The notes under the pieces: generated by a model
Database searches by the model: none
The model's input: only the letters and a program-made list of their open reading frames with translations
Told to the model about the DNA's origin: nothing
Assembly: GCA_019054805.1 (NCBI GenBank)
Contig: JAHQIY010000006.1
Span: 5,208,001 to 5,272,000 of the forward strand
Length of the DNA: 64,000 bases
Reading direction: 5' to 3'
Origin: Brachionus manjavacas
Lineage: Eukaryota; Rotifera; Eurotatoria; Ploima; Brachionidae
Program-made: the position numbers and the translations under genes
Shown: in pieces, positions 1 through 64,000 of the stretch
Numbering within the stretch: the first letter of the stretch is position 1
Layout of the letters: every line of letters begins with the position of its first letter

Positions 1-330
1 TTTTAAAATATTAGATTTTTTATTATTTTTTTCATTTTATGTATCTTTAATGTCAAAATTTTAAAGATTCATCATTGATCACCCGTTAAATTAAAGGGTT
101 AACTTGGAAAAAATGTGTAAATTAGTCTATTCCCAACAGCAACTTTAAAAAACAACAAGACTTACAAAACGGTATAAAGTCAACTATTGTCAAATGATTT
201 TAATGCTAAATATTATAGCTCAAAAATTTAGTTGTTAAATGATTTAATTTCAAAGAAATTAAAAAGAATCTTTTGATTAAATTCATATCATGTTAAATGT
301 AAAAAATCTTTTTTTAAGTCCAGTTCATAC
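1..330. other. AT-rich sequence, no gene seen
   Basis: Low-complexity AT-rich DNA. I see no coding pattern, RNA gene or clear repeat structure here. Confidence 0.5.
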
Positions 331-334
331 TTTC

Positions 335-2300
335 CGAAGTTTGGTAGCTTCTATCTGCATGGTATCCAATAGCTTAATGTCTTTCTTGCTGGATGTTAAG
401 AAAGACATTACCGAGCACCGTGCACCAGGCAACGGCGGCGCATTCCAGATGAGGCTTTAGGACAATAGAAAGCACAATAGAGAGTACAGGATGTGTCGAT
501 TGTCAAGTATCTGAAGGTTCGTTTTAGCTGACCAAGGATACTGGTTGCTCTGTTAGACTGGATTCAAATGCTGTTATTCAACTTAAGATTGCTTGAGAAA
601 GTTACGTAGAGATCTTTCTAGGTCTTGACAAAGGCTTGTACACTCTTGGATTCAAGATCCGGCATCAGTATCTCAAACTCTGCAAAGTATCTGTTATCGG
701 ACCTTATGAACTCCATTTAATGCACTTGTCCACATTGAAAAGTATTAGCCCATTAGTGAACAAATCTGTTGTCACGAGGGTTGCGTGACAACAGATTTTT
801 TTGTTACGAACCGTGCTGCTCGGTGGAGATGACATTGCTACTGTAGAGATGGCCAATCATGACATACCTGATCATACGTTCCATCAGCTTCAAGGGCAGT
901 TAAGTCAAAGAGTTTGGTCAGTACTGGGGAATCTCCTCCTTCCTTTCTAGAATATCGAGGTGATCTCGGCGAGTTCGAGGAATCCGGTATCTAGCCAGAC
1001 CAGAACGAGTGATTGAAAACTGAGAAAGAACCTCTGAGAAGGTGTCGGTTTAACTCGTGAAAACGAGAGGTTGAGTGCAGTTCATACCGGATGATTTTCT
1101 GATTAATGATGCATATTTTATTTACGGACAATTGCAGGCGAGAAGCAATCGATATCAACCTCGCGCCGGGGCAAAGAAAATTGTTTGAGCGGCGGAGCGT
1201 GGCTGAGCAAAGGAGGGATAAAGAAACTGCTGAAATGAGCTTTCAGGAGATTAGCTTACGTACCATCGTCTGTGCAAAAGGCATCTGCATTATCGAGCAG
1301 TCCTTTGATAATTTCCTTGCATTATTTCTGGCTTTTGATGTAGTTGAAGAGTTGTTTCGGCTAATGCTTGCAGGATCTGACTATAGATTCTTCAAATTAA
1401 TCATTGGTCTATTTGGGATTTAGGCGCTTACGAGGAATGACCAGTAGAGATGGCGATGGAATTGGCATAGATTTACGAATCGGCTACTTGACTGTAAGAA
1501 GCTCACATCGCTGTTCAAGCGCTTCCTCCCATCGTGGAAACGTTAGCTGAATAGCTCAAAGCCACCTTAAGCGAAACTTGGCGCAGAGACGAATGCGAGT
1601 GGGTAGGGAGCTGGGACCATAGTTCGTAGCTCCAGATAAGAGTTGCATGGAGACAGTCATTATCTGCTGTACTAAGCGGAGTATCTTGTGCAACTCGAAA
1701 GACTGACAAGATCATTTATGACAACGAGGTCAAGTGTTTTATTCTTAAAAGTGGGCTCTAAAGTATGCTGGGTCAAAAGTTTTGTGCTCTAAAACTCCAG
1801 GCTAGAATGGCGACCTTTGTTTGAGCAGACTCCCCCTTCATGGTTCCAGTTGGAATCGGGGAAGTTGACTTTTGTTCGAGGCTGAGCTACACAGGTGACT
1901 TGCAAACCAATTAACTTGTTGATTTCTTGGTTGAGCTCGCAATATGCATAAGGAAGCCTGTAGACCCAGCCAACAAGTTTCAATATGCATTGACTTTGAT
2001 GTTACACTAAAATTTATCCGTCCTTGTGCTCCAAAAAGCGACGTCACTGATTTCGAAACTCACATCACATCGTTGAGTACGAAAATCGTTACTCCACCAC
2101 CACGAGCCGATACTCTGTTCTTGTGGAATCTCTTGTAGTTCTCTAGAATTATGATGCTTAAGGTATTGAACCAAGTCCCGGTAATAAGGATTACGTGGGG
2201 GTAGTCTAGAACGGAGATTAGGGAATTGAAGTCGATCTATTTATTGACCAGAGAAATGGAGTTAGTTTAGAAAAAGTTTAAGGGGTTTGTGTAATTACCG
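335..2300 (-). pseudogene. CR1-like LINE ORF2 remnant (endonuclease, linker, RT, C-terminal part)
   Basis: Read on the minus strand in shifting frames, this stretch follows the order of a CR1-type non-LTR retrotransposon ORF2. Near 2030-2260 is the start of an AP-endonuclease domain (DYPHVILITGTW, then GGGVTIFV). At 1790-1980 comes VGWVYRLPYAYC and NFPDSNW, the degenerate counterpart of the GDFNxPxxxW active-site motif. From 1080 to 1480 is the lysine-rich linker typical of these ORFs (for example NADAFCTDDGT). At 800-900 is the RT start (LMERMIRYVMIGHLYSS, then STEQHG). At 400-640 is the post-catalytic segment (SNRATSILGQLKRTFRYL). Many stops and frameshifts make it dead. The base composition is less AT-rich than its flanks. 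Sequence further up to about 2700 may be decayed ORF1 but I could not confirm that. Confidence 0.8.
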
Positions 2301-3439
2301 GGGAACGCTTTACTGGTTCGAGAGGGAAATCGTTTAAACACGTTTGAAGTAGATCTCTTTGATTTTGTCGCACCTGATCCCGTAATAAAATATATATCTC
2401 GGCTAAAACTGCTTTAGATCAGCCTTTATCGGTTGACAGTAGCGATGACTGCTTGCGTTTTATTGCTAGGTTTCTTCCTGCTGACAATATTGGACTATTC
2501 TTAACCTGAGCATCTTTAATCGTCTCACTTCTTGGCTTGCTCTGGCTGAGACTTTAGTTTAGACTTTAAATAATCGGACTGGCTCTTGATGATTGTCACA
2601 ATTGCCATTACCTACTTGTGCAGTTTCTTGTCGGTTTCCGAACATTTCCCGTGAGAACTCTCCCAGTTCTCCTCCAAAGTATTTAAAACTTAGTCCATTA
2701 GGTCCGCGGTTAGAGATGTAATATTAGAATAATATATGAATAAATTTTGAGGATTATTTTAATTTGGTTTTTGAAATTTTAAATCTTGTTTAATTTGAAA
2801 TTTTGTTTAATTTTATTTAAGGTTAAGATAAAATTTATCAATTAAGCAATTTTATTCGAGTTGCGTAAAATTTATAGGGTTAAAATATTATCATGAAAAG
2901 TAATCAAAAGATTTTTGATTTATAGAAAAATTCGGTATTTTAAGAAATTTTGTTACGAAAGAAAGCGGTAGTTAGTAAAGAAAAGTTTTTTTATTATCAA
3001 ATTTTGAGATAGAATCTCAATAAAAATATATTAAAATAATCATTATTTTCAATTCTTTAATAAATTTTTTACTTTAAATACCTTTTTTTGATTTTGACAT
3101 TAAATTTACTGACATTAATTTTTTGTCATTAATTTACAGTCAATCTTCAATACAATGAGATTGAAGGAAAAATCAAATTAAAAATATATTTTAGTCATCT
3201 ATTAAATCGAGAAAGTATCGTCAGCAAATTGTTTTATTTTTCAGTTAATTTTCGAATCGGATCCATTGTTATCTGTTCCTGAGAATATGGATTAAGCAAA
3301 AATGACTTTGAAACTGATATAACTGTTTCAGGATTAAATAGAGATATTTGTCTTGCAGATTAATGTAATAAATTTGAAATAATTTAGAACATTTACGATA
3401 AGCTACAATTGAAAATGAGCATAAAAGATATAGAGTTTT
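2301..3439. other. Intergenic, nothing recognised
   Basis: The first 400 bases are less AT-rich and could be the decayed upstream part of the neighbouring LINE. The remainder is AT-rich without convincing reading frames on either strand. Confidence 0.4.
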
Positions 3440-4283
3440 TTAACACTCAAAGGCCCAATTTTTTTTATTACGTTAAGGACCAAAGGGGTCCAAAAAAACC
3501 CTAAAATAAGATTTGCTTCTCAGATAAAATTAACTAGATTATTTATTCAAATTATGTTAAAAAATGTTACAGGTTGCAAAAATAAATGTCTTTTATCATT
3601 TTTGTTTACCTTTCAAAAAAAATTATGTCTAGATTTAAGTTAAAACTTAAAATTATTTATATAAAAAAAATTTGATAAAAACTCAAGAAAAAGATTCTTT
3701 TATCTAAAATTTTTTGAATTTTTTTTAAATTCTCAATCCTTGATCGTAACAATTTTTACAAATCGATTTGAAATCTTCTCCACTAGTCAAGGACCATATG
3801 TAAATGTTTGCATTTGTCACAACATAAAGTAAACCGATAAAGCTAGTATGTATTTTTTTGTAAATGAAACTTGAGGATCGGCAGCTTTCGCATGACAATT
3901 CGTACAATTCAATATAAAATTTATCATCGACTGGTCAAAAATCATTAAAAATGCTGAAAGTTTGATCTTATTTATCTGACGTGTCGCATTTCTTGTTGGT
4001 CCAACTTTCTCATTAAAAAAATTGGTTTGGTCTTCAATTTATTTTACCAAAAAATAGACAATATTTCTGTTGGGTCCAAAAAAACCCTCTTGGGCCTTAA
4101 CGTATATATTATTTTTTTTGCAGAAAAATAAAAAGATTTTAAAACAAAATTGAATTAATTTTAATATTTTTTATTTTAGATTTGATGAAAAAAAAATTAT
4201 CAAAAATGATTAAATATATTGAGCAAAGAGCAAAATAAGCATCAAAAAGGGTCTTTAAAACTCCTTGGTCCTTTGAGTGTTAA
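3440..4283. mobile_element. piggyBac-like MITE with TTAA ends
   Basis: The segment starts TTAACACTCAAAGGCCCAA and ends in the inverted counterpart TTGGTCCTTTGAGTGTTAA, so both tips carry TTAA followed by CACTCAAAGG. TTAA target sites are characteristic of the piggyBac superfamily. A second, internal inverted pair lies about 25-180 bases inside the ends: ACGTTAAGGACCAA near 3473 against TTGGGCCTTAACGT near 4094. There is no transposase reading frame in the 844 bp, so it would be non-autonomous. Family assignment rests on the TTAA tips alone. Confidence 0.6.
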
Positions 4284-4884
4284 AATGCTACACCCAGATT
4301 CAAGATCCGGATAGGACCTTTCTGTCCAAATTATAAATAACCTCTAATGGAACAAACAGTCAAAAATTGCAGCAGCAAAATAATCTTCACAGTAATTCAA
4401 TCGGGCACCAAAACGGCTTCAAAACAAATTACCACAAATATTTAACAGGTGTTAACAATAGGCTGTTAAAGTGAGAAAAATCTTTACTAACTGGATTACT
4501 CTTGTAATAGTCTAAATTATTAAAAATATTATCATTTAGTAGATAATAGTATTGTTGTCTTAAAAAAATAAATTAAACATTAGAAAATAGACAAATAGAC
4601 ACCAGAAGCAAAATTTGACTTGTTTTAAAAAAAAATTCGAATTATGTAGAAACATGCAAAATTGCTTGAAATAAAAAATAAGATTAAATTGCTTTAAGTA
4701 AAAAATTTTGTTTTATGAAAAAAAAATATTCGTTTTAATAACTAGATTTACAATTTTTAGTAATTATTATTCATTTAAAATTTAATCGAATTTAACAAAA
4801 ATATTTTTTTACTTTAGTAAATTAAAAAAATTAATAAACTCACAACATTTAAAAGCATACATTTTTGAATTTTCATCATATCTC
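4284..4884. other. AT-rich intergenic, nothing recognised
   Basis: Very AT-rich DNA between the MITE and the next LINE fragment. No genes, tandem repeats or inverted repeats were noticed. Confidence 0.4.
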
Positions 4885-5590
4885 AGCTAAAATGGACCTT
4901 TAGATACTGGACCATCGACACTTGCAGAACCACCTACTGTGCTTTCTTAAGACCCCATCTGGAACACGCAGTGGTCTGATCCCCGCCCAGCAACAAAGGC
5001 ATAAAGCTACCAAACCAGTTTTGAGAATAACAACTGGAATTACGAGGACCCTCTGACATCTCTTCTTGAGCGCTGTGCACGAGATGACATGAACCAACAG
5101 TTCAAGCTCATAAACGGCATCAACGAAGTGAGCTGGGTCAATCCCTAGGTCCATAGCAGCTCACTCTTCTAGTCCGGGCCGGCCAGAGGAATCAGGAATC
5201 AGAGGACACACGAGGAGACTTTCCAGTCAGGCTTCAACCAAATGTAAACAAAGGGCTAATTCTTTTACGAACAGATTGTCAATGGGTAGAATGCCCTGCC
5301 CGTAGTGATCACAGACTCCGACTCTGTCGATCAATTCAAGAAACGCTAAGATGCCCTCATGATCAGCCACCAAGTTTTTACCACATAAAAATTTAATTTA
5401 AAAAATAATTTCATTCTTAGTTTTGTACTGTAAATAACGTCTATTGACTCTAAAAACTTAAAAGTTGTTCTATTTCAGTAATTTTTCCTGTATAGCGAAA
5501 TGTTCCTACCATAGGCCTACCTCATAGTAGGCCAGCTCTGCAAGCTTGCTTGTCGTAGCTTTTATTATTATTATTAAAATTTTACCTATG
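4885..5590 (+). pseudogene. CR1-like LINE 3' end, 5'-truncated
   Basis: The plus strand carries the C-terminal end of a non-LTR retrotransposon ORF in broken frames: TIDTCRTTYCAFLRPHLEHA at 4908-4967, and near the end NALPVVITDSDSVDQFKKR, the typical LINE terminus. It is followed by about 190 bases of tail ending in a short TTA/ATT microsatellite (5560-5580). Its TIDTC-YCAF segment matches the same segment of the minus-strand LINE at 335-2300, so both appear to belong to one family. Truncation at the 5' side is typical of LINE insertion. Several in-frame stops show it is not functional. Confidence 0.75.
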
Positions 5591-6178
5591 CTCAATTCAA
5601 AATTCTAAGATTTTTTTTCAATTATTTCAGTAAGTTGAGTTAGAAATAAATTAGTTTAAAAAAATTAAAATCTCTTATAATTTAAAAGCTCAAAAAAAAA
5701 TAAGACAAAGTCTTTAAAAGCACTCCTAGATTTATAAAATCTTTTTTGTAGAGGTCTTAACAATACCTGAACAAAGTTGCTAGTAAAAAGCTTTGGACTA
5801 AGTTGCCTAGCAATTATATTTTTTAGAGAAAAAAAATAGTTTTTTCTTTAGTTTTTTCTCTCTCGATTATAGCTTATTTTAACTAAGTGCTTATATAATT
5901 AAAATTAAATGGAAATTAATAAGATCTCGACACTTAGCAACCAATAAAACAGAAATTTATTCATTGGCACAATTAAAAAAAATTATACTTTTTTATACTT
6001 GTGTTTCGTTAACAACTTGGTTATATTCGAAATATTTCTATCTTGGAATAAACAAAGAGATTACTAAATAGCAAAAATTTTCTTTTTCTTTTTAATAAAA
6101 TTTTATTTCATATAGAAAAAATTTAAAAATTAAATTAAAAACAATTCATAAATAGTTTGAAATTGATAAGCCAAGCAA
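5591..6178 (+). promoter_or_regulatory. Presumed 5' flank and leader of the dynein gene
   Basis: AT-rich flank directly upstream of the dynein start codon. No canonical TATA box could be singled out. An out-of-frame ATG at 6157 precedes the chosen start at 6179 and could act as an upstream ORF that overlaps it, if the transcript begins further upstream. The chosen ATG has a purine context (caaATGG) and is the first in the frame that continues into the dynein N-terminus. Confidence 0.35.
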
Positions 6179-9100
6179 ATGGCGGAAGATTTGGACTTGA
6201 CCGATTCAAGAATCGAGTTTATGGCAGTTTATCTGCTAAAAACTCTCAAATTAAAATCAGACAAATGGACAAAAATGTATGCTATAGAAGACAACAAAGT
6301 GTTAATTCAAGAATTTTTGGACAAAAACGAACAATCACTTCTTGTTTTTATCCTAAACTCATCGGGCACATTGGTTGTTCAATACAACTACCCAAACCAG
6401 CTCAAAAATAAAGCGTGCTATTTTGCCAAAAAAAATCCCAGAGATCCTGTTTCAAAAGATGCGAGTATTAAAGAATCGCTCATTTACGGAGACTTGTCCT
6501 ATTCACCTTTGGACCAACTATCAGTAATTTTAGATGAAGTAAACTTAATGTCATAATTAGAAAAATAAACTAAAGAAAATAATCTTTTAAATTATCTAGT
6601 TGTTGGTTCCAATTTTCAGCAATGTTCAGAACCAAACTGACTGGCCCAAGGTCATTTCAAGCGATTTGATCAGACACATAAATAATCTGAAAAATAAAAC
6701 CCATGTTATCTCTGGACAAATGAAAGGCAAGACACAGTTGCCCATACCAGCTGGCGCAGAAAAAGTCTCCGATGAGGACTTACAAATGGCAGAAAAGTGA
6801 GGATTTGAATATTTTTGTTAAAAAAAATTTTATTATTTTTATTAAATTAAGAGGAGAAGCAGTGGATCAAGCCCTTATTCATTCAATAGAATCAGTGGTA
6901 ATCGACTGGAGTCATCAAATTCAAGAAGTTTTAAAAAAAGATTCATCACAGCCATTGCTAGAAGGTCTAAATCCAGGACCATTGACTGAAATTGAGTTCT
7001 GGAAAGCCAAGACTGTTAATTTGGAGAATATTTTTAATCAACTAAGGGACCCTAAGACAAAAAAAATGGCTCAGTTGCTCGAAAAAACCCATAGCAGCTA
7101 TTTTCCAGCATTTAAGGATTTGTTCAAAGAGACTCTTTCGGCTTTGGAAGAGTCTAGTGACATTGATTGTCACCTAAAACCATTAGCTGGTCATTTTGAG
7201 TCACTCGAAACAACAGAGTTCGATGAATCGGCTTCATTGTTTGACCCTATGTTTCATTCAATTTGTCTTCTTTGGGCTCATTCGAAATATTATTGCAGAC
7301 CAGCCAGAATCATAGTTCTCCTACAAGAACTTAACAATGTTATTATCAAGAGAGCTAATGAACATTTGGAACCAATTGATTTGTTTAAAGGCGAACCAGA
7401 AGAGTCGATCCAAAAAATAAGAGCTACTTTCAACACTTTGGAGGCTTACAGAAATTCATACGAAACTCATAAGACTAAAATTAAAGAATATTTTAAAAAT
7501 GGAAATCCGCCACGTGAGTGGGAATTTACACCCAAGCTGGTCTTTGCTAGATGGGATAAATTTATGGAAAAAATGGAAATGATTAGACATTTGTTCAAAA
7601 CTGCCATTGATTTGCTTAGACTGGAAAAAGTAGAAATCGGTGGAGTTAAAGGAAAGGCATTAAGTGCCAAAGTGGTCAAAATATTTGAAGAATTCAAAGA
7701 TGAATTTGAGAAGTTTTCCAACAAAAAATATGACCCATTGGACCCTAAATGCGATGTAAATTGATTCAAATTATTTAAATTTTTTTTTTAAATTTAATTT
7801 TTCAAGGAATTTGACGCTGATTATAGAGAATTTAACAAATTTGTTCTGGACTTGGACCGCCGCTTGTCGGCAATTATTTCCCAAGGCTTTAACGATTGCA
7901 ATAGCTTGAATAGTATATTTAAGCTGATAATTATTCTTGGTAGTTTGTTGGAGAGACCTACAATCAAGAAAGACTTTGAACCACGTTTTGCTCAAATTTT
8001 GCAAATGCTCGAAAATGAGATCGATGATACGAAGAAGATTTATGATGTGCAAAAAAAATTAAAGGATACTAAGAATGAAATAGAAGTACACCGCAATTTG
8101 CCCGAAGTATCAGGTGCTATGAAATGGTGTCATGAATTGAGAGAACGAGTCACTAAGCCAATGGAACAATTTAAAAAGCTAATTGAGCATCCCATAACTG
8201 AGACAGATCAAATGGAAAGAGTAAACAAAAAATATCAAGAAATTCTTGATTTGTTGGATGCGTTTGCCAGCGAGGTGTACAAAGATTGGTGCTTGCATGT
8301 AGGAACTCTGTCAAATAATAACTTGGAGAAAAATTTGATAAATCGCGATGGCGAGTCTAAAAGCATCGACACTAATTTTGATTCTCAGGTAAAATTTTTT
8401 TGTTTAAAAATTTTCGAAATTAAAATTTAAGATAAAAAGAGATAGAAATTTTTTTAAATCTATAATATTTTTAATATGCATGATTTTTAATAGTAACGAT
8501 TTTTACGATCTCTTATTAAGTATGTAAGTAAAAATGAACGAAAACCTAAAAACAGCTTTAAACTGCTTCTACGAAATTCTGTTTTATCTAATAAATATTT
8601 TAGAATTTATTTAGAATTTTATGCATAACATTTTTTTATCAAGTATACAAGGAAGTGAATTGAAAATTAAAGATTTTTTTAAAATTTTTAATTAAAAATG
8701 CGAACTAAGTGACAAAAATCATTAGTCAAGATTATTGCATTTTTTTGTTGTTATTTTTGTTTTTCATTCTTATTCTTTTTGATATTTTAATCTAAGTAAA
8801 AAAGTGGCAAAAATTTTCAGTTACTGATAATTTGAATAGTCTCATCGTCGATTTATCTAAATTGATTCTTAATAAAGAAGAGATAATAAATAATTAATTC
8901 TAAATAACTCCTGTTTTGTGGGTGCCTATTAAAATTAAAAACTAATTAGAATATTTTAAATCTTAAAATAAAAAAGTGCTCTAGAAAAATGAATAAATTT
9001 TTTTTTTACTAAATATTAAATTTTAAAAGTGAAAAAAAATTTCTACAAAATAAATTGAATTTTTAAAATAATTTGATTGTTAATTTATTTATTAGCTAAT

Positions 9101-12100
9101 TGCTGTGCTCAAAGAAGTTAAATACTTGGGAAATTTAAAAACAGAGAACGTACCACAAGAAGCAGTTAACATATACAACCAGAACGATGAGTACAGAAAA
9201 TACATCACAGCCCTTGATTACACAGTGGACTCTTACAACAAAATCCTGAAGACCGCATCAGACGAAGAAAAGCCACTTATACAGGACGAATTGGACAAAA
9301 TTGACATGGAATTGGAAAAAGGCGAAAAAACACTAAAATGGAACTCGCCGAACATAAACGACTACATAGTCGACATCAGGACCAAAGTGAGCGATTTGGA
9401 GACCAGATTACAAAAGAGCAAACTCAACTTGGAAAAGATCCACTCTCTAATGAGCACTTGGATCGATGTTCCTCTATTCAAACGCTTCGAGGCCAAATCG
9501 ACCCTGCTCCAATTGGACGATCGTCAAGCCAGACTGGACAACAGATACAAGGAAATAAAGGAAACTGGCCAAAAGATACACGAACTAGTCAAAGAAAACA
9601 AAACACTGCTCAAAGTGGAAAAGGAAGACACGGACATCTGGAAGGCGTACACCGAATATGTGGACAAAATTGTGCTCGATGAATTTCACAAAATCATCCA
9701 ATGTTCTCTGAGCTATTTTCTCAAAGAGACGGACAATGTCAAGTCGAGTCCGGACCCGCTGTTCGAGGCTCAGCTAAAGCTAACCAACGAAATGGTCTTT
9801 GTTCCCTCAATGAACTTCAGCGACACGGACGGATTCTACGAATTGATCGAAGGCCTGGTCGTCAACATTTACAAACAGGGCTCGTTGATATCTCGCATAG
9901 CCACCCATTTGGACCAGGAGCACTACCAGGTAGACCTAGAGGCCAAGGCTGATTTGAACGACATGAGACAGGACCTGATGGAACGAGTCAATTCTATTCT
10001 GACCAAAGCCAACGAATACAAAGACTCGTTCAGCAAATACGCCTATCTGTGGGTCGATGACCGCAAGGAGTTTATGCGACAATTTCTGCTGTACAATCAT
10101 GTGCTCACACCGGAAGAAATCGAAGCCAATGCTGAAACTGGCGTGCCTGAATCGCCGCCAACACTAGAGCAGTTTAAAGAACAAGTGGACCAGTACGAAA
10201 GAACTTTTGAGGATGTAAGCCGATTTGAGGACATTAAACTGATTGACAAGTGGTTTAGAGTGGACAGCAAGCCGTTCAAGACCGCTTTGCTGAACACAAT
10301 CAAAAAGTGGTCGTTTATGTTCAAGCAGCATTTGATGGAGGACGTGACCAATAGTTTGAAGGAATTGGACGAGTTCGTCAAGGAAAAAGACAAGTACTTG
10401 GCCAAAGAGGTGCAAGAGGGCGACTATGACAACCTGGTGTCTATGATGGGCCACTTGGGTGGAGTGCGCGAAAAAACGCCTGTCTACGACACCATGTTCG
10501 ACCCGATAAAGAAAAAGATTGAATTGCTGAAAACATATGGCCAAGAGGTGCCGGACGATGTATACGACAAGCTGCAGCATTTGCCAGAAAAATGGGCGAA
10601 TACAAAAAAAATAGCCATGCAGGCGAAGCAACAAGTAGCGCCACTGCAAACAAATGAAGTGGCTAATATACGCAGAAAGACGGCCAGTTTTGACGTGGAA
10701 CAGTACAATTTTCGCGAGGGCTTTCGTCAACAAGCTCCATTCAAGTACGACAATGAAGAGCCGTACTCGAGCTTGGACGAGTGTCACCTCAAAGTGCTGC
10801 ACATGGAAAGCGAAATGGCCAAATTGGACAAATCGGCCCAGTTGTTTGAGGTACAAGTGCCCGACTTTAAGCAAATAAAGCAGTGCCGAAAAGAGGTCAA
10901 GCTGCTCAAGGGTTTGTGGGACTATGTGTTTATAGTGCGGAGCACATTTGATGATTGGCGCAAGACCAAGTGGCGAGAGATAAACGCCGATTCAATGGAC
11001 GCCGAGTGCAAAAAGTTTGCCAAAGAAATACGCTCGTTGGACAAGGAGATGAGAGCGTGGGACGCCTATGCAGGATTGGAGAGTGATGTTAAAAATTTGA
11101 TGACTTCATTGAGAGCGGTGACAGAGCTGCAAAATCCGGCCATTAGAGACCGACATTGGCAAGAGCTGATGCAGGCCACTGGCGTCCGTTTCACCATGGA
11201 CGACAGTACCACTTTTTCGGACCTGTTGGCGCTCAATCTTCACAAATTCGAGGACGAAGTGAAAAATATTGTGGACAAGGCGGTCAAAGAGAGCGCCATG
11301 GAAAAAGTTCTCAGAGAATTGGACACTACTTGGACTACGATGGCCTTTGACACGGATGCGCACGGCCGCACCAGCACCGTCCTCTTGCAGCCATCGGACG
11401 AGCTCATCGAAACCCTAGAGGACAATCAAGTCCAATTACAAAACATGCTCACGTCCAAGTACATAGCTCACTTTTTGACCGAGGTTACCAATTGGCAAAA
11501 AAAGCTCTCACAAGCCGACCAGGTTATTTCTATTCTGCTGGAAGTGCAGCGAACTTGGTCCCACTTGGAGTCGATATTTATCGGCTCCGAGGACATCAGG
11601 AACCAGTTGCCCGAAGACTCCAAGCGTTTTGATGGCATAGACTCCGACTTCAAGAAGATATCGCAGGAAAATCAACAGGACCTAAATGTGGTTGTGTGCA
11701 CCAACCGGGATGGTTTGTACGAAAGGCTAGAAAATATACAATCTAGATTGGCACTGTGCGAAAAAGCACTGGCCGAATATTTGGAAACAAAGAGACTGGC
11801 GTTTCCCAGATTTTACTTTGTGTCGAGTGCGGACTTGCTGGACATATTGTCGAATGGAAACGAGCCAGATAAAGTGATGAAACACTTGACCAAGTTGTTC
11901 GACTCGGTTTCCAATCTGAAGCTGGACCCGTCCAAGGCCAAGACCGGTCTTGCCATGTACGCCAAGGATGGCGAAATGGTCGACTTTCCGTCACCATGCG
12001 ATCTCAATGGACAAGTCGAAATTTGGCTAAATCGACTGCTTGACAAACAATGCGAGACTGTGCTCTACTGGCTCACCGAAGCTGTCCAGGCCTACGAGGA

Positions 12101-15100
12101 AAAGTCGCGTGAACAATGGATTTTGGACTTTCCTGCTCAAATATCACTTACTGGCTCACAAATTTGGTGGACTACAGAAATAAACATGGCATTTGCCAAG
12201 TTGGAAGAGGGATTCGAAAATGCGCTCAAAGACTACTACAAAAAACAAGTTTCTCAATTGAATTCGCTAATTACAATGCTTTTGGGCGACTTGACCAAAA
12301 ATGACAGACAAAACATAATGACCATATGCACAATTGATGTGCACGCCAGAGATGTGGTCATGAAAATGATTGCCAATAAGATAGAAAATGCTGGCGAATT
12401 TTTGTGGCAGTGTCAATTGAGACACAGATGGGACGAGGAGAAAAAAGACTGCTACGCAAATATTTGCGATGCCCAGTTCAAATATGCGCATGAATACTTG
12501 GGCAATCAGCCGCGTCTAGTGGTAACACCATTGACTGATCGATGCTACATTACGTTGACTCAGTCGTTGAATTTGATCATGGGTGGCGCGCCAGCTGGTC
12601 CTGCGGGCACAGGCAAAACCGAAACTACCAAAGACTTGGGCAGATCGCTTGGCTTCATGGTTTATGTGTTCAATTGTTCCGAACAAATGGACTACAAGTC
12701 GTGTGGCAATATTTACAAGGGTTTGTCGCAGACAGGCGCCTGGGGATGCTTTGACGAGTTCAATAGAATTTCTGTGGAAGTTTTGTCAGTGGTGGCTGTG
12801 CAGGTGAAGAGCATTCAAGATGCTATCAGAGACAAAAAGAACAGGTTTATTTTCATGGGCGAAGACATCAAATTGAATTCGACAGTGGGCATTTTTATAA
12901 CCATGAATCCGGGCTATGCGGGCAGAACAGAATTGCCCGAAAATTTGAAAGCTCTCTTTAGGCCGTGTGCTATGGTGGTGCCTGACTTTGAATTGATCAG
13001 TGAAATTATGTTGGTGGCCGAGGGTTTTACCGAGGCACGTCTTCTAGCTCGTAAATTTATTACATTGTACACATTGTGCAGGGAGCTGTTGTCCAAGCAG
13101 GACCATTATGACTGGGGTCTACGAGCTATTAAGTCTGTGTTGGTTGTGGCCGGCTCGCTTCGCAGAGGCGATCGAGGCCGACCCGAAGATCAAGTGCTCA
13201 TCAGAGCATTGAGAGATTTTAACACGCCAAAAATTGTCACTGATGACTTGCCTATTTTCATGGGTCTAATTGGCGATTTGTTCCCGGCATTGGATGTGCC
13301 GCGCAAACGAGATCTCGAATTTGAGAAACAAATTAAACAAGCCACTGTTGACATGAAATTGCAGCCCGAAGATGGCTTCATTCTTAAAGTAGTGCAATTG
13401 CAGGAATTGTTCGAAGTGAGACACTCGGTGTTCATTGTTGGTAATGCTGGCACAGGAAAGAGTCAAATTTGGAAGGCCTTGAACCGAACATATCAAAATC
13501 AAAAGAAAAAGCCTGTCGCTGTTGACCTCAATCCCAAAGCGGTCACTAACGATGAGCTATTTGGTATTATAAACCCGGTTACCAGAGAGTGGAAAGATGG
13601 TCTATTTTCAGTTATAATGAGAGACTTGGCCAATTTGACCAGTGATGGTCCCAAATGGATAGTGCTCGATGGTGACATTGATCCAATGTGGATCGAATCG
13701 CTCAACACTGTGATGGATGATAATAAAGTTCTCACATTGGCCAGCAATGAGAGAATACCACTGACGCCAAGTATGAGACTGCTGTTCGAAATAAGTCATT
13801 TGAGAACAGCGACACCGGCTACTGTGAGTCGAGCTGGTATTTTGTACATAAATCCCGGAGACTTGGGCTGGAACCCGCAAGCAGCTAGTTGGATTGATAC
13901 CAGAGAAGTTCAAAGTGAAAAAGCAAATTTGACCATTTTATTTGATAAATATGTGCCGCAGTGTATGGATGCGATCAAAAATCGATTTAAGAAAATAACG
14001 CCCATCGTCGAGAATGCCCATGTGCACATGCTTTGCAATTTGTTAGAATGTTTGTTGACACCACAGAATACGCCCTTTGATTGTCCCAAAGATTTGTATG
14101 AGTTGTATTTTGTTTTCGCTTGTGTATGGGCTTTTGGTAGCTCTCTTTTCCAAGATCAAATTACTGATCATAGAGTTGAATTTTCCAAATGGTGGACTAC
14201 TGAATTCAAGACTATCAAATTTCCTACTCAAGGTAATTTGAACTATTTTTTTTACATTTAAAGAAAAATTACCCAATTTTGTTCATTTTCGAATATTTAA
14301 TTAAAAGTGAAAATTTGGAACAAATTATTTAGTAAAAATTATGAGTCAAGATTGAACAAGAAAAAAAATTAAATTTTTCTGATTTACCTGATAAATGAAA
14401 AATTTAATTTCTTTTCTTTTATAAATTAAAAAAACAATGGATATAAATTAAAATATTAATAAATAGTTTCTTTACTTCGAATTAAGAATGCAGTTTGAAC
14501 TGAATTTTAAAAAATTAAAATATAATTAATTAAAAATAAGATTAAAAAAATGTATTTATTTTTTTCTTGAATGATTCAATTAATTCGATTTTTATCATTT
14601 TGTTTTGTTTTTTATTTTAACTAAATTTTTAAAGTTTTTTAAAACAAATTTTTGATATGATTGTTTTTAATTTAATAATTTAATTTAAGATTCTTACTTA
14701 GAGAAAATTTTTTATTAAATCTCTAAAGTAATATTTAAAAAAATAAAGCATAAAAATATAGTAATGAAAACATACCCTTTTTTATATAAAAATTAATTAA
14801 CACTATATTTTTCCATATCGTAAATAATTTTTAATAAATTTTTAATTTACTTTCTTATTTTAACTTTTTTCTTAACTTTATCAGGAACCATTTTCGACTA
14901 CTACATTGACAATGAGAGCAAAAAATTTGAACCATGGACAAAACTTGTCTCCAAATTTAATCTTGATCCAGAGCTTCCACTTCAATCTGTCTTGGTCAGC
15001 ACATCCGAAACAACCCGCATTCGATACTTCATCGACTTACTACTTGAAAAAGGCCGTCCAATAATGTTGGTTGGCGCCGCAGGCAGTGGCAAAACAGTGC

Positions 15101-18100
15101 TCATAAACGACAAGCTAAACTCTCTGTCCGATGACTGGGTCGTTCTAAACGCTCCATTCAACTTTTACACTACATCAGAAATGCTTCAAGGAGTCCTAGA
15201 AAAACCATTAGAGAAAAAAGCCGGACGCAACTACGGTCCACCAGGTGCCAAACGTCTAGTCTACTTTATTGACGACATGAACATGCCAGAAGTGGACGCC
15301 TACGGCACTGTCCAACCTCACACACTACTCAGACAACATTTAGACTACAAACATTGGTACGACAGACAAAAGCTGTCTCTTAAGGAAATAAACAACTGTC
15401 AATATGTGTCGTGCATGAATCCGACTGCGGGCAGTTTTACCATTGATCCGCGCTTGCAACGCCACTTTGCAGTCTTTGCCGTATCGTTCCCAGGCAATGA
15501 AGCTCTACAAACCATCTACAATAGTATTTTATTCCAATTTTTGTCCAATGGCTTCGCTCAACAAGTGTGCAAGTATTCGCTCAATTTGGTCAATGCAGCT
15601 TTAGCTTTGCATCAAAAAGTCACCTCATCATTCTTGCCCACTGCAATCAAATTTCACTACATATTCAACTTGAGAGACTTGTCCAACATATTCCAGTATC
15701 TTTTGTTTGCCAAGCCGGACGTAATCAAAACTTCCAGCGACTTGATCAGGCTATTTTTGCACGAGTCCGAACGGGTCTACTGTGACAAACTAGTGGACAA
15801 AGAGGACATTCAGCTGTTTGGCAAGATACAGCGAGACATTATTAAAAAAACACTGGAGGATGTAAACGAGGAAGAGTGCTTCAAGCAGCCGAACATCTAC
15901 TGTCACTTTGCTCAGGGGGTCGGTGACCCGAAGTACGCAGCAATCGAAGGCTGGTCGTCACTAAACAAACTTTTGACTGACGCTTTGGAAAATTACAACG
16001 AACTGAATGCGGCCATGAATTTGGTGCTGTTCGAGGACGCCATGATGCATGTGTGCCGCATAAACCGCATCCTAGAGTCGCCCAGAGGCAACGCTCTGCT
16101 GATCGGTGTAGGAGGCTCAGGCAAGCAGAGTCTGAGTCGCTTGGCAGCTTCCATAAGCTCACTGGAAGTGTTTCAAGTAACTCTGCGCAAAGGATACTCT
16201 ATCACTGACCTAAAGACCGACATATCTCAGTTGTATGTCAAAGCTGGTCAGAAAAATATTGGCATGGTTTTTTTGATGACCGATGCCCAAGTGGCTGATG
16301 AAAAATTTCTAGTTCTCATCAATGACTTGTTGGCCTCGGGCGAAATTCCCGGCTTGTTCCCGGACGAACAAGTCGAAGACATTATATCTTCGATGCGCAA
16401 TGAGGTAAAGAGCATGGGCATTGATGATTCGCGCGAAAACTGCTGGAAGTACTTTATCGACAAAGTGCGTCGACTGCTCAAAGTGGTTCTGTGCTTTTCG
16501 CCGGTCGGATCCACGCTGAGAGTGCGTGGTCGCAAGTTTCCGGCCATTATCAACTGCACAAGCATTGACTGGTTCCATGAGTGGCCCGAAGAGGCTCTGC
16601 AGTCTGTGGCCAGACGCTTTTTGGCCGATATCGACCTGTTGCCCGAGGATTTCAAGGAAAGTGTGGCCAAATTTATGGCATTTGTGCACAAGAGTGTCAA
16701 CGAAATGAGTGTAGTGTATCTACAGAACGACAGACGCTACAATTACACTACGCCAAAGTCATTTTTGGAGCAGATATCGCTGTACAAGCGTTTGTTGAAC
16801 TTGAAGCACAAGGAGCTACAGGAGAAGATAGTTCGGTTGGAAAATGGCTTGGTAAAATTGCAGTCCACGTCGAAACAAGTGGACGATTTGAAGGACAAAT
16901 TGGCAGCGCAGGAAGTCGAAGTGAAACAAAAGAATGAGGACGCTGACAAATTGATCAAGATTGTTAGCACAGAGACCGAAAAGGTGAGCAAAGAAAAGGC
17001 GATTGCGGACGAAGAGCAGGCCAAAGTGACAGAAATAAGCACTGAGGTTGGAAAAAAGCAAACTGATTGTGAACGAGACCTGGCCAAAGCGCTGCCGGCT
17101 CTAGAGGCCGCCCAAAAAGCTCTGGACACTTTGGACAAGACAAATTTGACCGAAATGAAGTCGTTTGCCAATCCGCCACCAGCTGTCATATTGGTGAGCT
17201 CGGCTGTGCTGGTGTTGATGGCTCCTGGCGGCAAAGTGCCCAAGGACAGATCGTGGAAGGCTGCCAAAGCAATGATGGGCAACGTGGACAAATTTCTAGT
17301 CGATCTAAAAACCTACGACAAGGACAACATACCCGAAATGTGCCGCAAAGAAGTCCAACAGTACATCAAAGAAAAGTTGTTTGATCCCGAATTGGTCAAG
17401 TCACAATCGTCGGCCGCTGCCGGCCTTTGCTCCTGGGTGCTCAATATACTCACCTACTACGAGGTCTACTGTGACGTGGCTCCCAAGCGAATGGCTTTGC
17501 AAAAGGCCAACGCTGAACTGCAAGCTGCTAAAGACAAGCTGGCTGCTGTGGAAAAAAAAGTCACCGACTTGCAGACCCAATTGAAAGTGTTGACCGACGA
17601 ATTTGACGGAGCTGCTGCGGCCAAGCAAAAATGTGAACAAGAAGCTCAGCAAACAGCGTACACAATCAACTTGGCCAATCGTCTGGTCGGCGGTTTGTCC
17701 TCTGAGAACGATAGATGGCGCGAATCGGTGAAAAACTTCCGCGAACAAGAAGAATGCTTGCCTGGCAATGTGCTGCTAGTCACTGCGTTCATATCCTACA
17801 TGGGATGCTTTACCAAACAGTACAGAGTCGAGTTGATGGAAAAATTCTGGGTGCCCTATTTGTCAAGTGTCAAGCCGGTCATATTGACCACACCGGACTT
17901 GAAAGTAATATCCATGCTGGTGGACGACGCCGACACGGCCCAATGGAACAACGAGGGCCTGCCCGGCGACCAAATGAGCATCGAGAACGCCACCATACTC
18001 ACCAGTTGTGACCGATGGCCGCTGATGATCGACCCGCAGCTCCAAGGCGTCAAATGGATCAAGACAAAGTATGGCGAAAGCCTCAAAGTAATCAGACTTG

Positions 18101-21099
18101 GCCAAAAGGGCTATTTGGACAAGATAGAGCAAGCGTTGGCCTCTGGCGACACGCTACTCATCGAAAATATCGAAGAGTCCATTGAGGCCGTGCTCGACCC
18201 GCTACTCGGCCGAAACACCATCAAAAAAGGCAAGGCGATCAAAATTGGCGACAAAGAGGTCGAGTACCATCCATCGTTCAAGCTTATCCTGCAGACAAAA
18301 TTGGCCAATCCGCACTACAAGCCAGAGATGCAAGCTCAGACCACACTGATCAATTTTACGGTGACACGCGATGGCCTCGAGGACCAAATATTGGCCGATG
18401 TGGTCGCCAAAGAAAGACCTGACCTGGAAAAGCTTAAGCTGGAGTTGACACGCGAAAACAACCAGTACAAAATAACGCTCAAACAATTGGAGGACTCGCT
18501 GCTCGCCCGGCTCAGTGCTGCCGAGGGAAATTTTCTCGGCGATGTTGAACTAGTGGAAAATTTGGAAAATACCAAAACAACTGCCATGGGCATCGAGGAA
18601 AAAGTCAAAGAAGCCATTCAGACATCGAAGAAAATAGACGAGGCGCGCGAGTTCTACCGACCAGCAGCCGCCCGAGCCTCCCTGATCTACTTTATCATGA
18701 ACGACTTGTGCAAAATAAATCCCATGTACCAATTTTCGCTCAAGGCGTTCAAAGTAGTGTTCTCCAAGGCGATCGAGCGAGCCGAGCCAGCCGAAGAAAT
18801 CAAGCAACGAGTTGTGAATCTAATCGACTCGATCACCTTCTCGGCCTTTATTTACACCACCCGGGGCCTCTTCGAACAACACAAGCTCATATTTACCAGT
18901 CAAATGGTCTTTCAAATTTTGTCCACGAACAAAGAAATCGACGGCAAAGAGCTCGAGTTCTTGCTCCGCTTTCCCATTCAGAGCAATGTGACGTCGCCGG
19001 TCGACTTTTTGAACGACAACTCGTGGGGCGGCATCAAGTCGTTGTCGTCAATGGGCGAGTTCACCAATTTGGACCGGGACATCGAAGGCTCGGCAAAGCG
19101 GTGGAAAAAGTTTGTCGAGTCCGAGTGTCCCGAAAAGGAGAAGTTTCCGCAAGAGTGGAAGAACAAAAACTCGCTGCAGAAGTTGTGCATGATGAGAGCG
19201 CTGAGGCCGGACCGTATGTTGTACGCGCTGAGCCTGTTTGTCGAGGAGAAGCTGGGCCGCAAGTACACCGAAAATAGGGCTGTGGAATTTTCCAAGTCGT
19301 TCGAGGAGACGACGCCGTCGACGCCCGTCTTTTTCATTCTGAGTCCGGGCGTCGACCCGCTCAAGGACGTCGAAGCCATTGGCAAAAAGCTCGGCTACAC
19401 CATGGACAACAAAAACTTCCACAACATTTCGCTAGGCCAAGGACAAGAGGTTGTTGCCGAACAAGCAATGGAAGTGGCGGCCAAAGAAGGCCACTGGGTC
19501 GTGCTGCAGAACGTTCATTTGGTGAGCAAATGGCTGTCCACATTGGAAAAGATGCTCGAGATTCACGGCGAGTCCGGACACGAAAATTTCCGCATGTTCA
19601 TATCGGCCGAGCCTGCCGGCGACCCGGCCGCCCACATCATACCCCAAGGCATCCTAGAAACAGCCATCAAAATAACCAACGAGCCGCCCACCGGCATGCA
19701 GGCCAATTTGCACAAAGCACTGGACAACTTCAACCAGGACACTATGGAAATGTGCGCCAAAGAGACCGAGTTCAAGTCCATTTTGTTCGCTTTGTGCTAC
19801 TTTCACGCAGTGGTTGCCGAGAGGCGCAAATTTGGCGCCCAAGGATGGAACAGAAACTATCCGTTTAACAACGGAGACTTGACCATAAGTGTAAATGTGT
19901 TGTACAATTATTTGGAGACGAATGCCAAAGTGCCGTGGGAAAATTTGCGCTATCTATTCGGCGAGATCATGTACGGTGGTCATATAACAGACGACTGGGA
20001 CCGCAGATTGTGTCGAGTCTATTTGGAAGAGTACATGAATCCGAACATGTTCGATGGCGAGCTGAATTTGGCGCCTGGTTTTCCCATACCGCCTAGCGCC
20101 GACTACAAGGGCTACCACAATTATATAGATGAAAATTTGCCGCCCGAAAGCCCCTATTTGTACGGTCTGCATCCGAACGCCGAGATCGACTTTTTGACCA
20201 CCACTTCGGAGAATTTGTTCCGCACTGTGCTCGAGTTGCAGCCTAGGGACGCGGCTGCGGGCGGCGCCGGCGAGGCTGGACAAACCAGAGAGGAGAAAAT
20301 CAAGCAAAAGTTGGACGACATTTTGGAAAAGCTGCCAGACGAATTTTTGGTGCGGGAATTGATGGCCAAGACAGAAGAGAAAACGCCGTACACTGTGGTC
20401 GCTTTGCAGGAATGTGAACGAATGAATTTTCTCACCAGAGAGATTAGACGCTCGCTCAAAGAGCTCAATTTGGGCCTCAAGGGCGAATTGACGATCACGC
20501 CCGAAATGGAGTCGCTACAAGAGTCGCTGTTTCTTGACTCGGTGCCGGCTTCGTGGACCAAACGAGCCTATCCGTCAATGTTCACGTTGGGTCTGTGGTA
20601 CGCCGACTTGTTGCAGCGTATTAAAGAGCTCGAAAATTGGACGGGCGACTTTCAGTTGCCGTCGGCCATTTGGCTAGGCGGCTTGTTCAATCCGCAGTCG
20701 TTTTTGACCGCCATTATGCAGACCACTGCTCGCAAGAACGAATGGCCCTTGGACAAAATGTGTTTGAGTGTGGACGTGACCAAAAAGAGTCGCGAAGAGC
20801 TAGGTGGTGCGCCCAGAGAAGGCGCTTATGTAACTGGTCTTTACATGGAAGGAGCTAGATGGGACGTGCAAACAAGTCAAATTGCCGAATCAAAACTAAA
20901 GGAACTAACGCCTTTGATGCCAGTCATATTTATAAAAGCTATTCCGCTTGATAGAAGAGAGACAAAGAATATTTACGAGTGTCCGGTATACAAGACTAAA
21001 ATGAGGGGACCCACTTTTGTTTGGACTTTTAACTTAAAGACTAAAGAAAAACCTGCTAAATGGGTACTTGGTGGTGTCGCTCTTTTGCTACAAGTTTAA
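6179..21099 (+). CDS. Axonemal outer-arm dynein heavy chain, beta class (DNAH9/11/17-like), six exons
   Basis: Microtubule motor that drives ciliary beating: the large ATPase subunit of outer dynein arms. My splice model uses GT/AG sites that keep frame throughout: exons 6179-6538, 6600-6796, 6852-7755, 7807-8388, 9096-14232 and 14885-21099, giving 4464 residues, close to the usual 4450-4500. Residues 1 to about 1800 form the N-terminal tail and linker. AAA1 has Walker A GPAGTGKT at about residue 1849 (12597), AAA2 GNAGTGKS at about 2130 (13440), AAA3 GAAGSGKT at about 2457 (15073), AAA4 GVGGSGKQ at about 2801 (16105). The coiled-coil stalk with its microtubule-binding tip spans about 3033-3337, followed by AAA5, AAA6 and the C-terminal domain. 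The AAA1 block ([25 protein letters not shown]) is essentially the family consensus. No stop or frameshift breaks it. Assignment to the beta class is firm; which of the DNAH9, 11 and 17 paralogues it matches is not resolved. Confidence 0.96.
8389..9095 (+). other. Dynein intron 4
   Basis: 707-bp AT-rich intron starting GTAAAA and ending TTATTAG. It separates ...NFDSQ from LIAVLKE, a join that matches the family. No nested gene or repeat was seen. Confidence 0.85.
14233..14884 (+). other. Dynein intron 5
   Basis: 652-bp AT-rich intron starting GTAATT and ending TTATCAG. It splits a glycine codon in [13 protein letters not shown], a strongly conserved stretch between AAA2 and AAA3. Nothing else was recognised inside. 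Confidence 0.88.
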
Positions 21100-21229
21100 A
21101 TATTTTTTTTATAAATATACCAAATATTTAAAATTAATATAATTACGAAAAAAAAATTTCAAAATTTTTTAGTTGTTTTTTAATAATTATTTTTGTTTTT
21201 TTCCTTTTTTTTAAATCGTTAATTTTTTA

Positions 21230-21235
21230 AATAAA
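21230..21235 (+). terminator. Dynein polyadenylation signal AATAAA
   Basis: A canonical AATAAA lies 131 bases after the dynein stop codon, in AT-rich sequence. It is the best candidate for the 3' end of the dynein transcript. Confidence 0.5.
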
Positions 21236-21502
21236 CTACAATAAGTAAATAAATTATTCAGATATTTTTTTATTTAATTCCCAAAAGCTTAGGTTGAAAA
21301 TGTTCACAATTGACAGTGACTATTTTTTATTCGAAAGCTTGTGGAAAATTTCCACCAACTCGGCATACCAAATGGTAATTTTCGATTTTCACCTTGCAGA
21401 CGATATTTTTTCACATTAATAAAGACTCATTTTTATCTGTCAAATTTTGTCAGCATAATTGGCAAACATTTGTAGGGTCTTGTCACCGCCATGGACAATT
21501 GA

Positions 21503-21842
21503 GGGGCTGTGAAGTTCATTTCAATTCGATCGTTTCAATTCAGAAAAACTTGAATAACTTTTTTACTAAAAGAGATAATTCAGTTCTGTAAAATGCTTAA
21601 TTATAAGCAACTTTGCTTAATTCAAAATATATGTCTGCAAAAACTCTGCAACTTAATTGCACACTTGATTGGAATACTTTTTAATGGGGTGCAAAATGCA
21701 GAAAATTGCAAAGTATTTTGCAGACTTATTTTACTGCATTAAGCAAATTTGCTTATAATTAAGCATTTTACAGAACTGAATTATCTCTTTTAGTAAAAAA
21801 GTTATTCAAGTTTTTCTGAATTGAAATGAACTTCACAACCCC
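21503..21842. mobile_element. Foldback MITE with arms over 100 bp, possibly MULE-derived
   Basis: The two ends are long inverted copies of each other. The left arm begins GGGGCTGTGAAGTTCA and continues through TTGAATAACTTTTTTACT and TTCAGTTCTGTAAAATGC. The right arm is the reverse complement with very few changes, except a short duplication near 21527 in the left arm. The unpaired centre is about 100 bases. Flanks GACAATTGA (21494-21502) and GACAAATGA (21843-21851) look like a 9-bp target duplication with one change, the size made by Mutator-like elements. It has no coding capacity. Its tips resemble those of the element at 34431-34792. Confidence 0.7.
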
Positions 21843-21859
21843 GACAAATGATAAAATAG

Positions 21860-22440
21860 CTGTACAATTAAGAATTTTATTATTATTTATTTGATTTGTA
21901 AGGCTAAGGCACTCAGATTAAATAAATAAAAAATAAAATTGAAATAAGATAAAAGCAAAATAAGTTAAAACAAATTATAAAAGAAAATCAACATAGATAA
22001 ATTGTAAAAGTAATGAAAGGTACAACATGTTTAATTATTGAACAGTTCAGGAAAGAAAGAAGAAATACTATGAGGTAGCAATCACACAATGGAGTCGATT
22101 ATTTGACATATCTTGATTCAAAACCCGCTTTGTATTCATCAACCAGCTAGACAACCAATGGAACAGAATGACGCAGTCCTTCCGCTACATATATTTCGCT
22201 CAATTCAAAAATTCGATTCGAGACAATTAAAAGTTAAAGTTTATTAAGGGTCTCATGATGCACAATATTGGAAAGAGTATCATATTTTAGTTTTAGTATA
22301 TAATGAACTGCTGAGTTTTGTAAGACTTGAATTTTTTAATGTTTGTCTCTAAAAAGGTTCATTTTTATTAGTTTATAAATAAGACAATCATACCAAATTC
22401 TAGCAAACTAATTAAATTCTGTAACAAAATTTATTTGTAA
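21860..22440 (-). pseudogene. Jockey-like LINE, 3' part of ORF2
   Basis: On the minus strand, in broken frames, are the segments ARIWYDCLIYKLIKMNLFRD, KIQVLQNSAVHYILKLKYDT, RIFELSEIYVAEGLRHSVPL and LVDEYKAGFESRYVK. These match the C-terminal region of jockey-type LINE ORF2 (QN-A--IL---Y, then FELSERY, then the terminal ESR block). The 3' tail ends in TAAATAATAATAAAA near 21875. Stops interrupt the frame. The region upstream, including the RT core, is missing. Confidence 0.65.
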
Positions 22441-22894
<454 letters not shown>

Positions 22895-22895
22895 G

Positions 22896-23048
22896 GCAAA
22901 TTCAAGTAATTTACAACTAATTCAAGAAGAAACTCAAGGTTTCCATTCCATAAATGAAAATTTAGTGCAAAGGTGTGTTAAATGCAATTCCAAATTAGTT
23001 AAGAAAAGATATTTTTATTGTCCTAGTGGTTGGAGCAAAAAATCATAG
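22896..23048 (+). pseudogene. Truncated copy of the 91-codon frame (C-terminal 50 codons)
   Basis: In frame with the copies at 34949 and 51021 but lacking their start and first 41 codons, which are replaced by the histone H4 fragment. The zinc-ribbon-like part CVKCNSKLVKKRYFYCPSGW is intact and the stop TAG is at the same place. No start codon is available, so it is not a gene by itself. Confidence 0.6.
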
Positions 23049-23088
23049 TATTTATCTGTGTTTTTTTTTACACAGATATATACTATGA
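23043..23088. repeat. Hairpin, 19-bp arms (unit 1)
   Basis: Left arm 23043-23061 (tcatagtatttatctgtgt) pairs with 23070-23088 (acacagatatatactatga) with one mismatch around an all-T loop. The stop codon TAG of the preceding frame is inside the left arm. Confidence 0.85.
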
Positions 23089-23646
23089 TATTACCAAATT
23101 TTTCAATTTGTTATACAAAAATTATTTTTTTATTTAAATTGTGGAAAATTTTATTAAATTTGTTTTTGAAAAAGAGTCTTATTAACATTGGATATTTTTA
23201 AAATTAAAATTAGATACTAAATTCATTTATTTAGATGCGGTGTTAAATAGCAGCTTCTAATCAATTACCATTCAAAAGAAATATTGGTCTGTGTAAATAA
23301 TGAATCAGCGACTGATAGAACTTCGGATCTATCCAAAGAGGATATCATAGTGATTATTATCTTTCCAAAAAAATCTATATAGCCTTAAAAATAAAAAATA
23401 TAAATTATCAAGCAACTATTTATTAATAATTACACGAAAAAAGAAGACTTTTTCAGATTTTGATGCTATTATTTATTTTAAAAAAAAATTAAAAAGCGTA
23501 AAAAAAAAAGAAAATTTTTTGATTTTAAACTTAAAAAATTTTATTTTATTAAAGTGAAACAAAGAAAAAATCAAACTGTAATTTAGGCAATAAATTGAAA
23601 AAAAGAGAAAGCGTTAAATTAAATTTAAAATTTAAAATCAAATAAA
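23089..23646. other. 3' flank of the chitin-binding gene
   Basis: AT-rich sequence shared by all three array units. It contains overlapping minus-strand AATAAA signals at 23540-23550, about 100 bases past the stop codon of the gene to the right. No other gene was seen. Confidence 0.5.
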
Positions 23647-25215
23647 TCAAAAGCCATAACCACCATAATTATTATTGTTGTATGCAGGATAGGTTTGCGG
23701 AGGTTGAGTCTGAGGTGGATATGTTTGTGGTTGCATTGTTTGAACTGCTGGTTGAGTAAATTGATTTCCATAAGCACCGAATTGGTTTCCGTTGTTTCCA
23801 TTTGAATTCTGATCAACACCACACAATGCTGGATTCAGATTACGATCCATGTTTGCAACATCGGCAGCTGAACTTGACGAACCAAATATTTGTTTGTTGC
23901 ATTGGATTTTGCATGGCCATTCACATTGCTTGGTAGCATCGTTCCACCACAGATCGTAAGTACTTGAACCTTTGGCACACAAGAAATCTTTTCGAACACC
24001 TTTAACACATACATGGAAGACGTTACAATACTTTGAATTGGAAACAAATGAACCATCACTGACACCTTGGCAAGGATTTTCACTGTCTGGAATCCTAAAC
24101 AAATCATTTGAGTTGTCTTCAACAACTTGACCATTTCCACCATTTGATCCCTGGCCATAACTTCCTAAATTGTTGTTGTTGTTTCCAGCGTTTGATCCCT
24201 GACCATAGCCTCCATTTTGTTGGTTATTGTTACTGCTTGGTTTTGGACAAGAGTCTAAAATTCTTTGAGCTTCAGTAGTGCTTTCACTTACTGAGCTGCC
24301 ATCGAGCAAAATACCACCAGGACTTGTGCATTGTCTTCCAGTATCACACGGCCATTGACATTGGGCTTCTGGCTGAGCAACTGATTGAGATGTGCTGTGC
24401 AACTTCCACCAAAGTCTATCGCCTGATTGCATTTTAGCACACAAAAATTCAAATTTATTCTTATCAAAACATCTGTAGTAAACGTTGCACCATTTGCTAG
24501 GGTAAAAACCATCTGGTTTGCCATTGCAAGAAAATTGTTCATTATCTCTCACATATTGCTTCCATGGTTCAACTTGTTCTACTTGTCCACTTGGTTGAAA
24601 ATTATTGTTTCCAAAATTGTTTTGATTTCCGTATTGATTTAATGGCTGGGTAAAAAACACTGGCTGAGTTGTTTGCGGCATAAAGTTTGTTTGTTGATAG
24701 TTGTAGTTGTTATTGTTACTATTTCCGTAGCCATTATTGTTTGTTTGTTGTTGATTTCCGTGATTGTTGGTTTGAGTCAATGGAGTGAAATAGTTGCCCG
24801 ATGTACACCCCGACGGGTTTTTGCTGGCAAACTCGCATTTTTGAGTTGTTTCGTCATAGTAAAATCTCTCACCATTTTGAGCACAACCATAGGTTTTCTC
24901 TTGCTTGCCAAATACACAAGCATGATAAATGTCACAATATTGGTAATCTTTGTTTGGCCCAGTTGGTTTATTTGAACAATCAAAGCTTATTCCAGTTATG
25001 GTTTGTTCTTGTACTGTAGGCACAAATTGAGGCTGCTGGGGAACAACTGGCATTTGAGGCAGAGGATCTACAGCAGGTTGTGGTATGTTTCCATAAGCTC
25101 CTTGTCTAACTATTCTATTATTTTTCCACCACAAGTCTTGATGAGACTTTCCAGCCAAAGAAACAAATATTAAAGATAAGACTAAAATGTTCAATCTTTT
25201 ATTAAACACTATCAT
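23647..25215 (-). CDS. Secreted protein with three chitin-binding type-2 (peritrophin-A, CBM14) domains, copy 1
   Basis: Single-exon frame of 522 residues. It probably binds chitin in an extracellular matrix such as cuticle, lorica, gut lining or egg shell; which one cannot be told. Residues 1-22 form a signal peptide (hydrophobic core ILVLSLIFVSLAG). The three six-cysteine domains are C80-C137 (cysteines 80, 94, 100, 111, 127, 137), C230-C296 and C382-C439, with the usual YC-x-Y/F-x-x-C core in each (YCDIYHAC, WCNVYYRC, YCNVFHVC). Linkers are N/Q/G-rich, and between domains 2 and 3 lies a 16-residue repeat (SYGQGSNGGNNNNN type), one fewer than in copies 2 and 3. A DLWW motif recurs at 27-30, 267-270 (RLWW) and 421-424. 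A TATA-like box is about 50 bases upstream and AATAAA follows the stop. Differences from the other copies are few and mostly in linkers. Confidence 0.9.
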   Translation of the reverse strand: MIVFNKRLNILVLSLIFVSLAGKSHQDLWWKNNRIVRQGAYGNIPQPAVDPLPQMPVVPQQPQFVPTVQEQTITGISFDCSNKPTGPNKDYQYCDIYHACVFGKQEKTYGCAQNGERFYYDETTQKCEFASKNPSGCTSGNYFTPLTQTNNHGNQQQTNNNGYGNSNNNNYNYQQTNFMPQTTQPVFFTQPLNQYGNQNNFGNNNFQPSGQVEQVEPWKQYVRDNEQFSCNGKPDGFYPSKWCNVYYRCFDKNKFEFLCAKMQSGDRLWWKLHSTSQSVAQPEAQCQWPCDTGRQCTSPGGILLDGSSVSESTTEAQRILDSCPKPSSNNNQQNGGYGQGSNAGNNNNNLGSYGQGSNGGNGQVVEDNSNDLFRIPDSENPCQGVSDGSFVSNSKYCNVFHVCVKGVRKDFLCAKGSSTYDLWWNDATKQCEWPCKIQCNKQIFGSSSSAADVANMDRNLNPALCGVDQNSNGNNGNQFGAYGNQFTQPAVQTMQPQTYPPQTQPPQTYPAYNNNNYGGYGF

Positions 25216-25265
25216 TTTTAAATTGTTACTTTTTTTGATGATTTAGAAACAAGAAAAGCCTTGGG

Positions 25266-25273
25266 TTTAAATA
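25266..25273 (-). promoter_or_regulatory. TATA-like box, chitin-binding gene copy 1
   Basis: TATTTAAA on the minus strand, ending 50 bases before the ATG, in a block conserved in all three units. This would leave a leader of about 20-25 bases. Confidence 0.55.
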
Positions 25274-25890
25274 CTAGATTTCGGTAGGCTCATTAAACTC
25301 AACAAATAACAAGTATTTGAATTGTTTAACAAATTTACCTACGTATTCTCACGATTTTCAAATTGCAATAATAACCAAGTTAAGTAGTTTGACAGTATTA
25401 AAATGATATCATTTCGTAAATAATATTTAAATACAGAAATTTTTTATTTAATTTAAACTTTGCATAAATCAATCATTAGTATGCTCGTTTCTGAAATTTT
25501 TGTCAGATTTTAAAGGCTTAAAGAATCCAAAATTATTTATTTTTAAATTTAAAATATATTTGCTTGCTTTAGTTTTTACTTTAATTATTACAAAATAATT
25601 CATTTAGAAGATAAACCAAAAATTTAAGACGCATTTTTTCTTTTTTATATTTTTTCTTTTTTTAAAACTATTTAGTAAAAAGATCTAAAGGTTTAAATTT
25701 TTGTGAAATTATAAATTAGAAGAATTTTTTTGTGAAATTTCTGTCAGTTTTATCATTTTAATTTTTCATTATGTCAAATTGATTGAAATTCAATATTTAC
25801 ATTATTATTGTAGCAAGAGTCATATTAAATGGGCTTGAAGAATGCCATCTGCTAATTCTTTAATGAATAAATAAATAAATGCTAAAAAGC
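25274..25890. other. Upstream region of chitin-binding gene copy 1
   Basis: AT-rich, nearly identical in the three units up to TTCTTTAATGAATAAATAAA, where units 1 and 2 switch into MULE sequence. Probable regulatory DNA; no individual sites identified. Confidence 0.4.
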
Positions 25891-26944
25891 AAAATGGTAT
25901 TTCACCGAAATTTAAAGAAATAATCGATGAGTTACTTTACTGCAATATATCTCGGCCGTATAAATTATACCAAGACATTTTATTAAACAATTACAATGAT
26001 CATGCAAGACCAAGTTTGTTACAAATTCAAAACTATTTAAAATATTATCGTAAAATGAATGGTGATGTGAACAGTATTGTTGGTCTTGAGGAATTAGTTA
26101 AACCAAAGTTATTCACAAACCTAGAATTAAAAACTTATGCTCTAGACGAGCCAATTTATTTCGGTTCGGAAATAATGGACGGTGACGAAAACAATCATTT
26201 TCATCTAGGCATCACAAGTAAACAATTGCTCAATAACGTTTATCATGAATGTACTTTCCATACGGACTGTACATATAAAATTGTTAAATATGGATTCCCA
26301 GTCCTTGTGTTCGGTTGTACTGATTCATTGGAATTCATTGGATATTAATTTAATTGAGTTAATTGATTATATTTGTATCGATAGTTGTTATGCAAGTGCA
26401 AATAGTATACAAAAAAATTTGATTAGTTCAACAATCATAATGTGTTGGTATCATTTGAAATCAAAAGTATTTTTTTTTATTTAATTGGATAATTAGCTTA
26501 TTATTAAATTAATTAATTAATTTAAATTATTATTAAACTTTTTAGATAAGGCAGTATGTACACATTTAATAGCATGTTGTATGGTAGAATCAATAAATTT
26601 TCCAGGTATTGTATTAAAGTCTTTTATTAGCAAAACTAAATCAAAAAAACGAAAAGCTGGGTATTGGTATGAAAAAGATTAAATTAAATATTTTGAAAAA
26701 TTTTATTTTTATGTGTTTGTTACTTTTTATTTGAATGAAATTTAGAATAACTTATGTGTTACTAACACTTATATCAAATAAAAAACTTAATTTTTTTTTA
26801 TAAATCAATTTTATGTGTTTGTAACATTTTATTAGAATCATTTTATGTGGTTGTAATCTTCTTTGATAAATAAATATAAGTTTATGTGTCGTTTACATTA
26901 TTTATGTTTTTTAATCCTTTTTTATGGTATTTTAATCCTCACTC
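25891..26944 (+). pseudogene. SWIM-type MULE remnant, 5'-truncated and internally deleted (unit 1)
   Basis: Same element as the complete copy at 38952-41088. It begins inside the transposase at KKQNGISPKF, keeps the first catalytic region (HTDCTYKIVKYGFPVLVFG), then loses about 560 bases (40120-40680 of the full copy) and rejoins at the SWIM zinc finger (DKAVCTHLIAC). A stop replaces the frame after EFIGY. The right terminal inverted repeat and its TATAATTGG duplication (26945-26953) remain; the left end is missing. It looks like the product of recombination between the two MULE pieces still present in unit 2. Confidence 0.85.
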
Positions 26945-27018
26945 TATAATTGGAGAAGAACCTCAGGCCACTAAGAATGGAACTTAGGCCTTCTTTTCAG
27001 TCAAGCGAGTAAATTAGA

Positions 27019-27504
27019 TTTATTTTAATTATTTGATTTATAGGCATAATTAAAATTTTTGAATTAAGAAGTGTATTTTGTGTCCGATGGTTCCGTAAAT
27101 GGTCTTTAAGTGTTAAATTATTGGATTAGTTGAGGATTTAAGCGACTTAGTAAAAGTTTGGTGAGAAGTTGTTTTGATCTGATGCTTTTCAATTCTATTT
27201 GGAAAACTTTTTGCATGTCTGTCACTTTGGCTTTGATAGAGGAATAAATGCGTAATCGAGTTTGGTTCGAATAAAACTATTGAAAAATATCTTGAATAAC
27301 TGAATACCCAGTCAAACATTTTATAGAGATTTTTTGAAGATTTTGCAAAGATTCAAAAAAATATTTTGAAGTTTCTTTAAAAAATATTAAACGGCAAAAA
27401 ATTTATGAGACCGCGATTATGAATGATGAATGATCGTCTTGTTAATTATTTTTACGCCCTATTTTAAGTCATAGTCACTAAAATTAATGTCCAAGGCCAG
27501 ACTT
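27019..27504. other. Segment present only in unit 1
   Basis: About 485 bp absent from unit 2, where the flanks join directly (41163). Both ends share AGA, so a microhomology deletion in unit 2 is likely. It contains GGTCTTTAAGTGTTAA near 27100, which resembles the end of the piggyBac-like MITE at 3440-4283, without a visible partner. No coding pattern stands out. Confidence 0.6.
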
Positions 27505-28299
27505 TGAGTTGACTTAAAATAATGAATTTTAATCAACTCTTCTTTTTAATGTTTTCTTGAAAATGTTTAACTTTCTGTTCATTCATTGATTTGTAGATTT
27601 TTAAATGAAAAAAATGTTAATGTAACGTTTAGACCTCAAAACTCTTAATTTGACCCGAACTCAATTTAATTTAACCAGAACAAAATTATTGCTAATTACT
27701 TTATGGTCATACAACAAACCATTGTGTATATATCATCTGTTTTTAATTTTTGAGGATTTGGCAAGTGATAACCAAAAGATTATATTACTTTATTTGAATC
27801 GCCTATTATACATCTTCTTTATTTTATGAATAATAGACTAATTTAATTTTTTTTACTGGATATCTAGCTTTATGGCAGCTTTAGTGATCATTATTTTGAT
27901 CTTTACTATCTTGCTCCATGAAAATTTTTTGAGGCACAAAATCATGTTTATTGACCTTAAAAAATAAATGTATACCGCATCCTGATCTTAATTGAAAAAA
28001 TATTTGATGACTTTTTAGAGGTAAATAAAAGAATTTTTAAAAGATATTTTAGAAAAATCAAAAAGAAATTTTTAAAGATATTTTTTAGAAAAAGATACGA
28101 TAAACTCTAAAAAAACTCTACAAATTTCTCAAAAAAAAAGAAGTTAAGTGCTTAAAATATTATTTATTAGTTTCCTTACTGAGCTAGAGCTTCATAAGAA
28201 TAAATTAAAAAAAAATATTAAAAATAAAGTAAAATAAGCTAAAATAAAATGAAAAGAAAGTTAAAGAAAAATATCTTGAAATAGCGACACATGTTCAAA
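27505..28299. other. AT-rich array sequence, nothing recognised
   Basis: Shared with unit 2 (41163-41950). No reading frame, RNA gene or structured repeat was recognised. Confidence 0.4.
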
Positions 28300-29700
28300 T
28301 TGTTGAAGCTATAGGAAAAAAAGAGAAAATATGATTAAGAGACAATATGATTTATTATAATTAAGATCCCATTTTTTGTTTGACAGTATCTTAATAATAT
28401 TTAGCCTTTTATTGCAGCGTTCTTTAGTTTCATATACCAGTATATTACAATTTAACTTAGAATCAAATTTAATACCATGAAACTTGATTTCTTTAGCAAA
28501 GTAACATTTTTGTACAATTTTCAATTTGCTCTTTTTGCTCAAAAATTTTAAATGTGCAATTTAATTGCGTTGCATATTTGCAATAATTTTAAATTGATAT
28601 TTGAAAGCTTTAAAAGTTAAAAAACTGTGTAAACTGCGATGCAATTAAATTGCGCATTTAAAATTTTCGAGCGAAAAGAGCAAATTGAAAATTGAACATA
28701 AATTTTACTTTGTCATTTCTTTTTGGTTCATCATTCTATTTTCATAAATTTTTAAGTAAGAACTCTCTTTCTTGTACTTAGAAAAGTATACTGAACACGC
28801 TTTACGCAAAATATCTTCTTTTTCGACTTAATTAGTATTTTCTAGGATCCCCTTTTTATTTTGGTATTCTTCACTCAAGTGGTCATTCACATTTACCTTA
28901 AATGTTTTAGTGTCTATAAAGGGTCTAAACTAGTTGGCTTTGTTATGAGATACATTCATTTTGATCAAGGATTTTAGAAATATCTAAGAACAAACTCTTT
29001 TTTTTCTATTAAATGACTCCAAAATTATTTGAAATTATGTTCTAAGATATTGTATAATTTTTTATAGACAATACGATCCAGTAACTTACTTTAACAACTC
29101 GTTATACTAATTGGTGTATAATTTGAAGGATCTTGTGAAGTAGAGGGCTTTTTTTGAATCATAGAAATGTTCGAAGTTTCCCATGCTTTCTAAACCTTTT
29201 CTAAAATTAGTTATTGCTCAGTATCAATTAAATTATAATTAGGACTAAATACTGAAGATAAGAGTACTCTGAAGCATTTAACTTTTCTTCATTTGTTTTT
29301 TAATTCCTTATCATTTGAAATCAAATTTGGAATTAAATTTGATAATTGTTTTGTCTAAATTTATTTATTTTTTTTCAAAAAAGTCTACTTGTCAATGTGT
29401 TTTTTGCATCTTCTGAATAAAATCAAGATTTCAAATTATTTTTAACGAGGCTTTTAGCAAAGATGTAAGGTTATTAAATTTTTGCTTTAGTTTTTGACAC
29501 CATGTTCATTGGAAGTTTTAAATACTTTCCTACATCTTTTATCAGATTAACAATGTTCAGGGGATGACTGGTTATTTGCGATAGAAAAGGAATGCTTTTA
29601 TGTGAATCCGATCTGATATTTTCTGTAATTTTATTATTAAGTTCATCTATATTGAGTGAACTTTTAGTGCTATTAATCATAAGAGCATTTAAAATCTCAC
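28300..29700 (-). pseudogene. Jockey-like LINE ORF2 remnant (unit 1)
   Basis: Minus-strand RT fragments in the expected order from right to left: the region before the RT (29474-29680, INSTKSSLNIDELNNK), the RT start near 29100-29170 (MIQKKPSTS, SNYTPISITSC, then LDRIVYKKLYNILEHN), the segment before the catalytic motif near 28830-28920 (KTFKVNVNDHLSEEYQNK), and the thumb at 28309-28542 (HGIKFDSKLN, then CNKRLNIIKILSNKKW). The catalytic FADD region is lost and stops are frequent. It is a dead copy, inherited by both array units. Confidence 0.75.
28515..28694. repeat. 60-bp inverted repeat inside the LINE remnant (unit 1)
   Basis: 28515-28574 and 28635-28694 are reverse complements at 55 of 60 positions by my alignment, separated by 60 bases. 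The left arm includes LINE coding sequence. The same structure is in unit 2. Confidence 0.8.
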
Positions 29701-30060
29701 TGATCTACTGGGTCGATTAAAATCTTCTTTAAATTCGATTCATTCTTTAATTTGCGAGGAACGAGCGGTGCGTGACGAGCATAGACACACGTGAATAAAA
29801 ACAAATACTGAATAGTTATTGAAAAAATTCTGGACGTAAATCGTCAATAGACTACACACATTAATTGATAAACTACATGTTTTTTTTTACTTTTTCGTGG
29901 TTTCGTTACGGACTGATAATTTTAAAAATCAAGGTAAATAATTGTTTCATTCAAATCTATTTTTGATTCATTGAACAAAACAATGTCGTAGCATTTTTGA
30001 GCTAAAAATTAAAAAGATGAACCCTAATAAGTAAATGAGAACAATTCAAATGTGTAATTT

Positions 30061-30925
30061 TTTTTTTTTTTCTTTTTAAGTTTAAGGCCGTCAGTCGACC
30101 AATGCTAGCGCGCTGTTAAATAAAGCGTGCTATACCGCAGAATTATGAAAAACAAGTCTAAAAAAAAGAGTTTGAAAAATTGCATAAAAAGAAATAAAAA
30201 AAAATAGAGCTATTTTATGTACAGTATTAAAAAATAAAAATAAATATAAGTTTAAGATTTCAAAGCTTTTCTTTGCTATTGATCCACGATCCTTCGAGTC
30301 AAATATTTTCTTCAACACCCCCACTTGCTCGTCCTCTCTCTCACACCTTTTTTCGTCTTTTATCATATATTTTTTCAATGCACATGCTTCTGCTGAGTTC
30401 GTGCCTGGGTTAAAGTCCAATATGTATGTTATTTTGTATATCTCGCTCACAATATCATCCTTGATGTCAATTGTCTCCAAATATTTTAGTAAAACTTGTT
30501 AAACAATTTTGATCCAATCTTAAGTAGAAGTCTATTTTTAGAAGATCTAGTTTATGCCCAGTTGTTTCAATATTCATGGCGTTGAAGAGCTTTCTGGTTC
30601 TACACCTGGTTGATATTTCCATTAGTTTTTTGACTACATTGCCTTCGAAACAATTGAGACCATTTATATCTCCTTGGTTTAGATGGAACGCTTCGATACC
30701 ATATAAGAGGATTGGTCTTATGTAGGTCTTGTATAGCTGACCTTTCATTTTGGGGTGTAGATGATGAGTGTGAAGCCCACTTGTTTTCAACCTACTAATC
30801 GATTGAAAAACTAGCCGTTTGCGTTTCTCTAAGTGTTCAGCTATCCGGTCGTCTTCGCTAATTTCGACTCCTAGATAACGCATGCTCGGCACCCTGCGGA
30901 TCACACTGCCGTCAAGCTCTGCATT
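30061..30925 (-). pseudogene. 5'-truncated LINE insertion with A-rich tail (unit 1)
   Basis: Minus-strand C-terminal part of a non-LTR retrotransposon RT: SMRYLGVEISEDDRIAEH, then KMKGQLYKTYIRPILLYGIE, the usual thumb pattern (LGV-I, KL-LYKT-IRP-LLYG-E). It continues after a frame break into a lysine-rich tail (30240-30480), then a short 3' UTR and an A-rich tail (30061-30080 as T/C on the plus strand). The family differs from the jockey-like LINE next to it and may be RTE-like; this is unsure. 5' truncation plus A-tail indicates a retrotransposition event. Confidence 0.75.
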
Positions 30926-31741
30926 TTATTTATTTAAATTAAACATTTTATTTATTTTAATAAGTCAAATAACAGACTTAAAACTAAAAAAAATATTATT
31001 TAATTAAATTTTAATTTTAATTTATTTTTACTCATTTGATTAATCTTTTGGTGATCGAAAATCTCTTCTTTAATAAATTTAAGAGTTTTTAAAATCACAT
31101 TCATAAATATCAAATCGAACTTAACTTTTTAATTGAAAATTACAAATTTTATTTATTTTCTAAGCGTAGTTTTATTATGAGGCAAAAAATAAGTAAATTA
31201 TCAGTAATTTATTAAAAATTAAAATTAATAATAAGACTCAGAATCAGCAGCAGAAAAAGTTTGAAAACCAATTTTTAAAATACTTTGACTATCACATATA
31301 ATTTAGAAAAAAATTAAAAAACATGTGAGACGTTAATATATACTTATTTGATTTTAGGTTTGTCATTCCTTATGTTTAATTACTCGCTTATCAAATATCT
31401 AAAACAATTAATTTAATCAAGTCATCCAAATATCTTAATCAAAAGTGTCCAAATTCAATAAAATTCGTTTCAAAACCTCCCAAAAAATATATGTTTTTCT
31501 ATAAAAAGCACCGAATCTGTTGAAGCTGTTAACTGCTTCAAACCCAAAATCGAAGTTTAGCTTAACAACTTAATATGAATTAAGTATCAATTATTAATTA
31601 ATTGATCATAAAATCATGTAAGTTTTTTACAGATTATTAATAAGGGTCTAACTAATCCCCTCCAACAAAAAACTGTCACCCACAAATCAAAAACTTTTCC
31701 CCACGAAGAAAAAAATTTCAGCACAAAAACAACTGGTGAAC
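30926..31741. other. AT-rich array sequence, nothing recognised
   Basis: Shared with unit 2 (44637-45450). No gene or structured repeat seen. Confidence 0.4.
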
Positions 31742-33830
31742 TTTCAAAAAAGAGAAAAAAAATTAGAGAAATTAATTAGAGTCAAGACAAGTTTAGAGAA
31801 ATCATAAAATAGAGAAAGGAAAATTAGAGAATTTGTATAATAGAGAAAAAAAAATTATGGAAAAAAATATAGAGAAAAGCACAGACAATATTTTTAATAT
31901 AAATAAATAGCTTTTTTATTCATCTTGTTTAAATTCAACTAAAAATGAGCCAAATTAATTCTCCGCTTGTAAGTAGAATTGGATCTAAAAAAGATTATAA
32001 GCCTAGCAAAGAGAATTTAATAAAAAAAACAAGAACTAAAATGCAATCAATTAATGTAAATGGTTTTGGAATTTTAGTTGATCAATTGTGCTCAGGTCAA
32101 AGTATGGTGACGAGTAATAATGACGATGAAAATCCGGATACAGTTTTTGCTGATATTGATTTTTCATTTTATAATATTTGTGAAAGAATGATTGACTGTA
32201 TGCAAAATTTGAAGATTAATATTTTAGACGAACATGATTGGAGTCTAAATATTTCCCAAAAAAGTGGCTATAAACTTTATTCAAATGGTTTTTGTTATGT
32301 TGTAGATAAACCAAAGAAAGAACTGGTACAAGAAGCGTCAAAGATTTATTGGCGTTGTGAGTTTTACAATGAATGTGGTGGACGAGGCGTGTCTAGTGGA
32401 CTTAAACCACCTTTCAAGGAAACAAAAGTGCATAATCACATGCCAAAACCTGAGAGCAAAGAGTTTCTTGTAAGTAAACAAGAATTAAAAAAATGTGCAT
32501 TAATGTCAAATGATGCACCAAGAGCACTAATAAGAGAATTTCAACTCAGCCAAAGTGATAATTGTATTGGAAATTGGCCAAACAAAAATGCGATAAGGCA
32601 GCAGATAATTCGGACAAGAAATGTGAATGCAAAGGGTAACTCTAAGTGCTTAGAAGATGTTGATATTCCCGAAGATTTAAGATTGACTTATAAAAATTCT
32701 AAATTTTTTTATGGTGATTCTGGAAAGAATGACAAAAATAGAATAATATTTTTTACAACAGAGCAAAATATAAAACTTTTGAGCTCATATCATGACTGGT
32801 ACTGTGATGGTACGTTTGATATTTCACCAACTGTGTTTAAACAAGTTTATACTATTTATATAATCATTAGGGGCACTACTCTTCCAATGTTATACGCTTT
32901 TCTTCCGAATAAGAAGCAAATAACTTATAAAAAATTATTCAAGTTAGTAAGTGATTTGATTACAATCAACCAAAAATCTGTAAATTGTGACTTTGAATTA
33001 GCTGCTATAAATGCTTTGAGGTTCGTATTTAAATGTAAAATCTATGGTTGTTTTTTTCACCTATCACAGTCGACGTGCACCTATTCTGGCGACGTGTTCA
33101 AACAAACCATTCAAAGATTTGGTTTAACGAAGATTTTAGGCAAACTTTTCGTCAAGTTCAGTCACTTGCTTTTGTTCCGTGTGAGGATGTTGTAAAAGGC
33201 TTTGATTTAATTAAGAATAAAGCAGCTAAAAACTTTGTTTTTTTTTTTAAATTATGTCGAGAACAATTATATTGGAGTTTTTAGAAACAAAAAACGTATG
33301 TCACCCCGTTTTCCAATAGATATTTGGAATTTACACGAGAGAGTTAAAAAAGACTTGCCTAGAACCAATAATAATGTTGAGTCTTGGCATTCCCGTATAA
33401 AAAGCGTTGCAAGACATAATCTTACAGTTAATAAAGTATTTGAATTTTTCCGTTTAGAGCAAAGTAATATGGAATCAGCTTTGTTGTTATTATTTTCAGG
33501 TAGTCAATTAAAGTCAACAAGCAGTAAAGCACAAAAAAAAGAAGATAAAATAAAACGCCAAGTTAATGAATATAAAACAGAAAATTTAGAGTTTTTCCTT
33601 ACTGGATTTTCAATTTTATTGATGGAATATTAATTAATTAATCAGTTTATCAGACTTTTTCTATTTTTTTTTCAATTAAAAATTTTGTAATTTTTTTTCG
33701 GTAATTTTTTTTCTCTATTCATTTATTTTATCTCTAATAAAAATATTCTCTAATTAATTGACACATTTTTTTCTCTATAAATTTTTCTCTTATTTAGCTA
33801 TTCTCTAGAAATTTATTTCTCTATTTTGAT
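31742..33830 (+). mobile_element. FLYWCH-type MULE DNA transposon (unit 1)
   Basis: About 2.1 kb. Ends are inverted repeats built from iterated TAGAGAAA words; in unit 2 the outer tips are ATCAAAATAGAGAAA on the left and its complement on the right, while here the left tip has two changes. One transposase gene fills the middle. A target duplication is not clear. Confidence 0.75.
31945..33633 (+). pseudogene. FLYWCH-MULE transposase, frameshifted (unit 1)
   Basis: DDE-type transposase of the Mutator superfamily. The first open part is 416 codons. Residues about 107-175 form a FLYWCH-like zinc-binding domain (YSNGFCYVV, YWRCEFYNECGGRG, HNHMP). The MULE catalytic core has its first acidic residue in CDGTFDISPTVF and the second in CDFELAAINALRF, followed by the C-H pair in GCFFHLSQS. 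The frame then shifts twice (near 33066-33180 and at the poly-T of 33237-33250) before the C-terminal block PRTNNNVESWHSRIKS, which is typical of this family. Two frameshifts make it inactive as it stands. It is better preserved than the unit 2 copy, which shows how long each has decayed. Confidence 0.88.
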
Positions 33831-34430
33831 CGTTTACCAAACAACTTCATCAAGACAAATACTGCTCTTCACAAATAAAAAAACTTCTAAGCAAATATTT
33901 TTTGATAATAAAATGACTGTGATTTGACGTTTTTAAAAAAAATTTCCGAATTTTTGGAGATTAAAAAACTCCAAAATTTGCTTGAAATTGGTTTTCCTTA
34001 AAATATAAATTTAATTTTTTATTTAAAATTTTATAAACAAAAAAATTGAGTTTTGTTGTGATTTGTGTTAAAAAAGTTTTTTGTTTGTAGGGAACAGTTT
34101 TTTAATTGTGGTGAACCATTTATCTCTTATTAATAATATAATTGAGAAATAAGTAGATAAACAATAAGTTTTTTTTGATACATTTAACATCAAGAAAATA
34201 TAAATTAATTAAAAAAGATACAATATAATATTTTAAGACATAGGTTTAAATTATATAAGATATTTTATTCAGGCCCTCAGTACTCAAAAATTTAATAAAA
34301 ATAAGAACAAAATCAATTCATTACACGCTATAATAATAACATTATGATTTTTTGTAACAAATTAAAAGTGAATATAACAAAATTGATGTTATTTGATCTC
34401 TTCAACCTTTTTTGAAATAAATTGATTTGA
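33831..34430. other. AT-rich array sequence, nothing recognised
   Basis: Shared with unit 2 (47525-48123). No gene seen. Confidence 0.4.
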
Positions 34431-34792
34431 GGTTTTGTGAAGTTCAATACAGAAAAATAGAACAAAGTGTAAAAAAATGAATAACTTTTATTTTTTAAAG
34501 CTTAAAATTAGTTCTGTGAATACATCATAGTGCAACATTCAAAGTTGCATCAAATCTCAATCTCTGCTAATGATGCGCAAAATCTCTGCAAAATGCACTA
34601 AACTTCATTAGATTGATATTTAATTTCTGCTAAACCCTGCAAATATAGCAGACCTTGATATTTGATGCAACTTTGAATGAATGTTATGAAGTATCCACAT
34701 AACTAATTTTAAGCTTTTAAAAAAAAGGTTATTCAATTTTTTTTTATTTTTTTGTTCTTTTAATCATTTTTTTTCTGAATTTCACAAAACCA
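34431..34792. mobile_element. Foldback MITE with long arms (unit 1)
   Basis: Left arm starts GGTTTTGTGAAGTTCA and includes TTAAAGCTTAAAATTAGTT. The right arm is an imperfect inverted copy ending TGAATTTCACAAAACC. Direct repeat TGATTTGA flanks it (34423-34430 and 34793-34800), extendable to 9 bp with one mismatch. Tips and size resemble the foldback at 21503-21842. No coding capacity. Confidence 0.7.
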
Positions 34793-34948
34793 TGATTTGA
34801 AATATGACAGATTGATTAGGAAAGAAAGCGATTTAATACTTAATTAATTATTTAGTTAGAATTGAACCAACAAATGACAAAATTATTATTATGATCACAT
34901 TAAAGGATGTTCATTTAGACCTTAGCTCATGCATTCAGTAGTATTGGT

Positions 34949-35224
34949 ATGAACATTCCTATTTTTAATAAAATCAAAAGAGGCACTCAAAGAAAAACTA
35001 AATCAGCACTTGAAAATAAGCCATCAGATGTTTCGCAAAACTTGGGAGTTGGTATTGAATCAGCTAAGGATGCAAATTCAAGTAATTTTCAACTAATTCA
35101 AGAAGAAACTCAAGGTTTCCATTCCATAAATGAAAATTTAGTGCAAAGGTGTGTTAAATGCAATTCCAAATTAGTTAAGAAAAGATATTTTTATTGTCCT
35201 AGTGGTTGGAGCAAAAAATCATAG
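34949..35224 (+). CDS. Unrecognised 91-residue protein with zinc-ribbon-like cysteines, copy 2
   Basis: Small frame conserved in units 2 and 3 with only two base changes in 276. The N-terminal half is basic (KIKRGTQRKTKSALENKP) and recalls the RGRPKKTK-SAL tail that follows the SWIM finger in some MULE transposases. The C-terminal half has CVKCNSKL and, 14 residues later, a third cysteine in YCPSGW. No partner frame upstream was found. It may be the last exon or tail of a decayed transposase rather than a host gene. The stop codon lies within the arm of the downstream hairpin. Function unknown. Confidence 0.4.
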   Translation: MNIPIFNKIKRGTQRKTKSALENKPSDVSQNLGVGIESAKDANSSNFQLIQEETQGFHSINENLVQRCVKCNSKLVKKRYFYCPSGWSKKS

Positions 35225-35264
35225 TATTTATCTGTGTTTTTTTTTTACACAGATATATACTATG
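35219..35264. repeat. Hairpin, 19-bp arms (unit 2)
   Basis: Same inverted repeat as at 23043-23088, with arms 35219-35237 and 35246-35264 and a T loop. Confidence 0.85.
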
Positions 35265-35823
35265 ATATTACCAAATTTTTCAATTTGTTATACAAAAATT
35301 ATTTTTTATTTAAATTGTGGAAAATTTTATTAAATTTGTTTTTGAAAAAGAGTCTTATTAACATTGGATATTTTTAAAATTAAAATTAGATACTAAATTC
35401 ATTTATTTAGATGCGGTGTTAAATAGCAGCTTCTAATCAATTACCATTCAAAAGAAATATTGGTCTGTGTAAATAATGAATCAGCGACTGATAGAACTTC
35501 GGATCTATCCAAAGAGGATATCATAGTGATTATTATCTTTCCAAAAAAAATCTATATAGCCTGAAAAATAAAAAAGATAAATTATCAAGCAACTATTTAT
35601 TAATAATTACAAGCAAAAAGAAGACTTTTTCAGATTTTGATGCTATTATTTATGTGAAAAAAAAATTAAAAAGCGTAAAAAAAAAAGAAAATTTTTTGAT
35701 TTTAAACTTAAAAAATTTTATTTTATTAAAGTGAAACAAAGAAAAAATCAAACTGTAATTTAGGCAATAAATTGAAAAAAAGAGAAAGCGTTAAATTAAA
35801 TTTAAAATTTAAAATCAAATAAA
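35265..35823. other. 3' flank of chitin-binding gene copy 2
   Basis: Shared AT-rich block with the minus-strand AATAAA signals near 35720. No other gene seen. Confidence 0.45.
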
Positions 35824-37440
35824 TCAAAAGCCATAACCACCATAATTATTATTGTTGTATGCAGGATAGGTTTGCGGAGGTTGAGTCTGAGGTGGATATG
35901 TTTGTGGTTGCATTGTTTGAACTGCTGGTTGAGTAAATTGATTTCCATAAGCACCGAATTGGTTTCCGTTGTTTCCATTTGAATTCTGATCAACACCACA
36001 CAATGCTGGATTCAGATTACGATCCATGTTTGCAACATCGGCAGCTGAACTTGACGAACCAAATATTTGTTTGTTGCATTGGATTTTGCATGGCCATTCA
36101 CATTGCTTGGTAGCATCGTTCCACCACAGATCGTAAGTACTTGAACCTTTGGCACACAAGAAATCTTTTCGAACACCTTTAACACATACATGGAAGACGT
36201 TACAATACTTTGAATTGGAAACAAATGAACCATCACTGACACCTTGGCAAGGATTTTCACTGTCTGGAATCCTAAACAAATCATTTGAGTTGTCTTCAAC
36301 AACTTGACCATTTCCACCATTTGATCCCTGGCCATAACTTCCAAAATTGTTGTTGTTATTTCCACCATTTGATCCCTGACCATAACTTCCAAAATTGTTG
36401 TTGTTGTTTCCAGCGTTTGATCCCTGACCATAGCCTCCATTTTGTTGGTTATTGTTAGTGCTTGGTTTTGGACAAGAGTCTAAAATTCTTTGAGCTTCAG
36501 TAGTGCTTTCACTTACTGAGCTGCCATCGAGCAAAATACCACCAGGACTTGTGCATTGTCTTCCAGTATCACACGGCCATTGACATTGGGCTTCTGGCTG
36601 AGCAACTGATTGAGATGTGCTGTGCAACTTCCACCAAAGTCTATCGCCTGATTGCATTTTAGCACACAAAAATTCAAATTTATTCTTATCAAAACATCTG
36701 TAGTAAACGTTGCACCATTTGCTAGGGTAAAAACCATCTGGTTTGCCATTGCAAGAAAATTGTTCATTATCTCTCACATATTGCTTCCATGGTTCAACTT
36801 GTTCTACTTGTCCACTTGGTTGAAAATTATTGTTTCCAAAATTGTTTTGATTTCCGTATTGATTTAATGGCTGGGTAAAAAACACTGGCTGAGTTGTTTG
36901 CGGCATAAAGTTTGTTTGTTGATAGTTGTAGTTGTTATTGTTACTATTTCCGTAGCCATTATTGTTTGTTTGTTGTTGATTTCCTTGATTGTTGGTTTGA
37001 GTCAATGGAGTGAAATAGTTGCCCGATGTACACCCTGACGGGTTTTTGCTGGCAAACTCGCATTTTTGAGTTGTTTCGTCATAGTAAAATCTCTCACCAT
37101 TTTGAGCACAACCATAGGTTTTCTCTTGCTTGCCAAATACACAAGCATGATAAATGTCACAATATTGGTAATCTTTGTTTGGCCCAGTTGGTTTATTTGA
37201 ACAATCAAAGCTTATTCCAGTTATGGTTTGTTCTTGTACTGTAGGCACAAATTGAGGCTGCTGGGGAACAACTGGCATTTGAGGCAGAGGATCTACAGCA
37301 GGTTGTGGTATGTTTCCATAAGCTCCTTGTCTAACTATTCTATTATTTTTCCACCACAAGTCTTGATGAGACTTTCCAGCCAAAGAAACAAATATTAAAG
37401 ATAAGACTAAAATGTTCAATCTTTTATTAAACACTATCAT
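35824..37440 (-). CDS. Secreted chitin-binding protein, three CBM14 domains, copy 2
   Basis: 538 residues in one exon. Same signal peptide and three chitin-binding type-2 domains as copy 1; the longer length comes from one more 16-residue repeat unit between domains 2 and 3 (two NNNNNFGSYGQGSNGG-type units). The other differences from copy 1 are single residues in linkers (for example H152Q, S328T). All domain cysteines are kept, so all three copies look functional. Promoter block and polyA signals are also conserved, so the copies are probably co-expressed. Confidence 0.9.
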   Translation of the reverse strand: MIVFNKRLNILVLSLIFVSLAGKSHQDLWWKNNRIVRQGAYGNIPQPAVDPLPQMPVVPQQPQFVPTVQEQTITGISFDCSNKPTGPNKDYQYCDIYHACVFGKQEKTYGCAQNGERFYYDETTQKCEFASKNPSGCTSGNYFTPLTQTNNQGNQQQTNNNGYGNSNNNNYNYQQTNFMPQTTQPVFFTQPLNQYGNQNNFGNNNFQPSGQVEQVEPWKQYVRDNEQFSCNGKPDGFYPSKWCNVYYRCFDKNKFEFLCAKMQSGDRLWWKLHSTSQSVAQPEAQCQWPCDTGRQCTSPGGILLDGSSVSESTTEAQRILDSCPKPSTNNNQQNGGYGQGSNAGNNNNNFGSYGQGSNGGNNNNNFGSYGQGSNGGNGQVVEDNSNDLFRIPDSENPCQGVSDGSFVSNSKYCNVFHVCVKGVRKDFLCAKGSSTYDLWWNDATKQCEWPCKIQCNKQIFGSSSSAADVANMDRNLNPALCGVDQNSNGNNGNQFGAYGNQFTQPAVQTMQPQTYPPQTQPPQTYPAYNNNNYGGYGF

Positions 37441-37491
37441 TTTTAAATTGTTACTTTTTTTGATGATTTAGAAACAAGAAAAAGCCTTGGG

Positions 37492-37499
37492 TTTAAATA
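37492..37499 (-). promoter_or_regulatory. TATA-like box, chitin-binding gene copy 2
   Basis: TATTTAAA on the minus strand about 50 bases before the ATG, in the same context as in copies 1 and 3. Confidence 0.55.
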
Positions 37500-38112
37500 C
37501 TAGATTTCGGTAGGCTCATTAAACTCAACAAATAACAAGTATTTGAATTGTTTAACAAATTTACCTACGTATTCTCACGATTTTCAAATTGCAATAATAA
37601 CCAAGTTAAGTAGTTTGACAGTATTAAAATGATATCATTTCGTAAATAATATTTTAATACAGAAATTTTTTATTTAATTTAAACTTTGCTTAAATCAATC
37701 ATTAGTATGCTCGTTTCTGAAATTTTTGTCAGATTTTAAAGGCTTAAAGAATCCAAAATTATTTATTTTTAAATTTAAAATATATTTGCTTGCTTTAGTT
37801 TTTACTTTAATTATTACAAAATAATTCATTTAGAAGATAAACCAAAAATTTAAGACGCATTTTTTTCTTTTTTTATATTTTTTCTTTTTTTAAAACTATT
37901 TAGTAAAAAGATCTAAAGGTTTAAATTTTTGTGAAATTATAAATTAGAAGAATTTTTTTGTGAAATTTCTGTCAGTTTTATCATTTTAATTTTTCATTAT
38001 GTCAAATTGATTGAAATTCAATATTTACATTATTATTGTAGTAAGAGTCATATTAAATGGGCTTGAAGAATGCCATCTGCTAATTCTTTAATGAATAAAT
38101 AAATAAATGCTA
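37500..38112. other. Upstream region of chitin-binding gene copy 2
   Basis: AT-rich block shared with units 1 and 3. No individual sites identified. Confidence 0.4.
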
Positions 38113-38358
38113 AAAAGCAAAATGGTATTTCACCGAAATTTAAAGAAATAATCGAAGAGTTACTTTACCGCAATATATCTCGTCCGTATAAATTATACCA
38201 AGACATTTTATTAAACAATTACAATGATCATGCAAGACCAAGTTTGTTACAAATTCAAAACTATTTAAAATATTATCGTAAAATGAATGGTGATGTGAAC
38301 AGTATTGTTGGTCTTGAGGAATTAGTTAAACCAAAGTTATTCACAAACCTAGAATTAA
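38113..38358 (+). pseudogene. Duplicated fragment of the SWIM-MULE transposase
   Basis: Nearly identical to 39481-39726 inside the complete MULE 1.4 kb downstream, starting KKQNGISPKF and ending FTNLEL. It lies within a sequence that is uninterrupted in unit 3 (AATGAATAAATAAA at both edges), so it was added after unit 3 took its present form, perhaps by template switching during repair. Confidence 0.85.
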
Positions 38359-38951
38359 TGAATAAATAAAAAATTCAATTAAATTGATTTCAACTAGGCA
38401 GAAATTGCACCCATTTAATTGAAAAAATCGAAGGATAAAAAGGATAGTTTATGTCGACACTGTCGGACACAAACAAAAAATAGATGTAGACCAGGGAAAC
38501 TTTGGAAAAATTTTTTTAATGATATGCTATACTTGATAGTTGTCCAGCAGAATAATAAATCAATTTAATTAGAAGAATTTTTTTCAAATTATTAGAAATT
38601 ATCAATATTTAAAAAAATTTATTCTTATGTATTTTGTATTTAAATTTTTTTTTACAGTTATTAAGTTAAAAGATATAAAGTTTTGAAATTTTTTTAAATA
38701 TTTATGTCAATAAGTTGCTATGTATCAGAAGACTTTGGGAAGTCAAGAGGTATCTCTTCAATACTATTTTCTCTATCACTCACATTAATGTCAAGCATTT
38801 CCTTTCGAAACCGGTTCCCCTATTTGCAGAGATATTTATTTTTGAAGAGCTGATTAAAATCAATACCCTTATTAAAATAAATCACACATAAATCCAGATC
38901 AAACAATAAAAAAAAAATTTACCACACAAATTAATAATATTATATAATTGG
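38359..38951. other. Segment shared with unit 3, no gene
   Basis: Matches unit 3 from 54164 to about 54410, then continues to the left TATAATTGG target copy (38943-38951) of the MULE. It is absent from unit 1. No coding pattern. Confidence 0.5.
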
Positions 38952-41088
38952 GGATAAGGATAAAAATACCATAAAAAGAGTGAATCAAAAAATAGAACAC
39001 ATAAAAATAAAAAATGCTAATCAAAATTCTAAAAAGATTAACCAACACATAAATTTTTTGTATAACAATTGAAAAAGATTAAAAACCAAATAAATTAATT
39101 TTTTTTTCTGTTACCAACACATTATTTTTAAATCAATAGAAATTTAATTTTTTTTATCTGTTAAAAACACATATAATTTAGAGCAAAATGAGAAAAAAAA
39201 TTGAATGGATTTTTATGACCCAGCTTAAGTCCGAAGTCGAACTCGAATTTTTCTTAAAACAATTTCCATCTGCGCCTACAAAAAAGTCAAATAAGAACAA
39301 TTGTACATTATGCTCAGATAATACAGATTTACATAAAATGAGAGTTTAGTATCAGTTTTGTGAATGTTCAGCTAAATGCCGAACTCGTTATTTGACATCA
39401 AAATGTCAAAATTCCGGCGCAATTACACTGAAGGGTATTAAATTGCATCAGTCTTTGGAAAATATTCCGAATGAACCAGCTAAAAAGCAAAATGGTATTT
39501 CACCGAAATTTAAAGAAATAATCGAAGAGTTACTTTACCGCAATATATCTCGTCCGTATAAATTATACCAAGACATTTTATTAAACAATTACAATGATCA
39601 TGCAAGACCAAGTTTGTTACAAATTCAAAACTATTTAAAATATTATCGTAAAATGAATGGTGATGTGAACAGTATTGTTGGTCTTGAGGAATTAGTTAAA
39701 CCAAAGTTATTCACAAATCTAGAATTAAAAACTTATGCTCTAGACGAGCCAATTTATTTCGGTTCGGAAATAATGGACGGTGACGAAAACAATCATTTTC
39801 ATCTAGGCATCACAAGTAAACAATTGCTCAATAACGTTTATCATGAATGTACTTTCCATACGGACTGTACATATAAAATTGTTAAATATGGATTCCCAGT
39901 CCTTGTGTTCGGTTGTACTGATTCATTGGAATTCATTGGATATTATTTAATTGAGTTAATTGATTATATTTGTATCGATAGTTGTTATGCAAGTGCAAAT
40001 AGTATACAAAAAAATTTGATTAGTTCAACAATCATAATGTGTTGGTATCATTTGAAATCAAAAGTATTTTTTTTTTTAATTGGATAATTAGCTTATTATT
40101 AAATTAATTAATTAATTAACAAAATAGATCAACAAACATGTAAACAAAATACCGAAAGTTCATCAAGAGTCGGTCGTTGATGATATAATTCATTTGCGTT
40201 CAACTAAAACTCAAGAGTCAATTGAAACAAAGATCAAGAATATTTTATCAAAATGGAATAAATTACGTGGGTTAAAACTATTTTTAAAGTATTTTAAAAA
40301 CGCTTGATCAATTCGCCATTTCGCAATTGGCAACTTTGCAATACTCCAGCTGGATTTTCGATGTCACATAGCCCAATAGAATCTTACAATAATAAAATTA
40401 AAACTCATTTTACAGATAGGAGAAAATTTAATTTACTCCTAGTATTTGAAATTTTTGAAAAAGTAGTTATGCTAGAGTCTAGGGAGTCTTTAGATTGTGT
40501 TATTTCAAACTGTGCTAAGGCTACATATACGTTAAAACTAGCAGCTAAAAAAGAAATAGAGAATATTAGTCTAATAGAAAAAAAAGATAATTATATAAAG
40601 TTCATATGTAAGGATAGATATAGTGTCCAAATAAACACAGAATGTATGTGTCTCGATTGTACAGACTGCAGTTGTTCTAACTTTTTAGATAAGGCAGTAT
40701 GTACACATTTATTAGCATGTTGTATGGTAGAATCAATAAATTTTCCAGGTATTGTATTAAAGTCTTTAATTAGCAAAACTAAATCAAAAAAACGAAAAGC
40801 TGGGTATTGGTATGAAAAAGATTAAATTAAATATTTTGAAAAATTTTATTTTTATGTGTTTGTAACTTTATATTTGAATGAAATTTAGAATAACTTATGT
40901 GTTACTAACACTTATATCAAATAAAAAACTTAATTTTTTTTTTATAAATTAATTTTATGTGTTTGTAACATTTTATTAGAATCATTTTATGTGGTTGTAA
41001 TATTTTTTGATAAATAAATATAAGTTTATGTGTCGTTTACATTATTTATGTTTTTTAATCCTTTTTTATGGTATTTTAATCCTCACTC
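38952..41088 (+). mobile_element. SWIM-type MULE DNA transposon with TIRs and 9-bp TSD
   Basis: Complete 2137-bp element. The left end GGATAAGGATAAAAATACC and the inverted right end (GAGTGAGGATTAAAATACC when complemented) form imperfect terminal inverted repeats with an identical inner block ATACCATAAAAA. The exact 9-bp direct repeat TATAATTGG flanks it (38943-38951 and 41089-41097), the size expected for Mutator-like elements. Inside both ends are several copies of a word like TTATGTGTTTGTAAC (or its complement), candidate transposase-binding sites. Confidence 0.9.
39189..40825 (+). pseudogene. SWIM-MULE transposase, broken
   Basis: Mutator-superfamily transposase. Begins ATG at 39189 with a zinc-binding N-terminal part (CTLC, later FCECSAKC) interrupted by TAG at 39346-39348. 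A long frame from about 39350 to 40087 holds the first catalytic acidic residue in HTDCTYKIVKYGFPVLVFG and, after an apparent internal deletion, IDSCYASANSI and IMCWYHLKSK. Then in other frames come IHLRSTKTQESIETK and, from 40304, INSPFRNWQLCNTPAGFS with SPIESYNNKIK. The end is a SWIM zinc finger, CSCSNFLDKAVCTHLLAC (CxC...CxH). Frameshifts and stops make it inactive. Confidence 0.88.
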
Positions 41089-41097
41089 TATAATTGG

Positions 41098-41939
41098 AGA
41101 AGAACCTCAGGCCACTAAGAATGGAACTTAGGCCTTCTTTTCAGTCAAGCGAGTAAATTAGACTTTGAGTTGACTTAAAATAATGAATTTTAATCAACTC
41201 TTCTTTTTAATGTTTTCTTGAAAATGTTTAACTTTCTGTTCATTCATTGATTTGTAGATTTTTAAATGAAAAAAATGTTAATGTAACGTTTAGACCTCAA
41301 AACTCTTAATTTGACCCGAACTCAATTTAATTTAACCACAGCAAAATTATTGCTAATTACTTTATGGTCATACAACAAACCATTGTGTATATATCATCTG
41401 TTTTTAATTTTTAAGGATTTGGCAAGTGATAACCAAAAGATTATATTACTTTATTTGAATCGCCTATTATTCATTTTCTTTATTTTATGAATAAAAGAAT
41501 AATTTAATTTTTTTTACTGGATATCTAGCTTTATGACAGCTTTAGTGATCATTATTTTGATCTTTACTATCTTGCTCCATGAAAATTTTTTGAGGCACAA
41601 AATCATGTTTATTGACCTTAAAAAATAAATGTAAACCGCATCCTGATCTTAATTTAAAAAAATATTTGATGACTTTTTAGAGGTAAATAAAAGAATTTTT
41701 AAAAGATATTTTAGAAAAATCAAAAAGAAATTTTTAAAGATATTTTTTAGAAAAAGATACGATAAACTCTAAAAAAACTCTACAAATTTCTCAAAAAAAA
41801 AGAAGTTAAGTGCTTAAAATATTATTTATTAGTTTCCTTACTGAGCTAGAGCTCCATAAGATTAAATTAAAAAAAAATATTAAAAATAAAGTAAAATAAG
41901 CTAAAATAAAATGAAAAGAAAGTTATAGAAAAATATCTT
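41098..41939. other. AT-rich array sequence, nothing recognised
   Basis: Matches unit 1 on either side of the 485-bp segment that is missing here (junction at about 41163). No gene seen. Confidence 0.4.
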
Positions 41940-43370
41940 GAAAAAGGGTGTTAAATGCGACACATGTTCAAATTGTTGAAGCTAAAAAAAAAAAGAGAAA
42001 ATATGATTAAGAGACAATATGATTTATTATAATTAAGATCCCATTTTTTGTTTGACAGTATCTTAATAATATTTAGCCTTTTATTGCAGCGTTCTTTAGT
42101 TTCATATACCAGTATATTACAATTCAACTTAGAATCAAATTTAATACCATGAAACTTGATTTCTTTGGCAAAGTAACATTTTTGTACAATTTTCAATTTG
42201 CTCTTTTTGCTCAAAAATTTTAAATGTGCAATTTAATTGCGTTGCATATTTGCAATAATTTTAAATTGATATTTGAAAGCTTTAAAAGTTAAAAAACTGT
42301 GTAAACTGTGATGCAATTAAATTGCGCATTTAAAATTTTCGAGCGAAAAGAGCAAATTGAAAATTGAACATAAATTTTACTTTGTCATTTCTTTTTGGTT
42401 CAGCATTCTATTTTCGTAAATTTTTAAGTAAGAACTCTCTTTCTTGTACTTAGAAAAGTATACTGAACACGACTTTACACAAAATATCTTCTTTTTCGAC
42501 TTAATTAGTATTTTCTAGGATCCCCTTTTTATTTTGGTATTCTTCACTCAAGTGGTCATTCACATTTACCTTAAATGTTTTAGTGTCTATAAAGGGTCTA
42601 AACTAGTTGGCTTTGTTATGAGATACATTCATTTTGATCAAGGATTTTGGAAATATCTAAGAACAAACTCTTTTTTTTCTATTAAATGACTCCAAAATTA
42701 TTTGAAATTATGTTCTAAGATATTGTATAATTTTTTATAGACTATACGATCCAGTAACTTACTTTAACAACTCGTTATACTAATTGGTGTATAATTTGAA
42801 GGATCTTGTGAAGTAGAGGGCTTTTTTTGAATCATAGAAATGTTCGAAGTTTCCCATGCTTTCTAAACCTTTTCTAAAATTAGTTATTGCTCAGTATCAA
42901 TTAAATTATAATTAGGACTAAATACTGAAGATATGAGTACTCTGAAGCATTTAACTTTTCTTCATTTGTTTTTTAATTCCTTATCATTTGAAATCAAATT
43001 TGGAATTAAATTTGATAATTGTTTTGTCTAAATTTATTTATTTTTTTCAAAAAGTCTACTTGTCAATGTGTTTTTTGCATCTTCTGAATAAAATCAAGAT
43101 TTCAAATTATTTTTAACGAGGCTTTTAGCAAAGATGTAAGGTTATTAAATTTTTGCTTTAGTTTTTGACACCATGTTCATTGGAAGTTTTAAATACTTTC
43201 CTACATCTTTTATCAGATTAACAATGTTCAGGGGATGACTGGTTATTTGCGATAGAAAAGGAATGCTTTTATGTGAATCCGATCTGATATTTTCTGTAAT
43301 TTTATTATTAAGTTCATCTATATTGAGTGAACTTTTAGTGCTATTAATCATAAGAGCATTTAAAATCTCA
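41940..43370 (-). pseudogene. Jockey-like LINE ORF2 remnant (unit 2)
   Basis: Same dead RT copy as at 28300-29700, including CNKRLNIIKILSNKKW and the RT-start segment. It differs by scattered base changes and small indels. Confidence 0.75.
42187..42366. repeat. 60-bp inverted repeat inside the LINE remnant (unit 2)
   Basis: Arms 42187-42246 and 42307-42366, equivalent to the pair at 28515-28694. Confidence 0.8.
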
Positions 43371-43741
43371 CTGATCTACTGGGTCGATTAAAATCTTCTT
43401 TAAATTCGATTCATTCTTTAATTTGCGAGGAACGAGCGGTGCGTGACGAGCATAGACAATTAAGCATAGACACACGTGAATAAAAACAAATACTGAATAG
43501 TTATTGAAAAAATTCTGGACGTAAATCGTCAATAGACTACACACATTAATTGATAAACTACATGTTTTTTTTTACTTTTTCGTGGTTTCGTTACGGACTG
43601 ATAATTTTAAAAATCAAGGTAAATAATTGTTTCATTCAAATCTATTTTTGATTCATTGAACAAAACAATGTCGTAACATTTTTGAGCTAAAAATTAAAAA
43701 GATGAACCCTAATAAGTAAATGAGAACAATTCAAATGTGTA

Positions 43742-44636
43742 ATTTTTTTTTTTTTTCTTTTTAAGTTTAAGGCCGTCAGTCGACCAATGCTAGCGCGCTG
43801 TTAAATAAAGCGTGCTATACCGCAGAATTATGAAAAACAAGTCTAAAAAAAAGAGTTTGAAAAATTGCATAAAAAGAAATAAAAAAAAAATAGAGCTATT
43901 TTATGTACAGTATTAAAAAATAAAAATAAATATAAGTTTAAGATTTCTTTAAGTGAAATTTAAGATTTCAAAGCTTTTCTTTGCTATTGATCCACGATCC
44001 TTCGAGTCAAATATTTTCTTCAACACCCCCACTTGCTCGTCCTCTCTCTCACACCTTTTTTCGTCTTTTATCATATATTTTTTCATTGCACATGCTTCTG
44101 CTGAGTTCGTGCCTGGGTTAAAGTCCAATATGTATGTTATTTTGTATATCTCGCTCACAATATCATCCTTGATGTCAATTGTCTCCAAATATTTTAGTAA
44201 AACTTGTTAAACAATTTTGATCCAATCTTAAGTAGAAGTCTATTTTTAGAAGATCTTGTTTATGCCCAGTTGTTTCAATATTCATGGCGTTGAAGAGCTT
44301 TCTGGTTCTACACCTGGTTGATATTTCCATTAGTTTTTTGACTACATTGCCTTCGAAACAATTGAGACCATTTATATCTCCTTGGTTTAGATGGAACGCT
44401 TCGATACCATATAAGAGGATTGGTCTTATGTAGGTCTTGTATAGCTGACCTTTCATTTTGGGGTGTAGATGATGAGTGTGAAGCCCACTTGTTTTCAACC
44501 TACTAATCGATTGAAAAACTAGCCGTTTGCGTTTCTCTAGGTGTTCAGCTATCCGGTCGTCTTCGCTAATTTCGACTCCTAGATAACGCATGCTCGGCAC
44601 CCTGCGGATCACACTGCCGTCAAGCTCTGCATTTTA
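43742..44636 (-). pseudogene. 5'-truncated LINE insertion with A-rich tail (unit 2)
   Basis: Same insertion as at 30061-30925 (MRYLGVEISEDDRIAEH, YKTYIRPILLYGIE). The copy carries a short extra duplication of GAAATTTAAGATTTC near 43945-43970, absent from unit 1, which ends its downstream frame early. Confidence 0.75.
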
Positions 44637-45450
44637 TTTACTTAAATTAAACATTTTATTTATTTTAATAAGTCAAATAACAGACTTAAAACTAAAAAAA
44701 AAATTATTTAATTAAATTTTAATTTTAATTTATTTTTACTCATTTGATTAATTTTGGTGATCGAAAATCTCTTCTTTAATAAATTTAAGAGTTTTTAAAA
44801 TCACATTCATAAATATCAAATCGAACTTAACTTTTTAATTGAAAATTAAAAATTTTATTTATTTTCTAAGCGTAGTTTTATTATGAGGCAAAAATAAAGT
44901 AAATTATCAGTAATTTATTAAAAATTATAATTAATAATAAGACTCAGAATCAGCAGCAGAAAAAGTTTGAAAACCAAATTTAAAAATCTTTGACTATCAC
45001 ATATAATTTAGAAAAAAATTAAAAAACATGTGAGACGTTAATATATACTTATTTGATTTTAGGTTTGTCATTCCTTATGTTTAATTACTCGCTTATCAAA
45101 TATCTAAAACAATTATAAATTTAATCAAGTCATCCAAATATCTTAATCAAAAGTGTCCAAATTCAATAAAATTCGTTTCAAAACCTCCCAAAAAATATAT
45201 GTTTTTCTATAAAAAGCACCGAATCTGTTGAAGCTGTTAACTGCTTCAAATCAAAAATCGAAGTTTAGCTTAACAACTTAATATGAATTAAGTATCAATT
45301 ATTAATTAATTGATCATAAACTCATGTAAGTTTTTTACAGATTATTAATAAGGGTCTAACTAATCCCCTCCAACAAAAAACTGTCACTCACAAATCAAAA
45401 ACTTTTCCCCACGAAGAAAAAAATTTTAGCACAAAAACAACTGGTGAACT
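44637..45450. other. AT-rich array sequence, nothing recognised
   Basis: Equivalent of 30926-31741. No gene seen. Confidence 0.4.
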
Positions 45451-47524
45451 ATCAAAATAGAGAAAAAAAAATTAGAGAAATTAATTAGAGTCAAGACAAG
45501 TTTAGAGAAATCATAAAATAGAGAAAGGAAAATTAGAGAATTTGTATAATAGAGAAAAAAAAATTATGGAAAAAAATATAGAGAAAAGCACAGACAATAT
45601 TTTTAATATAAATAAATAGCTTTTTTATTCATCTTGTTTAAATTCAACTAAAAATGAGCCAAATTAATTCTCCGCTTGTAAGTAGAATTAGATCTAAAAA
45701 AGATTATAAGCCTAGCAAAGAGAATTTAATAAAAAAAAACAAGAACTAAAATGCAATAAATTAATGTAAATGGTTTTGGAATTTTAGTTGATCAATTGTG
45801 CTCAGGTCAAAGTATGGTGACGAGTAATAATGACGATGAAAATCCGGATACAGTTTTTGCTGATATTGATTTTTCATTTTATAATATTTGTGAAAGAATG
45901 ATTGACTGTATGCAAAATTTGAAGATTAATATTTTAGACGAACATGATTGGAGTCTAAATATTTCCCAAAAAAGTGGCTATAAACTTTATTCAAATGGTT
46001 TTTGTTATGTTGTAGATAAACCAAAGAAAGAACTGGTACAAGAAGCGTCAAAGATTTATTGGCGTTGTGAGTTTTACAATGAATGTGGTGGACGAGGCGT
46101 GTCTAGTGGACTTAAACCACCTTTCAAGGAAACAAAAGTGCATAATCACATGCCAAAACCTGAGAGCAAAGAGTTTCTTGTAAGTAAACAAGAATTAAAA
46201 AAATGTGCATTAATGTCAAATGATGCACCAAGAGCACTAATAAGAGAATTTCAACTCAGCCAAAGTGATAATTGTATTGGAAATTGGCCAAACAAAAATG
46301 CGATAAGGCAGCAGATAATTCGGACAAGAAATGTGAATGCAAAGGGTAACCCTAAGTGCTTAGAAGATGTTGATATTCCCGAAGATTTAAGATTGACTTA
46401 TAAAAATTCTAAATTTTTTTATGGTGATTCTGGAAAGAATGACAAAAATAGAATAATATTTTTTACAACAGAGCAAAATATAAAACTTTTGAGCTCATAT
46501 CATGACTGGTACTGTGATGGTACGTTTGATATTTCACCAACTGTGTTTAAACAAGTTTATACTATTCATATAATCATTAGGGGCACTACTCTTCCAATGT
46601 TATACGCTTTTCTTCCGAATAAGAAGCAAATAACTTATAAAAAATTATTCAAGTTAGTAAGTGATTTGATTACAATCAACCCAAAATCTGTAAATTGTGA
46701 CTTTGAATTAGCTGCTATAAATGCTTTGAGGTTAGTATTTAAATCTAAAATCTATGGTTGTTTTTTTCACCTAACCTAGTCGTTCTGGCGACGTGTTCAA
46801 ACAAACCATTTAAAGATTTGGTTTAACGAAGATTTTAGGCAAACTTTTCGTCAAGTTCAGTCACTTGCTTTTGTTCCGTGTGAGGATATTGTAAAAGGCT
46901 TTGATTTAATTAAGAATAAAGCAGCTAAAAACTTTGTTTTTTAAATTATGTCGAGAACAATTATATTGGAGTTTTTAGAAACAAAAAACGTATGTCACCC
47001 CGTTTTCCAATAGATATTTGGAATTTACACGAGAGAGTTAAAAAAGACTTGCCTAGAACCAATAATAATGTTTAGTCTTGGCATTCCCGTATAAAAAGCG
47101 ATGCAAGACATAATCTTACAGTTAATAAAGTAGTTGAATTTTTCCGTTTAGAGCAAAGTAATATGGAATCAGATTTGTTGTTATTATTTTCAGGTAGTCA
47201 ATTAAAGTCAACAAGCAGTAAAGCACAAAAAAAAGAAGATAAAATAAAGCGCCAAGTTAATGAATATAAAACAGAAAATTTAGAGTTGTTCCTTACTGGA
47301 TTTTCAATTTTATTGATGGAATATTAATTAATTAATCAGTTTATCAGACTTTTTCTATTTTTTTTTCAATTAAAAATTTTGTAATTTTTTTTCGGTAAAT
47401 TTTTTTCTCTATTCATTTATTTTATCTCTAATAAAAATATTCTCTAATTAATTGACACATTTTTTTCTCTATAAATTTTTCTCTTATTTAGCTATTCTCT
47501 AAAAATTTATTTCTCTATTTTGAT
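45451..47524 (+). mobile_element. FLYWCH-type MULE DNA transposon (unit 2)
   Basis: Same insertion as unit 1 with better-kept tips: ATCAAAATAGAGAAA on the left and its reverse complement ending at 47524. Subterminal regions repeat TAGAGAAA-like words in both orientations. Confidence 0.8.
45654..47326 (+). pseudogene. FLYWCH-MULE transposase, multiply broken (unit 2)
   Basis: Same transposase as in unit 1 but more decayed: an extra A and a TAA near 45757 disrupt the start, a stop follows FFHL at 46777-46779, the middle is shortened, and a TAG replaces the glutamate of NNNVESWH near 47073. The FLYWCH-like domain and both catalytic acidic motifs remain readable in the open 327-codon part from 45796. 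Confidence 0.85.
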
Positions 47525-48123
47525 CGGTTACCAAACAATTTCATCAAGACAAATACTGCTCTTCACAAATAAAAAAACTTCTAAGCAAATATTTTTTGAA
47601 AATAAAATGACTGTGATTTGACGTTTTTAAAAAAAATTTCCGAATTTTTGGAGATTAAAAAACTCCAAAAATTGCTTGAAATTGGTTTTCCTTAAAATAT
47701 AAATTTATTTTTTATTTAAAATTTTATAAACAAAAAAATTGAGTTTTGTTGTGATTTGTGTTAAAAAAGTTTTTTGTTTGTAGGGAACAGTTTTTTAATT
47801 GTGGTGAACCATTTATCTCTTATTAATAATATAATTGAGAAATAAGTAGATAAACAATAAGTTTTTTTTGATGCATTTAACATCAAGAAAATATAAATTA
47901 ATTAAAAAAGATACAATATAATATTTTAAGACATAGGTTAAAATTATATAAGATATTTTATTCAGGCCCTCAGTACCCAAAAATTTAATAAAAATAAGAA
48001 CAAAATCAATTCATTACACGCTATAATAATAACATTATGATTTTTTGTAACAAATTAACAGTGAATATAACAAAATTGATGTTATTTGATCTCTTCAACC
48101 TTTTTAGAAATAAATTGATTTGA
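47525..48123. other. AT-rich array sequence, nothing recognised
   Basis: Equivalent of 33831-34430, ending at the TGATTTGA target copy (48116-48123) of the foldback MITE. Confidence 0.4.
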
Positions 48124-48189
48124 GGTTTTGTGAAGTTCAATCAGAGTTGGTCAAAAGTCAAACTTTAAAGTCAGAATCGTCAAAAGTCA

Positions 48190-48382
48190 AAGTCAAAGTC
48201 TGACTTTGACTTGAGTTCAAAATTATTTCAAAGTCAAAGTCTGACTTTGACTTGAGTTCAAAATTATTTCAAAGTCAAAGTCTGACTTTGACTTGAGTTC
48301 AAAATTATGTCAAAGTCAAAGTCTGACTTTGACTTGAGTTCAAAATTATTTCAAAGTCAAAGACTTGAGTTCAAAATTTTTT
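48190..48382. repeat. Short tandem array, about 41-bp unit
   Basis: Between four and five copies of a unit with AAGTCAAAGTCTGACTTTGA, itself a near-perfect palindrome, followed by CTTGAGTTCAAAATTATTT. Confidence 0.85.
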
Positions 48383-48596
48383 TTCTTCTTTTTTTTTTTT
48401 TTTTAATTTTTAAATTTAATTTTTTTAATTAAAAAACTATTTTTTTTTAATTAAAAATATATTAAATTAACTTAGATTTTTTTTTTTTAATTTTTTGTTG
48501 GCAGCCCGTTTATTTTAGAAAAAATAAAAATAAAAATATTTGGTGGGACTTTTGAAAAAAAAAAAAGTCTTGACTTGAACTTTTAAACAACTCTGG

Positions 48597-50490
48597 TCCA
48601 GACTTGACTTCAAAAAAATAAAATTTAAAGTCAAAGTCCAGACTTGACTTCAAAAAAATAAAATTTAAAGTCAAAGTCCAGACTTGACTTCAAAAAAATA
48701 AAATTTAAAGTCAAAGTCCAGACTTGACTTCAAAAAAATAAAATTTAAAGTCAAAGTCCAGACTTGACTTCAAAAAAATAAAATTTAAAGTCAAAGTCCA
48801 GACTTGACTTCAAAAAAATAAAATTTAAAGTCAAAGTTCAGACTTGACTTCAAAATAATAAAATTTAAAGTCAAAGTCCAGACTTGACTTCAAAAAATAA
48901 AATTTAAAGTCAAAGTCCAGACTTGACTTCAAAAAATAAAATTTAAAGTCAAAGTCCAGACTTGACTTCAAAAAATAAAATTTAAAGTCAAAGTCCAGAC
49001 TTGACTTCAAAAAAATAAAATTTAAAGTCAAAGTTCGGACTTGCTTCAAAATGAACAAAAATTAAAGTCAAAGTTCAGACTTGCTTCAAAAAATAAAATT
49101 TAAAGTCAAAGTTCAGACTTGACTTCAAAAAAATAAAATTTAAAGTCAAAGTTCAGACTTGACTTCAAAAAATAAAATTTAAAGTCAAAGTTCAGACTTG
49201 CTTCAAAATGAATAAAATTTAAAGTCAAAGTTCAGACTTGACTTCAAAAAAATAAAATTTAAAGTCAAAGTTCAGACTTGACTTCAAAAAAATAAAATTT
49301 AAAGTCAAAGTTCAGACTTGACTTCAAAAAAATAAAATTTAAAGTCAAAGTTCAGACTTGACTTCAAAAAAATAAAATTTAAAGTCAAAGTCCAGACTTG
49401 ACTTCAAAAAAATAAAATTTAAAGTCAAAGTCCAGACTTGACTTCAAAAAAATAAAATTTAAAGTCAAAGTTCAGACTTGACTTCAAAAAAATAAAATTT
49501 AAAGTCAAAGTTCAGACTTGACTTCAAAAAAATAAAATTTAAAGTCAAAGTTCAGACTTGACTTCAAAAAATAAAATTTAAAGTCAAAGTTCAGACTTGA
49601 CTTCAAAAAATAAAATTTAAAGTCAAAGTTCAGACTTGACTTCAAAAAAATAAAATTTAAAGTCAAAGTTCAGACTTGCTTCAAAATGAAAAAAAATTAA
49701 AGTCAAAGTTCAGACTTGACTTCAAAAATATAAAATTTAAAGTCAAAGTTCAGACTTGACTTCAAAAAAATAAAATTTAAAGTCAAAGTTCAGACTTGAC
49801 TTCAAAAAAATAAAATTTAAAGTCAAAGTTCAGACTTGACTTCAAAAAAATAAAATTTAAAGTCAAAGTTCAGACTTGACTTCAAAAAAATAAAATTTAA
49901 AGTCAAAGTCCAGACTTGACTTCAAAAAAATAAAATTTAAAGTCAAAGTTCAGACTTGACTTCAAAAAAATAAAATTTAAAGTCAAAGTCCAGACTTGAC
50001 TTCAAAAAAATAAAATTTAAAGTCAAAGTCCAGACTTGACTTCAAAAAATAAAATTTAAAGTCAAAGTCCAGACTTGACTTCAAAAAATAAAATTTAAAG
50101 TCAAAGTTCAGACTTGACTTCAAAAAAATAAAATTTAAAGTCAAAGTTCAGACTTGACTTCAAAAAATAAAATTTAAAGTCAAAGTCCAGACTTGACTTC
50201 AAAAAATAAAATTTAAAGTCAAAGTTCAGACTTGACTTCAAAAAAATAAAATTTAAAGTCAAAGTCCAGACTTGACTTCAAAAAAATAAAATTTAAAGTC
50301 AAAGTTCAGACTTGACTTCAAAAAAATAAAATTTAAAGTCAAAGTTCAGACTTGACTTCAAAAAAATAAAATTTAAAGTCAAAGTTCAGACTTGACTTCA
50401 AAAAAATAAAATTTAAAGTCAAAGTTCAGACTTGACTTCAAAAAAATAAAATTTAAAGTCAAAGTCCAGACTTGACTTTGACTTCATGAC
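48597..50490. repeat. Minisatellite array, 39-41-bp unit, roughly 45-50 copies
   Basis: Head-to-tail units reading CAGACTTGACTTC, AAAAAAATAAAATTTAAAG, TCAAAGTC (or TCAAAGTT). Variants are C/T in the AGTCC/AGTTC step, 6 or 7 A in the A run, and a few units with CTTGCTTCAAAATGAA. The variants are interspersed and in runs, which suggests repeated local expansion. Each unit carries the inverted pair AAGTC...GACTT. Confidence 0.95.
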
Positions 50491-51020
50491 TTTGACTTTT
50501 GACCATCACTGAGTTCAATACAGAAAAATAGAACAAAGTGTAAAAAAATGAATAACTTTTATTTTTTAAAGCTTAAAATTAGTTCTGTGAATACATCATA
50601 GTGCAACATTCAAAGTTGCATCAAATCTCAATCTCTGCTAATGATGCGCAAAATCTCTGCAAAATGCACTACACTTCATTAGATTGATATTTAATTTCTG
50701 CTAAACCCTGCAAATATAGCAGACCTTGATATTTGATGCAACTTTGAATGTTGCACTATGATGTATCCACATAACTAATTTTAAGCTTTTAAAAAAAAGG
50801 TTATTCAATTTTTTTTTATTTTTTTGTTCTTTTAATCATTTTTTTTCTGAATTTCACAAAACCATGATTTGAAATATGACAAATTGATTAGGAAAGAAAG
50901 CGATTTAATACTTAATTAATTATTTTGTTAGAATTGAACCAACAAATGACAAAATTATTATTATGATCACATTAAAGGATGTTCATTTAGACCTTAGCTC
51001 ATGCATTCAGTAGTATTGGT

Positions 51021-51296
51021 ATGAACATTCCTATTTTTAATAAAATCAAAAGAGGCACACAAAGAAAAACTAAATCAGCACTTGAAAATAAGCCATCAGA
51101 TGTTTCGCAGAACTTGGGAGTTGGTATTGAATCAGCTAAGGATGCAAATTCAAGTAATTTTCAACTAATTCAAGAAGAAACTCAAGGTTTCCATTCCATA
51201 AATGAAAATTTAGTGCAAAGGTGTGTTAAATGCAATTCCAAATTAGTTAAGAAAAGATATTTTTATTGTCCTAGTGGTTGGAGCAAAAAATCATAG
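51021..51296 (+). CDS. Unrecognised 91-residue protein with zinc-ribbon-like cysteines, copy 3
   Basis: Identical protein to the copy at 34949-35224: both observed base changes are silent. With so few changes this says little about selection. Basic N-terminal half, C-x2-C plus a later cysteine in the C-terminal half. Same possible origin as a MULE transposase tail. Function unknown. Confidence 0.4.
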   Translation: MNIPIFNKIKRGTQRKTKSALENKPSDVSQNLGVGIESAKDANSSNFQLIQEETQGFHSINENLVQRCVKCNSKLVKKRYFYCPSGWSKKS

Positions 51297-51337
51297 TATT
51301 TATCTGTGTTTTTTTTTTACACAGATATATACTATGA
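51291..51337. repeat. Hairpin, 19-bp arms (unit 3)
   Basis: Third copy of the inverted repeat, with arms 51291-51309 and 51319-51337. Confidence 0.85.
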
Positions 51338-51895
51338 TATTACCAAATTTTTCAATTTGTTATACAAAAATTATTTTTTTATTTAAATTGTGGAAAATTT
51401 TATTAAATTTGTTTTTGAAAAAGAGTCTTATTAACATTGGATATTTTTAAAATTAAAATTAGATACTAAATTCATTTATTTAGATGCGGTGTTAAATAGC
51501 AGCTTTTAATCAATTACCATTCAAAAGAAATATTGGTCTGTGTAAATAATGAATCAGCGACTGATAGAACTTCGGATCTATCCAAAGAGGATATCATAGT
51601 GATTATTATCTTTCCAAAAAAAATCTATATAGTCTGAAAAATAAAAAAGATAAATTATCAAGCAACTATTTATTAATAATTACAAGCAAAAAGAAGACTT
51701 TTTCAGATTTTGATGCTATTATTTATGTGAAAAAAAAATTAAAAAGCGTGAAAAAAAAAGAAAAATTTTTGATTTTAAACTTAAAAAATTTTATTTTATT
51801 AAAGTGAAACAAAGAAAAAATCAAACTGTAATTTAGGCAATAAATTGAAAAAAGAGAAAGCGTTAAATTAAATTTAAAATTTAAAATCAAATAAA
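51338..51895. other. 3' flank of chitin-binding gene copy 3
   Basis: Shared AT-rich block with minus-strand AATAAA signals near 51795. No other gene. Confidence 0.45.
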
Positions 51896-53512
51896 TCAAA
51901 AGCCATAACCACCATAATTATTATTGTTGTATGCAGGATAGGTTTGCGGAGGTTGAGTCTGAGGTGGATATGTTTGTGGTTGCATTGTTTGAACTGCTGG
52001 TTGAGTAAATTGATTTCCATAAGCACCGAATTGGTTTCCGTTGTTTCCATTTGAATTCTGATCAACACCACACAATGCTGGATTCAGATTACGATCCATG
52101 TTTGCTACATCGGCAGCTGAACTTGAGGAGCCAAATATTTGTTTGTTGCATTGGATTTTGCATGGCCATTCACATTGCTTGGTAGCATCGTTCCACCACA
52201 GATCGTAAGTACTTGAACCTTTGGCACACAAGAAATCTTTTCGAACACCTTTAACACATACATGGAAGACGTTACAATACTTTGAATTGGAAACAAATGA
52301 ACCATCACTGACACCTTGGCAAGGATTTTCACTGTCTGGAATCCTAAACAAATCATTTGAGTTGTCTTCAACAACTTGACCATTTCCACCATTTGATCCC
52401 TGGCCATAACTTCCAAAATTGTTGTTGTTGTTTCCACCGTTTGATCCCTGGCCATAACTTCCTAAATTGTTGTTGTTGTTTCCACCATTTGATCCCTGAC
52501 CATAACTTCCATTTTGTTGGTTATTGTTACTGCTTGGTTTTGGACAAGAGTCTAAAATTCTTTGAGCTTCAGTAGTGCTTTCACTTACTGAGCTGCCATC
52601 GAGCAAAATACCACCAGGACTTGTGCATTGTCTTCCAGTATCACACGGCCATTGACATTGGGCTTCTGGCTGAGCAACTGATTGAGATGTGCTGTGCAAC
52701 TTCCACCAAAGTCTATCGCCTGATTGCATTTTAGCACACAAAAATTCAAATTTATTCTTATCAAAACATCTGTAGTAAACGTTGCACCATTTGCTAGGGT
52801 AAAAACCATCTGGTTTGCCATTGCAAGAAAATTGTTCATTATCTCTCACATATTGCTTCCATGGTTCAACTTGTTCTACTTGTCCACTTGGTTGAAAATT
52901 ATTGTTTCCAAAATTGTTTTGATTTCCGTATTGATTTAATGGCTGGGTAAAAAACACTGGCTGAGTTGTTTGCGGCATAAAGTTTGTTTGTTGATAGTTG
53001 TAGTTGTTATTGTTACTATTTCCGTAGCCATTATTGTTTGTTTGTTGTTGATTTCCTTGATTGTTGGTTTGAGTCAATGGAGTGAAATAGTTGCCCGATG
53101 TACACCCTGACGGGTTTTTGCTGGCAAACTCGCATTTTTGAGTTGTTTCGTCATAGTAAAATCTCTCACCATTTTGAGCACAACCATAGGTTTTCTCTTG
53201 CTTGCCAAATACACAAGCATGATAAATGTCACAATATTGGTAATCTTTGTTTGGCCCAGTTGGTTTATTTGAACAATCAAAGCTTATTCCAGTTATGGTT
53301 TGTTCTTGTACTGTAGGCACAAATTGAGGCTGCTGGGGAACAACTGGCATTTGAGGCAGAGGATCTACAGCAGGTTGTGGTATGTTTCCATAAGCTCCTT
53401 GTCTAACTATTCTATTATTTTTCCACCACAAGTCTTGATGAGACTTTCCAGCCAAAGAAACAAATATTAAAGATAAGACTAAAATGTTCAATCTTTTATT
53501 AAACACTATCAT
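51896..53512 (-). CDS. Secreted chitin-binding protein, three CBM14 domains, copy 3
   Basis: 538 residues, one exon, same signal peptide and three six-cysteine chitin-binding domains. The linker repeat has the same number of units as copy 2 but a different mix of variants (GSYGQGSNGGNNNNNLG first, the F variant second). It also differs by silent changes near 52106 and 52130, so it is a separate genomic copy rather than a misplaced duplicate of copy 2. Conserved promoter block and polyA signals suggest it is active. Confidence 0.9.
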   Translation of the reverse strand: MIVFNKRLNILVLSLIFVSLAGKSHQDLWWKNNRIVRQGAYGNIPQPAVDPLPQMPVVPQQPQFVPTVQEQTITGISFDCSNKPTGPNKDYQYCDIYHACVFGKQEKTYGCAQNGERFYYDETTQKCEFASKNPSGCTSGNYFTPLTQTNNQGNQQQTNNNGYGNSNNNNYNYQQTNFMPQTTQPVFFTQPLNQYGNQNNFGNNNFQPSGQVEQVEPWKQYVRDNEQFSCNGKPDGFYPSKWCNVYYRCFDKNKFEFLCAKMQSGDRLWWKLHSTSQSVAQPEAQCQWPCDTGRQCTSPGGILLDGSSVSESTTEAQRILDSCPKPSSNNNQQNGSYGQGSNGGNNNNNLGSYGQGSNGGNNNNNFGSYGQGSNGGNGQVVEDNSNDLFRIPDSENPCQGVSDGSFVSNSKYCNVFHVCVKGVRKDFLCAKGSSTYDLWWNDATKQCEWPCKIQCNKQIFGSSSSAADVANMDRNLNPALCGVDQNSNGNNGNQFGAYGNQFTQPAVQTMQPQTYPPQTQPPQTYPAYNNNNYGGYGF

Positions 53513-53562
53513 TTTTAAATTGTTACTTTTTTTGATGATTTAGAAACAAGAAAAGCCTTGGG

Positions 53563-53570
53563 TTTAAATA
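53563..53570 (-). promoter_or_regulatory. TATA-like box, chitin-binding gene copy 3
   Basis: TATTTAAA on the minus strand about 50 bases before the ATG, as in the other two copies. Confidence 0.55.
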
Positions 53571-54509
53571 CTAGATTTCGGTAGGCTCATTAAACTCAAC
53601 AAATAACAAGTATTTGAATTGTTTAACAAATTTACCTACGTATTCTCACGATTTTCAAATTGCAATAATAACCAAGTTAAGTAGTTTGACAGTATTAAAA
53701 TGATATCATTTCGTAAATAATATTTAAATACAGAAATTTTTTATTTAATTTAAACTTTGCATAAATCAATCATTAGTATGCTCGTTTCTGAAATTTTTGT
53801 CAGATTTTAAAGGCTTAAAGAATCCAAAATTATTTATTTTTAAATTTAAAATATATTTGCTTGCTTTAGTTTTTACTTTAATTATTACAAAATAATTCAT
53901 TTAGAAGATAAACCAAAAATTTAAGACGCATTTTTTTCTTTTTATATTTTTTCTTTTTTTAAAACTATTTAGTAAAAAGATCTAAAGGTTTAAATTTTTG
54001 TGAAATTATAAATTAGAAGAATTTTTTTGTGAAATTTCTGTCAGTTTTATCATTTTAATTTTTCATTATGTCAAATTGATTGAAATTCAATATTTACATT
54101 ATTATTGTAGTAAGAGTCATATTAAATGGGCTTGAAGAATGCCATCTGCTAATTCTTTAATGAATAAATAAAAAATTCAATTAAATTGATTTCAACTAGG
54201 CAGAAATTGCACCCATTTAATTGAAAAAATCGAAGGATAAAAAGGATAGTTTATGTCGACACTGTCGGACACAAACAAAAACAAAGATGTAGACCAGGGA
54301 AATTTTGGAAAAAATTTTTGAATGATATGCTATACTTGATAGTTGTCCTGCAGAATAATGAATCAATTTGATTAGAAGAATTTTTTTCAAATTATTAGAA
54401 ATTATCAATTTTAAAAAATTATTAGAATAACAAATTTATTCTAATGCAATTGCATATTTCTGTCATTGAAGATTGTTTTATAAAATTTGTATTAAGTTTG
54501 ATATTAAAG
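53571..54509. other. Upstream region of copy 3 and right edge of the array
   Basis: Shared upstream block to 54163, then sequence matching 38359 onward to about 54410, then unique AT-rich DNA. No gene seen. Confidence 0.45.
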
Positions 54510-55320
54510 TTACATTAAGTTGACCCAAGTAAAGGTAACTAAACAATGCAAAATCTTAAGGAATTCCATGGTACCAAAAAAGAGAATATATAATGATCCA
54601 TCTAAGTACCGCCCAATAAGCGTTACTAGTTGTCTAGGCAAGATATTAGAACGCATTGTAAGAAATAAGTTATATCAGTATCTTGAAGAAAAAAGCTTGA
54701 TTTGTTTGCAACAATCAGGCTTTCGAACACATAGACGAACAGCTGATAATCTTGTTTTCATGACTCAAAAAATATCTGTAACTTTTAAAAAAAAAGTGTG
54801 CTCATTTTTTGACATTTCTCAAGCCTTTGATAAAACTTGGCACAATGGAATACTCTACAAAATGTCCCAATTAAAAGTACCACTCTATATATTGGAGTGA
54901 GTAAGAGATTTTCTCAATAATAGGAAGTTTTTTGTAAAAGTCAATGACTATTCTTCAACTCAGGGGTACCTCAAGGAGCTGTAATTAGTCCTCTCCTTTT
55001 TACAAAATTAATAAATGACATTCCAAAATTGAACTTAAAAAATAAAAGCTACTCTCTTCTTTTTGCCGATGATCTTGTTTCCTACTTTATATTTAAAAAG
55101 TATGGTAAAATTGTCATAGCAATAAATTGCTATTTGAAAAAATTGAAGCTTGGCTTGTAAAATGGAAAATGAAAATGGCCCCTTAAAAGTGTAGTCATAC
55201 AATTTTCTCCGGAAATCCAAGTAAAAGCCAATCTCTTACTTTAAAACTTTTTGGAAACTTTGTAGCTTTAATAACAAATTTAATAAGAATTTTATAAAAC
55301 CATCTTCAATGTCACCTTAG
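54510..55320 (+). pseudogene. Jockey-like LINE reverse transcriptase fragment
   Basis: Plus-strand RT core. An open part at 54520-54900 has the RT start SKYRPISVTSCLGKILERIV, then QQSGFRTHR and the first catalytic motif FFDISQAFDKTWHNG. After a stop and frame changes come FLNNRKFFVKV, TQGVPQGAVISPLLFTKLIN and the catalytic FADDLV near 55062-55080, then KWKMKMAP of the thumb in yet another frame. Endonuclease and 3' end are missing. It begins just past the right edge of the tandem array. Confidence 0.85.
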
Positions 55321-55335
55321 ATTTTTTTTTTAAGT

Positions 55336-55536
55336 CAGAGTTATGACTTGGACTTTTAGTGACTTTGACTTTAACCGGGCCGCGACAATTACTACATTGA
55401 ACGGTAAAAAGAGCATTCGGCCGCCGCATTAACTACAGAACGGCAAAAAATTCATGTTGTTCTGACTTTTTTTGTTCATAAATTTTAAGTCCTTGACTTG
55501 ACTTAACTTAAGACTTGTGACTTAGAAACAACTCTG
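55336..55536. mobile_element. Small hAT-like MITE, degraded
   Basis: Starts CAGAGTTATGACTTGGAC and ends AGAAACAACTCTG, whose complement is CAGAGTTGTTTCT. The tips match the termini of the 48142-50511 element and the interior repeats AAGTC/GACTT words. A matching 8-bp target duplication is not visible. Confidence 0.5.
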
Positions 55537-55789
55537 GAATTTTTCCAAAATGAGGATATGTTAAGAGTAGTGTTCAAAATTTCAACACTTTTTCCCTTTT
55601 TTTATAACTGGCAAAATTTGTCTAAAATCACCAAAAAGCACAATTTGGTTACAATAATTTAAAAAAAAAAGAAAAAAATTGGTGGTCAGACCGTACATTT
55701 GGTAAAAAATTTTGAAATTTAGTGAACCATCCTTGACATATGTGAACAATTCACGAATAAAAAAATTTTATTTTCGAATTCGTTTAAAA

Positions 55790-56110
55790 AAAAAAACATA
55801 TTTTAAAGTATCACTGTTGGTTATGTTTATGTGTTTTCTTCATATGGCCTTTTTAACCTCTATCACCTTCAAAAAAACGACCACAAATTTTACATTCTAT
55901 TGGATTATGTTTGCCACTCAAAACTTTTGTAATTTTTACTCTAGACTCATCGTTACAAGGTTTCGATTTGGCTACATTTTCATATTCTTTGCTTTTAATT
56001 TTATATTTAAACTACCAAATCAATGTTGTCAATCGAATCTCGATTTTTTGAGTCGACACAGCCATTGTCCAAATCATCAACATCATCGACGCTATTATTC
56101 AGTTCTGGAG
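55790..56110 (-). pseudogene. Remnant encoding an acidic stretch and one C2H2 zinc finger
   Basis: On the minus strand, around 55800-55930, is ECKICGRFFEGDRG, a stop, then KGHMKKTH: C-x2-C-x12-H-x4-H if the stop is read through. Further upstream is an acidic segment NNSVDDVDDLDNGCVD (near 56060-56100). A frameshift lies between them. Single fingers of this type occur at the N-terminus of some LINE proteins and in host factors; the origin cannot be decided. Confidence 0.5.
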
Positions 56111-56250
56111 AACAAGTTATATTTTATGTGAACAAAATATATTTTAAGAGAACATTTCAGTTCTCATATAGGTGAACGAAGATTACGTGAACAGATTGTT
56201 CATCAAACCTGAGAACAGGAATTGTTCGCCTAACAAGTGAACAAACGATC
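56104..56250. other. Cluster of GAACA words and GAACA/TGTTC palindromes
   Basis: At least seven GAACA words in about 150 bases, including GTGAACAGATTGTTC and GAGAACAGGAATTGTTC, which are inverted pairs spaced by 3 and 5 bases. Similar GTGAACAATTCAC occurs at 55741-55753. It could be a decayed foldback element or a binding-site cluster. Confidence 0.4.
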
Positions 56251-56526
56251 TCATAAACCACTAGACCAAAAAATTTTTAATTTTGATATTTTATTGGAAA
56301 CTAAATTAAAGAAAACAAGTTTATTATAATTTAATTTAAAATTTAAATATATTCAATTATTTAAATTAATGAATTGTTTCTATCTGCTATAAGAGTTTCT
56401 AGACCACGGCCTTTTAAATTTAAGGCACTGATTATTTTTTTTCATTCTTTTTCCTCTTTTTCAGCTGAAAAAATAATCTTGAATTAAAAAGCAAAAAAAA
56501 ATTTTAAATTAAATGAATAGAAAAAA

Positions 56527-57060
56527 ATGCAAACAACCTTATGTAAGATTGGCCTAAATCGCACAAAAAGAAATCTTTGCCGTGATTTGAATAGCTTCGA
56601 TGTAAGTGATGCAGCTCTTTGCAATACAAGGAGCGAACAAGTGTGGTGCAATGTCAAGGTCAATGAAGAATTAATACTAGTTAGTTGCGTCTACAGACCT
56701 CTTTTGCGGACTGCGAGCTCAACCTTGAAATTAACAAGTCAATTGTTTTGCGACACACATGTGCAGCTCAGACTAGTCCAAAAGTCTTCTCGTGGCCGGC
56801 GATTTCAACTTCCCCGACATCAACTGGAACCAAGAAAGTGGTTTCTGCACAAAAAAAGGTTGCCCTCTTGTCTTGAATTCCTCAGCACTATGGGTAAAAA
56901 CTTCCTGACTTAGCAGGTCCTCGAGCCCACGTTAAAGTATAATATCCTGGAGCTCGTTGTTACAAAAGATCCAGCAAGAGTCTTTCGAATAGCTCACAGC
57001 CTGCCTCTGGGTTCAACTGACAAGGACTGTTTGCAGGCAACTCTCACGGTGAGCTAAATA
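56527..57060 (+). pseudogene. CR1-like LINE endonuclease fragment
   Basis: Plus-strand AP-endonuclease pieces in shifting frames: QVWCNVKVNEELILVSCVYR, then VAGDFNFPDINWNQESGF with the active-site GDFN motif near 56791-56820, then EFLSTMGKNFLT and NILELVVTKDP followed by LPLGSTDKDCLQATL, the equivalent of the usual LG-SDH-L block with the catalytic histidine changed. It resembles the endonuclease part of the LINE at 335-2300. No RT follows. Confidence 0.8.
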
Positions 57061-57385
57061 TAATTTTGAATAATTTTTCACATGCATAGATGTTATTTTT
57101 TTATTTGCTTACACATTTGCTTATGATGCTCGTTCCTCGCAATAACTTAATCCAGCACTCACGCATGCGTTCTCTGAATGATTAGTTCATTCGAACATTT
57201 TAAAGCGTTCCTTTTTGAGCCAAATTTTGTTACTATAAATAAAACAAACTATTTACATAAATGGAGATACTTCAATAAACAGTTTTAACAAAAAGTTTCC
57301 TGGTAACATAATTGGTGAAAGCGGTAAAATTTGAGCTTAGTGTTGTTCTGTCTGTTTGATTAGTGTAATAGATTGTGTTATTAGA
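57061..57385. other. Spacer before the Gypsy gag
   Basis: AT-rich; may contain part of a 5' LTR (an AATAAA at about 57273) but no second LTR was found to prove it. TGCGAGGAACGAGC on the minus strand near 57130 also occurs at 29752 and 43425. Confidence 0.3.
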
Positions 57386-59520
57386 ATGGAAATTTTTGGC
57401 TTTGAGAGTGTACCATTTTTCAATGGAGAAGGTGACGCTGAGAATTTTTCCAATATTACGAATTTGAAGCAGTGAAGAAAGATTGGAACGATGCAAAAAG
57501 TGCAAAGTGATAGAATTCTGATAAACTGGTGTTGCAAAGCAAGCATTCAATATGCATACAGACGAGGAAACAAAGGATTTTTCAAAAATTTCAAAGCATT
57601 TGATAGAACAGTGTTTAGGGTTCTATGAAAGCTGTTGAATCACCTGCGCAATTTGCAATTGAGTTAGAAAAGTTTGTGAAGAGAACTTATCCAAAGTTGG
57701 ACAAAACCAGACAGCAAGTAACCATGCAGCATCATTTCTTAAATGTTTACCGGTTCATGTGAGGTCGGTTGTGCGAGGTGGTATGAGTAAGTTGGATTGG
57801 ACTGAAGGGGTGTCATTGGCTGATCAAGTGTTTAAAGATTATATACCATATGGTCAAGGTGTGGAACTTGAAACCAAATCGAGGTTGAGGGCGAGTTAAA
57901 TAGGATTAATGTCAATTATAGTAAAGGACGTGATAAATTCAATGGCAGTTGTAACTTTTGTGGTATATATGGTCATAAAGAAGTTGAGTGTCGGAAAAAA
58001 CGTGGAAGAATGAGCGTTACTAACACTTATGGCTCCAGATTTAACCGTTATTATTACAATAAGGATCGAAGTAAATTTTCTCGAAAAGACAGCGATAAAG
58101 TTGAAAGCTTTAATGCCAAAGTCTATTCAGTCCAAATTAAAAACACTCAAAAAGATCTTGATGAGCTTGAGCAATTTAATATGCTCGAGCTAAAGACATC
58201 AGTTTTGGAGCAACGAGTCAATTTGATAAGGGTGAATGGTTTGGCAAAACTGACTGGCAAAAAGAATGGTTGCACATTAAGTATGTTGGTTGATGAGGGT
58301 GCATCGCATTCATTTATCAAAATGAATGTGTTACCTGAAAAAATAGTTGAACAGATTGAAAATTGCTCAAGTGGTTTGGATGTGGTTAAACGAGAGTACT
58401 CATTGAAAATGGCAACGGAGACGAGAACTATTTATATTGGACATGTTATATTGGACGATTTTTGATTAAGATTGATGAGTGGATAGGAGAGCAATTGTTT
58501 GTTGTGTCAAGGAATTTGTCATCTGAGCAATGCATTTTAGGCAGAGTTTTTGAAAAAAAAACGAGTCCTAATTGATCATTTTAGTGACAAAATTTTGATT
58601 AGATCAGAGTCATGTGTACTAAAAGCTTGTGTGAATAGAGTCAATTGTTTTGTTAAGCAAGCGACTTACATTAAGCCACTTACTGAAAAATTGATATATG
58701 CAAAATTTGGTAAAATGGAGCTGAAAAGAACCATGATCTTTGAGTCGAATCCATCATTGGATAGTAGAGGCGTTCGTTTTGCTTGTAGTTTACATAAAGT
58801 AGAAGAAGAAACTGAACAGATTGTAGTGAGTGCACTGAATGCAACAACATACAATGTAAAATTAGAACCAAATGAGATAGTTGGATATATGGAGGAAGCT
58901 GCTCGGTTTGAAGACGACGGTGAAATGTTTCTTGAAGCTCAGCTTCTGAATATGCTTAAAAAGTACCAGGGTGTGTTTAAAAAGGACAAGGATCCAAATG
59001 GTTTAACAAATTTGATCCAACACAAAAATGTGACAACAAATGATTTGCCCATCAGACAACGTCAGTACAGAATGTCTCCAGAGGGTCGTGCAGAGGTTCG
59101 AAAGCAAGTGAATGAGATGTTGGCTGAGGGAATTGTTGAGAAGAGTGAGAGTGCATGGTCTTCACCAGTATTATTAGTTTAAAAAAAAAGTCAAGATGGT
59201 AAGCCTAAGTACAGATTTTGTATTGACCTCACAAAACTCAACGAGATTACAGTAAAAGACTCGTATCCATTACCACGAATCGATGAGACACTAGAAAACT
59301 CATTAAAAAATTTAGTAATATTGCCACGTGTTTGTACAAATTGAGCGAGTCCAAAAGCAAGTTCAAATGGAATGAGCAAGTAGAAATGGCGTTCAATCAG
59401 CTAAAACAAAAATTGGCATCAGCACCTGTTTTGGCGTTACCGAACTTTAAAGAACCATTTAAAATTGAGTGTGATGCATCTGACACGGCAATTTCGCAGT
59501 ACTTATCCAAACCATAGATG
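57386..59520 (+). pseudogene. Gypsy-type LTR retrotransposon remnant (gag-pol)
   Basis: In order: a gag start at 57386 (MEIFGFESVPFFNGEGD), frameshifted gag with SPAQFAIELEKFVKRTYP, a nucleocapsid zinc knuckle CNFCGIYGHKEVEC at 57949-57990, a retropepsin-like segment LVDEGASHSFIK near 58289-58321 where the usual D-T/S-G triad reads D-E-G, and the N-terminal part of RT (58990-59290: RQRQYRMSPEGRAEV, SAWSSPVLLV, stop, then KPKYRFCIDLTKLNEIT and YPLPRIDETL). The RT catalytic core is deleted and the sequence jumps to the start of the RNase H region (LASAPVLALPNFKEPF, IECDASDTAIS). No integrase or LTRs were identified. Many breaks; not functional. Confidence 0.88.
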
Positions 59521-59833
59521 GTAACGACCTCAAAAAGGTGTTTTTAAATAATTTGAAGAAAAAGAGAAAATTTTGATTAGTTATTTGCTGAAAGAAATTA
59601 CAGATATTTCCAAAGCATTAAATATTTTCAAAAATGACGATTAATTAATAATGGGAAATAAAATGACACGAAAAATTGTGATATTCAGTGACAGAAAGTT
59701 TGAGTCACATTGTAGCACTATGTATTATGTTGATAAACCAATAAACAAATCAGAAGAAGATGTGTTTTTGTAATAAATAATATCAATCATGGACGGATTT
59801 GCTGAAGGTAATTAATTAAATAAAATAAAAATA
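59521..59833. other. Spacer, nothing recognised
   Basis: Contains a 41-codon frame starting at about 59651 (MGNKMTRKIVIFSDRKFESH) with no recognised similarity. Probably decayed transposon DNA. Confidence 0.3.
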
Positions 59834-60326
59834 AAATTTTTTCTAAAAATATTTCGAAATTAGATGTTTAGTTTGTTTATATTATTTAATATAAGTAAAC
59901 AATTTTATTAACTTTTACTTTTAGAATGATTATTCAAAAAAAACTCATAAAAATTAAGTTTATAAAACTTTTTTTTTCATTCTTAATAAATTTAATGAAA
60001 CTTAAAGATGTCTTCCGTTTTTTAAGAAATAAATCAGAGTTGTTTAAAAGTCTTTAAAAAAAAGTCCAAGTCCCGACTTTTTTTTTTTTTTTTTCTTCAA
60101 AGTCCAAGTCAGGACTTTTAAAATTTAAAAAAAAAAAAAATCGAAATCCTGATCCAAACAGTCTGAATTAATCGGGCGGCAAAAAAACCGGCCAACCTTT
60201 AGGAAGGCGGTATTTCAGCTTGGCAGTCAAAATTTTGGAAGTAAAAGTTATTAAAATTGTTTACTTATATTAAATAATATAAACAAACTAAACATCTAAT
60301 TTCGAAATATTTTTAGAAAAAAATTT
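59834..60326. repeat. Long inverted repeat, about 87-bp arms
   Basis: Arms 59834-59920 and 60239-60326 are reverse complements with one base difference and one length difference in a T/A run. The roughly 318-bp centre contains the hAT-like head at 60035. Arms this well matched among decayed repeats suggest a recent foldback element or a recent inverted duplication. Confidence 0.9.
60035..60180 (+). mobile_element. hAT-like MITE head
   Basis: Begins CAGAGTTGTTTAAAAGTC, the same tip as the internal end at 48596 (complemented), followed by AAGTCCAAGTC and GACTTT words. A right end was not found. Confidence 0.5.
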
Positions 60327-60454
60327 AAAGAAAATTTAAAAAGTTTATTAATTTAAAAAAATAAATGTTAAATAATTAAAATGTTTTTTAATTTAAATAA
60401 AAATAAACAATTACCAACGGCCAAAAACTCTCAACGGTTAACAACCACCAACAA

Positions 60455-60770
60455 TATTACTACTACTTTATTTTTTATACTTTTTTTATTAAAATAAAAC
60501 AAACAATTCCTAACGGCCAAAAACTACCAACAACAATATTACTACTACTACTCCTACTTTACTCCTAATCTATACTAGTACTACTTAATAACTATTATTT
60601 CTACTACTACTACTAAATAACTATTATTACTACTATTCCTACTACTACTACTTTATTCCTACTACTACATTACTATTATTACTGCTACTCCTACTACTAC
60701 TACTTTAATAATGCTACTACTACTACATTACTATTATTACTACTACTCCTACATTCCTATTAATACCAAT
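60455..60770. repeat. CTA/TAC trinucleotide-rich region
   Basis: Imperfect runs of ACT/CTA/TAC with TCC and TTA interruptions over about 300 bases. Simple-sequence DNA without coding potential. Confidence 0.85.
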
Positions 60771-60974
60771 CTCACTTCTCTACTGATTTATTAAAAAAAT
60801 TTCTATGTCTTAGCAATTATAACTGCTTTAACTGAATTGCTTTTACTTTACTTATTTTTTCCTTTACTTTGAGAAAATATTAAAAGGCAAGAAATTTAAA
60901 AGAATTTAACTTCAGTTAATTATTAATTCTAATTATTGCACGATAAAAAATTTAAATTTTTTGAATTTTTTTCA

Positions 60975-61045
60975 AACCAAAAGGGATCGAACCCTCTACC
61001 TTTGGATATTATTAACATCACGTTAACTATTGCGCTATTACATCT
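60975..61045 (-). other. tRNA-like segment (SINE head or tRNA relic)
   Basis: The minus strand reads TAGCGCAATAGTTAACG, like a pol III A box, and 32 bases later GGTTCGATCCC, a perfect B box. The T-arm can pair, but the anticodon stem has the wrong loop size and the acceptor ends do not pair, so a working tRNA is unlikely. Confidence 0.4.
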
Positions 61046-61359
61046 TACATTCAACACTTGTATAATTATCTAATTTATATTATTAATTTAATAGATTAAG
61101 GATTAAAGTCTAAACATAATTTAGTCATAATTCAAATTTTAAAAATGATTCAGGAAAATTGAAAAATAAAATGAAAAAGTAACTATTTAAATTTAATTTT
61201 GGATCGTTCAATATCTCAAATTGAACTATCCAATAATGGATAGTTAGGTTAAAAATTATTTAACTATCAAAATTTTTATTAATTAATAAAAAATTTCAAT
61301 TAAAAAACTTTATCTCCTACTTGAAAAGCTAATTCTCAAGTAATATTAGAAGTCTTTAT

Positions 61360-61980
61360 CTCCTACTATATCAGTAGGCGACACTATAGTAAGGGTCGGC
61401 TAACGTTAGAGTTACCAGGTTCTTGCTCATATCTAACTGGTCATCTTAAAAACGCCATTTTTCTAATGGCTACCAGTCTTTACTGCCTTTTTCAATCTAA
61501 ACAGAGTTTGGTTTGGATACCACTCGCCCGGGTCGAAGCGGTCTTTCCGATTACACCTTCACGAGTTGAGTCAGCGAGGCTATGTTGTCATGGAGACAGA
61601 TAGCAAATGATTCTGGCGATGACCTTTGCCGATCATAGTGATAGTTTTGATACAATCACTATGGTTGGATAATAAAGATTTGAAAAATAGTTCTTTACAC
61701 GTTTGCGCCTAAAAAGAGTTCCCGTGGGAAGGAATTCTTAATTAATATATTTAAGCTGCGGGGTGCCATGTTTTAATTAAACTAGATCTCTATATCGTGC
61801 TATAGACATTTTCATTATGACTTTGTATCGGATAGCATGAAATAGAGTAAATAGTTTATTAGAAATGGCATCGTGATGAGCGCAGCATGGAATTTTTTAC
61901 GGTATGGAATGGATCAATGGAATTTATGGGAATTGAATATGAAGTGGACTTTTGGACAAGCAATCAATCTTCAATCAAGT
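61360..61980. other. GC-richer segment of unknown origin
   Basis: Clearly less AT-rich than its surroundings. It contains a 9-bp hairpin (CATAGTGAT at 61634-61642 with ATCACTATG at 61655-61663). No protein family was recognised in six frames. It may be the noncoding end of a retrotransposon. Confidence 0.4.
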
Positions 61981-62710
61981 TTACCATATTTTTTTTCTTT
62001 TTCTTCTTTTAAGTTTTTGAGTTTGGTTAAGAAATAAAAATAAAATTAAACCAAAATAAAAGCTTTGCACATTTGTGAATCGGACTTAGTAAGCGCAGTC
62101 CGATACCTGTAAGAGATTTTGGCCGTATAATGGACTATAATTATTCGCTTTCTATAGTCACGCAAAAAGCTACCACATCTTTTAATTTTTTTTAAGGTAT
62201 CATTTATACTAGCAATTTATTCTAAATCGTGTCAAGCAATCAATCAATCGAGCAAGCAAATAATTCAACTTTTTTTTTTAAATAAATTTGTAAATATTAA
62301 AATATAATTTAGAAAATTTATATTTATTGTATTTTTAAATGAAATTATATCTTTTTAGAATAAACTTTTAAAATTAAAACTTCAAACTTTATTTATCGAA
62401 TTACTTTAATGAAGAACTTATATATCTTTTTAAAATTAAAAAAAATTGATTACAAAATTCAAAATTTATTTAAAAATAAACTATTTTAAAAGAAATAATT
62501 ATTTTTAATTTTTAACATTAATAATATAATTTATTTACATCAAAAATACCAATAGTAGGCCGTAATTTTCCAATTGTGAGTCTTTAATAATTCAGTTTTA
62601 AAATTTCAAAATTTAAGATTTAATTAAATTTTTAATTCTATATTAACTAATATTTTTTGAAAATTTTAGATATTTAAATCATCATTAAGTAATTAAAAAA
62701 AGTTTATAAA
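61981..62710. other. AT-rich spacer
   Basis: Nothing recognised. It may include the 5' noncoding end of the hAT element that follows. Confidence 0.35.
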
Positions 62711-64000
62711 ATGAGTAATTTAACTACCGAATCTCAAATTTTGAGTACCATTGATTATGAGAAACAATCATCTTCGAAGGAAAAGGCAATAATTAACTTT
62801 GCATACATTGAATTAACCAAAAAAAGTAAATTTTTAAACAAGCATTAAGAAATACTTTAACATAAATTTTTAAAGTAGGTACTGATAATAAAGTTATATC
62901 AAGAACGGCAAAATGTAAACGATGTAAAATTCACATTCCCGATTTAAAGTGCAATTCTTCAAACTTTATACGACATTTGAAAAAGTGCGACAAAGAATGC
63001 TATGATCGGTTTAAAATGAAAAAGACGACGAAAAATGATATTTTTTACCAAGATAATAAAAAAACCTTGACTGCAGAGATAATAAACGATTTAATTTTTA
63101 AATATTTAATTATTAGATGTGGTCTACCTTATCGCTTGGTGGAATGTGAAGCTTTCCGAAATTTCATGTCACTTATATGCAAAAAATGAATGCCAACATC
63201 AAGGACAAATCTATTAAATTTACAAAATAAAGCGATTTCTAAAATGTGTAGCAATTTGAAGTTCATATTATCAAAAATTCGATTTGTGTCACTGACCACA
63301 TATGTTTGGACTGATCGGCGGCTAAGGTCATTTCTCGGAATAACAATCCATTTTGTAAACGAAAATTTCGAATTTAAAACGTACGTTCTTCGTTGTAAAT
63401 ACATTTATCACACTACTGGAATAGCTTTCAAAAGAGAACTTGATAATATTATTGATGAATTCGCTATTCGTGAAAAATTAGTACGAATAGTAACTGATAA
63501 TGGTTCAAATATGGTGAAAATGGGCAGGCTAATGAATCTTGTCGGTGAAGATGAGTTCGACTTAAATGAACCGATTTATGAGGTAAGCCCAACTGACACT
63601 GAGGGCGAAATTACTAGCTCTCAAGACGAAGTTAATCTATGAGAGCGACATTTTTCATAATTCGGGATTGATACATTTGAGATGCTTTGCACATAGCCTA
63701 CAGCTTGTTGTTAAAAATAGCCTTGTAAAAATCAACAACGTTAGGCGTATTATCACAAAATGTACAACAATATCAGCAAAATATAGACAAAAAAAAGTGT
63801 TTGCCACTTATTTAACCGAAAAAAATTACAATTCTATTCCCAAGCCTATCAAAGTACGCTGGAATAGTGAGATTAATTGATTGAGGGCTATTTGCAAGAT
63901 CAAATTAACCGACTTAAATGGTGGCCTTAAAAATATTGAAAATCATGGATTAATTTGAAGTCAAAATGAACATTCAAGACTGGCAGACGCTATCAATATT
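62711..64000 (+). pseudogene. BED-finger hAT transposase, broken, continues past the window
   Basis: Starts ATG at 62711 (MSNLTTESQIL); a short intron near 62826-62877 or a frameshift precedes a BED zinc finger (CKRCKIHIPDLKC, then NFIRHLKKC). A TGA at 63187-63189 cuts the next part, which resumes at 63190 with the RNase H-like catalytic fold: TTYVWTDRRLRSFLGIT, then VRIVTDNGSNMVKM with the second catalytic aspartate. After a stop at 63640 comes LRCFAHSLQLVVKNSL and, near 63850, VRWNSEIN, both standard hAT motifs. The dimerisation domain would lie beyond 64000. Stops show it is dead. It could be related to the source of the hAT-like MITEs nearby, but no termini link them. Confidence 0.85.

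Follow-up and report, generated by a model that had tools for sequence, protein, structure and literature searches.

A probable internally deleted hAT transposon with a 47-unit subterminal tandem array in the rotifer Brachionus manjavacas

In Xenopus, MITEs that carry tandem repeats have been described for the Kolobok elements Xmix and Xstir and for the Tc1/mariner element miDNA4, according to the portions of the reports available to us (PMC9659126, PMC12628747, PMC6004289). For the Drosophila foldback-like element Tetris, the part of the report at hand states that no autonomous copy was found (PMC4079207), and for Galileo, the accessible text describes how further sites in the tandem repeats were identified from a transposase site mapped by footprinting (PMC3688188). 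The subterminal repeats of hAT transposons have been described as stronger transposase contacts, and Tgf2 is given 17 and 18 of them at its two ends, in the sections of the paper that are open to us (PMC4890040). The main satellites of Brachionus, as far as the available excerpts describe them, have monomers of 154 and 143 bp, unlike the 40-41 bp units reported here. Minisatellite beginnings inside transposons are usually argued from end products. Here we describe an array-bearing element in a 64,000-nucleotide stretch of the Brachionus manjavacas genome (GenBank assembly GCA_019054805.1, contig JAHQIY010000006.1, positions 5,208,001 to 5,272,000), which we refer to as the window. We conclude that this window copy is very probably non-autonomous and derived by internal deletion from a 7.2-7.3-kb hAT element found in the same genome, and that its right array has most likely grown. 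The surrounding gene content is animal-like and includes a dynein heavy chain and a chitin-binding protein, and an impure array based on the trinucleotides ACT/TAC, about 240 bp long and with a longer-period substructure, lies at 60523-60766.

Read directly from the sequence, the element spans window positions 48142-50511 and is 2,370 bp long. Its parts, together with the matching empty site, are as follows.

48134-48141, no strand: left copy of the 8-bp target site duplication (TSD) AGTTCAAT, an exact pair with the right copy
48142-48159, plus strand: left terminal inverted repeat (TIR), 18 bp, CAGAGTTGGTCAAAAGTC, from the sequence and the genome-wide tip pattern
48187-48362, plus strand: left subterminal array, 4.3 copies of a 41-bp unit (TRF), with the palindrome AAAGTCAAAGTC-TGACTTTGACTT in every unit
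48358-48378, plus strand: internal deletion junction, where the copy lacks about 6.7 kb present in the long element (alignments)
48358-48368, plus strand: the word CAAAGACTTGA, common to the window copy and a copy at another locus, L017
48378-48598, plus strand: nested remnant of a second repeat family, 221 bp (genome comparisons)
48578-48595, minus strand: tip-like end CAGAGTTGTTTAAAAGTT of the second family (tip matching)
48599-50478, plus strand: right subterminal array, 47.3 copies of a 40-bp unit with 96% matches (TRF)
50494-50511, minus strand: right TIR, 18 bp, CAGTGATGGTCAAAAGTC (sequence and tip matching)
50512-50519, no strand: right copy of the TSD AGTTCAAT (sequence)
34441-34448, no strand: empty target site in the adjacent unit of the duplication (a single exact AGTTCAAT copy; flank alignments)

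The inverted tips lie exactly where the first-pass annotation of this DNA had placed them, with 16 of their 18 positions identical, and the 8-bp repeat that it had reported on both sides is likewise exact. Its estimate of roughly 45-50 copies of a 40-bp unit fits the 47.3 copies found by TRF, but in taking the interior to be this array alone it had missed the 41-bp array and the 221-bp remnant. When up to three mismatches were allowed, the window contained four tip-like matches against 0.16 expected from shuffled sequence: the two tips of the element, one match within it and one at 60035. Adjoining the insertion site, an inverted repeat at 50524-50833, with 117-nt arms that are 82% complementary and 76 nt apart, looks like another palindromic MITE-type repeat.

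An exact search of the 114-Mb genome with the tip pattern returned 221 matches (108 on the plus and 113 on the minus strand) and the reversed-pattern control returned none, so that other genomic copies with these tips, for which the first-pass annotation had proposed to look, do exist. Sequence was fetched around tip or array matches at 81 loci, with tip positions drawn from 100 listed matches of the 221 and most of the listed tips on contigs C5 and C6 lying outside the sample, and pairing was run on 80 of these loci and on the window copy. A pair of tips with flanking repeats was found at 46 of the 81, and 35 had no such pair, some of these stretches carrying one end only. The 46 elements were obtained from 51 pair rows by dropping five second pairs with weak tips in L018-L022 (eight mismatches in four of them, six in one). 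Their TSDs are exact in 30 cases and contain one mismatch in 16. In a test on 12 elements with two exact tips on contigs C1-C4, chosen blind to the TSD and all from L029-L088, seven had an exact 8-bp repeat, four had one mismatch and one had two. None of 132 mismatched left/right pairings came within two mismatches (all had at least three), and a chance origin of the TSDs is therefore rejected. Five C1-C4 loci with two exact tips that stood outside this test (L010, L013, L015, L016 and L025) all have exact TSDs. Further, among elements chosen for having an exact repeat, all 29 have one of exactly 8 bp; this set includes four copies of one duplicated insertion and holds 26 distinct TSDs. Those four copies (L018-L021) lie on contig C9 at 2192419-2242003, about 16.4 kb apart; each is a same-tip element of 346-386 bp with the TSD AAGTGAAC, one being about one unit shorter, and they apparently represent one insertion multiplied through segmental duplication. 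Across the family, element length ranges from 91 to 7,281 bp, and many same-tip copies, at 91-793 bp, are MITE-sized.

More relevant to the identity of the element, the family includes gene-bearing members. L009 (7,206 bp, TSD AATATATA) and L010 (7,281 bp, TSD GATATTGG) have the same tips as the window copy, flanked in both by a perfect 8-bp TSD, and both contain the hAT dimerisation domain (Pfam PF05699) with scores above the Pfam cut-off (E = 7.9e-14 in L009 and 2.7e-15 in L010). The L010 stretch with this domain also matches the solved Hermes transposase at 7.3e-7. For zf-BED, the two copies score 15.9 and 15.1 bits against a cut-off of 20.6, and a Pfam scan of their middle stretches, with exons unassembled, calls no DDE RNase-H-like catalytic domain; the coding stretches of the long copies are spread over several frames. 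Two further copies of about 7.3 kb, L011 and L012, are altered at the right tip and gave no pair of TIRs with a TSD, and L013 (4,787 bp, TSD CTAATGAT) has undergone a partial deletion. The family thus has the features of hAT transposons, namely 8-bp TSDs, 18-bp TIRs and a C-terminal dimerisation domain in same-tip elements, and the window element is a non-autonomous transposon of hAT type. The hAT identity that had been proposed for it from tips and TSD is borne out by these transposase-bearing relatives through both PF05699 and the Hermes match. A match to the transposase C-terminus (E ≤ 0.01) is kept in 32 of the 46 paired elements, counting the larger copies L009, L010 and L079 and the four copies of one duplicated insertion, with the weakest matches at E = 1e-4 to 5e-3. 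This C-terminal remnant is absent from the other 14, the window copy and 13 others. Because 32 of 46 keep the stretch, many short copies derive from a gene-bearing form.

An element with arrays at both ends might also be read as a foldback element, with long inverted arms built of repeats. Consistent with this, the left array matches the right one in inverted orientation at 64-66% over about 165 bp, and TSDs of 8-10 bp are given for Tetris, a foldback element, in the portion of the report available (PMC4079207). However, the gene-bearing relatives are hAT elements, the direct match between the arrays (67% over 174 bp) is at least as good, and either array can be aligned with its own reverse complement. 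Direct and inverted matches are about equal because the units are palindromic, and the inverted pairing therefore probably reflects palindromic units and not true inverted arms. We regard a foldback origin as highly improbable.

With the hAT reading preferred, the structure of the window copy points to an internal deletion. It aligns to positions 1-222 (95.5%) and 6952-7262 (94.6%) of L010, skipping the coding part, and the roughly 6.7 kb of the long form that it lacks includes the gene. Both ends are common to a gene-bearing element and the interior is gone, as in Ds-like internal deletions. A full autonomous element is rejected, given that the alignment skips the coding region and no match to the transposase C-terminus is present. 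MITEs are non-coding, occur in many copies and stay under about 800 bp, a limit that the window copy exceeds. Judged by its sequence, it is an internally deleted hAT derivative rather than a typical MITE. The suggestion of a MITE whose subterminal repeats were amplified was therefore right about the amplification but not about the class, and a MITE is not required for the origin of the arrays because gene-bearing long copies already carry them, with three to nine right units.

In support of a single deletion event, a second copy with the same junction was observed at another locus. L017 is 739 bp long, has the TSD CTTAGAGA and differs from the window copy at 4 of 235 aligned bases; among all loci compared, CAAAGACTTGA occurs only in L017 and the window copy (L001 in our numbering), and by inspection the junctions of L014, L015 and L016 differ from it. 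The piece of a second repeat family next to the junction was also traced. The end of this family with its flank has 12 exact matches in the genome, 7 within copies of the hAT element and 5 elsewhere, and in L026 (contig C20), which does not have the piece, the transposase gene directly adjoins the 40-bp array. Since L026 displays the state without the piece, the second family probably inserted into this region of the array in an ancestral copy and lost part of its length afterwards. This family has a related tip, CAGAGTTGTTTAAAAGTY, and besides the remnant at 48378-48598 it is represented by a tip-like copy at 60035-60052 and by relatives dispersed throughout the genome.

The number of right units varies widely between copies. 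One walking procedure applied to ten copies gave 47 in the window copy, 11 in L014, 9 in L009 and L013, 8 in L026, 7 in L015, 5 in L016 and L017 and 3 in L010 and L011; the short copies L018-L022 and L027, which have one to three right-unit matches per strand, were left out of this count, and fuzzy counting differs slightly, with 46 for the window copy and 12 for L014. Left arrays contain 3 to 12 units in the eight copies counted, and the 41-bp array is present in L009 and L010. Unit variants are shared across the family, variant A occurring in six and variant B in seven of the eight copies compared, and the variant GACTTGCTTC was found four times in the window copy and in no other of the eleven copies checked. 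The 40-bp array looks inherited from the long form and not captured. Neighbouring units of the right array are more alike than in shuffled order (p = 0.008), as local growth predicts; the best longer lag, 16 units, is too weak for a claim of block duplication (p = 0.043 over 23 lags). Because L017 has the same junction but only five units, the expansion most likely took place after the lineage had become non-autonomous, with one deletion followed by growth on the branch of the window copy. It is possible, alternatively, that L017 shrank from an ancestor with a longer array.

Given this pattern, growth after deletion suggests the following history. The long form has 18-bp tips and a short palindromic subterminal tandem array at each end, with 41-bp units on the left and 40-bp units on the right. 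A deletion took the transposase gene and spared both ends, leaving a copy that transposase from long copies could move in trans. Insertion of this copy into one of two tandem duplicates, about 1% diverged, produced the 8-bp duplication. In the lineage of the window copy, the right array would have expanded to 47 units from a starting size of roughly 5-10, with slippage, unequal exchange or gap repair following excision as the most likely routes.

The neighbouring duplicated unit provides the corresponding empty target. The uninterrupted site that had been noted in unit 1 at 34442-34449 is present, although it lies one position earlier, at 34441-34448. Up to this site, the left flank of the element aligns with the other duplicated unit over 7,010 bp (97.9%, 71 mismatches, 25 gap openings) and the right flank over 3,671 bp (99.0%, 26 mismatches, 7 gap openings). 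In the kilobase nearest the site on the two sides, there are 14 mismatches in 1,007 positions and 9 in 1,000. The element was inserted into one duplicate of a pair about 1% apart, and the insertion is therefore younger than the duplication, barring gene conversion or excision. Transposons of the hAT type are known to excise, and the site could in principle have been left by excision and not be a never-occupied one. Such excision usually leaves footprints, however, whereas 34441-34448 holds one exact copy of the TSD, with both flanks continuous and no footprint, which makes an earlier occupation very unlikely. The tandem duplicated units also contain similar ORFs at 23647-25215, 35824-37440 and 51896-53512, in which a 48-bp coding repeat is present internally in 2.0, 2.7 and 2.7 copies, respectively. 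Chitin-binding peritrophin-A domains were found in the first, the only one of the three scanned. Another duplicated pair of ORFs lies at 31945-33195 and 45796-46779, and in the former, the only one of the pair scanned, a FLYWCH finger was recognised, along with a match to a MULE-type transposase that falls just below the cut-off.

Tandem arrays and tandem duplicates of 98-99% identity are classic places for assembly errors, so that the array length or the empty site might be an artefact. Against this, the same tips are found at independent loci, each time with a TSD but with differing TSD sequences, the deletion junction was found again at one other locus, the array units are heterogeneous and include private variants, the duplicated units differ by 97 mismatches across about 10.7 kb of flank, and contigs reach up to 12 Mb. 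We consider an assembly artefact most improbable.

We also searched for the right-array unit outside the element. Its exact core occurs 95 times in the genome at 16 loci, 41 times in the window copy and 54 times at 15 others. At 14 of the 16 loci the core lies in an element with both tips and an exact TSD; the remaining two are a right-end fragment (L089) and the gene-bearing copy L026, which has no recognisable right tip. No free satellite was found, in that none of the 16 exact-core loci lies outside the element family; the exact core misses diverged units, and loci such as C2 at 5248082 and C28 were left out. At L028 (contig C29), which has diverged units, tips are present at one end only. 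The proposal that the element can carry a satellite seed to new places thus found no counterpart among the exact-core loci, all 16 of which are element copies or fragments. The same loci bear on whether the array goes back to a satellite already in the genome, which a hAT element took up or into which it inserted. Capture has been proposed for the miDNA4 MITE of Xenopus, in the text available from that work, and at 1.9 kb the array is large relative to the rest of the window copy. Yet of the 95 core occurrences 41 are here, all 16 loci are whole or truncated copies of the element, the unit is already present in the long copies and the left and right arrays resemble each other (67% over 174 bp). 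Capture is disfavoured by the lack of any exact-core locus outside the family, and we hold it to be extremely unlikely.

Both left and right units are palindromes made of the same words as the tips, a composition that may bear on their function. As DNA, the left unit forms a hairpin of -8.4 kcal/mol, better than shuffles (z = -2.96); this advantage is smaller for the right units (z = -1.8 and -2.3) and absent from the 47 outermost bases (z = -0.8). The words AAGTCAAA/TTTGACTT are concentrated in the terminal regions of the long copies, with 18 of 24 occurrences in L009 and 14 of 20 in L010, and each interior has 6 against about 1 expected. Substitutions in the left units spare the palindrome (4/1200, compared with 40/768 in the spacer); in the right units such sparing is not clear (17/2461 against 18/1712). 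No p-value is attached to these counts because the units share ancestry and are not independent. By analogy with other hAT elements, we infer that the units are putative transposase-binding subterminal repeats. We tentatively hypothesize, as an idea more doubtful than probable, that array expansion may be a strategy of non-autonomous copies, in which 47 putative right-end binding units would out-compete the gene-bearing copies or soak up their transposase and would at the same time start a minisatellite. If the units do bind transposase, the birth of a satellite would be tied to competition among transposon copies.

Compared with described systems, the kind of element is known. It shares with Hermes, Tol2/Tgf2 and Ac/Ds the 8-bp TSD, short TIRs, repeats in both subterminal regions and, through its long relatives, the hAT dimerisation domain, but their subterminal words are haphazardly scattered, whereas here they form regular palindromic tandem units of 40-41 bp, 47 of them in one array. 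A search of open-access titles and the beginnings of abstracts, outside which most subscription papers lie, found no hAT element with an amplified 40-bp subterminal array. Tetris and Galileo resemble the window element in having tandem repeats in their terminal regions, in the portions of the two reports available (PMC4079207, PMC3688188). Galileo belongs to the P superfamily, however, and Tetris, as its authors suggest in the accessible text, to Mutator, whereas the window element is a hAT (PMC4079207). Tetris repeats also make longer satellite-like arrays, according to the same excerpts (PMC4079207), and none were found for the exact core of the window element. Like Xmix/Xstir and miDNA4, as the available parts of those reports portray them, the window copy holds a tandem array inside a non-autonomous DNA transposon; in miDNA4 the copy number of the array is also variable. 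Unlike them, on the same partial sources, it is a hAT, a gene-bearing long form and a same-junction sister with a short array exist in one genome, and no free satellite with the exact core accompanies it. The first-pass annotation had considered the full combination of TIR, TSD, empty site and satellite body rarely this clear; it is indeed clear, yet both MITEs and foldback elements are already well known to carry tandem repeats, as these sources attest. What we did not find described is the hAT superfamily for such an element, gene-bearing relatives with the same arrays, and a same-junction pair with 5 and 47 units. One genome here holds gene-bearing relatives (3-9 units), a same-junction sister (5), an expanded copy (47) and an empty target, and with all four states together, array growth after gene loss becomes a testable event at a known insertion.
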